From assembly GCA_018606805.1 (NCBI GenBank), contig JAGYWI010000016.1:1-64000 (forward strand): a stretch of 64,000 nucleotides of DNA, in the 5' to 3' direction. The position numbers and the translations under genes are program-made. Source of the stretch: Candidatus Magnetomicrobium cryptolimnococcus. Its GTDB lineage: Bacteria > Nitrospirota > Thermodesulfovibrionia > Thermodesulfovibrionales > Magnetobacteriaceae. Positions 1-64,000 of this stretch are shown piece by piece. Below the pieces are notes generated by a model that saw only the letters and a program-made list of their open reading frames with translations, searched no databases and was not told where the DNA came from. The stretch's first letter is position 1. Each line of letters starts with the position of its first letter.

Positions 1-31
1 ATGTTCTTTGACAACTATATATAACGCTCTA

Positions 32-1626
32 CTATTTGCCAGTAATGTTATGTGGTATTTTTAAGTGGAGTGTGTCAAGTATCTCAGTGCAAAGTACAAG
101 GGCAGAGGAGCGTTTAACCATGTCGTTATATCGAATAATGGCATGTTGGGCAATACTGACTAAAGTTAAGCGTATTAAACCATAAAAAACATTTCGACAA
201 GACCTATCAATATGATAGCTGTCAGTAACGGAGTTAAGGCGTTCGTTAGCGCTGCGCAGATTCATAAGGGTTTTGAATTGTTTGTTGTTGCGCGGTATAG
301 GTGGATAGAGTCTGAGGTCATTGTCTGCGTGAACATATACAAGAGGACCAAGTGTGCTATTAGGACAGCAGTCTTGGTGTTGCGGGCATTCATCTATATG
401 AGCAACGTAAGTAGACTTACCGTTTCGATGGGTATTGCGTTTAACCGGACAACAGAATACGTGAAGTTGTCGTTGTGTGTTGTATTGGTGGTGTCGCATT
501 TTAGCGCCAGCTGAGCATAGAGGAGTACCATCGGAATCAAGTAAAGTGTTAGGATTATCTGGAAGTTGACTAAAGGTGTTGTGTTTGCTGTTTTCAGAAA
601 GAGGGATAATAGGAATAATATCTTTTTCGTGTAGATAGCGATAATGTGCATTAGAGTCGTGATGACCATCACCACAAAAGACCTTGATTTGTAGGTTGAG
701 GTTATGTTCAGCGATGAGCTTAAGCAGGCGTTCAAGGGCTTGAATTGAAAATGTATAATCGCTTTCGTTACCGCCTGGCATAATTGTAAGTAAAGGGAAG
801 TCGTGTCCATTTTGAGTTAGGCATATCTGATAATAGCGGTCACCGAAAATAAAGGTTTTCTTATGGGCATCGTAGCACCATTGAGCAGTATTGGTAGTAT
901 AGCAACGAGGGTGGTCACAGTAAAAAAGCCCCTGAAGTTTACAGGTACAAGAGGGAGTTCCAGTTGAGGAGGATGCAGAGGGCAAAATGGAACCATCACC
1001 GCTAATAACAACATATTGGTAGTGGTAATAAATTGTCCATTGATAGAAGGAATAATACCTAAGAGCAGAAGGGCATCTTCTGTAAATTTAATAAAATCAT
1101 CAGGGCGTGGTTGATTAGTAAGAGGCAGGAGTTTATCTACAAGTTGCTCCGAAAGGGGTTGAGAAGCGGATGTAGGTGTGTCTTTTTCCTTTTTGAGATT
1201 GCGTTGGTGTTTGTTGACAATAATGGTAGAGTTTTTGATAGTATCGCTACAGGGTTTACGATAGGGACCATTAATGATGCGTTTCATGAAGTCATAATAG
1301 GTGCCAACCCCAGTAGTATCACCTGGGTGGAAGCCTGCTAGTATAGCGAAGATGGGAAGGTGGGTTTTTTCTACCCAGGTGGTAATACTGGATATTTTAA
1401 GCAAGGTCATAAGAATAAGAGAGCGTAACATACAAACGGGGTCTCTTGGGGTCTTACCGCGTTTAACAGGACAATAGAAACGCTTAAGATATGGGGCAAT
1501 GGGATCAAGATTTAGATTGGCAAGAATAGTAAATTGCTCAATGACAGTCAAAAATGTATGCCAAGATTCAGTAGAAAAGGAAGATAGGTGGTTGTATAAA
1601 TGTTCAAAGTATTGATGGTGTGTCAT
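32..1626 (-). pseudogene. DDE transposase split by a frameshift
   Basis: Two overlapping minus-strand frames together make one transposase. The 5' part (1626 down to about 1030) has the N-terminal region with LRSLILMTLLK and GVGTYYDF; the 3' part (about 1030 down to 32) carries the catalytic core. The likely DDE residues lie in SGDGS (near 1000), in CGDGHHDSN and in ANERLNSV, an arrangement like IS4/IS1182-type enzymes. The frame must change between about 1000 and 1040, where the upstream frame reads on as nonsense past the SGDGS site. An ideal Shine-Dalgarno, AAGGAGGTGAT, precedes the ATG at 1626. No slippery heptamer is obvious at the junction, so an inactivating indel is more likely than programmed frameshifting. 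The element's left end lies at or beyond the window edge and no terminal repeats were found. Confidence 0.8.
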
Positions 1627-1794
1627 ACAATATCACCTCCTTTTTTTAAGAAATTGCATGGCTTGCTTTTATGGCAGCGCGCTTTCCACAATAGATGCTT
1701 TAGTTGTTATGCTAGTACAGATGTAAGTATAGTTCAATATCATTAAATTAATGTAGCAGAAGTATAGAGGAATAACTAAATGGGTTGCAGGCTA

Positions 1795-1897
1795 AAAGTT
1801 TTAGGAAAGGACGTGTAGGCACGTCTCCCTGGGGTGCGGGGGAAGAACAGGGAGGTGCGCCTCCGCACCCCTTTTGCCTAAAAGGGTTTTCCCCCGC
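1795..1897. repeat. GC-rich hairpin repeat, copy 1
   Basis: First copy of a dispersed intergenic repeat. It begins AAGTTTTAGGAA, contains two GC-rich hairpin arms (around GTGTAGGCACG and GGAGGTGCGCCTCCGCACC) and ends CCTAAAAGGGTTTTCCCCCGC. The same ends recur near 8.9, 29.6, 35.6, 42.0, 49.1 and 59.7 kb. The rest of 1627-2040 is AT-rich and shows no gene; TTATC-N6-GATAA at 1986-2001 is a weak palindrome ahead of the next gene. Confidence 0.8.
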
Positions 1898-2040
1898 TCT
1901 TTTCTTTCCTTAGCTTAATTAGATTGTGGTGTTGTCCTCGCCTGCTTTTATTTTTGTTTACTAACTGCTGTTGCTTGTCTTTATGTTATCGTTAATGATA
2001 AAATCAATATAAAGATTAGTTTATTTATGAGGTAAATAAT

Positions 2041-3285
2041 ATGTTGTTTGCTTTAATAATGATAGTGATTTTGTACATAGTAAAAGAGGGGTTTGAGTAT
2101 TGGGTTGATTATCTCAACTTAAAGCATATGAAAGGGCGTGCTCATGAGGTGCCGACGGAGTTTATTGGTCATATTGATAGGGAGCTTCTTGCTAAAACGC
2201 AGCAATATGTTATTGAAAATACTACTTTTGGTTTTATATCAGCAATATTTAATAATATTATGCTTATAATTTTTATTTTTGGTGGTCTTTTAAATATTTT
2301 CAATCTATGGATTGTATCGTTAAATCAGTCATTTATTGTGTCTGGTTTGGTGTTTTTTATTATATTAAGCTTTATTGAGACAGTACTTGGTATGCCATTT
2401 GATTTTTACAGGACATTTAAAATAGAAAGTAAGTTTGGGTTTAATACGATGACCGTAAAGTTATGGGTTATAGACCTTATAAAAGGTCTTATCCTTTCGG
2501 GGATTATTATGTCCATTGTTATAAGTGCTGCTCTTTGGCTTATCAGTGTAAGTCATGACTGGTGGTTATGGTTGTGGCTATTTTTCTTTCTTTTTAGTAT
2601 ATTGATTATGTATGTGTCGCCTTATATTATAGAGCCTTTATTTAATAAGTTTACACCTATAGAGGAAGAATCACTTGTTGGTGATATTAAAAACCTTATG
2701 GCAAAGGCTGGTATTTCTGTTAGCAAGGTATTTAAGATGGATGCCTCTAAAAGGAGTAAGCACACAAATGCCTATTTTACTGGCATTGGGCGGACTAAGA
2801 GGATTGTTCTTTTCGATACACTTTTAGCAAAGATGAATACATCTGAGATTTTAGCTGTCCTTGCTCATGAGGCGGGACATTGGAAGAAACGACATATTAT
2901 AAAGCGTATTGTTTTATACGAAGTGCTTTCTTTTATTGTTTTGTATGTTTCGCATCTGGTATTGGAATCAGAGGTATTGCCTTATATTTTTATGATTGAG
3001 CAGAGTACTTTTTATACAAAGTTTGTACTTTTTGGGTTTGTAGCAAGTATTGTTGTGTTTCCACTTGCGCCGATTTTCAATGCCTACTCTCAAAAACACG
3101 AAAGGGAGGCAGACCGTTTTGCCTGTACCATTACAGGCGACAATAAGAGCCTTATTAGCTCTTTGATTAAACTTTCTAAGGATAATTTATCAAACCTCCA
3201 TCCGCATCCGCTTTATGTTAAATTTCATTACTCTCATCCGCCAGTTACGGAGCGTGTTCGATATATAAGTGAAAACTTTCGTTAA
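2041..3285 (+). CDS. M48 family (Ste24/CAAX prenyl protease-like) membrane zinc metalloprotease
   Basis: A 414-residue integral membrane protease. The zinc motif HEAGH is at 276-280 and the third ligand is in the EREAD stretch (ExxAD, about 354-358), both as in M48A Ste24 enzymes. The N-terminal half holds several hydrophobic helices (about 1-20, 65-115, 145-195) and two more follow the HExxH helix, the Ste24 topology with catalysis at the cytoplasmic face. Bacterial members probably cut membrane or misfolded proteins, since prenylated CAAX substrates are not expected. A GAGG site lies 10 bases before the ATG. It stands first in a run of same-strand genes. Family assignment is firm, substrate unknown. 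Confidence 0.93.
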   Translation: MLFALIMIVILYIVKEGFEYWVDYLNLKHMKGRAHEVPTEFIGHIDRELLAKTQQYVIENTTFGFISAIFNNIMLIIFIFGGLLNIFNLWIVSLNQSFIVSGLVFFIILSFIETVLGMPFDFYRTFKIESKFGFNTMTVKLWVIDLIKGLILSGIIMSIVISAALWLISVSHDWWLWLWLFFFLFSILIMYVSPYIIEPLFNKFTPIEEESLVGDIKNLMAKAGISVSKVFKMDASKRSKHTNAYFTGIGRTKRIVLFDTLLAKMNTSEILAVLAHEAGHWKKRHIIKRIVLYEVLSFIVLYVSHLVLESEVLPYIFMIEQSTFYTKFVLFGFVASIVVFPLAPIFNAYSQKHEREADRFACTITGDNKSLISSLIKLSKDNLSNLHPHPLYVKFHYSHPPVTERVRYISENFR

Positions 3286-3305
3286 TTTAATTTGTAGGTA
3301 ACCTT

Positions 3306-4628
3306 ATGTTTAATAAAGTTGCAAGGGGGCAAGGACCGCCTTTTTCATCTACCACGTCAGTGCTGCCTATTTATAGAAAGCTTGATATACTGGCTGCAAG
3401 TGCTAAGTATGATGTGTCGTGTTCATCAAGTGGTGTAAAAGAGGGTGATGCCTATAAGGGCTCTTTTGGTTCAACTACGCCTGCCGGCATTTGTCACTCA
3501 TGGACATCGGATGGCAGGTGTGTTTCTCTTTTAAAGGTGCTTTTAACTAATTTTTGTGTGTATGACTGTGCTTATTGTATTAATCGGCGAAGTAATGACA
3601 TAAGAAGGGCATCGTTTACCCCTAAAGAAATATCAGGGCTTACCATTAATTTTTATAAGAGAAACTATATAGAGGGGCTTTTTCTAAGCTCCGGCATCAT
3701 TAAAAACCCAGATTATACGATGGAACTTCTTATACGCTCAGTTGAAATACTGCGTAAGCAGCAGGGCTTTGGTGGTTATGTACACCTAAAAATAATACCG
3801 GGTGCTGACCCCGTTCTTATTAAAAAAGCAGGGCTTTTGGCAGATAGGGTTAGTGTTAACATTGAATTGCCGTCAAATAAGAGTCTTAATTTGCTTTGTC
3901 CAGATAAATCTAAAGATGCTATTTTAAAACCTATGGGGCAGGTTGCGTATGAGCTTAAGTGTGCAAAAGAAGAGGGTACTAAATCAAGGCATTATCCGCC
4001 GTTTGCCTCTGCTGGCCAAAGTACGCAACTGATTATTGGTGCAACGCCCGAAAGTGATTTGCATATTATGACGCTAAGTGAAAGCCTGTATCGTAAGATG
4101 CAATTAAAACGTGTTTATTATTCCGCTTATGTTGCTGTAAATAATGACCGGAGGCTTCCATCAAATGCTAAGCCAATGCTTCTTCGTGAGCATCGTTTGT
4201 ATCAGGGGGATTGGCTTTTACGTTTTTATGGGTTTAAACCGCATGAGCTTTTAAATGATGAGACACCGTTTTTTGATGCTGCCCTTGATCCAAAGGCTTC
4301 ATGGGCGCTACGTAATTTGCACATGTTTCCTGTTGAAATAAATACGGCTGATTATAGTGTATTACTAAAAGTGCCTGGGGTTGGTGTAAAATCTGCCGAT
4401 AAAATCCTTAGAGCAAGAAAACTGACACGCTTAAAGGCGGATGATTTAAAAAAACTTGGCATTGTGCTTAAGAGGGCAAAATATTTTATTACCGCAGATG
4501 GGAAATATTACGGAAAAACTATTATAACTGAAGAAAAAATCCGAAAGAAACTTGTGGATGAGTGTATTTCTAAATATAGTGAGCCTGAGCAGTTGAGGTT
4601 GCCTTTTGCTCAGAGTGTCCGGTGTTAG
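3306..4628 (+). CDS. Putative DNA modification/repair radical SAM protein
   Basis: A 440-residue radical SAM enzyme with the cluster motif CVYDCAYC at C84, C88 and C91, followed by a TIM-barrel core, and ending in a helix-hairpin-helix DNA-binding motif (LLKVPGVGVKSADKIL, about 356-371). This combination matches the family usually named putative DNA modification/repair radical SAM protein (TIGR03916). The next gene overlaps its end and is the usual partner of the family, so the two probably act together. Radical SAM core plus HhH suggests repair of a damaged base in DNA, like spore photoproduct lyase in chemistry, but the lesion is not known. Confidence 0.9.
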   Translation: MFNKVARGQGPPFSSTTSVLPIYRKLDILAASAKYDVSCSSSGVKEGDAYKGSFGSTTPAGICHSWTSDGRCVSLLKVLLTNFCVYDCAYCINRRSNDIRRASFTPKEISGLTINFYKRNYIEGLFLSSGIIKNPDYTMELLIRSVEILRKQQGFGGYVHLKIIPGADPVLIKKAGLLADRVSVNIELPSNKSLNLLCPDKSKDAILKPMGQVAYELKCAKEEGTKSRHYPPFASAGQSTQLIIGATPESDLHIMTLSESLYRKMQLKRVYYSAYVAVNNDRRLPSNAKPMLLREHRLYQGDWLLRFYGFKPHELLNDETPFFDAALDPKASWALRNLHMFPVEINTADYSVLLKVPGVGVKSADKILRARKLTRLKADDLKKLGIVLKRAKYFITADGKYYGKTIITEEKIRKKLVDECISKYSEPEQLRLPFAQSVRC

Positions 4629-4633
4629 CCTTG

Positions 4634-5389
4634 ATGGTTAGTTATTTATATGACGGGACATTTGATGGTTTTTTATCTTGTTTACATGATTGTTTTATTT
4701 TAAAGGTAGCTCAACCTTGTAAGATTTATACTAAAAACTCTCAAGAGGTGGATTTATTTTCAAAAGATGTTATTGTTGAAAACTCGGATGATAAATGTAG
4801 ATGGATTACGAAACTAATTAGAGAGCAAATCTCCCCTGTGTGCCTTGATAATGTAACCTATGCCTTTCACTCAGAGGCAAGGGGGGTGGAGATGCTAATC
4901 TATAATTATATACTGTTGGGACTTAAGGTCGGTCGGGGGGTTGATAACTGCTTAGATAATTGCTTAAATGATGGGGTAGTTCGGCAGGTACAGGCGCTGG
5001 CACACAAAGTAAACTACGAAATCCATAGGTTAAAGGGGTTTGTGAGGTTTGAAGAATCAGCTGATGGTGTGTTTTATGCTAAAATTCAACCTAAATACAA
5101 TATCCTTACCTTTTTATCTACACATTTTCAAAGACGTTTCTGTAACCAATTGTGGGTTATTCATGACATCAGTAGAGGTCATGCGATTATTTATAACCGT
5201 CAGTGTGTAAGTTTTATTAATTTAGAGGCTTGTGGTAGTGTCATTTGTGAAAATGAAAAATTTTATCAAGATTTATGGCGTACTTATTTTAATGCCCTAT
5301 CTATAGAAGAACGCAAGAATCCGGAACTTCAAAGGCACTTCGTGCCGTTACGATATAGGAAAGATATTACTGAATTTATTGATAATTAG
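4634..5389 (+). CDS. TIGR03915/DUF4130-type DNA metabolism protein
   Basis: Partner of the preceding radical SAM gene. The N-terminus, SYLYDGTFDGFLSCLHDCF, is the hallmark of the DUF4130 family, which elsewhere is found beside or fused to uracil-DNA glycosylase-like proteins. A GTG at 4622 overlaps the upstream stop, but the ATG at 4634 gives the N-terminus typical of the family and is preferred. The C-terminal HFVPLRYRKDITEF is also a conserved family end. No catalytic residues are established. It probably binds or processes DNA with the radical SAM partner. Confidence 0.85.
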   Translation: MVSYLYDGTFDGFLSCLHDCFILKVAQPCKIYTKNSQEVDLFSKDVIVENSDDKCRWITKLIREQISPVCLDNVTYAFHSEARGVEMLIYNYILLGLKVGRGVDNCLDNCLNDGVVRQVQALAHKVNYEIHRLKGFVRFEESADGVFYAKIQPKYNILTFLSTHFQRRFCNQLWVIHDISRGHAIIYNRQCVSFINLEACGSVICENEKFYQDLWRTYFNALSIEERKNPELQRHFVPLRYRKDITEFIDN

Positions 5390-5405
5390 TATGTTATAAT
5401 GGAAA

Positions 5406-6938
5406 ATGGGTAGCTCTGGTATGGAATATGATATAATTGTTGTAGGTGGTGGTCTTGGTGGCCTAACGGCTGGGGCTTTGCTTGCCCAAAGTGGTAAACG
5501 TGTATTTTTAGTAGAGCAGCAGATGAATGTGGGTGGCTGTGCTAGAATATTTAGCAGAAAAGAGTATACGTTTGATGCCGGCCTTCATGAGTTAGATGGG
5601 CTTGATGAGCTTGATTTAAAAAAAGAGGTGTTTCAAAAACTGGGTGTTTTTAATAGTGTAGAGTTTATAAAGCTTCCGGAATTTTATAGATTTATACATG
5701 GGAAAACCGATATTGTTATCCCTAATGGCAGAGAAAAAGCTATGAAGGTACTTTTGAAAAGGTTTCCACATGAAAGCGATGGGATTACTAAATATTTTGA
5801 TGTTTTAAAAAGAATCAGAAAGGAAATCTACGATTTTCCGTGCGAAAGATGGAAAAGTTATGTTGTGTTTCCACTGATGCCATTTATATTTCCTAACTTA
5901 TTTCGCTATGGGAAAAAGACAGCAGGTAGCTTTATTGACTCCATAATAAAAGATGATGAGTTAAAACTTATATTATTTGCTAATCACAGTTTTTACCATG
6001 ATAATCCATATGAATTAAGCCTATTGTTTTATGCTGCTGTTCAAGATAGCTATTATAGTGGGAGTTACTACATTAAGGGTGGCTCTCAGGTGCTTTCAAA
6101 CTACCTTGCACGGATTATTACTGAAAATGGCGGACAAGTGCTTCTTGGCCATACGGTTAGAGAAATAATAGTACGCCATAATGAGGTTAGAGGGATTAAG
6201 TACGTTGATTCGGAAAACCTGACCGGCCGCCTTGAAGAAATTTACGCTAAGGTGGTCGTAGCTAATGCTGCTATTCCTAATGTTATTAATGAATTAACCC
6301 ATAGAGTGAAAACGAGTAAATTAAAAAAAGTAAGAAATCGTATAAATAAGTTAAAGGCATCTCCGTCAATGCTGTCAATATACTTGTGCCTTAAAAGGCC
6401 ACTGAAGTCCATTGGCAATAAACACTATATTACTTTCGTATATGACAAGGATATTACGAAACCGTGCTCTATTAAAAATGTGGACTATGCTCAGAGAGGT
6501 TATGTCTTTGTTGATTATAGTCAGATAGATTCCGGACTTGTCGCAAACAATAGAGGCGTTGGTGTTATAAGTATAATAGATTACTTATCAAACTGGGAGT
6601 ATCTTACAGATAATGAATATACTGAAAAGAAAAAGGAGTTAGCCAAGATTTTTATAAATAGGCTTGAAGGGGTTTTGCCAGGCATTAAGAAGGAAATTGA
6701 ATATTATGATGTGTCAACCCCTCAGACAATAAAACATTTTACAAAGAACCCATGTGGTAGTATCTATGGTTACTCCCAAATACCAGCACAAGCTGGCTTA
6801 AAAAGAATGGATATTAATATGCCAATAAAGAACCTGTTTTTTGCCTCTGCATGGTCTTTTCCCGGAGGTGGCTTTACGGGAACAATTATAGGTGGTTCTT
6901 TATGTGCAAATAAGGTGCTTAGAGCACTTAAAGAATAA
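5406..6938 (+). CDS. Phytoene desaturase-family FAD oxidoreductase
   Basis: A 510-residue FAD enzyme. The dinucleotide-binding fold is at the very N-terminus (DIIVVGGGLGGLTAGALLA), followed by the acidic ribose-binding end EQQMNVGG and the substrate-side GSQVLSNYLARIITENGGQV typical of CrtI, prolycopene isomerase and retinol saturase relatives. The C-terminal FAD-closing motif is NLFFASAWSFPGGGFTGTIIGG. The second ATG at 5421 (MEYDIIVVGGG) is an alternative start. No other carotenoid genes are near, so a polyisoprenoid or lipid-like substrate is only a guess. It is followed by a toxin remnant and a small repeat element. Confidence 0.88.
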   Translation: MGSSGMEYDIIVVGGGLGGLTAGALLAQSGKRVFLVEQQMNVGGCARIFSRKEYTFDAGLHELDGLDELDLKKEVFQKLGVFNSVEFIKLPEFYRFIHGKTDIVIPNGREKAMKVLLKRFPHESDGITKYFDVLKRIRKEIYDFPCERWKSYVVFPLMPFIFPNLFRYGKKTAGSFIDSIIKDDELKLILFANHSFYHDNPYELSLLFYAAVQDSYYSGSYYIKGGSQVLSNYLARIITENGGQVLLGHTVREIIVRHNEVRGIKYVDSENLTGRLEEIYAKVVVANAAIPNVINELTHRVKTSKLKKVRNRINKLKASPSMLSIYLCLKRPLKSIGNKHYITFVYDKDITKPCSIKNVDYAQRGYVFVDYSQIDSGLVANNRGVGVISIIDYLSNWEYLTDNEYTEKKKELAKIFINRLEGVLPGIKKEIEYYDVSTPQTIKHFTKNPCGSIYGYSQIPAQAGLKRMDINMPIKNLFFASAWSFPGGGFTGTIIGGSLCANKVLRALKE

Positions 6939-6941
6939 AGT

Positions 6942-7043
6942 ATATATGGGACTACAATAGGGAATTATAGAATTATATTTGAATATGATGGTGTAGTTAT
7001 GTTTGTGTATGAGATTACACACAGAATGGAGGTATATAAATGA
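6942..7043 (+). pseudogene. RelE/ParE-type toxin, C-terminal remnant
   Basis: An open frame without a start codon reads GNYRIIFEYDGVVMFVYEI and continues THRMEVYK before TGA at 7041-7043. This is the conserved end of RelE/ParE toxins (GDYRIIYE ... HRREVY). The N-terminal half and any antitoxin are missing, and the fragment abuts the stop of the FAD oxidoreductase. It is best read as a decayed toxin-antitoxin locus. Confidence 0.7.
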
Positions 7044-7100
7044 TAAAAAGCAGATAATCGAACAGGACTTAAAGGATAAGCTAGGCACATAACATTTTGG

Positions 7101-7315
7101 TATACCAAAACAAATTAGGTTTACAAACCATTATTAAAAATAATAAGGAAACAAATACATAGTGAGGGCGCTGTCCTCACACTCCAGCCAAAGGGACGAG
7201 TCCCTTTGGAATCCCGCACAAGGGGCTTTGCCCCTTGAACCCCAAAAACACTATTTTCGTGAGGTATAAAAAAACACCACTATTATTTTTTGCAAACCAT
7301 TTTTATTTTAGTATA
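7101..7315. mobile_element. 215-bp MITE-like element with three internal hairpins
   Basis: The left end (7101-7127, starting TATACCAAAACAAATTAGG) and the right end (7289-7315, ending TTTTTATTTTAGTATA) are inverted repeats matching at 22 of 27 positions. Between them are three strong hairpins: GTGAGG/CCTCAC (7162-7180), CCAAAGGGA/TCCCTTTGG (7188-7209) and CAAGGGGC-TTT-GCCCCTTG (7219-7237). A perfect 16-base palindrome TTTTGGTATACCAAAA (7095-7110) straddles the left boundary. Related ends occur near 29550 and 42264-42291. It lies between two convergent genes and could also act as a terminator. No coding capacity. Confidence 0.65.
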
Positions 7316-7340
7316 GTCTGTATCTTTTTAGGACTATCTT

Positions 7341-8090
7341 TTATTTTTTATAACCAAGCTTGGCTGCCATTTTATAGTCTTTTTCAGCGTCTGTAGAGTT
7401 TCCTATCTTATCTAAGACCATAGCGCGGCAGTAGTATGCCTTTGCATCTTGTGGATTTATTTGTATAATTTTTGAGTAATCTCCTACTGCATTTATGTAG
7501 TCGGTTACTAGGTTGTGAAACTCTGCTCTTGCGTAGTATGCCTGTATATCTCTTGGAGAGAGTTTAATAACCTTAGTAAAGTCCCGGATAGCCTCTTCGT
7601 ATTCGCCAAGTTTGCCATATGCTAGTGCCCTGTTAAAGTATGCCTCGCTATTGTGTGGACTAAGGTCTATTACGATTGTATAGTCTTTTATTGATAGGTC
7701 ATGGTTACCGAGTTTGCTGTTTGCTATGGCCCTATTGAAGTATGCGTTAACTCTTCTAGAGTTTAGTTTGATTGTGTAGGTGAAATCCTCAACCGCTCGG
7801 TGGTAGTTGCCGAGTTTTTCATGTGCAATACCTCGGTTGTAGAAGGCATCTGAGTATTTGGGTTTTATTGCTATTGCCATATCGAAATCAGCAACAGCTT
7901 CTTTATATTTGCCTAATTTTAAATATGCAGAGCCTCTTTCAAAATAATTATTGATACTTTGTGGGTTTTTAGATAGTTCTTCTGTAAATTTATTTATAAT
8001 TGCATTTGTTATTTCACTATTGTTATCCACAGTGGCTGTCTTTTGAGGTTTTATATCCTTTTTTTGCTTAAAGATTTTAAAAAAAAGCAT
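7341..8090 (-). CDS. TPR-repeat protein
   Basis: A 249-residue protein made almost wholly of tetratricopeptide repeats. About six 34-residue units run from residue 40 to the end, with the usual pattern A-Y-x-N-R-A-x-A-x-x-K-L-G-x-Y and closing P at each turn (for example SDAFYNRGIAHEKLGNYHRA). The first 35 residues are Lys-rich with no signal peptide, so a cytoplasmic scaffold for protein-protein contacts is likely. GGAG stands seven bases before the ATG. The gene is alone, divergent from the next gene. Partner unknown. Confidence 0.88.
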   Translation of the reverse strand: MLFFKIFKQKKDIKPQKTATVDNNSEITNAIINKFTEELSKNPQSINNYFERGSAYLKLGKYKEAVADFDMAIAIKPKYSDAFYNRGIAHEKLGNYHRAVEDFTYTIKLNSRRVNAYFNRAIANSKLGNHDLSIKDYTIVIDLSPHNSEAYFNRALAYGKLGEYEEAIRDFTKVIKLSPRDIQAYYARAEFHNLVTDYINAVGDYSKIIQINPQDAKAYYCRAMVLDKIGNSTDAEKDYKMAAKLGYKK

Positions 8091-8150
8091 ATGATAGCTC
8101 CATATTTTTATACATATCAGTTATATTATACATGACAAATTTGAATAAGA

Positions 8151-8858
8151 GTGAAATATATTGTGGATGTAACCCTTGATAAGATTAATGGTGTGAGTGT
8201 TTTGCAAAAACGCAATGGCTACAGGTTTTCTATAGATGCCGTTTTGCTGGCAAACTTCATAAATTTGAGTTATCCAAAAAAAATAGCTGATTTTGGTGCT
8301 GGCTCAGGCATTGTTGGTTTATTACTTGCTAAGCGCTACGCAACAGCGGAGGTTACGTTAATTGAATTGCAGGAGGATTTATTTAATTTGTCAAGACAAA
8401 ATATAGAGCTAAACGGTTTGCTTGAGCGTGTGAGGGCGGTGCATTTAGATATAAGATTAATAAAGGAAAGTGAGCTTGTACAAAATTCGTATGATTTAAT
8501 TGTGTCAAATCCGCCATATAGAAAGCCAAATAGTGGTAGATTAAGTCCAAACGGTGAGCGGGCAGTGGCAAGACATGAAACATTACTTTCAGTGGCTGAG
8601 TTAATAGAATCGGCGTTTTACATTTTGCGGGCTAGAGGGCGGCTTGTTATTATATATCATCCCTGTCGTTTTGTAGAAATACTTGAGCTTTTGCGAAAAA
8701 AAAGACTTGAACCAAAGCGGGTTCAGTTTATACATGCAGATTTAAAAAGTCAGGCAAAGATGTTTTTAATAGAGGCGGTTAAGGAGGGCAAGCCGGATTT
8801 CACGCTTGAAAGACCGCTATTTATATATGATAAAAATGGCCGCTACGAAGCGTCTTAA
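8151..8858 (+). CDS. tRNA1(Val) N6-adenine methyltransferase-like (TrmN6 family)
   Basis: A 235-residue class I SAM methyltransferase. Motif I is DFGAGSGIVGLLLA (about 47-60) and the catalytic motif NPPY sits in IVSNPPYRKP (about 121-130), as in N6-adenine methyltransferases. The upstream VLQKRNGYRFSIDAVLLANF is the characteristic TrmN6/YfiC N-terminus. In E. coli the homologue methylates A37 of tRNA1(Val). The start is a GTG without a clear Shine-Dalgarno. The target RNA in this organism is inferred only from the family. Confidence 0.85.
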   Translation: MKYIVDVTLDKINGVSVLQKRNGYRFSIDAVLLANFINLSYPKKIADFGAGSGIVGLLLAKRYATAEVTLIELQEDLFNLSRQNIELNGLLERVRAVHLDIRLIKESELVQNSYDLIVSNPPYRKPNSGRLSPNGERAVARHETLLSVAELIESAFYILRARGRLVIIYHPCRFVEILELLRKKRLEPKRVQFIHADLKSQAKMFLIEAVKEGKPDFTLERPLFIYDKNGRYEAS

Positions 8859-8874
8859 TGTGTTAGGTGGGAGA

Positions 8875-8940
8875 GGCGTGGGGGAAAACCTTTTTTGGCA
8901 AAAAGGGTGCGAAGGCACACCTCCCTGTTATTCCCCCGCT
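8875..8940. repeat. GC-rich hairpin repeat, copy 2
   Basis: Copy of the dispersed repeat in the opposite orientation to copy 1: GCGTGGGGGAAAACC, then GGCAAAAAGGGTGCG, a short arm AAGGCACACCTCCCTG and a mirror TTCCCCCGC end. The open frame running upstream of the next gene only translates this repeat. Confidence 0.75.
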
Positions 8941-9017
8941 TTTCTATTTCCTTTTTCATTGTCCAATTTTATTATTTAGTTCTGACAGACTATTACAATA
9001 TTATGTATAATAAAAGA

Positions 9018-9800
9018 ATGATAAAGCATTCTTTTGCCATAATTAATGGAATAGGGGAACGTACCGAAAAGAGGTTATGGAGATACGGGATTTGTACTTG
9101 GAATGATTTTATAAATTGTAATTTCATACCATTTATAACAAAGGAGAGGAAAAAGTATATTGATGAAACGTTGTATCGGCTCTCTAACTCTTTGGATAAT
9201 GGTGGATGGGATTTATATCCAGATATTTTTAATAGAAATGAGCATTGGAGGTTTTTTAAGCGTTATAGGGAGCAAGCTATTTGTATGGATATAGAGACTA
9301 ACGGTTATGCCTTTGATTTTGGTGGGTACTGTACGATGGTTGGGCTTTATAATGGTAAAGAGTATCAGTGTCTTATTAGGGGGAGGGACCTTACTGTTGA
9401 AAATCTATCAAAGGCTCTTGCTCCGTATAAGATACTAATTACGTTTTATGGGGCTGTTTTTGATGTCCCTTTTCTTTTAAAAGAGTTTCCGAGTTTACCT
9501 TTTAATATGTTTCACTATGACATATGTTTGGCATCAAGGCGGTTGGGGTTAAGAGGTGGGCTTAAGAAGGTTGAAAAGTATCTTGGTATTAAACGTGAAG
9601 ATTTAGTTGATGGTATGGACGGACAGGATGCTGTAAGGTTGTGGAATGATTACATGATGGGATACGATGCCTCTTTGGAGACACTTATTCGATATAATAG
9701 AGAGGATACGGTTAATCTCCTTGCTATTGGTGAGTATGTATATAATGAGTTGAAAAAGGCTACTGGTATAGAAGACTATATGAAAGGGGTTGGGGTTTAA
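9018..9800 (+). CDS. RNase H-like 3'-5' exonuclease family protein (YprB-type)
   Basis: Begins with the family N-terminus MIKHSFAIINGIGERTEKRLW, a helix-hairpin-helix-like segment, then a DEDD nuclease fold. The first acidic pair is in CMDIETNG, the second in ITFYGAVFDVPFLLKEF, and the last aspartate in YNREDTVNLLAI. This matches YprB-type ribonuclease H-like proteins, likely cytoplasmic 3'-5' exonucleases acting on DNA or RNA. The frame is open upstream to 8895 but that part is encoded by a hairpin repeat; 9018, or 9003, is the realistic start. It ends five bases before a XerD-type gene. Confidence 0.85.
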   Translation: MIKHSFAIINGIGERTEKRLWRYGICTWNDFINCNFIPFITKERKKYIDETLYRLSNSLDNGGWDLYPDIFNRNEHWRFFKRYREQAICMDIETNGYAFDFGGYCTMVGLYNGKEYQCLIRGRDLTVENLSKALAPYKILITFYGAVFDVPFLLKEFPSLPFNMFHYDICLASRRLGLRGGLKKVEKYLGIKREDLVDGMDGQDAVRLWNDYMMGYDASLETLIRYNREDTVNLLAIGEYVYNELKKATGIEDYMKGVGV

Positions 9801-9805
9801 AGCGT

Positions 9806-10735
9806 ATGAATGGTAGGGGGCTAAAAAATAGCCTTAACAAAAAAGGGCAGATAGGCGACAAATATTATTGTGAGTTATTAAACAGTTTTTTGGCTTATCT
9901 TTCCGTGGAAAAGGGTTTGGCGTTAAATACTGTTGAATCGTATAATAATGACTTGACTAAGTTTTATGAGTTTTTAGGTGATGAAAAACAGGGTTTTAGG
10001 AGAGAGGATATTGTAAATTATATTGAACTCCTTAGAGAGAAAGATTACTCAATAAGTAGTATTTGCAGGCTTATTTCATCAATACACACATATTGTAAAT
10101 TCCTTATGATTGAAGGGTACAGTGATGATGACCCGTCTGAAAATTTGCATTTGCCAGCTAAATGGCAACACTTACCAAAGGCGCTTTCGATAGATGAGGT
10201 GGTAACGCTTTTACGTACAAGGGTAGCATCGGATTACGTGTTAAGGGATATTGCTATGCTTGAGCTTTTGTATTCTTCAGGGTTGCGCGTAAGTGAGCTG
10301 GTTTCATTTAAAGTTGAGTGGCTTAATATGGATGCCGGTTTTATGCGAGTAATTGGCAAGGGTTCTAAGGAGCGGCTGATTCCCATAAATGAACGGGCTA
10401 AAAGTAGTATAAAAGAGTACATGACAGTGCTGAGGCCTAAAATGCTTAAAAAAGGTATAACCTCTCCATATCTATTTTTAAGTAAAAGGGGTGCTCCTAT
10501 GACAAGGCAGCGCTTTTGGCAAACCATTAAGTCCTACGGCAAGCAGGCCGGTATAGAGCTTTCACCGCATACGCTTAGGCACAGTTTTGCTACACATTTG
10601 CTTGAAGGAGGGGCCGACCTTCGCTCTATACAAAAGATGCTCGGACACAGTGATATTGCTACTATTCAAATATACACGAAGGTTTCGTCGGAGAGGATTA
10701 AGGGTGAGTATAAAAAGTACCACCCGCGGTCTTAG
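9806..10735 (+). CDS. xerD: Tyrosine recombinase XerC/XerD
   Basis: A 309-residue site-specific recombinase. The N-terminal SAM-like core-binding domain (about 20-110, FLAYLSVEKGLALNTVESY) precedes the catalytic domain with R161 (SSGLRVSEL), K185, H255 and R258 (SPHTLRHSFATHLL), H281 (LGHSDI) and the nucleophile Y290 (QIYTKV). Length and residues match chromosomal XerC/XerD, which resolve chromosome dimers at dif. The housekeeping surroundings, rather than an integron or phage, support that role. XerC and XerD cannot be told apart firmly here, and no dif site was recognised. Confidence 0.88.
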   Translation: MNGRGLKNSLNKKGQIGDKYYCELLNSFLAYLSVEKGLALNTVESYNNDLTKFYEFLGDEKQGFRREDIVNYIELLREKDYSISSICRLISSIHTYCKFLMIEGYSDDDPSENLHLPAKWQHLPKALSIDEVVTLLRTRVASDYVLRDIAMLELLYSSGLRVSELVSFKVEWLNMDAGFMRVIGKGSKERLIPINERAKSSIKEYMTVLRPKMLKKGITSPYLFLSKRGAPMTRQRFWQTIKSYGKQAGIELSPHTLRHSFATHLLEGGADLRSIQKMLGHSDIATIQIYTKVSSERIKGEYKKYHPRS

Positions 10736-10803
10736 CCCAATGCTATTAGGTTTAAGGAAGATTGCGGTAAAATATAGTAAAACGTATAAGGTGGGGTTGG
10801 TTT

Positions 10804-13263
10804 ATGGTGTTATTAAGTCCACAGGCATTGTATAAAAGGTGTGAGTCGAGCATATTTAAGTTTAAGACGACGGCAGAGCTGCCGGATTACTATGAAAGCG
10901 CTATTGGTCAGGAGAGGGCTTTAAAGTCCATAGAGTTTGGTATTGATGTTGATAGTAAGGGGTTTAACTTGTTTGTCCTTGGTGAGCGTGGTACTGGTAA
11001 GACCTCCACTATTAGAAACATTATTAAAGAAAAATGTAAAGATATTCCAATTCCAGATGACTGGTGTTATGTTTACAACTTCAAGTACCCGGACGTGCCT
11101 ATGGCGATGTCCTTTGCCCCAGGTAAGGCTCTTATTTTTCAACAGGATATGGAAGAGCTTTTAAAGACCTTGAGGGTGGAAATTCCTAAGGTATTTGATT
11201 CAAGGGAGTATGTAAGACAAAAAAATAATATATTGGCAGACCTGCAGAAGATCCAAAAAGAACAGCTTGAAGCACTCGACAATGAGGCTAAGGTTAAGGG
11301 CTTTACTATAAAGCGCGCAAGCGGTGGGTTTTTCCTTTCCCCTATTAAGAAAAATGGCGAGCCACTGACCGAAGTGGAGTTTGCAGAGCTGCACGAGACG
11401 GAGAAGCTGCGGCTTGAACAAATTGGTCGAGGCCTTCAAGAAAAACTTAATGATGTCATGCGGGTTTTGCGGGAAAACGAGAAGGACTCTAAGAATAAAT
11501 TAAAAAAGTTTGATAGAGAAACTGCTCTTTCAGTGATAGCTCCGTTGATTAACGACATATTGGAAAAGCATAATAAAGAAGAAGTCAATAACTATCTTGA
11601 AGAAGCAAGGGAAGATATGCTGAATAATCTTGATGAGTTTAGGGTTAACGACGAGCAAGATGAGCAGCGTCAACAGGCAATGTTTTTCCCTACTGAACGG
11701 CTACCAAAAGGTACATATTTCAATAAGTATTATGTGAATATCATTGTCAATAATGGGGATTTGGGGTGCGCTCCATGGGTGTTTGAGACCAATCCAAATT
11801 ATTACAATCTGTTTGGCCGTATAGAGCACAAGGTGCATTATGGTATGGCCGTTACTGATTTTACTATGATAAAACCAGGCTCTTTACATAAGGCAAATGG
11901 TGGATACTTGGTTATTGATGTCCTTGATTTATTAAAAAATATTTTTGCCTACGATACACTAAAAAAGGCAATTAAAAACGATGAGATAAAGATTGAAGAT
12001 GTGTGGGAACAGTACAGGCTTGCAACGTCAACGACCTTACGCCCTGAGCCGATACCGCTTAAGGTAAAGGTGATTTTAATTGGTACGCCTGAGCTTTACT
12101 ATGCTTTATATAATCTTGATGATGAGTATAAAGAACTGTTTAAAGTGAAGGCGGATTTTGCTAGTAAGATAGACCGCAGTGAGGAAAATGTTTTAAAGTA
12201 CGCCTCCTTTATTGCCACTAAATGTAAAGAGACTGGGCTTTTACCGTTTGATACCTCAGCCGTTGCTAAGATTGTAGAGTATGGCTCAAGGGTAGCTGAA
12301 CACCAAGATAAGCTTACAACGATGCTTGGGTTTATCTCGGATGTGCTGCGTGAGTCCGACCACTGGGCAAAAAAAGACAATAAAACTGTCATAGATAGTG
12401 AAAGCGTAGAACGTGCGTTGACTGAAAAACTCTACAGGCACAGAAAGATTGAAGAGCTTATGCAGGAGATGACTAAAGAGGGCACCGTTATTGTGGATAC
12501 AAGCGGTGAGGTTATAGGACAGATAAATGGGCTTGCTGTGCTTGATATGGGAGACCATAGCTTTGGTAAACCGTCGAGGATAACCTCGCGCACCTATATG
12601 GGGAAGGCAGGGGTTGTCAATATCGAAAGGGAAATCAAGATGAGTGGTAAGATTCATGAAAAGGCAGTACTTACCATAAGCCATTACCTTGGCAGCAAGT
12701 ATGCCATCAAAAACTCAATTACACTATCAGCATCCATAACCTTTGAGCAGTTGTACGGTATCATCGAGGGGGATAGTGCAACGTGTGCGGAATTTTATGC
12801 CCTTATCAGTAGTATAGCAAATGTGCCTATTCGTCAGTGTATGGCTGTAACTGGCTCGATGGACCAAAATGGACGTGTGCAGCCTGTTGGCGGTTTAAAT
12901 GAAAAAATAGAGGGGTTTTTTGACTTATGTGCTTACAGAGGGCTAAATGGTAGCCATGGCGTGATTATCCCACGGTTAAATGAAAAACACATTATGTTAA
13001 AAAGGGAAGTTACTGAAGCAGTGGAAAAAGGCTTGTTTTTTGTCTATTCCATAGACTTCATTGATGAGGGTTTTGAACTGCTTACTGGACTTAAGGCGGG
13101 CGACCAATTAGAAGACGGTACTTATCCGGAGGGGACGATAAACTACCTCGTTGAAAAACGCTTGACGGAAATACGCACTGCGATGAAAAAAGAGGGTGAA
13201 AAAAATAGTAACGGTAAAGGGGCAGATAATAAATTAAACAATAATGAGGGTGAGACGAAATAA
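10804..13263 (+). CDS. Lon-related ATP-dependent protease (LonB-like, AAA_32/S16)
   Basis: An 819-residue protease. The Walker A GERGTGKTS is at 60-68. A long insertion with coiled-coil character (about 130-270) follows, typical of the AAA_32 branch. The C-terminal S16 domain has the Ser-Lys dyad S658 (EGDSATC) and K701 (GGLNEKIEGF). The N-terminal substrate-binding domain of classical Lon is absent. Members are soluble quality-control proteases. The last 25 residues are a charged, low-complexity tail. AAGGTGG lies ahead of the ATG. The gene is followed five bases later by surE, so the two are probably cotranscribed. Confidence 0.92.
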   Translation: MVLLSPQALYKRCESSIFKFKTTAELPDYYESAIGQERALKSIEFGIDVDSKGFNLFVLGERGTGKTSTIRNIIKEKCKDIPIPDDWCYVYNFKYPDVPMAMSFAPGKALIFQQDMEELLKTLRVEIPKVFDSREYVRQKNNILADLQKIQKEQLEALDNEAKVKGFTIKRASGGFFLSPIKKNGEPLTEVEFAELHETEKLRLEQIGRGLQEKLNDVMRVLRENEKDSKNKLKKFDRETALSVIAPLINDILEKHNKEEVNNYLEEAREDMLNNLDEFRVNDEQDEQRQQAMFFPTERLPKGTYFNKYYVNIIVNNGDLGCAPWVFETNPNYYNLFGRIEHKVHYGMAVTDFTMIKPGSLHKANGGYLVIDVLDLLKNIFAYDTLKKAIKNDEIKIEDVWEQYRLATSTTLRPEPIPLKVKVILIGTPELYYALYNLDDEYKELFKVKADFASKIDRSEENVLKYASFIATKCKETGLLPFDTSAVAKIVEYGSRVAEHQDKLTTMLGFISDVLRESDHWAKKDNKTVIDSESVERALTEKLYRHRKIEELMQEMTKEGTVIVDTSGEVIGQINGLAVLDMGDHSFGKPSRITSRTYMGKAGVVNIEREIKMSGKIHEKAVLTISHYLGSKYAIKNSITLSASITFEQLYGIIEGDSATCAEFYALISSIANVPIRQCMAVTGSMDQNGRVQPVGGLNEKIEGFFDLCAYRGLNGSHGVIIPRLNEKHIMLKREVTEAVEKGLFFVYSIDFIDEGFELLTGLKAGDQLEDGTYPEGTINYLVEKRLTEIRTAMKKEGEKNSNGKGADNKLNNNEGETK

Positions 13264-13268
13264 GAACG

Positions 13269-14015
13269 ATGCCATTAATATTAGTAACAAATGATGATGG
13301 GGTGTTTTCACCGGGTGTGGCTGCCTTGCATGAGGCTATGAAAAACATTGCAGACACTGTAACGGTAGCGCCAGATAGGGAGATGAGTGCAACTAGCCAT
13401 TCATTGACAATGCACAGACCGCTTTTTGTCAATAAAATTCAAAAAGACGTTTATTCCGTAAACGGTACCCCAACGGATTGCGTAACCCTTGGCGTTAGCA
13501 AGGTGCTTGAGCGGCGTCCAGACCTTGTTGTCTCAGGTATAAATAAAGGCGGTAATCTCGGTGATGATATAACTTATTCAGGGACCGTTTCGGCTGCTAT
13601 TGAGGGCACTATCATAGGTATACCGTCTATAGCATTTTCGCTTGCATCACATGAGGAGTTTTATTTTGCAGAGGCGGCTGTTTTTGCATTAAAACTTGCC
13701 GCTATTGTTATTGAAAAGGGGCTGCCGCGGGATACTTTATTGAATGTGAATATACCCGGTGGAAAGGATATAAAAGGTGTTAAGTTTACAGGTCAGGGGC
13801 GGCGCGTTTATTTGGATTCTATACACGAGTACTATGACCCTATGGGCAAGAAGCACTACTGGATAGGTGGTGGTAAATCCTCATGGCAAGAGGGCGATGA
13901 TACGGATTTCTTGGCTATAGAGGCTGGTTATATCTCTATAACGCCATTACATCTTGACCTTACTAATTATGATGCACTTGGATATTTAAAGAAAAATTGG
14001 AATAATATGTTTTAA
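13269..14015 (+). CDS. surE: 5'/3'-nucleotidase SurE
   Basis: A 248-residue SurE phosphatase that dephosphorylates nucleoside 5'- and 3'-monophosphates. The metal site is at the N-terminus (LVTNDDG, D9-D10), with the conserved NGTPTDCV (about 65-72) and VSGINKGGNLGDDITYSGTV (about 85-105). Full length for the family. It sits just ahead of pcm, the surE-pcm order known from many bacteria, where both respond to stress and stationary phase. Confidence 0.96.
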   Translation: MPLILVTNDDGVFSPGVAALHEAMKNIADTVTVAPDREMSATSHSLTMHRPLFVNKIQKDVYSVNGTPTDCVTLGVSKVLERRPDLVVSGINKGGNLGDDITYSGTVSAAIEGTIIGIPSIAFSLASHEEFYFAEAAVFALKLAAIVIEKGLPRDTLLNVNIPGGKDIKGVKFTGQGRRVYLDSIHEYYDPMGKKHYWIGGGKSSWQEGDDTDFLAIEAGYISITPLHLDLTNYDALGYLKKNWNNMF

Positions 14016-14028
14016 CTTAAAAAAAACG

Positions 14029-14691
14029 ATGGAAAACGCTAAAGGGCAATATCTGAAAGATAGAGAGTTGATGGTTAGAAACCAAATAGCTGCGCGTGGG
14101 GTTAGGGATTCCAATGTGCTCAATGCTATGCTTAACGTACCGCGCCATGTGTTTGTTGGTAAGGAAAACCTATCTTGGGCATACGCAGACTCTGCTCTGC
14201 CTATTGGTAACGGACAGACCATTTCTCAACCCTATATGGTTGCTGTAATGACCGAATTGCTTGAGCTTAATAAAAACGACCGTGTCCTTGAAATAGGTAC
14301 GGGTTCCGGTTATCAGGCGTGTGTTTTAGCCGAGATAGCCTTTGAGGTGTATACGGTAGAACGAATAGTAGAGCTGCAACGAAGGGCGGTAGAGAAGTTT
14401 GATGAGCTTGGATATAGAAATATTTATTCAATAGTTGCTGATGGTACTATCGGGTGGCAGGAAAAGGCACCTTTTAATAAGATAATCATAACGGCAGGGT
14501 GTCCGGATATTCCACAAGGGCTAATAGAGCAGCTTGCTGATGGTGTGGGGATTATAGTGGCTCCTGTTGGTTCAAAGTTTACGCAACAGTTGCTGAAATT
14601 GACAAAACGCAAAGGGGGACTAACTAAAGGGTTTTCGGTTTCCTGCGTCTTTGTTCCATTAATAGGCAAATACGGATGGAGTGATTTGTAA
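14029..14691 (+). CDS. pcm: Protein-L-isoaspartate O-methyltransferase
   Basis: A 220-residue SAM methyltransferase that starts repair of isoaspartyl residues in aged proteins. The SAM motif LEIGTGSGYQACVLAEIA is at about 86-103, preceded by the family signature QTISQPYMVAVMTELL. The N-terminal VPRHVFVG is also conserved. Its stop overlaps the start of the AmrS gene in TAATG, so translation is probably coupled. Confidence 0.96.
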   Translation: MENAKGQYLKDRELMVRNQIAARGVRDSNVLNAMLNVPRHVFVGKENLSWAYADSALPIGNGQTISQPYMVAVMTELLELNKNDRVLEIGTGSGYQACVLAEIAFEVYTVERIVELQRRAVEKFDELGYRNIYSIVADGTIGWQEKAPFNKIIITAGCPDIPQGLIEQLADGVGIIVAPVGSKFTQQLLKLTKRKGGLTKGFSVSCVFVPLIGKYGWSDL

Positions 14692-15701
14692 TGAAAGAGG
14701 CTATTTTATATGAGAAGTTAGATAAACAGCAGGTACGATGTTCGTTGTGTGCCCACCGTTGTACCATTAATAATGGGCGACGAGGGCTTTGTGGTGTTAG
14801 AGAAAATAGAGCAGGTACTCTTTACAGCCTTGTTTATGGCAAGATTTGTTCAACTGCTATTGACCCAATAGAGAAAAAACCACTTTTTCACTTTCTGCCT
14901 GGTTCTAAATCACTTTCAATAGCTACGGTTGGATGCAATTTTAAATGTCTACACTGCCAAAATGCCTCCATTTCCCAGTATCCGAAGGAACACATGGGAG
15001 GCATAATAGGTACGGACATAACACCTGAGCAGGTGGTTGATGCTGCCCAGCGGGAAGGTTGTGAGAGTATTTCTTATACATATACTGAACCCACTATTTA
15101 TATGGAATTTGCACTTGATTGTGCTACCCTTGCGCGTGAGCGCGGTATTAAAAACGTCTTTGTAAGTAATGGGTTTATGACTATGGAAAGTGCCGCAGTT
15201 ATAGTGCCCTACCTTGATGGTAATAATATAGATTTAAAAGGGGATGACAAGTTTTATAAGGAAATCTGTGGTGCGAGGCTTCAACCAGTAGAGGAAACTA
15301 TTAAGCTGATGATGGAAAAAGGCGTTTGGATTGAAATTACCACCTTACTAATACCCGGACTGAATGATTCTAACGTTATACTAAAAGACATTGCTACATT
15401 TATAAGAGCACTAGATCAGGCGATTCCATGGCATGTTACAGCGTTTTATCCAACGTATAAGCTTAATGATAGAATGGAGACACCCAAGGAAAGCCTCGAA
15501 CGTGCTAGGAAGATAGGGTTTGAAGTAGGGCTTAAATACGTGTATGGGGGGAACATGTATGTTGATGGCTGGGAGAATACGTATTGTCCGCGCTGTAAAA
15601 GCCTATTAGTTGAAAGACACGGATTTAGCGTAAAAAAGAATGTGTTAAGCAATAGCCATTGTCCCTATTGTGAGGCTTTTATTGAGGGGATTTGGGTTTA
15701 A
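14691..15701 (+). CDS. amrS: AmmeMemoRadiSam system radical SAM enzyme
   Basis: A 336-residue radical SAM protein of the AmrS family. The N-terminus has a zinc-finger-like set (CSLCAHRC ... GLCGVREN), then GKICSTAIDPIEKKPLFHF and the cluster motif CNFKCLHC (C82, C86, C89). A second Cys-rich module, CPRCKSLLVERHGF ... CPYCEAF, closes the protein. In the named system it works with AMMECR1- and MEMO1-like proteins; neither gene is in this window. The reaction is not established. Confidence 0.92.
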   Translation: MKEAILYEKLDKQQVRCSLCAHRCTINNGRRGLCGVRENRAGTLYSLVYGKICSTAIDPIEKKPLFHFLPGSKSLSIATVGCNFKCLHCQNASISQYPKEHMGGIIGTDITPEQVVDAAQREGCESISYTYTEPTIYMEFALDCATLARERGIKNVFVSNGFMTMESAAVIVPYLDGNNIDLKGDDKFYKEICGARLQPVEETIKLMMEKGVWIEITTLLIPGLNDSNVILKDIATFIRALDQAIPWHVTAFYPTYKLNDRMETPKESLERARKIGFEVGLKYVYGGNMYVDGWENTYCPRCKSLLVERHGFSVKKNVLSNSHCPYCEAFIEGIWV

Positions 15702-16010
15702 AAATATTTTAAAAAATATTGTGGAATTGTTCTGTCTATCTTTTTGAAATAACATGAATAACAACATGCTTACAACGATCGTCCACAGGGATATATACTA
15801 TATTAATAATATAATAAATCTTGATTAAAAAATTCTACAAAATTATTAGCTTTTTTAAAGATTTTGTTAGGGGATGGTTTATATACGTTGCTAATGATAA
15901 GTCTTATGTTATATATAATAATTGAATTGTATTCTAAAATAGAAAGATAGTATAATAATTAGAAATATAGGTGGTCTGAAAATCAAGATTATAGAAGGGG
16001 TAGTTTCGTT
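15702..16010. other. AT-rich intergenic region without a gene
   Basis: About 310 bases with no convincing open frame. It carries the promoter proposed for the MerR gene at its 3' end and otherwise only AT-rich sequence. Confidence 0.6.
15927..15956 (+). promoter_or_regulatory. Sigma-70-like promoter of the MerR gene
   Basis: TTGTAT (15927-15932) and TATAAT (15951-15956) separated by 18 bases, 54 bases ahead of the MerR start. MerR regulators usually bind between widely spaced boxes like these, so autoregulation is possible. Confidence 0.5.
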
Positions 16011-16451
16011 ATGAAAAAAAGTGATAATGGAAAGGATTTTTTAGAAAAGAAAGAAAATATGCCTCTATACCCTATTGGTGTTGTCTCTGAGTTGATTGGT
16101 ATTACCGACCAAACCTTGCGTCTTTATGAAAAACATGGACTTATTAAGCCTTCTAGAAGAAATAAAAACCGGTATTATTCTGAAAATGATATTAAGTGGT
16201 TAAGGTGTGTAAGAAATATAATTCATGACAAAAAAATTAGTATTGAAGGAATAAAGCTTTTACTTGACTATGCCCCTTGTTGGGAGATTAGTAATTGTGC
16301 TGAGCAAGACAGGCGAAAGTGTATTGCCTATGTGGATAAGGCAAAGCCATGTTGGGAATTAAAAAACATGCGATGTGGAAAAACAATGAGGGATTGTAAT
16401 GAGTGTTTTATCTATCTGTCCAGTTTTAAACGCCTTAACGTTAAAAAATAG
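16011..16451 (+). CDS. MerR-family regulator with two-CW cysteine domain
   Basis: A 146-residue protein. Residues 20-90 are a MerR winged helix (YPIGVVSELIGITDQTLRLYE, then HGLIKPSRRNKNRYY). The C-terminal 55 residues are Cys-rich: CWEISNC ... RKCIAYVDKAKPCWELKNMRC ... CNECFIYL. The repeated CW and spaced cysteines resemble the small two-CW domain, likely binding zinc or an iron-sulfur centre. A redox- or metal-responsive repressor or activator is plausible. AAGGGG precedes the ATG. Target genes are unknown; no obvious operon partner. Confidence 0.82.
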   Translation: MKKSDNGKDFLEKKENMPLYPIGVVSELIGITDQTLRLYEKHGLIKPSRRNKNRYYSENDIKWLRCVRNIIHDKKISIEGIKLLLDYAPCWEISNCAEQDRRKCIAYVDKAKPCWELKNMRCGKTMRDCNECFIYLSSFKRLNVKK

Positions 16452-16549
16452 ATAGTTTGCAGCTTTGTTTTACCTACTTTAAATCTAAAAACATTTTTTT
16501 TAGTATCCTCTTTGATTAGGCCAAATAAACTAAATTAACTTTTATTTTA

Positions 16550-16578
16550 TTGATAATTGTCATCTATTTTGCTAAAAT
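16550..16578 (+). promoter_or_regulatory. Sigma-70-like promoter
   Basis: TTGATA (16550-16555) and TAAAAT (16573-16578) with a 17-base spacer, ending 31 bases before the ATG of the small gene at 16610. Confidence 0.55.
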
Positions 16579-16609
16579 CAAAATAAAATAACAAAAGAGG
16601 AAAACCTTA

Positions 16610-16813
16610 ATGACAATAGAAGAATATTATGAAGCTTGTAAAAAGATTGCAGAAGAAGGCAGAATCGAATTAGAAATAGAAGATAAGAATGGCAGTAGAA
16701 AGAAAATGGTTGCAACTGAATACCTAAAGAGACTAAAACAGTTCGGCTTTGAAGATAAAAGTATTACACCGGTTTCTTTTAGAAATGCTCTTATATTGAA
16801 AGAAGATAGATGA
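16610..16813 (+). CDS. Small hypothetical protein, 67 residues
   Basis: Not recognised. The product is highly charged, Glu/Lys-rich and probably helical (EEYYEACKKIAEEGRIELEIE), with no signal peptide or membrane segment. It is supported as real by a good promoter at 16550-16578 and an AAGAGG Shine-Dalgarno ten bases before the ATG. Its 3' end faces the histidine kinase gene across an inverted repeat. Confidence 0.6.
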   Translation: MTIEEYYEACKKIAEEGRIELEIEDKNGSRKKMVATEYLKRLKQFGFEDKSITPVSFRNALILKEDR

Positions 16814-16819
16814 AACTAT

Positions 16820-16999
16820 ATGAGCAAGTTTTTTTAAGTTGACAAATAATTGTAATTGCAAGCCCTGATTCGCCCCTACAAATAGACGCGTAGGGGCAGA
16901 CCTATGATGCTCTCCTATGTTCTTTGTAATGCTGAAATACCAAGTCTGTATTGCGTTTTAGTAGTTTGTAAAAAAATCAAGAAGAAAAAACTTGCTCAT
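16820..16999. repeat. Widely spaced perfect 15-bp inverted repeat
   Basis: ATGAGCAAGTTTTTT at 16820-16834 is mirrored exactly at 16985-16999. Inside lies a degenerate copy of the motif CGCCCCTAC ... GTAGGGGCAGACC seen in other intergenic repeats. It separates two convergent genes. No target duplication was seen, so it could be an element end-pair or a long-range terminator. Confidence 0.55.
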
Positions 17000-17006
17000 C
17001 GAAATT

Positions 17007-18977
17007 TTAATCATCAATAGAATTAATGGCATTTATTATATCTTCCACAGAGTATGGTTTTTGTACAATTGCCTTATATATAATAGGGCAATTATTATCA
17101 TTTATAATATTTTTTGTATAACCGCTTGCTATTATAATTTGAACTAATGGGTCTATTTTATTAAGATATTTGATTGTATCTATACCATTCATGCCATTTT
17201 GTATTGTCAAATCGAGTATGACAATATCGAAAGGATTATTTAAACGCAGGGCTTCATTATATAGTTGTATGGTTTCATTGCCTTCACTTGTGGTGGTTAT
17301 GTCATATCCGTGGGATTTCATAAGTTCGCCGATACTGTCACGTATGTCGTCATCGTCATCCATAAAGAGTATTTTGGGGGTGATTTTGGTATTTTGTGTG
17401 TGTTGTTTTACCTTTGGCTGGTCATTGGGTAGGGGTTGTAGTGCTGGCAGGTAGATATAAAACGTGGTGCCTTCGCCAGGCTTTGATTCAGCGCTTAGGT
17501 GGCCGTCGTGTTTTTGTACAATTGAGTATGATGTAGCAAGGCCTAAGCCTGTCCCTTCCTTTTTAGTTGTAAAAAAAGGTGTAAACAGGTTATTAAGGCA
17601 TTCTTCATCCATTCCTATACCATTGTCTTTTATTGAGATTTTTAAATATTTACCTGGGCTTAGAGGAATGGTGTTATTATCGTTAATGATAAAATTTTCA
17701 GCATTTATAATTACTATGCCATTTTCGCCTATAGCTACTTTAGCATTTAATAAAATGTTATTTATTACTTGATTAATATAGTTGGCATCTATGTTACACA
17801 TCCACATGTTGTCTGGTGTACTGATTGTGTATTGAACGGTTGAGCCACCAAGTATAAAGTCTGTTGTTGTTTTTAGTAAAGAGTTCATATCTGTTGGTGC
17901 CTTTTTTAAAGCCATACCTTCTTTAGATAGTGTGAGCAAATGTTTTGATAGCTCTTTGGCATCTTGTATAACTGCCAATGCCTCGTTTAAACGTTCAATG
18001 GCAACGTAGGCATCTTTAAGTATGTATAGACGTGCAAGTGATATTTTCCCAATAAAAGCGGTTAGTATGTTATTTATATCATGAGCAATGCCACCGGATA
18101 GAAGGCCAATGGCTTCATATTTTTGGATTTTCATCATGTGTTTTTCCAGTTTTTGGCGTTCTTCTTCCTTTTTATGCAAGGTATTAACCATATCGTTAAA
18201 TGCCTGAGATACTTTACCTATTTCATCAGATGTTTTAATTGGTAGTTTATTGACAGTGCCTTTTTCAGCAAATACCCTTAGTTGTTCACGTAAGGTTGTC
18301 AGTGGTTCTGTGATTTGTTTTATCGAAAAATATATTACTATAATTGCCAATAGGATAAAGATTATAAATAAAATGAGGTTTTTGTGCATCAGTTCCTTTT
18401 TGCCTATTTGCAGGGCACACGTTGAAATTGTAATGCGTGCAAAACCGAGTAAGGTTTTTTTGTCGGCATCCACCGTAGCTGATGGTGTTAATTTGTCATC
18501 AATGGCAAATATATTTATATTATATATTGGTGCAAGTAGTTCTATAAAGCCGTCTTCTTTTTTAACTACGATTGGATTGATTTCATTAATTATGCTTTTA
18601 TCTATTGTTATTTGTTCACTGTTTGCACTATTGTGGTGAATGTACCCATTTCTTTGTTTTTTGTTAGTTTGCAGGAGTTTTCCAGTTTTATCAAATACAT
18701 CCACAGAGATTACATCTTTTTCCTGCATAATACTTTGTGCTGCATTTTCTAATAATATCTTATTTTCGGAAAACAGTCCTATTCGTGAATTGTATGCAAG
18801 GAGTCTTATGAGTGTATGGCCGTTTCTTATTAATTCACCCTCTATCTGCTCATTTCCAATTTCTATTGAATTATATGTAAATAGGGTGAACATTAAGAAT
18901 ATACACATAATGGATATTGTTAAGACCTTTACATGAAAATAATTTTGAAAACACTTTTGAATTTTGAGCATTTTCAA
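17007..18977 (-). CDS. Hybrid sensor histidine kinase with C-terminal receiver
   Basis: A 656-residue membrane kinase. Helix 1 is at about 18-36, an extracytoplasmic sensor region runs to about 198, helix 2 is at 200-219, then HAMP, the phospho-acceptor H299 in GGIAHDINN, the N box NNILLNAKVA, the G boxes DNGIGMD and GTGLGLA, and a receiver (ILFMDDDDD ... VILDLTIQNG) from about 535. It begins eight bases after the stop of a periplasmic substrate-binding protein gene on the same strand, so that protein probably presents a ligand to the sensor region. Input unknown. Confidence 0.92.
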   Translation of the reverse strand: MKMLKIQKCFQNYFHVKVLTISIMCIFLMFTLFTYNSIEIGNEQIEGELIRNGHTLIRLLAYNSRIGLFSENKILLENAAQSIMQEKDVISVDVFDKTGKLLQTNKKQRNGYIHHNSANSEQITIDKSIINEINPIVVKKEDGFIELLAPIYNINIFAIDDKLTPSATVDADKKTLLGFARITISTCALQIGKKELMHKNLILFIIFILLAIIVIYFSIKQITEPLTTLREQLRVFAEKGTVNKLPIKTSDEIGKVSQAFNDMVNTLHKKEEERQKLEKHMMKIQKYEAIGLLSGGIAHDINNILTAFIGKISLARLYILKDAYVAIERLNEALAVIQDAKELSKHLLTLSKEGMALKKAPTDMNSLLKTTTDFILGGSTVQYTISTPDNMWMCNIDANYINQVINNILLNAKVAIGENGIVIINAENFIINDNNTIPLSPGKYLKISIKDNGIGMDEECLNNLFTPFFTTKKEGTGLGLATSYSIVQKHDGHLSAESKPGEGTTFYIYLPALQPLPNDQPKVKQHTQNTKITPKILFMDDDDDIRDSIGELMKSHGYDITTTSEGNETIQLYNEALRLNNPFDIVILDLTIQNGMNGIDTIKYLNKIDPLVQIIIASGYTKNIINDNNCPIIYKAIVQKPYSVEDIINAINSIDD

Positions 18978-18985
18978 TCTTCAAA

Positions 18986-19912
18986 TTATTGGAGATTAGC
19001 AAGATGGAATTTTACAGTTTGCACATTTTTATATTTTTCATTAAGTGTTAACTGCATATTCATAACAACTGCTTGATTTATAGAGATTTTAGCAGTCATT
19101 GCCTCTTGTTCTTTTATTAAAACAGGTTTATTTTGGTTTTTAAAAAGTAATGTAGCCATTTGTCCTGTTTGTTTTCCCATATCGTATGGGTCTATATTTA
19201 GTGAAATAGAGGCGCCTAGTTGCGTTTGATTTTCAGAAAACGTTAATATTGGTATATTATTTTCCATGGAAAACAGTATTAGATATTCGGTGGTCTCCGG
19301 TGTGACTATTTTTGTATTTGGTAGTATCCATAGGGCATCTATTTTGTTTTTAATGTCTGTTAAAATAGCTGGTATGCTTTGTGGTTTATCTACAAGGCGC
19401 TCGTTTAGGGCTACGCCGTGTTTTTGAGTTGCATTTTTAATGCTTGGGAGGATTTCTCTTTCTTCGTCAGAGGTGTATAAAACGCCTATTGTTTTAACTT
19501 GTGGTAAAACATCAAGGAATACTGTTAGTTGTTTGTTTGCTGGTATGTGCATGCTTATTCCACTTATGTTATTCTTATTTTCTACTATACTATAAGGGTG
19601 TAGTACCATTGTGTACAATATTGGTATATCTTTAATATTGGAAACTTCTTTAAGGGCTTTTTCGCCTACTGCTACTATCAGTTCTGGTCTTGCCTCGTAT
19701 ATTTTCCTTGTGGTGTAAATATCTAATATATCAATAGAAAGTACTTCTTTTATTGTACAGGCACATGTCTTTTGAAATCCTGCGATAGCTTTCTCGTATG
19801 GTTCATATGATTTACCTTCGACTATAACTACATCATTTGCAAATATTATGTTTGTGTACGTTAGTAGTGTTAGAAGAGATATTATAAATATTTTATGAAG
19901 TTTTTTTTTCAT
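18986..19912 (-). CDS. ABC-type substrate-binding protein (ABC_sub_bind family), orphan
   Basis: A 308-residue exported protein with an N-terminal signal peptide (KIFIISLLTLLTYTNIIFA). The fold is the periplasmic binding type of pfam04392, with landmark stretches LIVAVGEKALKEV, IPILYTMVLHP, KTIGVLYTSDEE and DALWILPNTKIV. No ABC permease or ATPase gene is near. The pairing with a membrane kinase downstream and a divergent TonB receptor suggests a sensory rather than transport role. Confidence 0.88.
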   Translation of the reverse strand: MKKKLHKIFIISLLTLLTYTNIIFANDVVIVEGKSYEPYEKAIAGFQKTCACTIKEVLSIDILDIYTTRKIYEARPELIVAVGEKALKEVSNIKDIPILYTMVLHPYSIVENKNNISGISMHIPANKQLTVFLDVLPQVKTIGVLYTSDEEREILPSIKNATQKHGVALNERLVDKPQSIPAILTDIKNKIDALWILPNTKIVTPETTEYLILFSMENNIPILTFSENQTQLGASISLNIDPYDMGKQTGQMATLLFKNQNKPVLIKEQEAMTAKISINQAVVMNMQLTLNEKYKNVQTVKFHLANLQ

Positions 19913-20036
19913 AATCTACTTACACCTTCATCGTTATAAAAAAAGATTTCAATTCCCTACTTCTAATAATATCTTATCATAAATAAATATTTTTTATCTA
20001 TAAAAAAAATTTTACTAAATCCTTACACAAAATTTA

Positions 20037-20065
20037 TTGAAAAGTCCACAGGAATTTCGTATAAT
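20037..20065 (+). promoter_or_regulatory. Strong sigma-70-like promoter for the TonB receptor
   Basis: TTGAAA (20037-20042), 17-base spacer, TATAAT (20060-20065), ending 24 bases before the ATG at 20090. The intergenic region also has to drive the divergent binding-protein gene. Confidence 0.65.
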
Positions 20066-20089
20066 ACATTAAAAATATTTAATCTAAAG

Positions 20090-21961
20090 ATGGTAAGTCA
20101 TTTAAAAATATACATATTTTGTTTTATACTTTTTAGTCTTTTGGCTGAAACAGGGAAGGCATTTGCCGACGATGATGAGGAGAAGGTGCTATCTATGATG
20201 TTTGGAGAAGATGCCTTAGTTGTAACTCCTACGAGATATTTAAAGCCGCTTTCGCAGGTACCGGAAAATATTGTGGTTGTAACTGCTAAGGAAATAGAGG
20301 AGATGAATGCCCATACGCTTGCTGAGGTGTTAAATATGGTTACCGGTTTGCAAGTAGATGTAAGGCTTGTTTATGGTAATTATTCGTCTGTGAAGGTACA
20401 AGGGGCTGATTTTAGGCATGTGAAGGTGGCTATTGATGGTGTTACGATAAATGACCTTGGTAACAATTTTGCAAGGATTGGCGATATACCTGTCCAGTAT
20501 ATTGAGCGGATAGAGATAATAAAAGGGCCAGCTTCATCGGCGTGGGGTTCTGCCTTAAGTGGTGTTATTAATGTTATAACTAAGTCTGTTGATTATTCGG
20601 TGAAGGCTGGTGGTATGCTTTCGGTGTCGTACGGGGAGCAAGATTCCGGTGATTACAGGGGTGAGGCCTCTGGTAAGGTAGGAAATGTGGGCTATTATTT
20701 GTATGGTGGAAAACTGACAAGTGGTGGGTTTTACCGAAATACAAAACTTGATGCCAGAAATTTTTTTGCAAAGGCAGAGGTAGACATATCTGATAGGACT
20801 AATTTAATGTTGGAATTAGGACTGGTTGATACAAAGCGTGGGGCAGGGCATGATGAAAGTTATGATATTTATATAAATAATGATTATAGAAATGTTTTAT
20901 CAAAACTGACTCTTAAGTCATCAATACGTAAAGATATTGATCTTAATTTAAGTATACGGTACCTCAGACAAGACCAAGACGATACGTATGCCATGGGGGA
21001 TGACAGTAATTTATTAAATCAAACGGATATGATTGATAAGGGATATGGCACTACTGGTACTTTGGCTTGGAAGGGGGAGGGGCATACGTTGGTTGTAGGT
21101 GGTGAGTTTGATGATATGGAGCTTGAATCGGGAGTCTTGAGCAGTGGTAAGGAAAAACTTGAAAAATGGGCTCTTTTTACTAATGACTCTATTGTCTTTG
21201 GCAGGTTTTCAGTATCCCCAGGCTTTAGATACGACCATACAAGTACTAATGGGACATTTTATAGTCCGAGTATTGGTCTTACGTATATGATTGCCAAGGA
21301 TTATAATGTAAAATTATTTGTTACAAGGGGATTTACAATTCCCTCTTTGATTGATACCTATGGTGTTGGTGTTTATTATCTTCCAAATCCCGACCTTGAA
21401 GTGGAAAAGGCATGGTCCTATCAGGTTGGTCTTGAAACTAAGACATTAAAATATGTCTGGGTTGGTTTATATTTCTTTAGACATGATGTTACTGATTCTG
21501 TTTGGTCTACGTATGTTCCTGAACAGGGCAAGTATTATACTTCTAATAACTATGATTTACGCTATCAAGGTTTTGAAGTAGAGTTTCAGACTACCCCTAT
21601 CTATAATTTTTTGTTAAAGGGCGGTTATGCCTTTGTTGATGCAAAAAATCTTTCCACAGGTACTGATGTAAGTGGTATTGGCCATCATTCCTGTAATGTA
21701 AATCTTGAATATAAGAAAAATAGATTTACCTCTGTTTTAAATGCACATTATATTAAATGGAGAGATATTTATGAAATATACAATCCTTCAAGTAGCATGA
21801 TTTTTAATATTAATTCCAATATAAGACTTATTAAGAAAGGCAGGTTTGTAATGAACACCTTTTTTTCGGTTCATAATCTGTTTAACAGTGCACAATATTA
21901 CAGTGAAACTTATAAAAATGAGGATAGGTGGGTAGAAGGTGGTATAAAGATATTTTATTAA
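20090..21961 (+). CDS. TonB-dependent outer-membrane receptor
   Basis: A 623-residue receptor. A signal peptide (IYIFCFILFSLLAETGKAFA) is followed by a TonB-box-like VVTPTR, the plug domain (about 40-165, with VPENIVVVTAKEIEEMNAHTL and IERIEIIKGPASSAWGSALSGVINVIT) and a beta barrel ending in an aromatic-rich C-terminus with terminal FY. It takes up a metal chelate, vitamin or similar compound using TonB energy. It is divergent from the binding-protein/kinase pair, which may regulate it. Its last four bases overlap the 3' end of a convergent HicB gene. Substrate unknown. Confidence 0.93.
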   Translation: MVSHLKIYIFCFILFSLLAETGKAFADDDEEKVLSMMFGEDALVVTPTRYLKPLSQVPENIVVVTAKEIEEMNAHTLAEVLNMVTGLQVDVRLVYGNYSSVKVQGADFRHVKVAIDGVTINDLGNNFARIGDIPVQYIERIEIIKGPASSAWGSALSGVINVITKSVDYSVKAGGMLSVSYGEQDSGDYRGEASGKVGNVGYYLYGGKLTSGGFYRNTKLDARNFFAKAEVDISDRTNLMLELGLVDTKRGAGHDESYDIYINNDYRNVLSKLTLKSSIRKDIDLNLSIRYLRQDQDDTYAMGDDSNLLNQTDMIDKGYGTTGTLAWKGEGHTLVVGGEFDDMELESGVLSSGKEKLEKWALFTNDSIVFGRFSVSPGFRYDHTSTNGTFYSPSIGLTYMIAKDYNVKLFVTRGFTIPSLIDTYGVGVYYLPNPDLEVEKAWSYQVGLETKTLKYVWVGLYFFRHDVTDSVWSTYVPEQGKYYTSNNYDLRYQGFEVEFQTTPIYNFLLKGGYAFVDAKNLSTGTDVSGIGHHSCNVNLEYKKNRFTSVLNAHYIKWRDIYEIYNPSSSMIFNINSNIRLIKKGRFVMNTFFSVHNLFNSAQYYSETYKNEDRWVEGGIKIFY

Positions 21962-22323
21962 TCTTTAGATACTGAAATCCCAAGATTTTTAGATAATAAA
22001 TATATACAAAGTTGGTTTAAGCTTACACCTTCAGCCTTAGCCTTCTCGACCAGTTGCTTATGTAGGGATTTGGGTGTCCTTATATAAACCGTTCCACTAT
22101 ATTTGTTGTCTTTATTAATATTAAACTCAATAGGAGATGGCTCTGGAATTTTTGTGCCTTCCTTACGGGCTGTTTCAATCCATAATTCTTTTACAATGTT
22201 TATTTCTCTAATAGCATTTTCTTGTGTTTTACCGAAAGCAGAAGTTCCAGGCAAGTCCGGTATTATGGCTATAAAGCCATCATCTTGTATGCTATAAAAT
22301 AGCTTAATAGGGTAGTATGTCAT
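21958..22323 (-). CDS. HicB-like antitoxin, orphan
   Basis: A 121-residue protein with the two HicB parts: the partial RNase H-like fold (QDDGFIAIIPDLPGTSAFGKTQENAI) and a C-terminal ribbon-helix-helix-type DNA-binding end (VYIRTPKSLHKQLVEKAKAEGVSLNQ). No hicA lies beside it in either direction, so it may be a solitary regulator or what is left of a pair. Confidence 0.82.
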   Translation of the reverse strand: MTYYPIKLFYSIQDDGFIAIIPDLPGTSAFGKTQENAIREINIVKELWIETARKEGTKIPEPSPIEFNINKDNKYSGTVYIRTPKSLHKQLVEKAKAEGVSLNQLCIYLLSKNLGISVSKD

Positions 22324-22410
22324 TTAAATAAGTTTGCAAAAATACAATATTCACTCCACGAAGAACACCGCATCGAAACACAGGTCTATCACTCCACATC
22401 TATTATGTAG

Positions 22411-22442
22411 GGGCGAACCTATGTGTTCGCCCTTATTTTTTT
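22411..22442 (+). terminator. Hairpin with T tract
   Basis: GGGCGAAC (22411-22418) pairs with GTTCGCCC (22425-22432), followed by a T-rich tract. It lies between two minus-strand genes within a repeat-like stretch (GTAGGGGCGAACC); the hairpin would fold from either strand. Confidence 0.5.
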
Positions 22443-22485
22443 GTATACTTAAACTTATTCGTTTTTATAGTAAGGAATATTTTTT

Positions 22486-23769
22486 CTAAATACCGTACAT
22501 AATATCCTGTCTAATTAAATCTTCAAGTACTTTTCCATAAAAAAGTTTTCTACAATCTATTTTTGAATTATTTGATTTTGATATAGACATTGCCTTACAC
22601 CCTCCATAGCATAACGGTAGATATTTACAACTTTTACACTCTGCGTTATATTTCCAATTTCTTAATTGGAAATCATGGGAATGGGTTTTTATTCCTTCAA
22701 ATACATTTCCAATACTGTAATCCTTTAGTAGGGGACATTTATATATAGTTCCTTCTGGTGAAATAAAGAAAAAATTATCTAACTCTACTCCACAAAAACT
22801 TGGGGCTATAATTGGATGAGTTTTAATTGTTCGTTTAAGCAATTCATCTCTTAGTTCAACAGTAGGTTTGTATAACCATTCCTCATCAGTAGTTTTACAA
22901 CCATAGCCACAGCCTTGATCAAGTCTTGGAAAAAAGTTGTAATCCACTATTTTTTGGGCTATTCCTTTATCATACAGAATATCAAAATATTCTGTTGAAT
23001 AACTTAACATATAATCTTCTTTTGCAAAAGTGCTGTTTATTACTATTTCCATTAATTCATGTTTACATATATAAGCAATATTATCTATAACAATATTAAA
23101 ACTACCGGCCTTGTTTTTAAAAAATCGCACCTGATCGTGCAAAAGTCCATCAACCGATATTACTGCTTTTTTAATACCTGCCTTTACAAGCTTTTCGACG
23201 TTATGTGGTGTTAAAAGCGTACCATTTGTTTGTATAGACATTACGAAATCAACATCTTTGGATATATCCTGTATCTTTTGGGCAAGCGTTATTAGGGCTT
23301 TAATGTTAATTAGAGGTTCACCGCCGTAAAAAATTATGCGAACAGTATTACAGTTATTAATAATACTGGAACGTATAAAGTTAATTATGCCTTTGATGGA
23401 GTTTTCACTTATATGATTTAGGTTGTCTTTTATTGTAAAGAAGCAGTGGGGACAGCTCAAGTTACATTTTTCTGTTAGGGAAATTGCTATTAGGGCTTCT
23501 TTATTTTCTATCTTCATGTTATCAACAAGATCAATTACTGATTGTCTTTCATTTTCTATGTCTTCGACTAAAAATCCCATTTCGACAAGCAATTCTTTTT
23601 CATCATTTTCAAAAAATGCTTCTATTTTATTGTCTTTATTATCATCTTGCGCATCAATCTTATCAATGTGTATAACGTTTCCATTTTTTAATGAATACAG
23701 ATATATCCCTTCATCATTTTGAGCGCTGAGCTTAATGGTATATGACGATAATTTTAGTATATTACACAT
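22486..23769 (-). CDS. Radical SAM/SPASM peptide-maturase-like enzyme
   Basis: A 427-residue radical SAM protein. Residues 1-95 form an N-terminal domain with EMGFLVED before the core, as in RiPP maturases with a leader-binding region. The SAM cluster motif is CNLSCPHC (C102, C106, C109), followed by IIFYGGEPL and MSIQTNGTLL. The C-terminal SPASM domain (about 330-415) has the full Cys set for auxiliary clusters, including CKSCKYLPLCYGGC and a final IDCRK. The shape resembles the geopeptide-type maturases. Upstream on the same strand is a 29-codon gene for a Cys-rich peptide. The ATG has no clear Shine-Dalgarno. The modification made is unknown; thioether or other Cys-linked chemistry is an inference. 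Confidence 0.88.
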   Translation of the reverse strand: MCNILKLSSYTIKLSAQNDEGIYLYSLKNGNVIHIDKIDAQDDNKDNKIEAFFENDEKELLVEMGFLVEDIENERQSVIDLVDNMKIENKEALIAISLTEKCNLSCPHCFFTIKDNLNHISENSIKGIINFIRSSIINNCNTVRIIFYGGEPLINIKALITLAQKIQDISKDVDFVMSIQTNGTLLTPHNVEKLVKAGIKKAVISVDGLLHDQVRFFKNKAGSFNIVIDNIAYICKHELMEIVINSTFAKEDYMLSYSTEYFDILYDKGIAQKIVDYNFFPRLDQGCGYGCKTTDEEWLYKPTVELRDELLKRTIKTHPIIAPSFCGVELDNFFFISPEGTIYKCPLLKDYSIGNVFEGIKTHSHDFQLRNWKYNAECKSCKYLPLCYGGCKAMSISKSNNSKIDCRKLFYGKVLEDLIRQDIMYGI

Positions 23770-23839
23770 AAATTCATATGTTTTTAAAAATAACTAAGAT
23801 TATTTAAAGCTATCCTCATTTAAGATGACCATAATACTT

Positions 23840-23926
23840 TACTTCCCCTCTTGCTAAACATAAATCCTTACTTGGTTCTTAAAATGACAATACTTAAAAT
23901 AAGCACTGCTTAGTAGAAGGGAAGTA
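23840..23926. promoter_or_regulatory. Imperfect inverted repeat between peptide and maturase genes
   Basis: TACTTCCCCTCTTGCTAA (23840-23857) pairs with TTAGTAGAAGGGAAGTA (23910-23926) with few mismatches. A transcript from the peptide gene into the maturase gene would fold here, so it may adjust the ratio of peptide to enzyme. A tiny palindrome TAAGCA-C-TGCTTA overlaps its right arm. Confidence 0.45.
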
Positions 23927-23945
23927 AATATTAAACTCTCTGCGT

Positions 23946-23951
23946 ATTATA
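23946..23951 (-). promoter_or_regulatory. Possible -10 box of the maturase gene
   Basis: On the minus strand TATAAT is preceded by TTTAGC about 16 bases upstream, a weak -35 match. It would give the maturase its own promoter in addition to read-through from the peptide gene. Confidence 0.35.
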
Positions 23952-23996
23952 CAAAAAACATTCTCGTGCTAAACTAATGCCAAAATTTGTTTTCAA

Positions 23997-24086
23997 TTAA
24001 GCGTACTGATATATGGGACCAACTTTACAGCATGAACATGTTGGTTTTAATCCAGCAGTTTTTCTAACAATTGTAATTCTCTTCAT
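23997..24086 (-). CDS. Cys-rich 29-residue peptide, candidate RiPP precursor
   Basis: A 30-codon frame including stop that is too short for usual gene callers. It starts MKRITIVRK, continues TAGLKP, has the core TCSCCKVGP (Cys 17, 19 and 20) and ends IYQYA. An ideal Shine-Dalgarno GGAGG lies five bases before the ATG, the best in its neighbourhood. The basic leader-like half followed by a small Cys/Gly/Pro core, and its place just upstream of a radical SAM/SPASM gene on the same strand, suggest a ribosomally made and modified peptide. No transporter or protease gene is adjacent. No homology can be claimed from sequence reading alone. Confidence 0.68.
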   Translation of the reverse strand: MKRITIVRKTAGLKPTCSCCKVGPIYQYA

Positions 24087-24116
24087 CAACGCCTCCAAAC
24101 ATTAGTTATATTTCAA

Positions 24117-24129
24117 GGAACAATGTCCC
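24117..24129. promoter_or_regulatory. Palindromic operator-like site upstream of the peptide gene
   Basis: GGAACAATGTCCC is a palindrome with one mismatch centred about 37 bases ahead of the peptide ATG. It overlaps the expected promoter zone and could bind a dimeric regulator. The remaining sequence to 24408 is AT-rich without a recognisable gene. Confidence 0.35.
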
Positions 24130-24408
24130 ACTTTTAATCATAAAGAGCCTCTAAAATGAAAAACAGCCTTATTTATAAAACCATAGATACGATATTTTTT
24201 TCAAGTTTAAAATTCCTGTAAAATTAAAAATATTTAATGTTAAACCTATAAGTCATTAATTTTATTAAATAATATATTTTAAATACATTACTTCTATTTT
24301 GGTTTAGTGCATTGGGGTATATGTGTTAGTGGTATTTCTGTAAAGATATGGGATAAAAATGATAGCTACTGCAAAATGGTGTTATGTTTGATTGAAAACT
24401 AATGTATA

Positions 24409-25044
24409 TTAAAAATTATCAGTTGCTTCCGATGGGTGTTTATTATCAAGTAGCATATTTATAGCTTTAGATATTTCTGTATAGCCCCAGCCTACGTCTT
24501 CGGCAGCCCCGAGTATTTCATCAACCTTGATAAGGACTCCGTCTGTTAGATTTTTAGTGTCTCCTTCGGCTATTTTTTTAAGAGACTCCTCATCTATTGT
24601 TTTAAACAAATTGTAAATATAGGTTATATTGTGTTTTGAAAAGGCATGTAAAGATTTTAGTGCCTCAAGTATGCTACCTATGTTTTGTTTGATTTCATTG
24701 TCAAGGATAATTTCCGACCAACTGTCAAGTCGTTCGAGTCTTTTTAAATAGGATTCCCACACTACGTGGTCCCAATTGCCATTATTTTTTTTTATAAATT
24801 TAACGCTATTTATGACAACGTCAGATATGGCACTATTTACTTCATTCATATGATTTAAAGAGACATAAAGAACCTTTAGTGATTCAAGTAAAAGCCCAAG
24901 ATACCTTTTCTCGCTATTTGATATGTAGCCAGTTCTTTGCTGTATCTCCTTCAAAAAAATCAACCACTCTACATGTTCCCATTGGCCAGATTTACTACGT
25001 ATAAACTCCGCTGCCATTTCGGAAAGAGCATCAAATTTACCCAT
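24409..25044 (-). CDS. Hypothetical protein with internal duplication
   Basis: Not recognised. The 211-residue product is mostly helical and soluble. Residues about 9-65 and 74-135 are diverged copies of one unit: a helix, then SGQWEHVEWLIFLKEI or NGNWDHVVWESYLKRL, and later LLLESLKVLY or SILEALKSLH. The C-terminal 60 residues differ and are acidic. It lies between the candidate peptide system and a kinase on the other strand; no functional link is shown. Confidence 0.6.
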   Translation of the reverse strand: MGKFDALSEMAAEFIRSKSGQWEHVEWLIFLKEIQQRTGYISNSEKRYLGLLLESLKVLYVSLNHMNEVNSAISDVVINSVKFIKKNNGNWDHVVWESYLKRLERLDSWSEIILDNEIKQNIGSILEALKSLHAFSKHNITYIYNLFKTIDEESLKKIAEGDTKNLTDGVLIKVDEILGAAEDVGWGYTEISKAINMLLDNKHPSEATDNF

Positions 25045-25209
25045 CTCCCACGCCTTTGAAATTCCCTTCTTTATTGTTTTTTATTTAAAAATGAAGTTTA
25101 TATTATCATATACCTTATTTATATGTCAAAGGTAAAACCTTTGAATATTTATTTTTCTTATTATTGTTACTCCCCATTATACCAAAGTAGGTTATAATAG
25201 TTTAGTATT

Positions 25210-27846
25210 ATGTTTAACAAAAATGGCCTAATCATATCAAACCAAGAGGGGTTTTTGAAAAATGAGAGCCGGTGTCTTTGGCAAAAAGGGTATCGGTTTA
25301 TTTATAAAACGCATAAGGATGTTATCAATGATAATGATATGGATGAGGCGTTTGGTATTATAATTTTTGACTGCACTGACTTAGTTGATAAGTCAGCACT
25401 TGATGATTTAAAAGACTATAAGGCAAAATTTCCCGAAACATTGATTATATTGTTTGTTGGTAGCCTTGAGTTTGAAAAACACATTTGTAACGGGTATGCA
25501 AACAGCGTAGATTTGGTTTTTAAAGGGGTATTTAACTGTGAATATTTGCAGGAGTACTTAGAGAAGTCTGAGCTTATAGGGCAGCTTAAAGAACAAATAG
25601 AAAAGGATAGGGGGATTTTTAGAAGTATACTTGATAAGTTTTCCATACCGGTTACATTAATTGATCACGCCTACAGGGTGTTGTACGTAAATGATGCTCA
25701 AAGAAGGCTTACTCAAGATGTGTGTTACGGAGAGCGGTGTTTTATAAGTATGGCTGCTGGGTTATCCAGAGGAATGACGCCCTGTGCACCGTGTGCTATA
25801 ACCAATACGTTTCTTACCGGTGAAAATGAAACAATAACTAGGTGGGGTACTAAAAAGGATGGCACACCGTGGCATTCGTTACAGCGCTCGGCTGCTATTG
25901 AGATAGATGGAAGGGTTGTGGCTGCTATTAAGACGGTTGAGGACCGCTCGGATATACTTAAGCGTTTTGAGGCGGAAAAAACGCCTATGGTACGCCTTAA
26001 GAGGCGTATTGATGAGATATTTAAGTATATGATACAGTTGGGATTTGAGGCGGGAATTTTTTATGAAATAAAAACTGTTCCAGAAGGGGGTTTTATTTTT
26101 GAACCTATTATGTGGCGCAGTTTTGGCTGTCTTGATAAACATATAAAAGGTGTAGAAGTCTCTATAATTGTACGTTACGATGATATGGCTATGGAGAGGA
26201 TTTTTTCTTATAGACGATTAAGTGGCTCTAAAGATAAACTTATTTACGGCATTGTGCCCGGTGGAGAGTCATTTTATTTTGGTACCAATAGTGTACTTTG
26301 CAGAGACAGTCTATGTTTTGTTGAAGTGCCACTTTTGTTGAAGGAGCGTGTTGTTGGAATTTTAGTTTTTGCAAAAAAAATTAGGCTAAATGACTTAAGT
26401 ATTGCTACAAGCAACGATTTTACTTGTTCATTTGATAGTATAAATGAAAACGTGCTTGATGAGCATATGCCGTTTTTGGTTAATTATCTATCCTATCTGC
26501 AAACGGTGTGGATTGGCATGCAGCAAAAGGCGACAACTATAGAAGATAGATATTTGCTTGCCTTAACAGAGGAGCTTGCATCATTAAGTGCTGAGGATGG
26601 ATTTTACGAGCTTTTCTTAAAAAAGGTTGTTGAGTTTCTTGGTTTTGTTGAAGGACTTATTATGAGTTATGATGAGTCAAGAGGGGTGCTTTTTAAAAGG
26701 GCGTGGACAGGACCGCATACGGCATTTTGGAGTGATTTTACGGCTGAGGATTGTTTGTTTCCGTGCTGTCTTACATCAAGGAAAAGGAAGCGTACACTCT
26801 TACAAGATTATCAAAATAGTGAGCTAAAGGCACAGGTAAAACAGTTTATGGATACCGACGTGGGTATGACCTTTAAGTCCATTGAGCAGATGAAAGGCTG
26901 GCTTGATGAGATTGGCTCGTGGGTGTGTTTTCCTATGATTGTACCGGTTGAAACAGGGCGCACATTCCTTGGCACCGTTAGTTTTCAATCAACGGAGCGG
27001 TTTTTTTTCACAGAGGAGCGGATTGCCTTTATCGAAAGGGCTATAAGTATTGCTTGTTTAGTGCTTACAAGGCTTCAAGCAGAGGAGGCTACTAAGATGG
27101 CTGCTGCTGCTAATGCACAACTGCAAATAGCCTTGCGTACTGTTCATAATCTACGTACGCCAAGCACTGCTGCAAGAAACTATTTGGAAGTCCTTGCTGA
27201 CTGGATAGAAGGAAGGCGTACGTTTAACGCTGAACCCCTATCCGATAGGAATGAGGCCTCTCAAATATTAGATAAAGCCCTTACGCAGTTGCAGCGGATT
27301 GAACGCCTTGCATCAGACATACAGACACTGCTGAAACCCCTTAAACTTAGAAGCAGCCGTACAAATCTAATAAGTCTGATTCGTGATACGGTGGATACCC
27401 TAATTAAACCCATGGTTGTCCCTATTGAGGTTGCTTATGCCTTTGATGATGAACATATATACATAAATGCCGATGTGGATAGTATTAAAGAAGTGTTTGA
27501 ACAATTTGTAGAAAACGCTAATCGCGCTATGGAAAGGGCTAAAGAGCGCAAGCTTAAAATTACTGTGCAGTATGCAAACTATATGACTTTGTCTGCCATA
27601 GAGGTGCCTTTAAATTTAAATAGAAAATACGTTATAGTGTATTTTTCAGATACAGGTGTTGGTATGCCGCAAGAAATACAAGGACGAATATTTGACCCGT
27701 GGGTGAGTGCTTCACCAAGTTCCACGGGACTAGGCCTTGCCATAACAAAAAAGATTATAGAAGAACATGAAGGTAAAATTTGGCTTGATAAGTCTGATGA
27801 AGAGGGAACGTCTTTTGGATTGGTACTACTGGATGCGGAGGGGTAG
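25210..27846 (+). CDS. Cytoplasmic PAS/GAF sensor histidine kinase with degenerate receiver
   Basis: An 878-residue soluble kinase. Residues 1-115 look like a degenerate receiver (FGIIIFDCTD). A PAS domain (about 135-245) carries an unusual cysteine group, VCYGERCF and MTPCAPCA. Two GAF-like regions follow (about 265-435 and 455-620). The kinase core has H646 in VHNLRTP, N box EQFVENANRAM and G boxes DTGVGMP and STGLGLAI. The Cys-rich PAS may bind a metal centre or sense redox. The gene is followed directly by an HD-GYP regulator, its likely partner. Confidence 0.88.
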   Translation: MFNKNGLIISNQEGFLKNESRCLWQKGYRFIYKTHKDVINDNDMDEAFGIIIFDCTDLVDKSALDDLKDYKAKFPETLIILFVGSLEFEKHICNGYANSVDLVFKGVFNCEYLQEYLEKSELIGQLKEQIEKDRGIFRSILDKFSIPVTLIDHAYRVLYVNDAQRRLTQDVCYGERCFISMAAGLSRGMTPCAPCAITNTFLTGENETITRWGTKKDGTPWHSLQRSAAIEIDGRVVAAIKTVEDRSDILKRFEAEKTPMVRLKRRIDEIFKYMIQLGFEAGIFYEIKTVPEGGFIFEPIMWRSFGCLDKHIKGVEVSIIVRYDDMAMERIFSYRRLSGSKDKLIYGIVPGGESFYFGTNSVLCRDSLCFVEVPLLLKERVVGILVFAKKIRLNDLSIATSNDFTCSFDSINENVLDEHMPFLVNYLSYLQTVWIGMQQKATTIEDRYLLALTEELASLSAEDGFYELFLKKVVEFLGFVEGLIMSYDESRGVLFKRAWTGPHTAFWSDFTAEDCLFPCCLTSRKRKRTLLQDYQNSELKAQVKQFMDTDVGMTFKSIEQMKGWLDEIGSWVCFPMIVPVETGRTFLGTVSFQSTERFFFTEERIAFIERAISIACLVLTRLQAEEATKMAAAANAQLQIALRTVHNLRTPSTAARNYLEVLADWIEGRRTFNAEPLSDRNEASQILDKALTQLQRIERLASDIQTLLKPLKLRSSRTNLISLIRDTVDTLIKPMVVPIEVAYAFDDEHIYINADVDSIKEVFEQFVENANRAMERAKERKLKITVQYANYMTLSAIEVPLNLNRKYVIVYFSDTGVGMPQEIQGRIFDPWVSASPSSTGLGLAITKKIIEEHEGKIWLDKSDEEGTSFGLVLLDAEG

Positions 27847-27878
27847 CCCTGCGAGGTTAATCGAAATATGGAGGTCTT

Positions 27879-29543
27879 TTGGAAAAACCGAAACTTTTGT
27901 TAGTTGATGATGATGAGGCTCTGTTGGATTCCTTTGCTCTTAAATTGTCCTTTGACTATGATGTTACGAAGGCGCTTTCGCCGGAGGTGGCTATGGAGGA
28001 ACTTTTAAAAGGACAGAGTGTCTTTGATGCCTGTGTGGTGGATATGTGGATGCACGATGACCCACAGGCAGGGCTTAAATTGATAGAAAGGATAAAAACC
28101 GAAATCCCACTTTCACCGGAGTGTGTGGTGCTTACTGCTTATGGTAAAATAGAAAACGCCTCTGAATGTATGGAAAAAGGGGCATTTGGATATGTGGAAA
28201 AGGGTAGGGCGCAGACAAATAGACTCTTAATTAAGACAATAGAAAAGGCCGTTAGGCATTCGATGTTTAACCGTGAGAGACAGTCAAAGGCGATATTGTC
28301 GGCAATGAGCGATACGCTTATTCGCGTTATAGAAAATCGTGATCCATTTAGCCACCGTCATTCAACACGTATTACTAAATGGGCATCACTTGTTGGTCAG
28401 CATATGGGGTTTAGTAGACAAAAACTTGTTGATTTAGAAATTGCTGCAAGGCTTCACGATATTGGCCTTGCCTTAATACCAGACTATATAGCGACAAAGC
28501 CCGGTATTAGGACACAATATGAGATAAAAATCTTTCAAACTCACCCGCAAAAGGGCTACGAACTTGTTAAGGACATGCCTAACGTTAGCTCCGATATATT
28601 GGATGCCATACTGTATCATCATGAAAGATATGATGGTAGCGGCTTTCCAGAGGGGCTTAAAGGAGATGAGATTCCAACCCTTGCCATGATAGTGCGTATA
28701 GCCTGTGATTTTGACAATGCCTTTAGTCCTGTTGATAATCGTGCCTTGAGAGAGCCCGGACGGGCTGCTGATTTTATTGGACAATTATCAGAGGAAGGCA
28801 AACTAGCCCCAGATATTGTCCAGCATTTTCTTGAGCTATACAATAAGGGGGAGCTTACAAGTGTTGATCCGCTGCGGCATTCCGATGAGCTCTTTAAATT
28901 AGCAAAACAAGAAGCTCAAGCGCATAAATACATAGAGGCGAAGGTGCACTGTGATAGCGCCCTTACGGAGGTTCTTCGTGAAAATGAGTTCTTTGCTGCT
29001 GCTCTTTGTGTTGCAATTGGGGACCTTTTTATGGAACACAAGCAGTACAAAGACGGCTCTGATTATTATAAAAAATCAGTAAGGCTTAGGCCGGGTTATG
29101 CCGAAGGCTTTTATAAAAGGGGAACAGCCTTTGAAAAACAGGAGATGTGGGAGCGCGCCGATTGGAACTATGCCTTAGCGTCAACGCTCGTGCCTGCATT
29201 TGTAGAAGCGCTGCTTGCAAGAGCGAGAGTCCTAAGTAAAGGTGGGTTTTTTGATGAGGCTATGAAAACCTTTGAAAAGGTGCAGGGGATGCAACATGAT
29301 AACCCATTATGTTATCTTGGTAAGGGTAGAGTTTGTCAGCAGAAGGCTTATAGATATAAAGAGGATGGACTTATAGATGAGGCTAAAAAGCACTGGATGA
29401 ATGCTAAAAATCACTACGAAAAGGCAAGTGAATTACTTGAAAAGGCAAACACCTCTGAGGGCAGTTTTGTTTTAGGTCAGCCTTTATTAAAAAGTGAGAT
29501 AGAAGAGGCTCTTGATTCACTTTCAATGGAGCCAATAGAATAA
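27879..29543 (+). CDS. Response regulator with HD-GYP phosphodiesterase and TPR tail
   Basis: A 554-residue protein. The receiver (1-125) has LLVDDDE and the phospho-acceptor D55 (VVDMWMHDD). The HD-GYP domain (about 150-310) has RLHDIGL (H193-D194) and HHERYDGSGFP (247-257), residues used to hydrolyse cyclic di-GMP. The C-terminal part (about 335-520) holds TPR repeats. The start is TTG at 27879 with GGAGGT just upstream. A kinase-regulated change in cyclic di-GMP is the likely output, with TPRs binding a partner. GSGFP replaces the usual GYP-region GKGYP. Confidence 0.9.
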   Translation: MEKPKLLLVDDDEALLDSFALKLSFDYDVTKALSPEVAMEELLKGQSVFDACVVDMWMHDDPQAGLKLIERIKTEIPLSPECVVLTAYGKIENASECMEKGAFGYVEKGRAQTNRLLIKTIEKAVRHSMFNRERQSKAILSAMSDTLIRVIENRDPFSHRHSTRITKWASLVGQHMGFSRQKLVDLEIAARLHDIGLALIPDYIATKPGIRTQYEIKIFQTHPQKGYELVKDMPNVSSDILDAILYHHERYDGSGFPEGLKGDEIPTLAMIVRIACDFDNAFSPVDNRALREPGRAADFIGQLSEEGKLAPDIVQHFLELYNKGELTSVDPLRHSDELFKLAKQEAQAHKYIEAKVHCDSALTEVLRENEFFAAALCVAIGDLFMEHKQYKDGSDYYKKSVRLRPGYAEGFYKRGTAFEKQEMWERADWNYALASTLVPAFVEALLARARVLSKGGFFDEAMKTFEKVQGMQHDNPLCYLGKGRVCQQKAYRYKEDGLIDEAKKHWMNAKNHYEKASELLEKANTSEGSFVLGQPLLKSEIEEALDSLSMEPIE

Positions 29544-29599
29544 CAAAAACAAGTTAGGTTTGTAAACCAAAAAGGTTGTGGAGATTAGCTTGCGAGTTA

Positions 29600-29688
29600 G
29601 AAGTTTTAGGAAGTGCGTAGGCGCACTCCCGTAAGGGGTGTGGGAGTGCGCCTGCGCACCTTTTCTCGAAAAGGGTTTTCCCCCACGC
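29600..29688. repeat. GC-rich hairpin repeat, copy 3
   Basis: Full copy in the orientation of copy 1: AAGTTTTAGGAAGTGCGTAG at the left, a hairpin arm GTGCGTAGGCGCAC, a second arm GTGCGCCTGCGCAC, and AAGGGTTTTCCCCC at the right. The hydrophobic N-terminal extension of the next frame comes from this repeat and the T-rich tract after it. Confidence 0.85.
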
Positions 29689-29754
29689 CTCTATATTTTT
29701 TTCTTTTTTCTTTATTTTTTTCTTTTTCTTTCCTTTACAAAAAGGAGGTGGGTT

Positions 29755-30909
29755 TTGGATAGAGTAATACGGGCTGCTAGTCTACTTAGAAGTAAGGGTG
29801 TTGTTGCTAGACTTAAAGAAGCCGAAGAGGACATCAATAAGTACCTTAAGCCTTGTATTGAGAACATGCTTTTGGATGATTTTTTAATGGTCTTAAGGCG
29901 GTGGAACTCGTATACACCAGCGCTTAGGACAACGGATGAAAATAGTTTAGGTGGTGGATATTTTATTTCTTGGCATGGAAAGGGGATTATTATAGACCCG
30001 GGGTTTGATTTTATAAGGAATTTTCATAATGAAGGTTTAAGTATTGGGTGTATTCATGCAATTATAATGACTCACTCGCACCTTGATCATATATCTGATT
30101 TTGAGCCTTTACTTACGTTACTTTATGAATATAACGAGCAAAGGAGAAAGGACATTGAAGCTGGCAAGCTTTCGTCAAAGCCAAAGTATATCCATATATA
30201 TGCAAGTCCGGGAACACTTAGAAAGTGTAGCGGGTGGCTTGACTATTCGCATACAGCTAGAAAGGGTGAGACTATGATAAGCCGTATCTATGCAATGGAC
30301 CCTTTTTCAGTACAGATGCCTATAAATATACCGCAGACGGATATTTTCATAAAGCCTACGTATGCTGAACATAATGAGCTGATAGCTAGTGGTTACAGTA
30401 CGGGGGTTTTGGTTGATTTATATGACGGGGATAAAAGGGAGGTTTCCATAGGGTTTACTGGCGATTCAGCATGGACCGAGGAGGTTAGTGTACAGTATGA
30501 TGATAGTGACATTTTAGTGATGCACATAGGCACGGTAACGCAGAGGGAGCTTATAACGCTTGAACCTTATAAAAAGCACCTTGGGGCTATTGGATGCCTT
30601 AATTTTTTAAAAAATGAGTCCGACAAGAGAAAAATGAATATCTTTAGTGAGTTTGGTGAGGAGTTTAGAGAGACAAGACGTGAGATTATGGCTACCATTA
30701 AGAGTGTTTCTAAAAGGCCACAGGCCTGTATTGTGGCGGATGTGGGTACTAAAATCAGCCTACCTGATGTTAAGCTGCGTTGTGAGTTTACTAATTGCAA
30801 GGCAGAGGCAATGCCGGATGACTATTATGAGTACTACGGGATTGTTAAGCACTACTGTAGCGCTCATGTTCAATATAAAACTAAGTGGGCTTTTTTTGAT
30901 GATATTTGA
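29755..30909 (+). CDS. MBL-fold metallo-hydrolase
   Basis: About 384 residues. The zinc motif THSHLDHIS gives HxHxDH, and later parts include FTGDSAW for the third histidine/aspartate region. A C-terminal Cys/His cluster (CEFTNC ... HYCSAH) could bind a further zinc. The chosen start is TTG at 29755 behind a perfect AAGGAGGTG; the longer frame from 29638 only reads a repeat. It lies between two signalling genes on the same strand. Substrate unknown. Confidence 0.82.
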   Translation: MDRVIRAASLLRSKGVVARLKEAEEDINKYLKPCIENMLLDDFLMVLRRWNSYTPALRTTDENSLGGGYFISWHGKGIIIDPGFDFIRNFHNEGLSIGCIHAIIMTHSHLDHISDFEPLLTLLYEYNEQRRKDIEAGKLSSKPKYIHIYASPGTLRKCSGWLDYSHTARKGETMISRIYAMDPFSVQMPINIPQTDIFIKPTYAEHNELIASGYSTGVLVDLYDGDKREVSIGFTGDSAWTEEVSVQYDDSDILVMHIGTVTQRELITLEPYKKHLGAIGCLNFLKNESDKRKMNIFSEFGEEFRETRREIMATIKSVSKRPQACIVADVGTKISLPDVKLRCEFTNCKAEAMPDDYYEYYGIVKHYCSAHVQYKTKWAFFDDI

Positions 30910-30946
30910 TAACATATAAATAATAGTGAGGTAGGAGAGATTTTAG

Positions 30947-33082
30947 ATGGCAGCTAAGAATATATTAATAATAGATGATGATAAAGAAAATTATGCCATG
31001 ATGAAAGAGGTGCTTGAAGGTGGTGGTTATGTTGTTCATGTTGCTTCAAATAGGATACAAGCTACGAGTGAGGCACTTGCTTTAAATCCGGCTTTGATTT
31101 TTGTTAAGGCTATGCTTATTGATGCTAGTGGTTATGAGTTTATTCGGGATTTGCGTTCTAATGAATCGTTACGGGATGTACCGATAGTGTTACTAACCGA
31201 AATAGAGCAAAAACACGATTATCGTTCTATGACTACGTATAAAATCACGGAGACGTTGAAGCTTCCAGTTGATGCTAATATGTTGTTGTCAAAGGCAAAG
31301 CGTTATGCTGGGTTTAGTTTTCCAAATAGAAATGCTGAGTCGGCGGCAGCGGGTAAAAGTAGTGTTAGTTACAGGGGGTTTAGTATAACTGCTGATGAGT
31401 CTGATGAGACGGGGGTTGATGGTGAAGCGGCTAGTAAGCAGGCAGGGGTTACTGGTAGGGTTGCTGCTGCTGGGCGGGGAGTAAGGACGTCGCTGTCTGG
31501 TAATGTAGTAGATAATGGGCAGCAAAAGAAGGTTAACGGTGGGGCTGCTGTGGATACAAAGTCTAAAGGTCAGGGGTTGTATAAGTTTGAGATAACTGAA
31601 TCGGCAGCGGCTGAAGATACTGCTAAATTGGCAAGTGGGGAGGCTATTCAGAATGCTGCTGGTGTAGGCAGTAGTAGTGATATTAAAGAAGGTGGTGCAG
31701 AAAATAATACTGATAATAATTATAGGCAGCGCAGGGGGGAGCGATCTTTTTTGAACCTTGAACCTTTTGTTGATGATGGAAATAACGCAGACGGGAGGGA
31801 GGATTTAACCAAGATAGAGCCCGACGAGGAGGAGTTCCTTGGAGAAGTAAGGGAGCACGAAACCAGTTGGAAGAAGACTCTTTTGATGCCTTTAATTTTA
31901 CTTGTTATAGTAATGGGAGGTGCTTATTATATATTTTTCTTTAACTCTGAAGAAGACAAGGGAATAGGCCTTAATAAGAAGATAGGTATTTTAAAGGACA
32001 CAAAAAAATACGATGAGGGATTTGTAACTAAAAAAGATAGTACAAATATTTTAGTTGAGGAGAAAAAGGATGTTCCTGCTACTATAGATAACCATGAAAA
32101 ACCTAAAACTGAAGTTAAAAATATTCTATCAGTAGGCAATGAGAGCTCAGAGCTTAAAAAAGATGATACGCCAGCACAGAAAGAAACTCCAACGGCTTCT
32201 TTGCCAAAGGAAGAAAAAGGGGGTTCGGAGGTAAAGACGCTGATACCTTCAAAAGAAAAAGCAGATGCTGCTTTAGGGGAAGACGCTACTGGCAATTTGG
32301 GTCAAGATGACACAAACGGTTTATCTGGATTAGATGAGAGCAGTAGTGATATCTTTGATGATACAGAAGGTAGTAAGGACAAAGCTGTAACAGTCCCCTT
32401 AGAGGAAAAAAAATCTACTGATATAGCTGCAAAACATGAAAAACCGAAGGATTCGGTAGTGAAGCCTGATAGTAGTAGTGGTGTAAGCACTAAAAAAGAA
32501 GCAGTTTCTGCAAAAGTTACAGAGGAAAAGACGCCAGCTGTGAGTAGTGAACGGGCTTTGGAACCAACTAATGATAAAAAAGAAGCCTTAAAGACCGTTG
32601 CAAAAACTACAGCTACAGATAAGAAAGAAGATAGCAAGGCTGTTAAAGAGCCTGTTGCCAATAAAACATTGTTAAAGCCGGAAAAAGCTACGGTTAAAAA
32701 AGAATCTGCTAAAAAAGCTGAGGTAGTTGCCAGTATTCAAAGGAGCAAGTCTATTGCAAGTAAACCGAAGTCTGCTGCAAAGATAACAAAAAAGGCAGCA
32801 CCGGTGTTTGATGAGCCTATTGATGCTGATGAAAAAAGTAGCTCCACCACTGGTTCTTATGCCTTGCAGATAGGCGCTTTTAAGGATTACGAAAACGCTC
32901 AAAAGGCAGCTAATATTTATAAGGCACAAGGTTATTCTACTTTTATAGAGTCTGTTAAGCTATCTAAGGGGGAGTTCCAGCGTGTGTACGTCGGTAAATA
33001 TAGCTCACGAAATGAGGCCATTTCGGCTAAAAAGAAAATAAAGGGTTCAAACAGTGTTGAGCCTATAATGAGGAAGTTTTAA
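30947..33082 (+). CDS. Pseudo-receiver / transmembrane / SPOR-domain fusion
   Basis: A 711-residue membrane protein. Residues 1-120 are a receiver fold (ILIIDDDKE, then LLTE), but the phospho-acceptor aspartate position is Lys54 (IFVKAML), so it cannot be phosphorylated normally. A single helix at about 309-330 (LLMPLILLVIVMGGAYYIFF) crosses the membrane. About 300 residues of Lys/Glu/Thr/Ser-rich low-complexity linker follow, then a SPOR domain at 636-711 (YALQIGAFKDYENAQKAANI). SPOR domains bind denuded peptidoglycan at septa. Receiver inside and SPOR outside would tie a cytoplasmic signal to the cell wall. Shine-Dalgarno AGGAGA. Confidence 0.87.
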   Translation: MAAKNILIIDDDKENYAMMKEVLEGGGYVVHVASNRIQATSEALALNPALIFVKAMLIDASGYEFIRDLRSNESLRDVPIVLLTEIEQKHDYRSMTTYKITETLKLPVDANMLLSKAKRYAGFSFPNRNAESAAAGKSSVSYRGFSITADESDETGVDGEAASKQAGVTGRVAAAGRGVRTSLSGNVVDNGQQKKVNGGAAVDTKSKGQGLYKFEITESAAAEDTAKLASGEAIQNAAGVGSSSDIKEGGAENNTDNNYRQRRGERSFLNLEPFVDDGNNADGREDLTKIEPDEEEFLGEVREHETSWKKTLLMPLILLVIVMGGAYYIFFFNSEEDKGIGLNKKIGILKDTKKYDEGFVTKKDSTNILVEEKKDVPATIDNHEKPKTEVKNILSVGNESSELKKDDTPAQKETPTASLPKEEKGGSEVKTLIPSKEKADAALGEDATGNLGQDDTNGLSGLDESSSDIFDDTEGSKDKAVTVPLEEKKSTDIAAKHEKPKDSVVKPDSSSGVSTKKEAVSAKVTEEKTPAVSSERALEPTNDKKEALKTVAKTTATDKKEDSKAVKEPVANKTLLKPEKATVKKESAKKAEVVASIQRSKSIASKPKSAAKITKKAAPVFDEPIDADEKSSSTTGSYALQIGAFKDYENAQKAANIYKAQGYSTFIESVKLSKGEFQRVYVGKYSSRNEAISAKKKIKGSNSVEPIMRKF

Positions 33083-33106
33083 GCTAAACATTATAAAAAG
33101 GAAGCT

Positions 33107-34456
33107 ATGGACAACAATATAACACAAGAAAAAGGATTGCTGCCACTAAGAGAGCTTTCAAGTCAAGATATTTGTCTTCATCCGCTAAGCAAACGCTTCA
33201 CTATTCAAGTTCAAAGGATGATAAGCAGAAATGAAACCATTTTTCCAAACATATATGGTCTTGAACACCCAAAACGAAGACTTATCGAAATACTCATGGC
33301 AGGGCACGGTGTGCTTTTAAAAGGCGACTTTGGCGTTGGTAAAACACACATGGCAAATGCCATTTTTTCCATTATTAAGCAATATTATATAGAAACGCCG
33401 GTGTACACTAATATTGGCTGTCCTGTAAGAGAAAACGCCTATTACCTGTATCGCTATCTTATAGAAAATGACAAAGACGCCATAAACCATATATGTCCGG
33501 TTTGTAAGCATAAATATATATCTACACAAGTAGACGTTAACTCACTTATGGTTGAAAGGGTATACTTATATGAAGGAGGCGGTTTTGCTCGTATACAAGG
33601 AAATGAAGACATAGAGCCTGAGCGGATACTGGGCATGTACCACTTAACGAGATACGCTGAAATAGGCGACCCATTTGACCCGCGGGTACTTGAGCCGGGT
33701 AAAATTGCTCAAGGCTCAGCAGGTGTGCTCTTTGTTGATGAACTAGGCCTTTTAAATAAGGAAGCGCAGTATGCCTTTATTCAAAGCCTTCAGGAAAAAC
33801 ACTTTACACCAACTAATAGCAGAATGACCTTTCCGATAGACTTTCTATTTGTATCTACGACAAACACCATAAATGAATTTCAAATCCATAAGGCTGTTCA
33901 AAATCGTCTTGTGGGCTTGCGCATAGACCGGGTAATATACCATGAAGAGGTGCAAATAGCTAAAGATAAGCTAAAAACAACAGGTTTTGACGTTACTTTT
34001 CCAAACCTGTTACTTGAGTATATTGTTGAAACTATTAGAAAACTTAATAACTCAACCGTTTACCTTGGCGTGCGTTCATCAATAAGGGCTGCTCAATTGG
34101 CAGCGGCAAGCGCTGTCTTAGAAGTCCGCTCGGTAGTTGATTACTGCGATGTGCGTGAAGGTTTATATGCAGAGGTACTTGGCCAGACAGATGATGATAA
34201 CTATGAGGAGTGTCTTGAGATGCTTTCAAAGGATTTTATAAACATATCGGATTTTTTGACGACTAAGCTGCCAGATATTGAAAACGCAGGTATGATAGCA
34301 TCATCCTATGTTGACATAGATAGCGCCATTGCAGATATGGATAGCACTATTATTGAAAACATTTTTAAAGACTTAGCACAAGAAGAAAAAACTATGCAAA
34401 TGCTAAAACTATACTTGGAGGCATATATAACAGGTTGTAATCAAAAAAACCACTGA
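33107..34456 (+). CDS. MoxR/Mg-chelatase-type AAA+ ATPase
   Basis: A 449-residue AAA+ ATPase. Walker A GDFGVGKT is at 73-80, Walker B VLFVDELGLL at about 206-215, and the sensor-like STTNTINEF follows. An insertion with NIGCPVRE and HICPVCKHKY (about 104-145) may bind zinc. The next gene, six bases downstream, encodes a VWA protein. AAA plus VWA pairs of this type act as cofactor-insertion or protein-remodelling machines, as in magnesium chelatase I/D and MoxR/VWA systems. The client is unknown. Confidence 0.88.
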   Translation: MDNNITQEKGLLPLRELSSQDICLHPLSKRFTIQVQRMISRNETIFPNIYGLEHPKRRLIEILMAGHGVLLKGDFGVGKTHMANAIFSIIKQYYIETPVYTNIGCPVRENAYYLYRYLIENDKDAINHICPVCKHKYISTQVDVNSLMVERVYLYEGGGFARIQGNEDIEPERILGMYHLTRYAEIGDPFDPRVLEPGKIAQGSAGVLFVDELGLLNKEAQYAFIQSLQEKHFTPTNSRMTFPIDFLFVSTTNTINEFQIHKAVQNRLVGLRIDRVIYHEEVQIAKDKLKTTGFDVTFPNLLLEYIVETIRKLNNSTVYLGVRSSIRAAQLAAASAVLEVRSVVDYCDVREGLYAEVLGQTDDDNYEECLEMLSKDFINISDFLTTKLPDIENAGMIASSYVDIDSAIADMDSTIIENIFKDLAQEEKTMQMLKLYLEAYITGCNQKNH

Positions 34457-34461
34457 TAATT

Positions 34462-35601
34462 ATGATAAAAGAGATTAAAACGTGGTGTAACACACATATA
34501 ACACCTGCCAAATATCTTGAACTTCCACCAACAATAATAGCCTTACTACTTGATGAAAAAAATAATACCCTAACACAATTCACAAGGGCAGTGAAACTAC
34601 AGCTTGATAACACACCCAAATACCTTGACATTGACTTCAGCCCACCCGTTTTTCCATTTGACAATAGGTATTTTCAAGACCCTTTTTATCTTGTTGAAGA
34701 TTGCATAAATGAGGCTATTGATCTTGAAAGCATTAGAAAATTAGGTAATAACGCCCTTGACGATTATATAAAAGACATCTACGACAGGTTTACATATACG
34801 GTTAACGGTAAAACAAGGATTAAAAAACAAGAGCTGCTCCGCTATGCAGGGAGGCATTATTACTTTGAAGCCGCCTCTAAGGCAAAGATAGTTGGCGTTA
34901 AGGAAAACTCTAACTTAAAAAAACAAAGGCGTTTTATTACTGCAAATCTAAGAAATACAGTAGACATACACATTACACGTACAATGCAGAGGGCAGTTTT
35001 ACGAAAAAAAGTTACTAACTCTAATACGGCAATTGAGTACAGCGATATTGCAAATTTTCAACGGCATGCCAAAGAACGTACTAACATTCTTGTGGCTATT
35101 GATACAAGTAAATCAATGGAACTTGGCAACAAAATGGAACACGCTAAAAAGGCTGCTATTTCCTTTTACTATTATAAATCAAGTTATTCGCATGAAAGTA
35201 AAATTGAATTTCTATCTTTTAATAATACTATCACTAAAGTGAAACCCTTAGATATTATAAGTTTGAAGCCAGAAGGTATGACGCATACAGCAGAGCTATT
35301 AAGCTATGCCTTTTCATACTTCAATAGGAATACAAATAAAGGTCGCACTGAACTTTATATGATAACCGACGGCTATCCACAACAAGCCGGCATGGAAGAT
35401 ATTATCTACCATGGGCTTACGTTAAAGGTTGCAGGCAGGCTTAAGGCGTTGCAAACGCGTATTAAAATAATATTAATAGAAACGCCATGGGCTGAGGACA
35501 ATACTAATAATTTGAAATATAATGAGCTGATTTGTAATATGTTGGGTGGTGAGTTGATAAGGGTGGAGCCAGAGGCTATAAGTTGTGCTCTTTTTGAGTA
35601 A
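34462..35601 (+). CDS. VWA-domain protein, partner of the AAA+ ATPase
   Basis: A 379-residue protein with a C-terminal von Willebrand A domain. The metal-dependent adhesion motif DTSKS is at D214-S218 (NILVAIDTSKSME), the later threonine in PEGMTHTAELL and the aspartate in MITDGYPQQ, so the site appears intact. The N-terminal 200 residues are helical and unassigned. It starts six bases after the AAA gene, certainly cotranscribed, and ends the signalling block. Confidence 0.86.
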   Translation: MIKEIKTWCNTHITPAKYLELPPTIIALLLDEKNNTLTQFTRAVKLQLDNTPKYLDIDFSPPVFPFDNRYFQDPFYLVEDCINEAIDLESIRKLGNNALDDYIKDIYDRFTYTVNGKTRIKKQELLRYAGRHYYFEAASKAKIVGVKENSNLKKQRRFITANLRNTVDIHITRTMQRAVLRKKVTNSNTAIEYSDIANFQRHAKERTNILVAIDTSKSMELGNKMEHAKKAAISFYYYKSSYSHESKIEFLSFNNTITKVKPLDIISLKPEGMTHTAELLSYAFSYFNRNTNKGRTELYMITDGYPQQAGMEDIIYHGLTLKVAGRLKALQTRIKIILIETPWAEDNTNNLKYNELICNMLGGELIRVEPEAISCALFE

Positions 35602-35630
35602 ATGAAACATTAAGTAAATGAAAAAAGATG

Positions 35631-35687
35631 GCGGGGGAAAACCATTTTAGGCAAAAGGAGTGCGCCTACGCACTTCCTAAAACTTTT
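35631..35687. repeat. GC-rich hairpin repeat, copy 4 (short)
   Basis: GCGGGGGAAAACCATTTTAG at one end, one hairpin arm GTGCGCCTACGCAC, and CTTCCTAAAACTTTTGG at the other. It separates two convergent genes. Confidence 0.8.
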
Positions 35688-35717
35688 GGTCTTCAATTTG
35701 TTAGCAACTTTTCTTTG

Positions 35718-38228
35718 TTACTGTTGTTCATTATTTTTAAATTCATAAGTATCTTTGTATTGCCGCAGCCAACGTTCAAAAAGAGGCACACGCATTTTAT
35801 ACTTTCCATCGCCGTTATTGACAATAAATCCATAACGTTCAAGGCGGGATTTACTCACATTATTTGATAAAGGTTGGCTATTAAGGATTTCTTCAACTGT
35901 TATTCTATCCTTTGCAGAACAAAATTCTGTCCAGAATATAGCTATTGTATGATTTTCACGTGTTATTACCTTGTTTAGAGCATTATCAAGGTCAATGTTT
36001 GACATTTCATTTTTAATAGCTATATTAGCAATATCAACCATTTCACTACATATATGCTGTAAAATATTAGGATGGCCATCAGTAAGATTATAAATTTTAT
36101 CAGCAAGTTCACATGGATAGATGAGATTAAAGTCATCAGTTGGTTTTGTAATAAGTTTTAAAGAATCATCTTTATTCAAATAACCAACTTCAAATGTTTG
36201 GGCATGCGGAAAAGCTGTATCCCAATTTGGTTCAGTTAGATCGGAAAAAAATTTTAAACCAACAAATAGAAATACGGTATTATTTTGGTGCTGAGAAAAA
36301 CTTCTCATAGCATCTAAAATACGTTTACCAAGCTCTTTATCTTTATGTAAGCACTGGTGGTGAATAATTTCATACTCATCAATAGCAAGTATAATCTTAT
36401 AATCCTTTTGTATGTGTATTCTTTCAAGAAATTCCCGGAACTGATGCCAAGCTTCAAGTCCGTCGTTTGGCGGATTCCACTTAGGTTCATCTATTTGAAA
36501 TTTTTCCCCAACTAATACTCTTAATTCTTCAAGCCATGCCTTAACACTATTATGGCTTTTACTCTGCATATCCTGATGAACAATACCAAATCTTGCACCT
36601 ATAATTACAGGTAAGAAATTTAACAGGCTTGTCTTGCCAACCCTCCTTTGCCCTTGAAATAAAAACAAAGGCATAGATGATGGAATTAGAATTTTATGAG
36701 AAAGCTGATCTTTTAAATCATTTCTGCCAAGGAATATGCTGTCATTTTCATTAGGTTTCAATGGTTCTCCTGCACGGTAAATATTAATGGTAATAGGGTG
36801 TAAGTTTTTAGCTTCAAGCTTCAGATTGTTTAATGTTTCATTTGCTATCTTAATCCATTTATCAATAGCTTCCAAATAGTATTTATACCAAATGGTAGAT
36901 TCACGTGTTGTTTGTTTTCTAAAATCACCTAACATTGTAAATAATTGTTCAAACATCATTTTTTTTAAATTAATACTAGTTTGTTGTTTGTATGTTGTCA
37001 ATTGAGTTTTTATACCTTGGAGTTTTTGCACCCATTCTTTAGATGGTTGAAACTGCGATAAATCAGTAACTATTTGCGGAGGAAGCAAAATATCTTCATT
37101 TAAAACATTATGATACCATTTACCAGAAACTGCAGCGTGTAAAACATGCATAGCAAGTTTTTTTTGCAACGGGCGATATTTTATTAAAAAATCTACAAAT
37201 TGAAAAGCTTCTTCATAATCATATTTAGCAAGTCTTATTAACTTTGAATTTAATGATAAAGGGGATAACCATGTAATATTACTATATTTATAAAGGTTTT
37301 TATCTTCAAATATGGTATTGGTGGCATAAATTGGAAAAAGAAAAATCTTACAATATGATAAATAAAATGCAAATATTAAGTATAAATAACATATTGACAA
37401 GGTACTTACTAAGGTACCAACTGAAATGCCAATTAAATTAACTAATAAAGCATTTCCTGAAACACCTAATAAACTATATAAATATATTAAATAATACAAT
37501 AAATTGATTAAGATACCGAAGCTATAGATTAAACCAATAACTAAGCTATAGATTAAACCAATAACTAAGCTATAGATTAAACCAATAACTAAACCACCTC
37601 CTAAGACCATAATTAAACCACCAATTAAACCAATAACTGAACCACCTTGTAAAGCACCCATTAAAGCAACAACTGAGCTATCAAATGAGCAACGATATAA
37701 GCCAATAAGTAAACCACTAAGCAAACCAATGAGTAAACTACCAAATAGTAAGCCATTAATTAAACCAACAAGTAAAGCACTTCCTAAAGCACTTATTAAA
37801 GCAATAAATAAACTGACAAATAAACTGACAACTAAACCAGCAACTAAACCAGCAACTAAACCAGCAACTAAACCAGCAACTAAACCAAATGATAGGCCAG
37901 TCAATGACTCTTTACAAAATAATAAAAAAACTATTTTATCCTGTACGTTGGTTAACCATTGCCATTTAATCAAGAAAGTAGAATCATAATGCTCAGGAAA
38001 CAACGATGGTAAATTAAATACAGAAACAATTATAATAACTGTTAACCACAATACTAAACTTATTATAATAATATATAAATATGATCTAAAAAACCATCTT
38101 ATAATTTGTTTTCTATTTAGATTATCAATAAAATGAGTTATAATTGATGGTTCAAAGATTACCCATGTAATAAGCTCAAAAGTGCTACTTGGTGTTACTT
38201 GCCTTATAGATATTGAATTAGAAGACAT
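35718..38228 (-). CDS. Membrane-anchored STAND-like ATPase with repeat-built helices
   Basis: About 836 residues from the ATG at 38228, five bases after the upstream stop. The first 320 residues are hydrophobic. In them GLVA units (from 12-base DNA repeats) and LVIGLIYS units (from 24-base repeats) build long Gly-rich membrane helices. A cytoplasmic ATPase follows with Walker A GQRRVGKTS (about 525) and Walker B IILAIDEYEII, then a C-terminal winged-helix-like region (RLERYGFIVNNGDGKYKM). The layout is like nSTAND/AAA ATPases found in defence or signalling. It pairs with the gene before it. Confidence 0.78.
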   Translation of the reverse strand: MSSNSISIRQVTPSSTFELITWVIFEPSIITHFIDNLNRKQIIRWFFRSYLYIIIISLVLWLTVIIIVSVFNLPSLFPEHYDSTFLIKWQWLTNVQDKIVFLLFCKESLTGLSFGLVAGLVAGLVAGLVAGLVVSLFVSLFIALISALGSALLVGLINGLLFGSLLIGLLSGLLIGLYRCSFDSSVVALMGALQGGSVIGLIGGLIMVLGGGLVIGLIYSLVIGLIYSLVIGLIYSFGILINLLYYLIYLYSLLGVSGNALLVNLIGISVGTLVSTLSICYLYLIFAFYLSYCKIFLFPIYATNTIFEDKNLYKYSNITWLSPLSLNSKLIRLAKYDYEEAFQFVDFLIKYRPLQKKLAMHVLHAAVSGKWYHNVLNEDILLPPQIVTDLSQFQPSKEWVQKLQGIKTQLTTYKQQTSINLKKMMFEQLFTMLGDFRKQTTRESTIWYKYYLEAIDKWIKIANETLNNLKLEAKNLHPITINIYRAGEPLKPNENDSIFLGRNDLKDQLSHKILIPSSMPLFLFQGQRRVGKTSLLNFLPVIIGARFGIVHQDMQSKSHNSVKAWLEELRVLVGEKFQIDEPKWNPPNDGLEAWHQFREFLERIHIQKDYKIILAIDEYEIIHHQCLHKDKELGKRILDAMRSFSQHQNNTVFLFVGLKFFSDLTEPNWDTAFPHAQTFEVGYLNKDDSLKLITKPTDDFNLIYPCELADKIYNLTDGHPNILQHICSEMVDIANIAIKNEMSNIDLDNALNKVITRENHTIAIFWTEFCSAKDRITVEEILNSQPLSNNVSKSRLERYGFIVNNGDGKYKMRVPLFERWLRQYKDTYEFKNNEQQ
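37515..37600. repeat. 24-bp tandem repeat, about three units, inside a membrane-protein gene
   Basis: The unit AACTAAGCTATAGATTAAAC with AATA joins repeats three times and encodes LVIGLIYS on the minus strand. A change in copy number would add or remove eight residues without a frameshift. Confidence 0.8.
37829..37885. repeat. 12-bp tandem repeat, four to five units, inside the same gene
   Basis: The unit ACTAAACCAGCA repeats in a row and encodes GLVA on the minus strand, producing a stretch of Gly-Leu-Val-Ala helix. Diverged units extend on both sides. Confidence 0.85.
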
Positions 38229-38232
38229 GATA

Positions 38233-39096
38233 TTACCTTGCAAAAATATTTTTAATATTTGTAATAAAAGGAATTAATTTATCAAACCCCAAAATTTTTC
38301 CAAATCTAATAATATTTTTAGCAAGCTTATTAGCTTTTTTTTCCAAAGTTTGCCCAATGCTATCTTCATAACTTTCCCTCCATTCTTCTATCTTTTCTTT
38401 TATATCCCTGTTTGGTGTAATAGGATTATTAAGAATAAAGCTCATAAAGTCATAAGGGTCATCATGGGCTTCAATTTTTTTAGAAAGTATTGAACGTTCC
38501 ACTGTATTAAAAGTAGATTTCCTTTGCAGTTCTTTTTCTATATCAAGATAAGTCAATGCAGTTAACTGACGTTTAATTGCACATTCTAATGGTGAAGATA
38601 CGCTTTGTTCATTGTCATAAAAGACATAAGCACTATAAGTCTTTTCTGTTGTGCATAAAAAAGATACTTGAGATTCAATATTAGTATTTGGAGTATTTTT
38701 TAGGCTATTAAGGCAATTAAAAAATGTTATATCATACTTTCTATCATTATCCTCACTATTAAAAATAGCATCTAATTTATCAAACATTAAGATTATTTTG
38801 TCATTAAAGTCTTTAAAATACTCAATTACTTGGTCAAGTGTCTCTGGTGTACCTCCGTTTAATCCGCACTGTTCCAACAAATTTTTTATAAAACCACTAT
38901 AATCATATTTATAGTTCTTAATATTAATAATGAAGACTTTAGCATTTTTGCTAATAGAGTTTTTAATGTCTTCCAAAAGCCTGCTTGCCCCATCTCGAGG
39001 GTTTCCATAAACATTTATCGAACGTACACCGTTTAATAGATTATTCAGAATGTCTTCGGTAAAGTCTTTCCTTAAACAATCTTCGCACGCTACCAT
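38233..39096 (-). CDS. STAND-like NTPase with atypical P-loop
   Basis: A 287-residue protein. The phosphate-loop region VYGNPRDGASRLLEDI (about 29-44) lacks the lysine of a normal GKT loop. A Walker B-like KIILMFDKLD is at about 100-109. The rest is helical. The start has a perfect GGGGAGG, and the stop is five bases before the membrane ATPase gene. A palindrome lies just upstream. With its partner it may form a two-component sensor-effector set; a defence role is an inference from architecture and the neighbouring toxin genes. Confidence 0.65.
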   Translation of the reverse strand: MVACEDCLRKDFTEDILNNLLNGVRSINVYGNPRDGASRLLEDIKNSISKNAKVFIINIKNYKYDYSGFIKNLLEQCGLNGGTPETLDQVIEYFKDFNDKIILMFDKLDAIFNSEDNDRKYDITFFNCLNSLKNTPNTNIESQVSFLCTTEKTYSAYVFYDNEQSVSSPLECAIKRQLTALTYLDIEKELQRKSTFNTVERSILSKKIEAHDDPYDFMSFILNNPITPNRDIKEKIEEWRESYEDSIGQTLEKKANKLAKNIIRFGKILGFDKLIPFITNIKNIFAR

Positions 39097-39111
39097 TAAA
39101 CCTCCCCCTTT

Positions 39112-39123
39112 TTAAACGTTTAA
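39112..39123. promoter_or_regulatory. Perfect 12-bp palindrome, possible operator
   Basis: TTAAACGTTTAA lies 16 bases ahead of the start of the STAND-like gene, overlapping the region expected for its promoter. Confidence 0.4.
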
Positions 39124-39269
39124 TCCTGCTAACAATTACGACACTGTCGAGCATATTTTTTCGTTTATAAATAATATGCTATCATTTTATTCATTATTTG
39201 TCTATAATTTTTTTTGATTTAATACAATATATAGTGTTATTATTAAGTAAGAGAATGAATTTATAGATA

Positions 39270-39557
39270 ATGCTAAGAATAGAGGCTATTATATGGTTAG
39301 AGGGGGTGGTAGACAAGCTATTAAAAAAACACAATGTGAGAATGAGTGAAGTTATAGACGTTTTTAAGAGTAATCCTCATTTTAGATTTGTAGAGAGGGG
39401 ATACAAGGCAGGTGAAGATGTATATGCAGCGTTAGGGCAAACTACGAGTGGATGTTATATAATTGTGTTTTTTGTCTATAAAAAAGATGGTAGTGTATTA
39501 ATTGTATCTGCAAGGGATATGACTAAGACAGAGAGGAATAAATATGAAAAAGGATAA
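39270..39557 (+). CDS. BrnT-like toxin
   Basis: A 95-residue protein resembling BrnT-type RNase toxins: the N-terminal helix LLKKHNVRMSEVIDVF, then DVYAALGQTTSGCYIIVFF and the family end IVSARDMTKTERNKYEKG. It overlaps the start of a small antitoxin gene by 14 bases, the toxin-first order typical of BrnTA. Lies divergently from the STAND-like cassette. Confidence 0.78.
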   Translation: MLRIEAIIWLEGVVDKLLKKHNVRMSEVIDVFKSNPHFRFVERGYKAGEDVYAALGQTTSGCYIIVFFVYKKDGSVLIVSARDMTKTERNKYEKG

Positions 39558-39705
39558 AACAGAAATCTCTGATGCGATGTCCTATGAAGAAAGAGGCGAT
39601 TTCTGGGGTGCTCACGACCTATACGACTTTTGGGATAAAACAGAAGAGGTGTTTTTTGATGTCAAGATAAGTAGTGAAGTTACGTACTGTGTTGTAGGGA
39701 AATAA
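39544..39705 (+). CDS. BrnA/CopG-like antitoxin, 53 residues
   Basis: A short frame missed at usual length limits. It begins MKKDKTEISD and contains MSYEERGDFWGAHDLYDFWD, the FW-x-x-H-x-x-x-D(F/Y)WD motif of CopG-type antitoxins that pair with BrnT-like toxins, ending EVFFDVKISSEV. The DNA-binding part is very short. Its start overlaps the toxin end. Confidence 0.75.
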   Translation: MKKDKTEISDAMSYEERGDFWGAHDLYDFWDKTEEVFFDVKISSEVTYCVVGK

Positions 39706-39819
39706 CGATAGAGCAGTTCGATTTGACAATAACTACCAAAACATATGTAAATTTAACCTCTCATATCGTTAGTGCAATGATTAAGTTTCAAAAAAAGATT
39801 GTGTGTCTGGTTTAAGTAA

Positions 39820-40023
39820 TTAAATCGGTTCTTTTCCTAATTCTGTGCATTCTACAATATATTCTTCTATCGTTTCTTGAAATTCTTTTTTTAACTCTTC
39901 AATTGTAGAGCCTTCAAAAAGTAGCAAATCTGTTAAGCCCTCTACTTTACCGTAGAATATTTCGTCGCTTGCGCTATAATGAATTGAAGCTATATAGTCT
40001 TTATAAGTCATCGTATTAGCCAT
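39820..40023 (-). CDS. hicB: HicB antitoxin, short form
   Basis: A 67-residue HicB with the partial RNase H-like fold (YIASIHYSASDEIFYGKVEGL and EELKKEFQETIEEYI) ending at GKEPI. The C-terminal DNA-binding part usual in HicB is missing; reading past the stop shows no trace of it in the same frame. It overlaps hicA by eight bases. It may still neutralise the toxin but is unlikely to repress the operon alone. Confidence 0.8.
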   Translation of the reverse strand: MANTMTYKDYIASIHYSASDEIFYGKVEGLTDLLLFEGSTIEELKKEFQETIEEYIVECTELGKEPI

Positions 40024-40282
40024 CTTTTAATATTCCTTTTTCAATTAATGTGTTAATTATGTGTTTTATTTGATACTCCTTTAGTATATGTGTTGGATGA
40101 GGTGTATGGATTTTTATTATGTCCTTAGTAACTATGTTTGCAAACGCTGCCCTTGAGCCTGATGTTTTACCACTTTTGATTTCTTCGTAACCAAAATAAT
40201 TTAATATCTTTATTAATTCTGGAAAAGTAAAATCCGTAGGTATAGTTAAAAACCGATGTATTAGCTTTTCGATTTTGCTCAT
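40016..40282 (-). CDS. hicA: HicA mRNA interferase toxin
   Basis: An 88-residue HicA with the double-stranded RNA-binding-like fold. TFPELIKILNYFGYEEIKSGKTSGSR precedes a segment ending IIKIHTPHPTHIL that carries the catalytic-type histidine, then YQIKHIINTLIEKGIL. The toxin gene comes first in the pair. It forms the second toxin-antitoxin locus within one kilobase. Confidence 0.85.
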   Translation of the reverse strand: MSKIEKLIHRFLTIPTDFTFPELIKILNYFGYEEIKSGKTSGSRAAFANIVTKDIIKIHTPHPTHILKEYQIKHIINTLIEKGILKDG

Positions 40283-40384
40283 GTTTAATTTTACAACACA
40301 GTCTCAAAAAATACAATTATGACAGGAGAGAAACAGGAGAAGAAAAGGGGACAGGCTACTTTTCTCCCTACTCAAACAAAGGTT

Positions 40385-40449
40385 AGATTGCTTTGCATAG
40401 TTTGCAGTGACAAAATTGTTGATAATGAATCTATCATTTATATGTTGAG
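40385..40449. repeat. Direct repeat upstream of the octaheme gene
   Basis: AGATTGCTTTGC, a TGCAGTGAC part and GTTGATAATGAATCTATCAT recur in the same orientation at 42399-42460. The two copies bracket the cytochrome gene. They look like decayed members of the common AGATTGCTTCGC...GCAATGAC type of interspersed repeat. Confidence 0.65.
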
Positions 40450-40470
40450 AGCTACTATTTTTTTTAAATA

Positions 40471-40482
40471 TGATTAACATCA
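40471..40482. promoter_or_regulatory. FNR/CRP-type palindrome upstream of the octaheme gene
   Basis: TGAT-TAAC-ATCA matches the FNR core TGAT-N4-ATCA. Its centre would be at -41.5 if CATTAT at 40506-40511 is the -10 box, the position of class II activation; TATAAT at 40489-40494 is a competing -10. A strong AGGAGG Shine-Dalgarno follows before the ATG. Confidence 0.5.
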
Positions 40483-40548
40483 TATTGTTATAATAAAAAA
40501 TGCAACATTATTAAATATTAAAAAAAAATGAACTAACAGGAGGCTTTT

Positions 40549-42009
40549 ATGTTGAGGCAATTTTTATTAATTTTTGTATTTTTGATGTTATTAACTACAA
40601 CTGCTATGGCAGAAACGAATTCTCAACTTCCACCGGAAATATCAAAAGAAACAGCGCAATGTATACAGTGCCATAAGGATTTAAACGTAAATATTTATCA
40701 ACAATGGGGTAGTAGTAAACACTACAGGGCTAATGTTGGGTGTTACGAATGCCACCAAGCTAAGGCAGATGATAAAGATGCCTTTGAGCATAATGGTAAG
40801 CATATATCCATAATAGTATCCCCTTATGACTGTCAAAAGTGCCACGAAAAAGAGACCACCGAATTTGTCAATTCCCATCATGCCAAGGCTGGTCGGATAA
40901 TGGGTTCTATGGATAATGTGCTGGCTGATGTAGCAGAGGGCAATCGCGGTATGAAAACACCGGGCTTTCCTGAAGGTGTAGCAGCATCTGCGGTAAATGG
41001 ATGTTGGCAGTGCCACGGCTCTGTTATAAAAGTGTTAGAAGGTGGTAAGCTTGACCCGGCAACGTGGCCAAACTCCGGCATGGGACGTGTAAACCCTGAT
41101 GGCTCTGAGGGCAGTTGTTCAGCCTGTCATCAACGTCATGAGTTTTCTGTTGCACAGGTACGCCAGCCAGAAAACTGCGGTAAGTGCCACATGGGACCTG
41201 ATCACCCGCAAATTGAAATCTACCAAGAGTCTAAACACGGTATAGCATTTAATGCTAATAAACATAAGATGAATCTTGAATCAAGCAAATGGATAGTGGG
41301 TGAGGATTATTTTGCTGCTCCAACATGTGCAACATGCCATATGTCGGCTACTAAGGATATGTCTGTAACACACAACGTGGGGTTGCGTATTAAATGGAAT
41401 AACCGCCCAGCTCTGCTAAAACAAGCCCATGAGACAGATAAACAATGGGGTTTAGAGTCGGCTGCCGTAACTGGTGATATGCGTAAGGAAAATATGAAAA
41501 AGGTGTGTGTAGCCTGTCATAATATAAATTTTGTTGATGGTTTCTACACCCAATACGAGGCACAGTTAAATCTATATAGTGAGAAATGGGCAATCCCGGG
41601 TTCTAAATTATATAATAAAGCAACAGAGGTGCTTAAGGCTGTGCAGGGCGATGGATATGCTAATTTTTCTAATAAAATTGATTATACTTGGTTTGAATTG
41701 TGGCATCATGAAGGCCGGCGTGCACGCCACGGGGCATCCATGATGGGACCGGATTATACCCAATGGCACGGCAATTATGAGTTAGCTAGAAATTGGTATG
41801 GCGACTATATCCCGGAACTTAAGGAAGTTATAGAATTGGGTAAAAATAGTCAAAACGCAGATGCTAAAAAATACGCTGCTGAACTTGAAACGTTGCTTGA
41901 GGAAGTTTTAAGTGATGAAAACCATCGCTGGTCTGTTGGAAAAGAAGACCCAACGGTCAAAGCCGAAAGACAAAAGCGTATTGATGATTTTATGAAAAGA
42001 TATAAATAA
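40549..42009 (+). CDS. Octaheme hydroxylamine oxidoreductase-family cytochrome c
   Basis: A 486-residue periplasmic protein with signal peptide (FLLIFVFLMLLTTTAMA) and eight CxxCH heme motifs: CIQCH, CYECH, CQKCH, CWQCH, CSACH, CGKCH, CATCH and CVACH. Spacing, the FELWHHEGRRARHGASMMG and PDYTQWHGNYELARNWYGDY regions match hydroxylamine oxidoreductase. Whether the heme-crosslinking tyrosine of oxidative enzymes is present needs an alignment; anaerobes often use relatives in reverse, reducing nitrite or hydroxylamine to ammonium. No quinol-linked partner is adjacent. An FNR-like site upstream fits anaerobic control. Confidence 0.92.
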   Translation: MLRQFLLIFVFLMLLTTTAMAETNSQLPPEISKETAQCIQCHKDLNVNIYQQWGSSKHYRANVGCYECHQAKADDKDAFEHNGKHISIIVSPYDCQKCHEKETTEFVNSHHAKAGRIMGSMDNVLADVAEGNRGMKTPGFPEGVAASAVNGCWQCHGSVIKVLEGGKLDPATWPNSGMGRVNPDGSEGSCSACHQRHEFSVAQVRQPENCGKCHMGPDHPQIEIYQESKHGIAFNANKHKMNLESSKWIVGEDYFAAPTCATCHMSATKDMSVTHNVGLRIKWNNRPALLKQAHETDKQWGLESAAVTGDMRKENMKKVCVACHNINFVDGFYTQYEAQLNLYSEKWAIPGSKLYNKATEVLKAVQGDGYANFSNKIDYTWFELWHHEGRRARHGASMMGPDYTQWHGNYELARNWYGDYIPELKEVIELGKNSQNADAKKYAAELETLLEEVLSDENHRWSVGKEDPTVKAERQKRIDDFMKRYK

Positions 42010-42040
42010 GTAGCGTTATAAATAAAAAGTAAAGACGATT

Positions 42041-42100
42041 GCGGGGGAAAACCATTTTAGACAAAAAGGGTGCGGCAGCACACCTCCCTGTTTCCCCCGC
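42041..42100. repeat. GC-rich hairpin repeat, copy 5
   Basis: GCGGGGGAAAACCATTTTAG at the left, GGGTGCGGCAGCACACCTCC in the centre and TTTCCCCCGC at the right, close in form to copy 2. It follows the octaheme gene by about 30 bases. Confidence 0.75.
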
Positions 42101-42165
42101 AACCCTCCTAATTAATAGCTGCCCCTAGGTTTGCCCCTACAAAAATACACATATTGAGGGGCAAT

Positions 42166-42263
42166 CCCTATTTTATTATCTACACTTTGTGTCCTTATCA
42201 AATCGAAATGTACTATCAATTTGTGAAACTTTATTTAAGCAATATTTATACCAAACGGTATTG
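42166..42263. mobile_element. Truncated copy of the 286-bp MITE
   Basis: The reverse complement of this stretch follows the left half of the element at 50301-50586 closely: terminal CAATACCGTTTGGTAT, then ATTTCGATTTGATAAGG and GTGTAGATAATAAAATAGGG. The opposite half and its terminal repeat are missing. Confidence 0.7.
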
Positions 42264-42467
42264 ATTTTTTGCAAACCATTTTTACTTTGGTATACATTTT
42301 AATGCAATCTTTCTTAGCTTAATGGCATTGGAATGTAAGCTTCACTTGTTACTATAACTATCTCTATTATAAGAATTGAATAGTGTACTTCATTTGAGAG
42401 ATTGCTTTGCTACGATTGCAATGACGATTGGTTGATAATGAATCTATCATACATGTTTGGGACTACC
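42264..42467. other. Repeat-derived intergenic sequence
   Basis: 42264-42291 matches the right end of the element at 7101-7315 (TTTGCAAACC, then TTGGTATA). 42399-42460 is the direct repeat shared with 40385-40449. No gene is visible. Confidence 0.6.
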
Positions 42468-43157
42468 CTATTCTTTAACAATGAGAGCGATAGGTTTCTT
42501 TGATGGGGATAGTTTTTTAATTATTTCGATTATATCTGTTTCTCTTAAAGCTATACAGCCTGTTGTCGGAGTATTTTCATCAATCCAAACATGAAAGAAA
42601 ATAGCGCTGCCATTACCAGTAACAGTTGGATTTACATTATAATCAATTACGATACCGTATTTATACATATTATCGTTACGCTTCATCTTTTCAAATGACT
42701 TAGCACCAGCTGTATTTGTTACCCATTTATTGTAAGAAGGGTGTTGCGGGTCGTCTATCCAAAAATCCCTTTCCGTAGCCATGCGGTATGGCATATCAGT
42801 TTGGATATGCTCTTCATACCCAAAGACAAGACTAAGGGGAAATGCGCCACTTGGCGTCTTACCATCACCTTCACGTTTATTGCCGTATCCAGCTATTCCG
42901 TTTTTGCCTACTACAGCTACCATCGGAGGCAACGTCGTATTCCAAGTATTTGTCCTGTCCTTTTCATAGAAAATAATAGATGCCTTATTAGTACCAGCAA
43001 TTTCCTTTACTTGTATTATCTGCTCAGCATCATAGCAACAGCTGGCAAAGTCGCGAAAATACTTGTTCATTACTACTAATCGTTCATCTCGCACTCCAGC
43101 AGGATTGCATGCACACAACAGTAATAACGACACTATTGCAAAAAACAAATTAACCAT
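42468..43157 (-). CDS. L,D-transpeptidase (YkuD family), probable lipoprotein
   Basis: A 229-residue exported enzyme that would crosslink peptidoglycan or attach proteins to it. The catalytic motif is in HVWIDENTPTTGCIAL, with the nucleophile in TGC, preceded by the family's GDGKTPSGAFPL. The N-terminus has a hydrophobic signal ending LLLLCAC, compatible with a lipobox, so membrane anchoring is likely. It stands alone on the minus strand. Confidence 0.88.
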   Translation of the reverse strand: MVNLFFAIVSLLLLCACNPAGVRDERLVVMNKYFRDFASCCYDAEQIIQVKEIAGTNKASIIFYEKDRTNTWNTTLPPMVAVVGKNGIAGYGNKREGDGKTPSGAFPLSLVFGYEEHIQTDMPYRMATERDFWIDDPQHPSYNKWVTNTAGAKSFEKMKRNDNMYKYGIVIDYNVNPTVTGNGSAIFFHVWIDENTPTTGCIALRETDIIEIIKKLSPSKKPIALIVKE

Positions 43158-43251
43158 ATCTAAAATATTATACTTATATCTTTCAAAAAAATAAACTACT
43201 TATTTAATAAAACAGTAATGAGGGCTATTTATTGTTTTGTAAGTGCCTTTA

Positions 43252-44121
43252 TTATTTCCGTCCTTCATAGGCTGGCTCAATATGTATAACCACATCTACG
43301 ACATCTTTTATATTATTTTTTATGGTGTTTTCTACGTTGTGAGATATTGTGTGTCCTTCTTCTATGCTTAAGCCGGCTGTTACAAGTATATGTAAGTCCA
43401 AAAAAATATGGCCATCCGTTCCTCTGGTTCTAATTTTATGGCAACCTATAACCCCTTGTACGCCCTCTGTTAAATGTTGTACTAATCCAGCGTCTAATTT
43501 TTTGGTATCCACAAGTATTGATGTTGTTGTCTTTAATACGCCAAGACCCGCCCTCAGTACAAGAAAACCAACAACCGTCCCTGCTATTGGGTCTGCTTCG
43601 TGAACCCCCAACTTTACCAAAACCAGTCCGATTATAACCCCAATTGTTGCATATATATCACTTTTTGTGTGTTTAGCATCTGCTATTAGATATTCACTTT
43701 GTAGCTTATCACCCATATTTTTTTCATATCTACTAACAAATATGTTTACACATAAGGTAAATACCATTACAACAAAACTGTCAATACCAATAACAGGAAC
43801 CTCTTGCTCTTTCAATGAAACATATACGCTTTTAAATATCCCATAACAGGTGGAAAACATCATTACTGCTATAAATAACGTAAATAGGGTTTCGTGCTTT
43901 CTATGACCATATGGGTGTTCTTCGTCTGAAGGACTACAGGACATGTATATGCCAATGATGCCAACTATATTAGAGATGCCATCAAAAAGCGAATGATAAC
44001 CATCAGAGGTTATCGAAACCGAATCTATGAGTAATCCATAAATTATTTTCAAGGACGACACTAAAAGGTTGAAAATAAGGGTTATCACCAATACTTTATT
44101 TATTTCTGTTTGTCTGTTCAT
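43252..44121 (-). CDS. Cation diffusion facilitator transporter
   Basis: A 289-residue CDF transporter. Six membrane helices cover residues 10-200. The metal site residues are in SDGYHSLFD (helix II) and DAKHTKSDI (helix V), followed by a cytoplasmic C-terminal domain (about 200-285, with RTRGTDGHIFLDLHILV). The site resembles those of zinc, iron or manganese exporters of the inner membrane. Magnetosome MamB/MamM belong to this family, but no other magnetosome gene is here. Confidence 0.92.
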   Translation of the reverse strand: MNRQTEINKVLVITLIFNLLVSSLKIIYGLLIDSVSITSDGYHSLFDGISNIVGIIGIYMSCSPSDEEHPYGHRKHETLFTLFIAVMMFSTCYGIFKSVYVSLKEQEVPVIGIDSFVVMVFTLCVNIFVSRYEKNMGDKLQSEYLIADAKHTKSDIYATIGVIIGLVLVKLGVHEADPIAGTVVGFLVLRAGLGVLKTTTSILVDTKKLDAGLVQHLTEGVQGVIGCHKIRTRGTDGHIFLDLHILVTAGLSIEEGHTISHNVENTIKNNIKDVVDVVIHIEPAYEGRK

Positions 44122-44246
44122 TTTTTTTATGTCTACTACATTACTACATTAAGTGCAAATATATTATAAAACAATGATATAATAAAACTTTCAATGATAG
44201 AGTAAAAAAATTATCTAATATTGTTTATAACGCGGAGTGTGTTAAG

Positions 44247-45173
44247 GTGACTGTAAAAGAGGGCGTTTTAAGAGATATATTGCGTCTTATCGTATGGTTT
44301 CCCATTCGGTGGTTATTGGGGATTCTTCCTGTTGAGATTGGCTTACTGATACTGCACTTTATGGGGGATATACACTATAAACTTGCAAAAGGTAAGGCAA
44401 ACTTGTTGTTAAAAAATATTTCATATATTAAAAACGAGGACTTACCCTCAAACCTTGTTAAGCATATCAAGGCATATTACAGAAACCACTATATAGACAG
44501 GCTCATGATTTTCCTCTTCCCAAGATTCAAGGAGAGGGCTATTAGAAACCTTATTGAAATTGATGGAATGGAAAATATAGATGAAGCGCTTAAACATAAT
44601 AGCGGTGTTTTACTTGTCCATGGCCACTTTGGCCCAGTACATATACCACTTGTGGTTTTTTCAAGGCTTGGCCTTCAAATGAAGCAAATAGGTTTTCCAA
44701 CCGATGAAGGACTTAGTTGGATTGGTAGACATGTAGCCTTTAGGCTGCGCTTAAAGTATGAGGCGAAAATACCTGCTCAAATTATAATGGCCGACTCTTT
44801 TTTAAGACCAGCATTTAAATGGCTAAAGGATAATGGCATCATTATGATAACAGGCGATGGCACTGGAACAAATACACGTATTGGAAGACACCATCTCTTT
44901 GATTTTTTGGGCTATAAACTATATTTTCCGCTTGGCCCTGCTAACTTGGCTATTAAAACAGGTGCTGCCATATTGCCTCTATTTATAGTGCCAGGTGAAA
45001 ACAAGGCATATAAAATAATTGTGGAAAAACCCATTGACAAATATCTTGGTCATGACAATAGAGATATTAAAATTACTGCTTATTTTGTTAAGCGACTCCA
45101 ATATTATGTACATAAGTTCCCGGCTTTTTGGCATTTTCTTGATAAATTTTATAAAGGTGGATTGATACAGTAA
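44247..45173 (+). CDS. Lysophospholipid/lipid A acyltransferase family protein
   Basis: A 308-residue LpxL/HtrB-type acyltransferase. A membrane-proximal N-terminal helix (FPIRWLLGILPVEIGLLIL) precedes the catalytic block VLLVHGHFGPVHIPLVV, where the HGHFGP histidine replaces the HX4(D/E) layout loosely. ITGDGTGTNTRIGRHHLFDFLG matches the later acceptor region. It starts at GTG behind GGAG, and heads a four-gene operon of envelope lipid or glycan functions. It likely adds a fatty acyl chain to a lipid. Confidence 0.85.
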   Translation: MTVKEGVLRDILRLIVWFPIRWLLGILPVEIGLLILHFMGDIHYKLAKGKANLLLKNISYIKNEDLPSNLVKHIKAYYRNHYIDRLMIFLFPRFKERAIRNLIEIDGMENIDEALKHNSGVLLVHGHFGPVHIPLVVFSRLGLQMKQIGFPTDEGLSWIGRHVAFRLRLKYEAKIPAQIIMADSFLRPAFKWLKDNGIIMITGDGTGTNTRIGRHHLFDFLGYKLYFPLGPANLAIKTGAAILPLFIVPGENKAYKIIVEKPIDKYLGHDNRDIKITAYFVKRLQYYVHKFPAFWHFLDKFYKGGLIQ

Positions 45174-45188
45174 GCAGATTTTATTTAT

Positions 45189-46355
45189 ATGTACAAGATA
45201 ATTGATAAAAAGAAACTCCTTGTTACCACTTTAGCTGATTTTATAGGGAAACTTATATTTTATCCCAAAAAATTTATTATTAAACAAGAACCTATTGATG
45301 TAAAACAAGTACGACAGATTCTTATAATACGCACTGCATACATTGGGGATGTTATGATGACAGTTCCAATACTGAAACCCTTAAAAGAGAAATTTAACGG
45401 TGCACATATTACCTTTTTGACATCAAACGCTGCCCATTGTCTACTTATTGGCAATCCATATGTTGATAGGATTATTACCTTTGACCCTTTTTGGTTTTAT
45501 CGCTCATCAATTAAAGCATATATCCAGTTTATAAACTCTATTAAAACTGAACGTTATGACCTTATAATAGAAGCAAGGGCAGATATAAGAGACCTCATGT
45601 TTATAGTGTATCCATTGCGGGCAAGGTATAAAATTAGCTATAGTATAGGAGGCGGTGAATATTTTTTAACACATAATGTGCCATATGTTGGCTTAAAACA
45701 TAAAGTGGACTTCCATCTTGATTTAGTAAAATATCTGAGCTGTAATACCCAAAAAGTGGACTGGGCGGTGTATTTATCTGATGATGAAAGACAAACAATT
45801 ACAAATATTATGAATAGATACGGCATAGACACTCCATTTATAGCCTGCCACCCAGGGGCAAGGCTGCCTTTAAAGATATGGCCAACTACTAAATGTGCTA
45901 CACTTTATGATATAATTGCGCAAAATTTAAAAAAGCCCCTTGTTATATTTGGTAGCTATAATGATAAGCCCATAATCGCAGAAATCGTATCGCTTATGAC
46001 GCAAAAGGCAATTAACCTAGCAGGCAAGATTAATCTCAGGCAGCTATCAGGTATACTTAAAAAGGCAGCACTTTTCATCTGTAACGATAGTGCCCCGATG
46101 CACATAGCTGCTTCTGTGCAAACCCCAACTGTAGCTATCTTTGGACCTTCTAAAAGTGTTGAAACAGCTCCTTATGGAAACATACACAGGATTGTTGAAA
46201 AAGACTTTGCATGTCGTTACAGTTGTACTGAAAGCGTTTGTAAGTTTAAGCGTTATCATGCCTGTATGACAGACATATCCGTATATGATGTCTTTCATCA
46301 GGTAGAAGATATATTAAAGGAGCTAAACCCAAATGTTCAAAACACACATAATTGA
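45189..46355 (+). CDS. Glycosyltransferase family 9 (heptosyltransferase-like)
   Basis: A 388-residue inner-membrane-associated glycosyltransferase. The N-terminal Rossmann domain has ILIIRTAYIGDVMMTVPILKPL, and the donor-binding domain has CHPGARLPLKIWP and ICNDSAPMHIAASVQTPTVAIFGPS, all typical of ADP-heptose:LPS heptosyltransferases. A Cys-rich end (CRYSCTESVCKFKRYHAC) is common in the family. It starts 16 bases after the acyltransferase, and its 3' end overlaps the DUF362 gene by 23 bases. Confidence 0.92.
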   Translation: MYKIIDKKKLLVTTLADFIGKLIFYPKKFIIKQEPIDVKQVRQILIIRTAYIGDVMMTVPILKPLKEKFNGAHITFLTSNAAHCLLIGNPYVDRIITFDPFWFYRSSIKAYIQFINSIKTERYDLIIEARADIRDLMFIVYPLRARYKISYSIGGGEYFLTHNVPYVGLKHKVDFHLDLVKYLSCNTQKVDWAVYLSDDERQTITNIMNRYGIDTPFIACHPGARLPLKIWPTTKCATLYDIIAQNLKKPLVIFGSYNDKPIIAEIVSLMTQKAINLAGKINLRQLSGILKKAALFICNDSAPMHIAASVQTPTVAIFGPSKSVETAPYGNIHRIVEKDFACRYSCTESVCKFKRYHACMTDISVYDVFHQVEDILKELNPNVQNTHN

Positions 46356-47583
46356 AGCACAAACGGTAAGTGAAATTAAAAATAAAGTAAAGGAAACGCT
46401 CGTTAAACACTACGTAGATGAACTACCAACGGATAAATCTGCCAAGCTAATCATCAAACCAAACTTAAACAGCAATATGAATGCCCTTACTGGAAATACT
46501 ACTGATTTGCGTCTTATTGCAGCTGTAGTTGAATTTCTAAAAGACCTTGGCTACAGCCATATTACTATAGCAGAAGGTACTAATAGCGGATTTTACAGAA
46601 ATAAAATTAATATAATTGAGCGGCTTAAGGTTGATAAACTTGCAGCGTACTACGGTATTTATATTAAAGACCTTAATTATTCGGAAGAGGTCTTCATAGA
46701 TTTTGAAAATAACCAAAAGGCGGGCGTTGCTAAAGAGTGTATAGAGGCAGAGGCTATCATAAATATGCCAAAACTGAAAACACACTTTGAAACCGGCATG
46801 AGCCTTTGCTTGAAAAACCTTATCGGTTGCCTCGTTGGTCAAGCAAATAAAAAGAAAACCCATTCAGCCCTTGCTTATAATATCTTAAACATAAATAAAG
46901 TAATTAAGCCTAAAATCCACGTGGTGGATGCTATCATATCAATGGAGGGTCTTGGACCAACAAGAGGAACCCCTGTAAAGACCGGTATGGTGTTCATTGG
47001 AAAAGACCCATACATACTTGATTTAATTGGCGCACGCCTTGCTGGTGTTGATTATCACAATGTAACTACCTTAGCCATAGCAGAAAAAACAGGGCTTATC
47101 AGTAACGAACACCTAAGCTTTATTGATAAAATGAACTTGCCAGTTACATTTTCCTTTAAACCACCAAAAGCCGGACCAATTGCATCTTTTATACATAGTC
47201 CAAAAAGACAGAGATATTTTCTTGCCATACGTAATACTGCATTTTTTAATAAAGTCTGTTCAACCGAATCAGCCGGTAAAATTCTCTACCTAACAGGGCT
47301 GCGACAAGACATTTTTCTACATAACGAAATGAACTGCGAAAGATTATCTTTAAAAAAACAATTGTGTAAACAATGTGGTAAATGCGCCACCTACTGCCCA
47401 ACCGGCCTTAATCCAGTTGACGTTATGCCAATTGATATGCCACCTGCTATTCACAAGGGATGCCTCGGTTGTCTTTACTGCTATACAGTCTGCCCATATG
47501 AAGCAATAGAGTTTCACGGTACCGCTGGTTTTTTTGGTGAACAATTACGCCAGTACAATAATATTATAAAGGAGATAGCATGA
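46333..47583 (+). CDS. DUF362 protein with two 4Fe-4S clusters
   Basis: A 416-residue protein. The DUF362 domain (about 10-300) has the conserved KPNLNSNMNALTG, EGTNSGFYRN, MPKLKTHFETGMSLCLKN and a later GxxD region. A ferredoxin-type C-terminus holds CKQCGKCATYCP and CLGCLYCYTVCP, each a 4Fe-4S site. DUF362 proteins are thought to be redox or phosphoryl-handling enzymes; the function is unknown. It overlaps both neighbours, so it is part of the same envelope operon, perhaps supplying electrons to the radical SAM enzyme that follows. Confidence 0.85.
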   Translation: MFKTHIIEAQTVSEIKNKVKETLVKHYVDELPTDKSAKLIIKPNLNSNMNALTGNTTDLRLIAAVVEFLKDLGYSHITIAEGTNSGFYRNKINIIERLKVDKLAAYYGIYIKDLNYSEEVFIDFENNQKAGVAKECIEAEAIINMPKLKTHFETGMSLCLKNLIGCLVGQANKKKTHSALAYNILNINKVIKPKIHVVDAIISMEGLGPTRGTPVKTGMVFIGKDPYILDLIGARLAGVDYHNVTTLAIAEKTGLISNEHLSFIDKMNLPVTFSFKPPKAGPIASFIHSPKRQRYFLAIRNTAFFNKVCSTESAGKILYLTGLRQDIFLHNEMNCERLSLKKQLCKQCGKCATYCPTGLNPVDVMPIDMPPAIHKGCLGCLYCYTVCPYEAIEFHGTAGFFGEQLRQYNNIIKEIA

Positions 47584-49019
47584 AGATAACCTTCTTAAAC
47601 CCACCTTTTCATAAGAAATTCTCAAGACCACAACGTAGCCCAGCCGTAACTAAAAGCGGTACGCTCTACTACCCCATGTGGCTTGCCCATGCAGCGGCTC
47701 TTTGCGATAGCGTTGGACACGAAATAGATTTTATTGATGCCCCAGCAGATGAGCTTAACTTAGTTAATGTAATCCAACGTGTAACAGCCTTCGCTCCGGA
47801 ATTACTCGTTGTTGAAACAAGTACACCAAGTATATATAATGATGTCCACGTTTGTAATAAATTAAAAGAGGCTCTGCCATCTATATTTATAACCCTTGTT
47901 GGTACACATGTATCCGCGCTGCCAAAGGAATCCTTAGAATTATCAGAAAGTATTGATGCCGTTACCATTGGTGAGTACGATTACACAATCAAAGAACTAG
48001 CCGATAAAGTGGATATTAAAACTATTAATGGCCTTTGCTATAGGCTTGGTAAAGATATATTTTTTACTGAAAAAAGGCAGCTAATAGCCGATATAGACAG
48101 CCTTCCCTTTGTTAGTACTATTTATAAAAAGTTCTTAAAAATGGAAAACTATTTTAATCCTAATGCCCTACATCCTATGGTTACTATAACGGCAAGCCGC
48201 GGCTGTCCTCAACAGTGTATATTTTGCATCTACCCACAAACAATGATGGGACATAAATTTAGACTTAGAAGCGTTGAAAAGGTTGTCAAGGAAATTACAT
48301 ACATAGTTGAAAATTTTCCAGGTGTCAAATCAATATTTTTTGAAGATGATACTTTTACAGTAACAAGGAAACGCTGCATTGAAATATCCGACGGGATAAT
48401 GCAAAGCGGTATTAAAATATCCTGGACAGCTAACTCACGCGTTGATTTAGACTACGAAACTATGAAAATAATGAAACGAGCCGGCTGCCGATGTTTGTGT
48501 GTAGGGTTTGAAAGCGGTAGTCAGATACTCCTTGATAATATAAAAAAACATATTACTACAGAAAAAACAGCTAAGTTTATGGAAAATGCTAAAAAAGCCG
48601 GTATCTTAATTCATGGATGTTTTATCGTTGGTCTACCCGGTGAAACAAAACAAACAATGGAAGAAACCCTATCTTTTGCTAAAAAACTCAACTCCGATAC
48701 TGTACAATTTTACCCCATAATGGTGTACCCCGGCACAGAAGCCTACAACTGGTACAAAGAAAGAGGGCTTATCTCTACTAATGATTTCTCCAAATGGCTA
48801 ACCCCGGCAGGCTTACATAATTCTGTTGTAAGAAGCGAAAATCTGACCGCAAAAGAATTGGTTAGCTTCTGCGACCACGCAAGGCGCTCTTTTTATCTGC
48901 GCCCAACATATATTCTATACAAACTTAAACAGTCCCTACTTGATGCAGATGAACTAAGAAGAAATGTTAAATCCGCCAAAACATTATTTAAACATCTCAT
49001 CCGTGGTTCAGATATTTAG
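47580..49019 (+). CDS. B12-binding-type radical SAM enzyme
   Basis: A 479-residue radical SAM protein. The N-terminal half is a cobalamin-binding-like fold but no DxHxxG is seen, so any cobalamin would bind without the histidine ligand. The cluster motif CPQQCIFC (C209, C213, C216) is followed by SWTANSRVDLDYETMKIMKRAG and CFIVGLPGETKQTMEE, matching BchE/HpnR-type enzymes. ATGA overlap with the DUF362 gene. A C-methylation or ring change on a lipid or sugar built by this operon is likely, inferred from context. Confidence 0.87.
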   Translation: MKITFLNPPFHKKFSRPQRSPAVTKSGTLYYPMWLAHAAALCDSVGHEIDFIDAPADELNLVNVIQRVTAFAPELLVVETSTPSIYNDVHVCNKLKEALPSIFITLVGTHVSALPKESLELSESIDAVTIGEYDYTIKELADKVDIKTINGLCYRLGKDIFFTEKRQLIADIDSLPFVSTIYKKFLKMENYFNPNALHPMVTITASRGCPQQCIFCIYPQTMMGHKFRLRSVEKVVKEITYIVENFPGVKSIFFEDDTFTVTRKRCIEISDGIMQSGIKISWTANSRVDLDYETMKIMKRAGCRCLCVGFESGSQILLDNIKKHITTEKTAKFMENAKKAGILIHGCFIVGLPGETKQTMEETLSFAKKLNSDTVQFYPIMVYPGTEAYNWYKERGLISTNDFSKWLTPAGLHNSVVRSENLTAKELVSFCDHARRSFYLRPTYILYKLKQSLLDADELRRNVKSAKTLFKHLIRGSDI

Positions 49020-49082
49020 GAAAAAAAGAAAAGAAAAAAAGAAAGAAAGAAAAAGAAAAAGAAGAAAAAAAAAGATAGAGGT

Positions 49083-49177
49083 GCGGGGGAAAACCCTTTT
49101 AGGCAAAAGGTGCGTAGGCGCACTCCCAAACCCCGCACCCCTTACGGGAGTGCGCCTACGCACTTCCTAAAACTTCT
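49083..49177. repeat. GC-rich hairpin repeat, copy 6
   Basis: GCGGGGGAAAACCCTTTTAG, two arms GTGCGTAGGCGCAC and GTGCGCCTACGCAC, and ACTTCCTAAAACTTCTGG. It lies between convergent genes after a purine-rich run (49020-49079). The rest up to 49313 shows no gene. Confidence 0.85.
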
Positions 49178-49313
49178 GGCTTGTTACCTCTTTAGTTATC
49201 CTTCTACCTTTACTATACTCCAATTAAACATTCCTTTACTTTACTTAATGGAAAGGGTGATAATCCCCTCCCCACATTGTTTTTTTGCAATTTCTTCAAA
49301 AAAATTTTTGGTA

Positions 49314-50147
49314 TTAACCTAACTCTTTGTAATATCTATCAACGGTAGAAACATAATTTCTGGTTTCTGAAGGCATGCGTTCAGGTCTTTTTTCAACATT
49401 ACCCATACCCCAGTTATACGCTGCAAGTGCCAAGCGGTGATTGCCACGATACCTATTTAAAAGTTGACTTAAGTATTTAGTTCCACCCATAATATTTTGT
49501 TCAGGATCAAAAGAATCAGTCACCCCAAGGTCTCTGGCTGTGCCTGGCATTAGCTGCATAAGACCCCTTGCACCAACAGGGGATACCGCTTTCGGATTCC
49601 CAGCACTTTCTGCCCTTATTACCGCATGAACCAAGTTAGGGTCTACTCCATACTTATTTGCTGCCTCATTGACAATATGTTCATAATTATGCCTTATACC
49701 ACTTTTAGGTTGTGAGTATTTACCCTCTTGAATTTCATTACTAATGTCCTCTGCAAACATATTTACATACGTACCTTTGTTCGATATTGACTTATGAGCA
49801 ACTGGGGCTTTCTCTGCAAAGTTTTCAGGAAATGGGTTTTCTGACACCTTGTCAACATTATGACGGTGTACAACTGATGGATAAATACTTCTTGGTAAAG
49901 TGTTTGTAACAGGGAAAAACATTCCTCCTGATGGAAAATTATTTTCCTGCATGGACATTGTTGAAATAAACATCCTTTCAAGTACGTGATTTAAGAAACT
50001 CACTACAGCAACGTCTAAAGGCTGGGAGTTTACTAAATTACGTATTTCTTCTGTTACTTCGTTTTTAAAATTACTATTTCTTATTGGCCCAAATGTTGAA
50101 GAAATTGCAAATTCTTTTGAAAGCTTATCATGTATGTTTTCTATCAT
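49314..50147 (-). CDS. Lytic transglycosylase (SLT domain)
   Basis: About 277 residues. The C-terminal half is a Slt-type muramidase: AVIRAESAGNPKAVSPVGARGLMQLMPGTARDLG, with catalytic Glu in RAES, and LALAAYNWGMG. The N-terminal half is unassigned but has QPLDVAVVSFLNHVLERMFI and SGGMFF, loosely like a rod-binding FlgJ N-domain. No signal peptide is obvious. The ATG at 50147 is preferred to an upstream TTG. Likely opens peptidoglycan for an envelope-spanning structure. Confidence 0.88.
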   Translation of the reverse strand: MIENIHDKLSKEFAISSTFGPIRNSNFKNEVTEEIRNLVNSQPLDVAVVSFLNHVLERMFISTMSMQENNFPSGGMFFPVTNTLPRSIYPSVVHRHNVDKVSENPFPENFAEKAPVAHKSISNKGTYVNMFAEDISNEIQEGKYSQPKSGIRHNYEHIVNEAANKYGVDPNLVHAVIRAESAGNPKAVSPVGARGLMQLMPGTARDLGVTDSFDPEQNIMGGTKYLSQLLNRYRGNHRLALAAYNWGMGNVEKRPERMPSETRNYVSTVDRYYKELG

Positions 50148-50171
50148 AATATTATAAATTTGCAAATATCA

Positions 50172-50250
50172 TACCAACCGATTTGATAAGGACACTAAGT
50201 GTAGATAATAAAAATAGGGGAACCTCAAAGGTTTTCCCCCACTCCTCTTT
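50172..50250. repeat. Partial repeat copies
   Basis: ATACCAACCGATTTGATAAG and GTGTAGATAATAAAAATAGG match part of the neighbouring MITE. GGTTTTCCCCCACTCC matches the end of the GC-rich hairpin repeat. No gene is seen here. Confidence 0.6.
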
Positions 50251-50300
50251 TTCCTTAACTTAATGGTATTGGTCCAATATGTTTTTTTTCAATATTCAAT

Positions 50301-50586
50301 CAATACCGTTCGGCATAAATATTGTTTAAATAAAATTTCACAAATTTATAACACCTTTCGATTTGATAAGGACAAAGTGTAGATAATAAAAATAGGGCAG
50401 ACACATAGGTCTGCCCCTACAATACCCGTATTTTTGTAGGGGTGAACCTTTCGCGTGTTCGCCCTTAATTTTTGTTACCTATTAAATCGAAATGCGCTAA
50501 TGACAAATAGAGTCAAAATAAATACACCGTGAAAGTGTTTTTAACTGTAACTATACCATCAGCATAATTAATGCCGAACGGTATTG
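50301..50586. mobile_element. 286-bp MITE with perfect terminal repeats and target duplication
   Basis: CAATACCGTTCGGCAT at 50301-50316 is mirrored exactly at 50571-50586. ATATTCAAT flanks it on both sides (50292-50300 and 50587-50595), a 9-bp target duplication. The interior holds paired motifs around GTAGGGG ... CGCCC and no coding capacity. The right-hand duplication overlaps the stop codon of the acidic-repeat gene, so insertion occurred exactly at that stop. Confidence 0.85.
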
Positions 50587-50590
50587 ATAT

Positions 50591-52909
50591 TCAATCGTCT
50601 TTATCTGAATTTTTTTTAGGTTCTTCTTTTTCTGTAGGTTCTTCGTCTCCAAACTCTAAAACAAGCTCTAAATCATCATCTTCAAAATCTTCTAAATCCT
50701 CGATGTTATCAATTTCTTCAATATTTAATAAGGTATCCTTTTTAGGCTTTATTGGTTTTTTAGATATGTCCTCATATTCACTGTCAATTGATTCAAGCTC
50801 TAATTTATATTCGTCAGACTCAAGTGAAAATCCCTCGCCTTGTTCGTTATCACTTTTTGGTTGTTCTTCATATGACGTTGGTTCTATTTCTTCTTCTGCT
50901 ATTTCAAGTTCAAGGTTATTCAATTCAAAATCGAATTCTTCTTTTTTGCCAATCTCAAGTTCGAGCTCTATATGATTAAGATTATCTGGAGTAGCAGTTT
51001 CTTTTTCATCTAAAGCAAGTTCAAGTCCTGCGTCTTCTATGTCAAACGAAATACCTTCCTCAACATGTTCTTCCTCAAGCATTTGTTGTGCTTTATCTGA
51101 TACATCAAGTTTTGTGTAATCATCTATTTCTTCATCGTCTGTAGTGGTAGTTGCTGTATCGTCTTCGTTTGAGATTGACTGTTCTTCTTGGAAGCTCAGT
51201 TCAAGGTCAGCATCTTCAATGTCAAAAGAAAAATCGTCTTCTAAGCCTGCTGCTGCGCTATCTTCTTCTACTTGCTCATCGTGTTCAAAGCCCTCTTCCT
51301 CTTCTTCTTTATTGAATTGCATATTTTCATTTTCAAATTCTACCAATATATTAGTTGTGTCGTCTTCATCTAATTCTTCAATATCGGTTTGTGCTCCTTT
51401 ACCTTCTGCTATATCCGATGTTATATCAATGCCAAAATCCTCTGTATCCAAGTCCAAAGTGAGTTCCTCGTTTTTTGCAGAAACCATATTAATGCCTTCG
51501 GCTTTTTCTATTTGGGATTCAAATTCGGCCGTGTCTAGTGTGAATGGTTCTTCCTGTGCACCAGTTTTTTCTGTTGTGCTCGCTGTTTCAGAAACAGCAA
51601 ATTCTTCAGAGGATAAGCCAGCATAAATATCATCTGTCAAGTCCGTATCTATTCCTTTATCCATGGCACTTACAAGACCAGCAGTAGCCACAGCTGCGGT
51701 AACTGCTGCCGTAGTGGCTGGTGCACTATATGAATCCGTAATGCCGGTATCATCTAATGGTCTACCTGCAATGCCTTCTGGTAGTTTTACTGTATCGTCG
51801 GCTTTTTTGGCTTTTGCAGCCTTTTCTTTTTCAGCCTTTTTGGCACGCATTAGGTAATAGCCCGGTAGTATTGTTGTTAGCATAGAGCCTGCATATATTA
51901 TAACTCCAGTGGTAACAGCTATGATAAGAGAGGTTGTCGTTGTCGCTAATAAGGCGTTCATTATGGCTACAGGCATGACAAATGGTAGTATAATTATTGA
52001 AAATACTATTGGAATTATCATCAGAAGGCCAAGCTTTTTGTTTATTCCAAGTCGTTCACAAATAGCTATCCATATTATTACAAACAGTATGGGATTTATT
52101 ATTGGTATAAATAGAATTAGCAGTATCCACCACAGGGGTTTTTGTGCTGCTTGTAACATTGTAAAAAAGTTTGCAGCCGGTATCCATGAAAGCCACGCGT
52201 GTGGTACTTTTAGTTTTTTGGCAATTTTATATAATGAAAACAGTGCATATATGAACGCTATAAGGGTAACTACGGATACTGCTATTACTATAGGTATTAG
52301 TTTTTTTAATTGCGGTAAGGCTTTATCGAAGACGAATTTTTTAACCTCTTCAGGTGCTAAGGTCGGTACTGGTTTAGGCGTGATGTCAGCATTTAAAGGA
52401 GTGGTTATTGTAGTTGGTGTAGCCATTGGTTTTTCCGGTGTTTTTTCAGCTACTGTTGTTTGAGTTTGTGGGGTTGCTACTGGAGTAACAGTTGTGATTT
52501 CTTTAGCTGGTGTTGGTGTTAGGGTGGGAGTTGTAACAGCTGTAGTTTCAATTTTTGATGGAGCTATCTGGGTTTCTGTTGGTGTAGCTACAGGGGTAGT
52601 TTGAGCTATAGGGGATTTTTCTGTAAGGAGTTTTTCGGGTTCCGGTTTTTTTTCAGGAAATTGGCTTGGTGTTTCTTTTATTTCTTCTTTAACCTCTGCT
52701 GTTTGTGGAGTTTCTTTTACAGCAGGTGTTTTTTCTTTTTCTTCGGTGCTACCTTCTGGTTCAGGTTGTGGGTAATCTGTTATGTGGATGTTGCCTTTTT
52801 CATCAGCCCACTTGTATAATTTAGCAGTGGAAGTGTCTATTGCTATAAGACAGATAGCGCAGAAAATTAAAAGTAACACAGTAATTATATTTTTGGCATT
52901 TTTATGCAT
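50591..52909 (-). CDS. DUF4124-like, multi-helix membrane protein with acidic tail repeats
   Basis: A 772-residue protein. After a signal helix (8-28), a DUF4124-type start (KLYKWADEKGNIHITDYPQ) leads to a Pro/Thr/Glu-rich linker. Four or five helices lie at about 205-345 (including AWLSWIPAANFF and IAICERLGINKKLG). The tail from 430 is strongly acidic with repeated motifs such as FSFDIEDADLELSF, ISFDIEDAGLELAL, FDFELNNLELEIA. The stop overlaps a MITE target duplication. GGAGG precedes the start. Function unknown; the repeats suggest multivalent binding. Confidence 0.75.
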   Translation of the reverse strand: MHKNAKNIITVLLLIFCAICLIAIDTSTAKLYKWADEKGNIHITDYPQPEPEGSTEEKEKTPAVKETPQTAEVKEEIKETPSQFPEKKPEPEKLLTEKSPIAQTTPVATPTETQIAPSKIETTAVTTPTLTPTPAKEITTVTPVATPQTQTTVAEKTPEKPMATPTTITTPLNADITPKPVPTLAPEEVKKFVFDKALPQLKKLIPIVIAVSVVTLIAFIYALFSLYKIAKKLKVPHAWLSWIPAANFFTMLQAAQKPLWWILLILFIPIINPILFVIIWIAICERLGINKKLGLLMIIPIVFSIIILPFVMPVAIMNALLATTTTSLIIAVTTGVIIYAGSMLTTILPGYYLMRAKKAEKEKAAKAKKADDTVKLPEGIAGRPLDDTGITDSYSAPATTAAVTAAVATAGLVSAMDKGIDTDLTDDIYAGLSSEEFAVSETASTTEKTGAQEEPFTLDTAEFESQIEKAEGINMVSAKNEELTLDLDTEDFGIDITSDIAEGKGAQTDIEELDEDDTTNILVEFENENMQFNKEEEEEGFEHDEQVEEDSAAAGLEDDFSFDIEDADLELSFQEEQSISNEDDTATTTTDDEEIDDYTKLDVSDKAQQMLEEEHVEEGISFDIEDAGLELALDEKETATPDNLNHIELELEIGKKEEFDFELNNLELEIAEEEIEPTSYEEQPKSDNEQGEGFSLESDEYKLELESIDSEYEDISKKPIKPKKDTLLNIEEIDNIEDLEDFEDDDLELVLEFGDEEPTEKEEPKKNSDKDD

Positions 52910-53073
52910 ATATCCTCCAAGTTACATTTCGGAATAATTATTTTAATATTTAGTAAAATTATGTGCATTTGCATTTTTTTAGTTAAATTACACCTATATA
53001 ATTATATAATAGTATTTCGAAGTAAATTATAAATAGTTTTTAATAATAATTACCAGAAAAACTTATAAAATAA

Positions 53074-53847
53074 ATGAACATATGGCGCTTGATTGAGTTT
53101 AACAAATATGATGCCTATTATAATATGGCAGTTGATGAGGTACTTGCTGAGTGTGTACTTGCTGGTAAAAGTCCGCCAGTGCTTAGATTTTATGGTTGGA
53201 GAAATAAATCTGTAACTATTGGAGCCTTACAGCCAATTAAAGATGTGGATGTTGAGCTATGTAATATTGAAGGTATTGATATTGTAAGGAGACCCACTGG
53301 TGGCAGGGCTATTTTACATGGCGAGGAGCTTACATACAGTTTTTCATCTGGAAGGCTTGATGGCATATTTACTGATAAGCTTTTAGATAACTATAAACTC
53401 TTAAATGGGGTGTTTTTGGATGCCTTTAAGCGTCTTGGTATAAATGCTGAAATTAGTAGTAGACGTCTAAAAAAAAGAGACTTGATGTCAAGTCCGCTTT
53501 GCTTTGGCTCTACCTCTTACAGTGAAATTACGGTTGATGGCAATAAGGTTATGGGGGCTGCTCAAAAACGCTTTACAGGGGGTTTTCTACAGCAAGGCTC
53601 TATCATGTTACTTCCAGATAGAAGGTTGACTGCTAAGATTTTTAGAAAATCAGAAGACCACATGCTTGGTATTTGTGAGATAACCCCTGCTATAACTATT
53701 GATATGCTCATTGTGGCTATAAAAGATAGCTTTGAAGATGTTTTTAAGATTGAGCTTTATCGTGATTGTCTGTGTTATCAGGAAGAGGCTCAAGCTCGTT
53801 CCTTAGCGCAAAAGTATTGTTCAAAGGAGTGGAATTATCTAAAGTAG
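53074..53847 (+). CDS. Lipoate-protein ligase A / octanoyltransferase family
   Basis: A 257-residue BPL/LplA-type enzyme. The N-terminus (WRLIEFNKYDAYYNMAVDEVL) and WRNKSVTIGALQ are typical. The lipoyl-binding RRPTGGRAILHGEELTYSF and the lysine motif DGNKVMGAAQKR are intact, so it can transfer lipoyl or octanoyl groups. It is LipM/LplA-like and cannot be assigned more exactly. Its 3' end overlaps a convergent membrane-protein gene by 104 bases. Confidence 0.9.
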   Translation: MNIWRLIEFNKYDAYYNMAVDEVLAECVLAGKSPPVLRFYGWRNKSVTIGALQPIKDVDVELCNIEGIDIVRRPTGGRAILHGEELTYSFSSGRLDGIFTDKLLDNYKLLNGVFLDAFKRLGINAEISSRRLKKRDLMSSPLCFGSTSYSEITVDGNKVMGAAQKRFTGGFLQQGSIMLLPDRRLTAKIFRKSEDHMLGICEITPAITIDMLIVAIKDSFEDVFKIELYRDCLCYQEEAQARSLAQKYCSKEWNYLK

Positions 53848-54781
53848 TAGCTGGTAATATAAGGGGTATAGCAGTTTGTGTTACTAATAATGGTCTTTCT
53901 ATGCCCCAGTAGTAGGCAAATATAGTTGCAAAGATAAAAAAGGTTAGATATCCTTGAAAGGCGTATATTGCTAACTGTAGCGGGATTGATAAAAAAGTTC
54001 CAATTAGTGGAATTAGTTGTACTATAAACCCACCTATGGCTATTATTGCGTTTATAGCAGTAGTGCCTATAATTAAAAGTACATAAAGCCAGAGGGCTGA
54101 GGTGTTATGTTTTAAAAATTCAACCCCTTTTTTAAGTGCTCCAAAAGGGCCAAGCTTATCTATGGCTATAATGCCAGTACTATAAGAAACTAGGGCAAAC
54201 GTACCTACAAATAGAAAAAAACACGTAACAATATACACGAAGGCAACAATGACGGCTGTTAATGTACCTATGCTTGGGTCTGCACTGTTGGCTAATTTTA
54301 TAAGACTAAGTAATGGGAAAATGGCTATTATTACTAGTATGAGTTCAAAGACTATAATAACCGTTATCAATGTCAAGAAGCCGATTATTGGTAAAAACAG
54401 TCTGTTGCCTTCCAAAAAAAATGCCTTCATTGTAAAAGTTGCAGTTTCGTCTTTTATGTTTTCAGCTATTATCCCACATGAAGCACTATATATATAAAAA
54501 AAAGCTATAAATATAGCCATTCCATAAATGCCAAGAAACGATAGTAGTGTTATTAATGGGACAAGGTATTTGGCAAACTGATTAGCAGAAAAATCCCCGT
54601 GCTTTAAACTATCTAAATGAGCTAAATCTTGCAAATTTATATTAAACATATATTTAGTGCCAATTGCTATAGCAACAACTCCAACGATTGAAATAAGCGT
54701 AAAGCCTAAATAGATAAGTACAAGCTGCCAATTTTTATTTGCCGTATCAATGCCATTTTTAAAAGCATCTGTGAAGGTCAT
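53744..54781 (-). CDS. Hypothetical six-helix membrane protein
   Basis: Not recognised beyond a DUF975/glycerophosphodiesterase-membrane-domain look. The 345-residue product has about six to seven hydrophobic helices (around 20-40, 93-118, 133-160, 175-205, 240-265, 275-300) and a cytoplasmic tail rich in polar residues. AGGAG precedes the ATG at 54781. Its last 34 codons overlap the lipoate ligase gene on the other strand. Confidence 0.7.
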   Translation of the reverse strand: MTFTDAFKNGIDTANKNWQLVLIYLGFTLISIVGVVAIAIGTKYMFNINLQDLAHLDSLKHGDFSANQFAKYLVPLITLLSFLGIYGMAIFIAFFYIYSASCGIIAENIKDETATFTMKAFFLEGNRLFLPIIGFLTLITVIIVFELILVIIAIFPLLSLIKLANSADPSIGTLTAVIVAFVYIVTCFFLFVGTFALVSYSTGIIAIDKLGPFGALKKGVEFLKHNTSALWLYVLLIIGTTAINAIIAIGGFIVQLIPLIGTFLSIPLQLAIYAFQGYLTFFIFATIFAYYWGIERPLLVTQTAIPLILPATTLDNSTPLNNTFALRNELEPLPDNTDNHDKAQS

Positions 54782-54802
54782 CTCGTTTTTCTCCTTAATT
54801 AA

Positions 54803-56746
54803 TTAAGTAACGATAAGTTCTTCTAATAGTTCGTTTGGTGATTCATTTAAAAAGCGCGATGGTTTTAAAAAGGCATTGTCTGTTGCAAGACAATAGCACA
54901 AATATAGCTCTTTGCAAGCCCGTGTAGTGGCAACGTAAAAAAGCCTCCGCTCCTCTTCTTCACCATATTCGCCTCTTAATGCCTTTAGTGATGGAAACCT
55001 GCCATCGTTTAAGCCAATAATGAAAACCGTATTCCATTCAAGCCCTTTGGCTTGGTGTATAGAGGATAAGATTACCTCATTGTCCCTGTCGGAGTCGGTT
55101 TCCTCTGTTTGTGCGTGCTGGTCGTCAAGGCTCATTTCGTTAATAAACTCTGCTATGGTTTCGTATTTATTTGCATACTGTATCATTTGTTTAATGTCTT
55201 CAAGTCGCAGCTCTGCATTGTCGTATCTATTAAATAGGTATTGTTCATATATATTTTCAAGCACAATAGTAAGACAAGCTGCCGGTATATCCCTGCCTTC
55301 TAATTCTACAATAATTGGTAAAAAGGTTTGTTCAAAATATGCCTTGCCCTTTTTTATTATATGATGCCTTGCATAGGTGAGGGACTTTATCGGGTTATCA
55401 GAGCCCGATATTTCTTTCCATATCCTATCGGCAGTTTTATTACCAACACCGGGTATCATTTTTAATATTCGTACCCAGCTTAATTCATCAAATGGATTTG
55501 CTAAAATCCTCAGATACGATAGTATGTCCTTTATATGTGCCTGTTCCAGAAACTTTAAGCCTGAGCGCACGTCATAGCTAATGCCTCGCCTTTTAAGCTC
55601 AAGCTCCATTTCCATTGCTTGGTAATGAGAGCGGTACAGCACTGCCACGCTGGAAAGCTCATGGCCGTCATCTCTGATATCCATAATCTTTGATGCTACA
55701 AACTCTGCCTGTTCATACACATTTTCAACGGCAACCTTTGTAGGCAGCACACCACTTTCTTTTACAGCCTCCAGTTGCTTTGGAAATTGTTTTTTATTGT
55801 GTACAATTATGCTATTTGCAAGGGCAAGTATCTCCGGTGTGCTTCTGTAGTTTATCGTGAGTTTATATATTTTAACATTTTTGTGTCTTAGGGGAAAATT
55901 TAAGATATTTTCAAAATTAGCACCTCTAAATGAAAATATTGATTGCCCATCATCACCAACAGCCATAATATTACCATGTACCCTCGATATAAGGTCTACG
56001 ATTTCACCTTGTATGGTATTTGTGTCTTGGTATTCGTCAACTAAAACATGACGAAAACGATTTGAGTACATGTTGCATACCTCGTTGTGTTCTTGGAGGA
56101 GCAGTTTTAAGTTTAACAGGAGGTCGTCAAAGTCCATCATATTTTGACGCAATTTCTTTGCTTCATACAAGGTTATAATATCCATTAGTTCTTGTGTAAA
56201 TTCTATATATTGGGGATATTTTTTGTTAAGCACACTTTCTATATTATCGTTTGTGTTTTTCATAAAACTGTACACATCCACAATGATAGCACTTGCTGGT
56301 ATGATTTTCTCTTTTTGATTTAATTCTAATACACAACTATCAAGCATATCCTTAGTATCTGTTCTATCAAGTATAAGAAAATCATTTTTATAACCAATAA
56401 GTTTTGCATGATTTCTTAATAGTTTGTTAGCTACGTGGTGAAAAGTGCCACCCCATAGCGCCGTTATATTTTTACTAAGCAGGCCTTCTGTACGCTTCAT
56501 CATTTCTTTGGCCGCCTTATTTGTAAAGGTCAATAGTAATATTGACTGCGGTGCTATGCCGTTTTGTATAAGCCATGCCACGCGATAAATGATTGTTCTT
56601 GTCTTACCAGTGCCAGCACCTGCTATAACCAGCGATGCTCCATCTTCAGAACACACTACTTCATGCTGCAAGGAATTTAGTTCATTTTTATAATCTATGG
56701 TTGTCTCAACGCTTCTGCTATCTTTACGAATAGAATAACTCTTCAT
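54803..56746 (-). CDS. UvrD/PcrA/Rep-family DNA helicase
   Basis: About 647 residues from the preferred ATG at 56746. Motif I is VIAGAGTGKTRTI, motif Ia LLTFTNKAAKEM, motif II VDEYQDTN, motif III GDDGQSIFSFRGA, motif IV NYRSTPEILALAN, motif V SSIHQAKGLEWNTVFI, motif VI LFYVATTRACKELY. A 3'-5' superfamily 1A helicase in DNA repair or replication restart. The longer frame to 56878 has a poor N-terminus and would overlap the promoter of the divergent gene. It starts the strand block ending with the membrane protein. Confidence 0.93.
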   Translation of the reverse strand: MKSYSIRKDSRSVETTIDYKNELNSLQHEVVCSEDGASLVIAGAGTGKTRTIIYRVAWLIQNGIAPQSILLLTFTNKAAKEMMKRTEGLLSKNITALWGGTFHHVANKLLRNHAKLIGYKNDFLILDRTDTKDMLDSCVLELNQKEKIIPASAIIVDVYSFMKNTNDNIESVLNKKYPQYIEFTQELMDIITLYEAKKLRQNMMDFDDLLLNLKLLLQEHNEVCNMYSNRFRHVLVDEYQDTNTIQGEIVDLISRVHGNIMAVGDDGQSIFSFRGANFENILNFPLRHKNVKIYKLTINYRSTPEILALANSIIVHNKKQFPKQLEAVKESGVLPTKVAVENVYEQAEFVASKIMDIRDDGHELSSVAVLYRSHYQAMEMELELKRRGISYDVRSGLKFLEQAHIKDILSYLRILANPFDELSWVRILKMIPGVGNKTADRIWKEISGSDNPIKSLTYARHHIIKKGKAYFEQTFLPIIVELEGRDIPAACLTIVLENIYEQYLFNRYDNAELRLEDIKQMIQYANKYETIAEFINEMSLDDQHAQTEETDSDRDNEVILSSIHQAKGLEWNTVFIIGLNDGRFPSLKALRGEYGEEEERRLFYVATTRACKELYLCYCLATDNAFLKPSRFLNESPNELLEELIVT

Positions 56747-56890
56747 ATATTGAAAATACACTATTTTTGTTCTGTTCGTCAACGTAAAGAGTAAAATATA
56801 AAAAGACGAAATATAAAGGATTTGTATAGGGAGAGGCCTTTTTACAAAAACTTTTATATTACTGGCTATTATTGACATTGTTGATTGTTG

Positions 56891-56896
56891 TATAAT
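56891..56896 (+). promoter_or_regulatory. Probable -10 box of the ApbE gene
   Basis: TATAAT lies 40 bases before the preferred ATG at 56936. A TTGACA at 56872 is only 13 bases away, too close for a standard pair, so it may not be the -35 box. Confidence 0.4.
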
Positions 56897-56935
56897 TTTT
56901 ACACAATGTCTGATATTTTAAAATATATAGTGTTT

Positions 56936-57961
56936 ATGCCAAAACGGTATGTGGTGTTAGCGCTGTCTATTGTGATTACTGCATTAATGGTATTTGTTGG
57001 ATGGATGAGTGCAGCAGGGAAGGGGGATATATATAGAAAATCTACATTTGTAATGGATACGGTGGCCACCATAACCGTAGTGGCTGATTCTGAAGGACAA
57101 GCTGAGGGTGTTATTGATGCGTCATTTAAGGCACTTGGTGAGATGGAGCAGATGTTTAGCATGTTTAAAGTGGACAGCGAAATTGGGGTGTTAAATGAAA
57201 ACGCTGGTGGCAACTCTGTGCGTGTGTCGAGGGATACTTTGGAATTGTTAAAGGAATCTGTAGAGATAGGTAGACTTACGGGTGGGGCCTTTGATGTTAC
57301 AGTTGGACCAATTACAAGACTTTGGGACTTTACTGAAAAGAAAAAAAAACCGTCAAAGGAAAAAATGGCAGAATACCTGCCTTTGGTTGACTACAGAAAT
57401 ATTGTTTTAGATGAGGTGGCAGGGACAGTATTATTAAAAAAAATGGGGATGGTGGTTGACCTTGGTGGGGTTGCTAAAGGATATGCTGCTGATAAGGTTG
57501 TTGAAATACTAAAAAAACAAGGCATTAAGGCCGGTGTTGTTGCTATTGCAGGGGATATAAAGGTGTTTGGCTTTAAGGATATAAATCAACCATGGAAGAT
57601 AGGAATCAGAGCGCCGCGGGGTGAAAGTGATGAGATAATTGGTGTGCTCAACCTCGTAGACCAAGCTGTTTCAACCTCTGGGGACTATGAACGTTTTTTT
57701 ATTGAAAATGGGGAACGCTTTCATCACCTGATAAATCCTGCAACTGGTTATCCGGTTAATGATTTTCAAAGTGTAACTATTGTAAATGAAAAAGGGATTA
57801 ATACCGATGCCTTATCAACGGCTGTTTTTGTTATGGGTAAAAAGCGCGGGCTTCAATTTATAAAGGATGTGGGCTTGCGGGCATTTATTGTATTTAACGA
57901 TGGCAATACGTATATTACTGATAATTTAAAGCAATATTTTGAACCAAAACGAAATAATTAA
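56936..57961 (+). CDS. apbE: FAD:protein FMN transferase (ApbE)
   Basis: About 341 residues from ATG 56936 (ATG 56906 is an alternative). A signal or anchor helix (VVLALSIVITALMVFVGW) precedes the ApbE fold: MDTVATITVV, GGAFDVTVGPITRLWDF, VDLGGVAKGYAADK and the metal-binding NTDALSTAVFVMG. It attaches FMN covalently to threonines of membrane redox proteins such as Rnf/NQR subunits. Next come NusG-II and Gx genes, the usual set, though no Rnf genes lie here. Confidence 0.94.
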   Translation: MPKRYVVLALSIVITALMVFVGWMSAAGKGDIYRKSTFVMDTVATITVVADSEGQAEGVIDASFKALGEMEQMFSMFKVDSEIGVLNENAGGNSVRVSRDTLELLKESVEIGRLTGGAFDVTVGPITRLWDFTEKKKKPSKEKMAEYLPLVDYRNIVLDEVAGTVLLKKMGMVVDLGGVAKGYAADKVVEILKKQGIKAGVVAIAGDIKVFGFKDINQPWKIGIRAPRGESDEIIGVLNLVDQAVSTSGDYERFFIENGERFHHLINPATGYPVNDFQSVTIVNEKGINTDALSTAVFVMGKKRGLQFIKDVGLRAFIVFNDGNTYITDNLKQYFEPKRNN

Positions 57962-58313
57962 ATCTATAACTTTTTTTGATATAGCTTTATTTATAGCTCT
58001 CTTAGCAGTTAATCTCTTAGCGTTAGTATATGTTACTTTTAGCTATCCTGCTGGTGAGAAGGTTGTTGTGGAGATAAATAATAAGTTACTTTATAGTTAT
58101 ACTCTTAGTGTAGATAGAGTAGTTGAGCTTAAAGAAGGGATTACGTTAGAAATAAAGGATGACAAAGTTAGAGTGTTGTGGTCGGATTGTCCTAATAAGC
58201 TTTGTATGAAACAGGGATGGATTACAAAGGGGGCTATTATTTGCCTTCCAAAAAGGATAGTTATCAAAATAACAGGAAGTGCCACGGATAAACTTGATGG
58301 AACAACAGGATAA
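57939..58313 (+). CDS. NusG domain II-containing protein
   Basis: A 124-residue membrane protein with one N-terminal helix (FFDIALFIALLAVNLLALVYV) and a beta domain ending in the signature DCPNKLCMKQGWITKGAIICLP. It starts at TTG overlapping apbE by 23 bases, with the end overlapping the Gx gene. The family always travels with ApbE and Gx proteins; the cysteines may act in redox. Function unproven. Confidence 0.86.
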   Translation: MNQNEIIKSITFFDIALFIALLAVNLLALVYVTFSYPAGEKVVVEINNKLLYSYTLSVDRVVELKEGITLEIKDDKVRVLWSDCPNKLCMKQGWITKGAIICLPKRIVIKITGSATDKLDGTTG

Positions 58314-58821
58314 ACGCAGGGTAGCTGTTTTTTGTGCCTATGCTGTAGCACTTCATGGTGTAGAGAGGCTCATACCATCGCCTGTGCCATGGCTGCGATT
58401 TGGTTTTGCTAATATAATTACCATTGTTATTATTGTAATTTATGGGCTTCGGTCTGGTTTGATTTTAACTATTATTAGGGTTACTGTTGGCTCTATATTG
58501 TTTGGCACATTCTTAGGACCAGCATACGTCTTAAGTCTCGCCGGTGGTGTTTTTTCTACTATGGTGATGGGGACTGTTCATAAAATACTACCCACTACTT
58601 TTAGCCCCTTTGGATTAAGCCTGTTTGGGGCAATTACCCACAGTGGTGTGCAGGTTATTATTGCTTATTTTTTATTTATAAACTCCTTTTATGCAATAGC
58701 TGTGATTACCCCTGTAATTATGCTGTTTTCCACTTTAACTGGTGCACTAAATGGTGTTGCCTCTGTTTTTTTATTAAAACAATTGCAAAATTCCTCTACA
58801 TTTGTACAAAATACAGTATGA
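58297..58821 (+). CDS. Gx transporter/heptaprenyl diphosphate synthase component I-like
   Basis: About 174 residues. ATG 58297 (MEQQDKRRV) is preferred. Five to six helices follow, with HGVERLIPSPVPWLRFGFANI and GPAYVLSLAGGVFSTMVM, typical of the Gx/HepS-I membrane family. It may import a small molecule or serve isoprenoid synthesis. It overlaps NusG-II and the YacG gene, so translation is coupled in all three. Confidence 0.86.
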   Translation: MEQQDKRRVAVFCAYAVALHGVERLIPSPVPWLRFGFANIITIVIIVIYGLRSGLILTIIRVTVGSILFGTFLGPAYVLSLAGGVFSTMVMGTVHKILPTTFSPFGLSLFGAITHSGVQVIIAYFLFINSFYAIAVITPVIMLFSTLTGALNGVASVFLLKQLQNSSTFVQNTV

Positions 58822-59009
58822 AAGTTAAATGTCCTAAGTGTGCTAAAGAATCTCTATGGGATGGTAACCCATACAGGCCTTTTTGTTCAAAACGATGTAA
58901 GATTATGGACCTGGCAGCGTGGGCAAAAGAAGAGTACATTATAGAAGGCGCTGTTAATGAGGAAGATGATAATAATCTTATTTCCAACAATGATGACAGA
59001 GACCTGTAA
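58818..59009 (+). CDS. yacG: DNA gyrase inhibitor YacG-like zinc protein
   Basis: A 63-residue protein with the YacG zinc set C5, C8, C23 and C27 (MKVKCPKCAK, then PFCSKRCKIMDL) and the family AAWAKEEY. The rest is an acidic tail. In E. coli YacG binds GyrB and blocks DNA binding. Overlaps the Gx gene by four bases. Confidence 0.92.
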   Translation: MKVKCPKCAKESLWDGNPYRPFCSKRCKIMDLAAWAKEEYIIEGAVNEEDDNNLISNNDDRDL

Positions 59010-59169
59010 TTAAATGTCTGACAATTTTATGAGATATATGGACAATTTACCTGTCAAAATCAAAAAGAGTACATAACACTTACAGTAAAATGATAGCCTG
59101 ATTATGGATATTAACGTCAACAGTCCTATTGTTAATACATATTCTAAAGTTATTCATATTCTAAAGTTA

Positions 59170-59640
59170 TTAAGGTAGAAAATCATAATCGTTTAACTGC
59201 TCAAATGTATATGGGCACGTTTCCGATAAGGTCTTTTTACTGATACCTGTTTGGTCTTCAAAAACTATCATTGCTCTTTTATATGATTTTGCTATTACAA
59301 TTTCTATCCCATATTTTAGACTAGGGCTATTTTCCAATAAACCCTCAAGTTCTGTTCTTTGTGTACTTATCGTTGATTTCCAGCTTCGTGAATGTCTTTT
59401 AGGTTGATATTGCCATTTCAAAAGGTGCATTATTAATACTACTAATCGGTTTATCAGCTCTTTCTTTTCGCTTCTACCCATACTCTCTATTTCCTCTGCA
59501 ATGTTGTTCACATCTATTTCAGTAAGTTTGCCCTGCCTTAACAGCTCAGCATTATGAATCGCCCACTGATAAAAATCACGCTCATACAATGATTGTTCTG
59601 TGGTTGTATTACTATCTATTATAGTTGATTGATTGTCCAT
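59170..59640 (-). CDS. DUF29 domain-containing protein
   Basis: About 156 residues from ATG 59640 (an upstream ATG at 59655 also exists). The DUF29 pattern is clear: LYERDFYQWAIHNAELLRQG, NNIAEEIESMGRSEKKELINRL, LLKWQYQP, and a terminal CPYTFEQL. It is soluble and helical. Function unknown; such genes are often scattered in many copies. Before it, 59130-59175 has a tandem ATTCTAAAGTTATT. Confidence 0.87.
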   Translation of the reverse strand: MDNQSTIIDSNTTTEQSLYERDFYQWAIHNAELLRQGKLTEIDVNNIAEEIESMGRSEKKELINRLVVLIMHLLKWQYQPKRHSRSWKSTISTQRTELEGLLENSPSLKYGIEIVIAKSYKRAMIVFEDQTGISKKTLSETCPYTFEQLNDYDFLP

Positions 59641-59730
59641 AAACCTATTATACACGACGTCTATTATTTTGTATATTTTTTTAGAATTGTTTATTAATGT
59701 TTTCTATAGCTATATTATTATTAGTATGGT

Positions 59731-59830
59731 GGCGGGGTTTGGGAGTGCGCCTACGCACTTTACGGGAGTGCGCCTACGCACCTTACGGGAGTGCGCCTAC
59801 GCACCTTTTATCTAAAAGGGTTTTCCCCCG
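59731..59830. repeat. GC-rich hairpin repeat, copy 7, with three tandem arms
   Basis: Three tandem 23-base units, each GGGAGTGCGCCTACGCAC plus five bases, start at 59741, 59764 and 59787, followed by AAAGGGTTTTCCCCC. Other copies have one or two arms, so this one has expanded. It lies between divergent DUF29 and PilR ends. Confidence 0.88.
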
Positions 59831-59845
59831 TTCTTCTATTTTCTT

Positions 59846-61219
59846 TTAATTTATCCCATATTTTTTCAATCTATGACGGAACTGGCGAAAGGATATGTGT
59901 AGAAGTCTTGCCGCATCCATTTTAACACCTTTGGATAGTTCAAGAGCCTTTAGTAGATATTTTTTTTCCATATCTTCCATTATTAAATCGAGGTTAACAC
60001 CATCTGAGCTTATTTCTATATCACCCTTTTGACACTGTTTTGTTTTATTGGCTTCATATCCTTTGATTTCCATAGGTAATTCATCAATAGTAATTAATTG
60101 TTTATCTGTAAAGGTAAATATCCGTTCAATAGCATTTTTAAGTTCTCGCACATTTCCATGCCATGGATAGTTGATAAACACGTCTACTGCATCTTTTGTA
60201 AAGCGTCTGCCTACAGCATTATATTGTCCAGTAAAGTTTTCTATCAAAAGAGGGATATCCTCCTTTCTTTCCCTAAGTGGTGGCAGATGGACGTGTATAA
60301 CGTTTAATCTATAATATAAATCTTGTCTAAAGTTACCATACTCGATTTCGTCCAAGAGATTTTTATTAGTTGCTGATATAACACGTACGTCAACTTTTAT
60401 ATCTTTTAATCCTCCTATCCTTCTAAAAGACCCATCTTCAAGGACACGAAGCAATTTTGCTTGTAAATTTAAAGGCATATCGCCGATTTCATCAAGGAAG
60501 ATGCTCCCTGCCTCAGCGGCTTCAAAGAGTCCTTCTTTGTTTAAAATAGCACCGGTAAATGCCCCTCGCATGTATCCAAACAGTTCACTTTCTAAGAGTC
60601 CTTCTGGAAAGGCTGCACAGTTTACGGCTATAAACTCCTTTTCTACCCTTTTGCTTAGATTATGTATAGCATGTGCAACAAGTTCTTTGCCGCAGCCACT
60701 TTCACCTGTTATTAGCACGTTTGAGCTACTTTCTGCTATCTTTGGAATGGTCATTAGTATTTCACGCATTTTCAGACTTTTCCCTATAAGTTTTTCAAGT
60801 CTGTAGGTCTGCTCTACCTGAGTTCTAAGTGTTTTTACCTGTCTACTTAGTAATCGTTTTTCAAGTGCGTTTCTAACAATTATGCGTATTTCATCAATTT
60901 TAAATGGTTTTTGTATATAATCATAGGCACCCATTTTCATTGCATCTATAGCATCTTCTGTTGTGCCAAAGGCAGTTATCATGATAACAATTGTCTCTGG
61001 TGATAGCTCCAGTACTGTTTTTAAGATAGTAAAGCCATCTGCGTATGGCATCTTTATATCTGTAATAATTATATCAAAGATGTCTTTCCTTATGATGTCA
61101 ATCCCCTCTTTACCGTCCAACGCCTGTGAGACATTATACCCTTCATCTTCAAGCAGCATGGATAAGACGTCGTTCATACTCTTTTCATCTTCAATGATAA
61201 GGATTTTGCCATTATTCAT
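59846..61219 (-). CDS. pilR: Sigma-54-dependent response regulator (PilR-like)
   Basis: A 457-residue NtrC-family activator. The receiver (1-120) has the acidic pair and IIITDIKMPYADG; the AAA+ domain (about 145-375) has GESGCGKELVAHAIH and the GAFTGA loop in RGAFTGA for sigma-54 contact; a Fis-type helix-turn-helix ends the protein (AARLLHISFRQFRHRLKK). Overlap of ATGA with the kinase gene and closeness to pilC make PilR the best assignment, controlling pilin genes. Confidence 0.88.
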   Translation of the reverse strand: MNNGKILIIEDEKSMNDVLSMLLEDEGYNVSQALDGKEGIDIIRKDIFDIIITDIKMPYADGFTILKTVLELSPETIVIMITAFGTTEDAIDAMKMGAYDYIQKPFKIDEIRIIVRNALEKRLLSRQVKTLRTQVEQTYRLEKLIGKSLKMREILMTIPKIAESSSNVLITGESGCGKELVAHAIHNLSKRVEKEFIAVNCAAFPEGLLESELFGYMRGAFTGAILNKEGLFEAAEAGSIFLDEIGDMPLNLQAKLLRVLEDGSFRRIGGLKDIKVDVRVISATNKNLLDEIEYGNFRQDLYYRLNVIHVHLPPLRERKEDIPLLIENFTGQYNAVGRRFTKDAVDVFINYPWHGNVRELKNAIERIFTFTDKQLITIDELPMEIKGYEANKTKQCQKGDIEISSDGVNLDLIMEDMEKKYLLKALELSKGVKMDAARLLHISFRQFRHRLKKYGIN

Positions 61220-62829
61220 ATATTATTACCCTCCAAGACTGAGAGGTTTTCAGGGTCTAAGGGTAAAACCACCAAAAAAGATGCCCCCTCACCTGGTTTA
61301 CTTGTTACATTGACCACACCTCTGTGCTCATTTACAATCCTGTATACCATAGCAAGTCCCAAACCAGCCCCATCTTTTTTGGTTGTAAAAAACGGGTAAA
61401 ATATCTTTACCATATTTGCCGGCTCTATACCTTTACCATTATCCTTAAAAAATATTTTAGCAAATCCGCCTTTTTGTATCAAAGATATTTCCACTTCACC
61501 ATTAAAATCAACAGCTTGAACAGCATTTAGTGCTAAATTCCAAAATACCTGCTTTAACTTATTTTCATCTGCTCTAATATATACCTGTTCGGCAAGGTTA
61601 TACTTTATCTTTATATTACCATTAGAGCGCACGTGTTGGTTTAACATTGAAAGTATTTCTTTTAACACTTGCGAAAGCAGGATTGTCTTAAATTCCGGTG
61701 GATTGGGATTTGAGTATATCAAAAAATCAGTAATTATCCTATTTAACCTATCCATTTCACGCAGGGCTATTTCCATGATTTTTCTTTCTCTACCTTCTGC
61801 TTCAGTCTTTTCCTTTAGCATTTCTATGGAGGTACGAAGGGCTGCCAACGGATTTCTTATTTCATGTGCTATATTAGCAGAAAGCTCCCCGATGGCTGCC
61901 AGTTTTTCCTTTTCCTTCATGTATCTTTCCATTTCTGTAACCCTTGTAATATCTGTAAACGTAAAGACATACCCAATGGATATATTATTTTCATCTAGGT
62001 GAGTAGAGATGTTCATTTCTATGATTTGATTGGAGTCGTTTTCCGCAAAAGTTCCTTTAAAATGTCCTGTTGTTATTGGATAAGTTATGAAATGAAAGAT
62101 ATCCATTATTTTAAAATTATAGGCATCCTCTTTTTTATAACCTGTGATTTGTTCTCCTGAGCGATTTAAAAGTAAAATTTGTCCTTCAATATCAGTATAT
62201 GCAAGACCGCTTGGGATATTTTCAAGGACCTCTTTGTGAAATGCGTGTAGGTCTCTAAAACTATTTTGTGTTTTTTGCAGCGTTTCTGATGTCTTTTCAA
62301 GACCTATAATTAAATGTCTATTTAGATAGGCGATGAGGAACATTGCTGTTATATTTGCAAAAATATTATAAAAAAAATCAACACTTCTAAGTGTATCACT
62401 AAAAGGTACAGGAATAACCTTATAAAATTGTAACTCTATAGCTATGCCGTATGCAATACTACTTATTGATGCTACATACAGTACTGATTTTTGACCAAGT
62501 ATAATGCCAAATCCTATTATGTTTACAAGGAGTAGAAAAGAAAACCACGAATCTATACCACCTGTTATCATTATTAAAAAAATTATGGATATAATGTCAA
62601 CAAATATTTGTAAATATACAAATATTTTAAAGATTCTTTTAATATGTTTTAATAGTAAAATATAAACAATTGTTATAAAAAAAATAAATGCTGCAAGGTA
62701 AGATAACAACTGTGGGTAAAGTAAAACAGTAAATTTTTCAGTATAAATTAAAAAAGCTGCCAGTAAAATATAAGTAATTAAAACCCTAAAAAATATAAGT
62801 GCTTTTAATTTCTTTATTTTAGTTACCAA
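61216..62829 (-). CDS. pilS: Sensor histidine kinase (PilS-like)
   Basis: A 537-residue kinase with six N-terminal helices (about 10-160), a PAS domain (about 200-310, NIPSGLAYTDIEGQILLLN), phospho-acceptor ANIAHEIRNPLAAL, N box NLALNAVQAV and G boxes DNGKGIE and GAGLGLAM. PilS has the same six-helix plus PAS form. It phosphorylates the downstream regulator, with which it overlaps. Confidence 0.89.
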   Translation of the reverse strand: MVTKIKKLKALIFFRVLITYILLAAFLIYTEKFTVLLYPQLLSYLAAFIFFITIVYILLLKHIKRIFKIFVYLQIFVDIISIIFLIMITGGIDSWFSFLLLVNIIGFGIILGQKSVLYVASISSIAYGIAIELQFYKVIPVPFSDTLRSVDFFYNIFANITAMFLIAYLNRHLIIGLEKTSETLQKTQNSFRDLHAFHKEVLENIPSGLAYTDIEGQILLLNRSGEQITGYKKEDAYNFKIMDIFHFITYPITTGHFKGTFAENDSNQIIEMNISTHLDENNISIGYVFTFTDITRVTEMERYMKEKEKLAAIGELSANIAHEIRNPLAALRTSIEMLKEKTEAEGRERKIMEIALREMDRLNRIITDFLIYSNPNPPEFKTILLSQVLKEILSMLNQHVRSNGNIKIKYNLAEQVYIRADENKLKQVFWNLALNAVQAVDFNGEVEISLIQKGGFAKIFFKDNGKGIEPANMVKIFYPFFTTKKDGAGLGLAMVYRIVNEHRGVVNVTSKPGEGASFLVVLPLDPENLSVLEGNNI

Positions 62830-62871
62830 AAATTTTCCTTAAATGTTAGAGGTAAAGCCTTAGATGTCGAA

Positions 62872-63972
62872 TTAGTTAATCAACGTCATCATCTTAAATA
62901 TAGGCAAGTACATTGCAACGACAGTAAAACCGACACTACCGCCAAGAAACACTATCATCATAGGTTCAAGCATTGCCGTTAGGTTTGCAACAGCGTTATC
63001 CACCTCATCATCATAGAAATCAGCAATCTTTGAAAGCATCGTATCAAGAGCCCCTGTGGATTCACCAATTGCTATCATACTTGTAACCATAGGAGGAAAC
63101 ACCTTAGACTCCGCTATTGGTTGAGCTAACTGCTGGCCCTCAGTAACAGCCGATTTTACATCAAATATGGTTTTTTCAATAACCTTATTGCCAGCAGTAC
63201 GGGCTGTATTTTCAAGCCCTTCAAGTATAGGCACGCCACTTGAAAGCAATGTGCCAAGGGTACGTGTAAACTTTGCAACAGCCACTTTGCGCATCAACAC
63301 TCCAATTATTGGTGCCTTAAGCATAATACTGTCAATTATATATCGCCCTTTTGTAGTCATCCTTATTTGTTTTAATATGAAAATAAAAGCAAAAACACCA
63401 GCTATTAATATTAAACCACCCCAACCTGTAACAAAATCGCTTATACCAATAACTACCCTAGTAGGAGCAGGTAGTGTACCTCCTAGGTCCTTAAATAATT
63501 TTGAAAATATAGGCACAACAAATATCATAATAACAGCAATACAAACAACAGCAATACCAATAACAATAGCCGGGTAGGTCATAGCCGATTTAACACGTTT
63601 TTTAAGCTTCATAGCCTTTTCTATGTAATCTGCAAGGCGCTGTAAAACTGTATCCAAGATACCGCCCACCTCGCCGGCTGCTACCATATTTGCATAGAGC
63701 TCGTCAAAGGTTTTTGGGTGCTGCTTTAACGAATCAGTAAATGTGGAGCCAGATTCAACGTCTATCTTCATTTGAGAAACAATGTTTTTTAGAGCTGGAT
63801 TTTCACTTTGTTGAGATAAAATGTCGAGGGCTTGCACTAAGGGTAAACCGGCATCTATCATTGTTGAAAATTGTCTGGTAAAGACAACTATATCTTTTTC
63901 GTTAACGCGTCTAGAGAACATAGATAGAGATTTTTTTGGCTTAGCCTGTTTAACCTGTTCTTCCGTAGGCAT
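62872..63972 (-). CDS. pilC: Type IV pilus assembly / type II secretion F protein (PilC)
   Basis: About 366 residues from ATG 63972, preceded by GGAGG six bases upstream. Two T2SSF domains: VVFTRQFSTMIDAGLPLVQALDIL (about 27-50), EVGGILDTVLQRLADYIEKA, then helices VIGIAVVCIAVIMIFVVPIF and the second copy AVAKFTRTLGTLLSSGVPILEGLE with GESTGALDTML. It is an inner-membrane platform protein. The usual first 30-50 residues of PilC are absent. The genes upstream lie outside the window. Confidence 0.93.
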   Translation of the reverse strand: MPTEEQVKQAKPKKSLSMFSRRVNEKDIVVFTRQFSTMIDAGLPLVQALDILSQQSENPALKNIVSQMKIDVESGSTFTDSLKQHPKTFDELYANMVAAGEVGGILDTVLQRLADYIEKAMKLKKRVKSAMTYPAIVIGIAVVCIAVIMIFVVPIFSKLFKDLGGTLPAPTRVVIGISDFVTGWGGLILIAGVFAFIFILKQIRMTTKGRYIIDSIMLKAPIIGVLMRKVAVAKFTRTLGTLLSSGVPILEGLENTARTAGNKVIEKTIFDVKSAVTEGQQLAQPIAESKVFPPMVTSMIAIGESTGALDTMLSKIADFYDDEVDNAVANLTAMLEPMMIVFLGGSVGFTVVAMYLPIFKMMTLIN

Positions 63973-64000
63973 ACATTTCCTCCATTTCAAAAATTAGATG

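What the first reader, a model, noticed from the sequence alone, without database searches (positions are those of the whole stretch)
22486..24130. Candidate radical SAM-modified peptide (RiPP) system with an unannotated precursor
A 29-residue open frame (23997-24086, minus) lies upstream of a radical SAM/SPASM enzyme on the same strand. Seen: an ideal GGAGG five bases before its ATG, a basic front half, a Cys-X-Cys-Cys core with Gly and Pro, a near-palindromic operator-like site ahead, and an inverted repeat between the two genes. Known: SPASM radical SAM enzymes often mature small Cys-rich peptides and their precursor genes are usually missed. Inferred: the peptide is the substrate and this is a new or poorly described precursor type. 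No exporter or protease is adjacent, so the product could stay inside or use a distant one.
Basis: partly seen in the sequence, partly recalled or inferred. Interest (0 to 1): 0.86.

Follow-up and report, generated by a model that had tools for sequence, protein, structure and literature searches.

The report
Divergent geopeptide locus with uptake module
A tiny unannotated gene makes a cysteine-rich peptide that the neighbouring radical enzyme very probably modifies, and in dozens of distantly related bacteria this pair sits beside an outer-membrane uptake receptor, a periplasmic binding protein and a sensor kinase, which suggests a peptide-derived molecule that is exported, recaptured and sensed.

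Summary
In detail: a 29-aa frame with GGAGG five bases before its ATG and a CSCC core (23997-24086, minus), 227 nt ahead of a radical SAM/SPASM enzyme (22486-23769). It is the only Shine-Dalgarno-led 20-60 aa frame with Cys-Cys in the 64 kb. It is a gene: two homologues in a related genome share ITI-RK..CC..GPI with mostly different synonymous codons, and 30 of 31 maturases in the same clade have a short [I/V]xV..G..CC precursor close by. The type is not new. The enzyme is a deep, divergent sister of NCBIfam's "geopeptide radical SAM maturase" (TIGR04280; 261 bits, cut-off 400), and the precursor escapes the geopeptide model (TIGR04229).

A TonB-dependent receptor, an ABC_sub_bind periplasmic protein and a histidine kinase (all within 17007-21961) lie near 27, 27 and 24 of 32 geopeptide-type maturases, against 0, 0 and 1 of 60 other SPASM enzymes. 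The receptors form one clade, and the receptor nearest the window's sits beside the most similar peptide.

Best reading: an RRE-guided SPASM enzyme modifies the Cys core, and the product is recaptured by the receptor and sensed. The chemistry, the export route and any bound metal are inferred.

The parts
23997..24086 (-). precursor peptide gene, 29 aa MKRITIVRKTAGLKPTCSCCKVGPIYQYA: basic beta-prone leader plus CSCC-KVGP core
   Evidence: the only SD+CC short frame in the window; homologues in G149; codon pattern; alignment shuffles 0 of 10000
24092..24096 (-). Shine-Dalgarno GGAGG, 5 nt from the ATG
   Evidence: G149 homologues also have AGGAGG
24117..24129 (-). near-palindrome GGGACATTGTTCC ahead of the peptide gene; operator role unproven
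   Evidence: not supported as an RNA fold
23833..23933 (-). strong stem (arms 23838-23851 / 23915-23928) between precursor and maturase; could hold down maturase expression or protect the precursor mRNA
   Evidence: (z -5.7); no Rfam family above gathering score
22486..23769 (-). radical SAM/SPASM peptide maturase, geopeptide-maturase type, with N-terminal RRE-like domain
   Evidence: TIGR04280 261 bits; SPASM cysteines invariant; AF2 pLDDT 87, best PDB match CteB 5wgg/5why; tree
20090..21961 (+). TonB-dependent receptor (plug plus barrel), geopeptide-linked clade
   Evidence: Pfam; neighbour in 27 of 32 geopeptide loci vs 0 of 60 controls; tree
18986..19912 (-). ABC_sub_bind periplasmic binding protein with signal peptide, probable ligand-presenting protein
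   Evidence: Pfam PF04392; 27 of 32 vs 0 of 60
17007..18977 (-). hybrid histidine kinase (sCache_4-HAMP-HATPase-REC), 8 nt after the binding-protein gene
   Evidence: Pfam; 24 of 32 vs 1 of 60

Best explanation
This is a divergent geopeptide-type RiPP locus coupled to an outer-membrane uptake and sensing module. The 29-aa precursor is translated, and its N-terminal basic strand (KRITIVRK) is bound by the RRE-like N-terminal domain of the SPASM radical SAM enzyme. The enzyme then oxidatively modifies the CSCC core, most likely through a Cys thioether cross-link or another Cys-centred change. The product, whole or trimmed, leaves the cytoplasm by a transporter not encoded in the window. It, or its complex with a scarce ligand such as a metal, is recaptured by the TonB-dependent receptor and bound in the periplasm by the ABC_sub_bind protein, which reports to the adjacent histidine kinase. 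Shown by computation: the precursor is coding and conserved with the maturase; the enzyme clade and fold; the conserved receptor/binding-protein/kinase neighbourhood; agreement of receptor and peptide relationships in the one case testable. Inferred: leader binding, bond chemistry, export, ligand, direction of transport, signalling.
For: A precursor with adjacent CC was found at 30 of 31 clade maturases. Close homologues MRKITIIRKQAADPKACCPAGPIFEIQ and MKKISIIRHAAGSQSDCCFAGPI... were found in G149, with 8 of 12 and 9 of 12 identical residues using different codons. Alignment shuffles reached the score in 0 of 10000. Maturase tree: one clade (100/97), with the window plus L024 as deep sister. 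Fold: RRE-like beta-beta-beta-helix start, best match the leader-binding thioether maturase CteB. Neighbours within 6 kb: TBDR 27/32, SBP 27/32, HK 24/32; in 60 other SPASM loci 0, 0 and 1. The own genome has only one other match to this TonB receptor at E<=1e-10. Linked TBDRs form one clade separate from other receptors of the same order, and the window receptor's nearest relative (47%) is the G149 receptor beside the nearest peptide.
Against: The window peptide scores only ~9 bits against a profile of the other precursors (second of 1904 frames; 25 of 5000 shuffles as good) and is missed by TIGR04229. The receptor/binding-protein pair also occurs without a nearby maturase in several relatives, so the module is not strictly tied to the peptide. 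G149 has peptides but no maturase was found (79% complete). L196 has a maturase but neither the module nor a precursor nearby. No exporter or peptidase is linked in the window. No chemistry was tested.
Confidence: 0.6

Rival explanations
1. The modified peptide is the source of a small redox cofactor, as PqqA is for PQQ: only a few core residues survive, the cofactor serves a periplasmic enzyme, and the TonB receptor scavenges it, as PqqU does PQQ.
For: SPASM maturase with an RRE-like domain and short precursor; the receptor profile matches the PQQ transporter structure 9c4o, though BtuB and CirA score higher; PqqU imports PQQ in E. coli (PMC12124388); some relatives carry the receptor pair without a maturase, as scavengers would.
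Against: No conserved peptidase or cofactor-dependent oxidoreductase was seen among the shared neighbour clusters; the sequence right after CC varies widely.
Confidence: 0.2
2. The peptide is an intracellular or periplasmic regulator or metal handler that is modified but not recaptured; the receptor module imports an unrelated nutrient and is merely co-regulated.
For: The receptor/binding-protein pair exists without a maturase; no exporter in the window.
Against: Tight linkage across phyla, receptor directly upstream of the peptide in most loci, and agreement of nearest receptor and nearest peptide.
Confidence: 0.12
3. The product is an antimicrobial peptide, with the receptor as target or immunity factor.
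For: Many radical SAM RiPPs are antimicrobial (general knowledge); TonB receptors are common entry points for such peptides; an ABC-transporter ATPase lies beside the G149 peptide.
Against: The partners are a binding protein and kinase rather than immunity and export genes; the CC core is kept across phyla, unlike fast-evolving bacteriocins.
Confidence: 0.05
4. The 29-aa frame is a chance frame and the maturase acts on something else.
For: Weak profile score; not matched by TIGR04229.
Against: Homologues with synonymous divergence, Shine-Dalgarno and CC uniqueness, same position as precursors elsewhere.
Confidence: 0.03

Closest known systems
Geopeptide (TIGR04229) / geopeptide radical SAM maturase (TIGR04280), NCBIfam
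   Same: Best family hit of the enzyme over its whole length; same precursor layout (I/V-rich strand, G, spacer, CC); same receptor/binding-protein/kinase neighbourhood; one maturase clade.
   Different: Both curated cut-offs are missed (261 vs 400 bits; peptide not detected); core is CSCC-KVGP rather than the commoner xCC-xG; deep sister branch with L024.
CteB/CteA thioether (SCIFF ranthipeptide) system, PDB 5wgg/5why
   Same: Closest solved fold, including an N-terminal leader-binding domain.
   Different: About 20% identity; NCBIfam SCIFF maturase score only 69 vs cut-off 425; precursor is shorter and lacks the six spaced cysteines (general knowledge of SCIFF).
Methanobactin (MbnA/MbnBC/MbnT)
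   Same: About 30-aa precursor with a basic leader and Cys-rich end, plus a TonB-dependent transporter that re-imports the product (PMC3621798, PMC9601215).
   Different: Maturation there is by MbnB/MbnC, here by a SPASM radical SAM enzyme; a metal ligand is not shown here; sensing there is proposed via an ECF sigma factor, here a binding protein plus histidine kinase.
PQQ biosynthesis and uptake (PqqA/PqqD/PqqE, PqqU)
   Same: SPASM radical SAM enzyme with RRE acting on a short peptide (general knowledge), and TonB-dependent import of the product (PMC12124388).
   Different: No Glu-Tyr core in the peptide; no PqqB/C/F homologues were identified nearby; receptor scores only 50 bits on the PqqU model (cut-off 1200).

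Membership tests
TIGR04280 geopeptide radical SAM maturase | score at or above the curated cut-off of 400 bits | tested here: not met
   261 bits, full-length match
TIGR04280 geopeptide radical SAM maturase | phylogenetic placement with members over the cut-off | tested here: met
   one side of a 100/97 branch with all others, as deep sister pair with L024
TIGR04280 geopeptide radical SAM maturase | CxxxCxxC plus seven-Cys SPASM domain | tested here: met
   invariant columns
TIGR04229 geopeptide | score at or above 30 bits on the 22-position model | tested here: not met
   no match; some clade precursors match only below cut-off, e.g. L009 23.3 bits
TIGR04229 geopeptide | short precursor with vicinal CC near a geopeptide maturase | tested here: met
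RRE-dependent RiPP maturases | N-terminal RRE (winged-helix, PqqD-like) domain | tested here: inconclusive
   predicted three strands then helices and fold match to CteB; no Pfam RRE hit for residues 1-96
Sactipeptide/ranthipeptide | Cys thioether cross-link in the product | not testable with these tools
   needs mass spectrometry or NMR
Methanobactin | MbnB/MbnC maturation enzymes | not tested
   MbnB/C models were not searched; the adjacent enzyme is a SPASM radical SAM protein

The most novel reading that the evidence does not exclude
Geopeptides are a widespread class of radical-SAM-made, cysteine-cored metallophores or signal ligands of anaerobic and metal-cycling bacteria (Nitrospirota, Desulfobacterota/Myxococcota, perhaps Omnitrophota), recaptured by a dedicated TonB receptor and read by a periplasmic binding protein-histidine kinase pair. 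No metallophore of this biosynthetic origin is known to me.
Probability: 0.35. Interest if true: 0.85.

Novelty: new variant of a known kind. Interest (0 to 1): 0.66.

Why it matters
The geopeptide family exists only as models in NCBIfam; no paper mentioning it or its model numbers was found in the searched library (subscription journals are mostly not held). Tying it to a TonB receptor, a periplasmic binding protein and a histidine kinase across phyla gives it a testable function: an exported and recaptured modified peptide. It would add a radical-SAM route to the few RiPPs with dedicated outer-membrane uptake (methanobactin, PQQ) and points to how metal-cycling anaerobes may capture a scarce ligand. 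The window also shows that curated models miss a whole branch of the family.

Tried and rejected
A profile of 25 other precursors did not recover the window peptide significantly; support comes instead from nearer homologues, codon pattern and position. TIGR04229 in the own genome gave only one sub-cut-off match elsewhere (E 0.22, with a stop), and the model also rings below cut-off in 11 of 14 control genomes, so that match is chance. An RNA hairpin role for the upstream palindrome is not supported. Rfam gave nothing above gathering score. A conserved CxC in the binding protein is present in most Nitrospirota members, linked or not, and absent in most Desulfobacterota ones, so it is not a geopeptide signature. 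Viral contigs gave only distant SPASM relatives (best 24%) and plasmids likewise (22-28%). The six-frame neighbour clustering produced antisense noise in GC-rich genomes, so final counts were redone with profile searches and a control set. A dN/dS ratio could not be computed for window pairs because synonymous sites are saturated. The idea that the receptor module is exclusive to geopeptide loci was rejected.

Full report
OBSERVATION. The 29-codon frame, its GGAGG, the near-palindrome, the intergenic inverted repeat and the downstream radical SAM/SPASM gene are all present as described. In the whole window it is the only frame of 20-60 aa that combines a Shine-Dalgarno site and vicinal cysteines, and Markov shuffles of the intergenic stretch give such a minus-strand frame in 5 of 2000 cases.

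THE ENZYME. Its best family is TIGR04280, geopeptide radical SAM maturase, matched end to end with 261 bits against a curated cut-off of 400; the next family scores 134. Radical SAM and SPASM cysteines are invariant across the 19-sequence alignment. AlphaFold2 gives pLDDT 87 with a three-strand, multi-helix N-terminus before the barrel; the best solved folds are CteB, then anSME, TigE, SuiB and ChlB. No Pfam RRE model matches the N-terminus, so the RRE call rests on fold. In a tree with other SPASM enzymes, 31 geopeptide-type maturases form one side of a 100/97 branch; the window and L024 are a deep sister pair. Of ten scanned, seven pass 400 bits; the window, L024 and the Auribacterota one (L048, outside the clade) do not.

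THE PRECURSOR. Homologous maturases in other genomes of the phylum and in Desulfobacterota/Myxococcota have a short frame nearby, e.g. MKRITVLDKGAKKEEMTMACCKSGPTRG (L009), MKNRIVVLKKGVEKKQIVEGLCCIGAYVPYLWG (L008), MEKKKLIVLAKGTDPKEIAVRAACCKVGPRRFKAW (L035). In all, 30 of 31 clade maturases have one with adjacent Cys-Cys; in L027 (seen in L197) and L035 it lies beside the receptor rather than beside the maturase. L011 is the exception. The curated geopeptide model TIGR04229 picks up some of these below cut-off and misses the window's. Against a profile made without it, the window peptide scores weakly (second of 1904 window frames; 25 of 5000 shuffles as good). Clear homologues were then found in G149, another genus of the same family: MRKITIIRKQAADPKACCPAGPIFEIQ and MKKISIIRHAAGSQSDCCFAGPIIIMGMDCCLSGVLYTF, each with AGGAGG. 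Between the window and these, 12 of 27 aligned residues are identical, and 8 and 9 of those 12 use different codons; third-position changes dominate and synonymous sites are saturated. No shuffle of the peptide in 10000 aligns as well to either one or to L009.

THE PARTNERS. Comparing neighbourhoods showed a repeated module: a TonB-dependent receptor, an ABC_sub_bind periplasmic protein and a histidine kinase. In the window these are 20090-21961, 18986-19912 and 17007-18977, separated from the maturase only by a HicB-like gene. Within 6 kb of the maturase the receptor is found at 27, the binding protein at 27 and the kinase at 24 of 32 loci (several misses are at contig ends), compared with 0, 0 and 1 of 60 other SPASM loci fetched by the same search. 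The same loci were partly used to build the receptor and binding-protein profiles, so the counts describe this family of receptors, not all receptors. The three Omnitrophota/Auribacterota loci have a receptor but no such binding protein. In most loci the receptor gene directly precedes the peptide on the same strand.

RECEPTOR PHYLOGENY. Linked receptors fall in one clade separate from other TonB receptors of the same order. The clade also contains receptors with no maturase nearby, chiefly in the window's own family. The window receptor's closest relative (47% identity) is the one in G149 that sits beside the peptide most like the window's. Relatives with receptor plus binding protein but no detected maturase show that the uptake module can stand alone, as expected of scavengers or of a broader use.

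MECHANISM. Most likely the leader is held by the enzyme's RRE-like domain, the CSCC core is modified, the product is released and then recaptured by the receptor, and the periplasmic protein reports to the kinase. The first link (peptide is substrate) is strongly supported; recapture and sensing are inferred from gene linkage; bond chemistry and metal binding are open. The intergenic stem (z -5.7) could set the precursor:enzyme ratio. The layout resembles methanobactin, whose ~30-aa precursors have a basic leader and Cys-rich end and whose product returns through a TonB transporter (PMC3621798; PMC9601215), and PQQ with PqqU (PMC12124388).

VERDICT. A real, previously unannotated precursor gene; a divergent branch of a known but, in the searched literature, uncharacterised family; and a link of that family, tested against a control set, to an outer-membrane uptake and sensing module.

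Noticed in passing
L276 9253-9336 (minus) and L300 near 9668 (plus): Genome G149 carries two window-type peptides with no maturase found in the (79% complete) assembly; one lies between a TonB receptor and an ABC-transporter ATPase, the other, with two CC motifs, stands alone.
   Followed up: partly
L004, L005, L010, L023, L032 upstream of the maturase: Some precursors have greatly expanded Lys/Ala repeats (KKKATKKKA...) ahead of the CC core, a histone-H1-like leader.
   Followed up: no
L028 / L206, 7560-7890: Two tandem, nearly identical precursor genes precede one maturase.
   Followed up: no
window 21958-22323 (minus): HicB-like antitoxin-type gene between receptor and maturase; no HicA partner was recognised among the adjacent ORFs.
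   Followed up: partly
window 24409-25044 (minus): 211-aa ORF upstream of the peptide gene with no Pfam or NCBIfam match.
   Followed up: partly
window 29613-29659 and 49110-49163: The same 18-nt inverted repeat GTGCGTAGGCGCACTCCC / GGGAGTGCGCCTACGCAC occurs at two distant places, a possible repeat element.
   Followed up: no
window 14691-15701 (plus): AmmeMemoRadiSam-type radical SAM enzyme (334.7 bits, over its cut-off); no evidence that it belongs to the peptide system.
   Followed up: no
binding proteins in alignment A4, window 18986-19912: A CxC motif just after the mature N-terminus is conserved in most Nitrospirota ABC_sub_bind proteins of this kind, with or without a maturase nearby, but not in most Desulfobacterota ones.
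   Followed up: partly
L195, L196, L206, directly 3' of the maturase: A ~190-aa half-size MFS-like membrane protein follows the maturase in three loci and could be an exporter.
   Followed up: no
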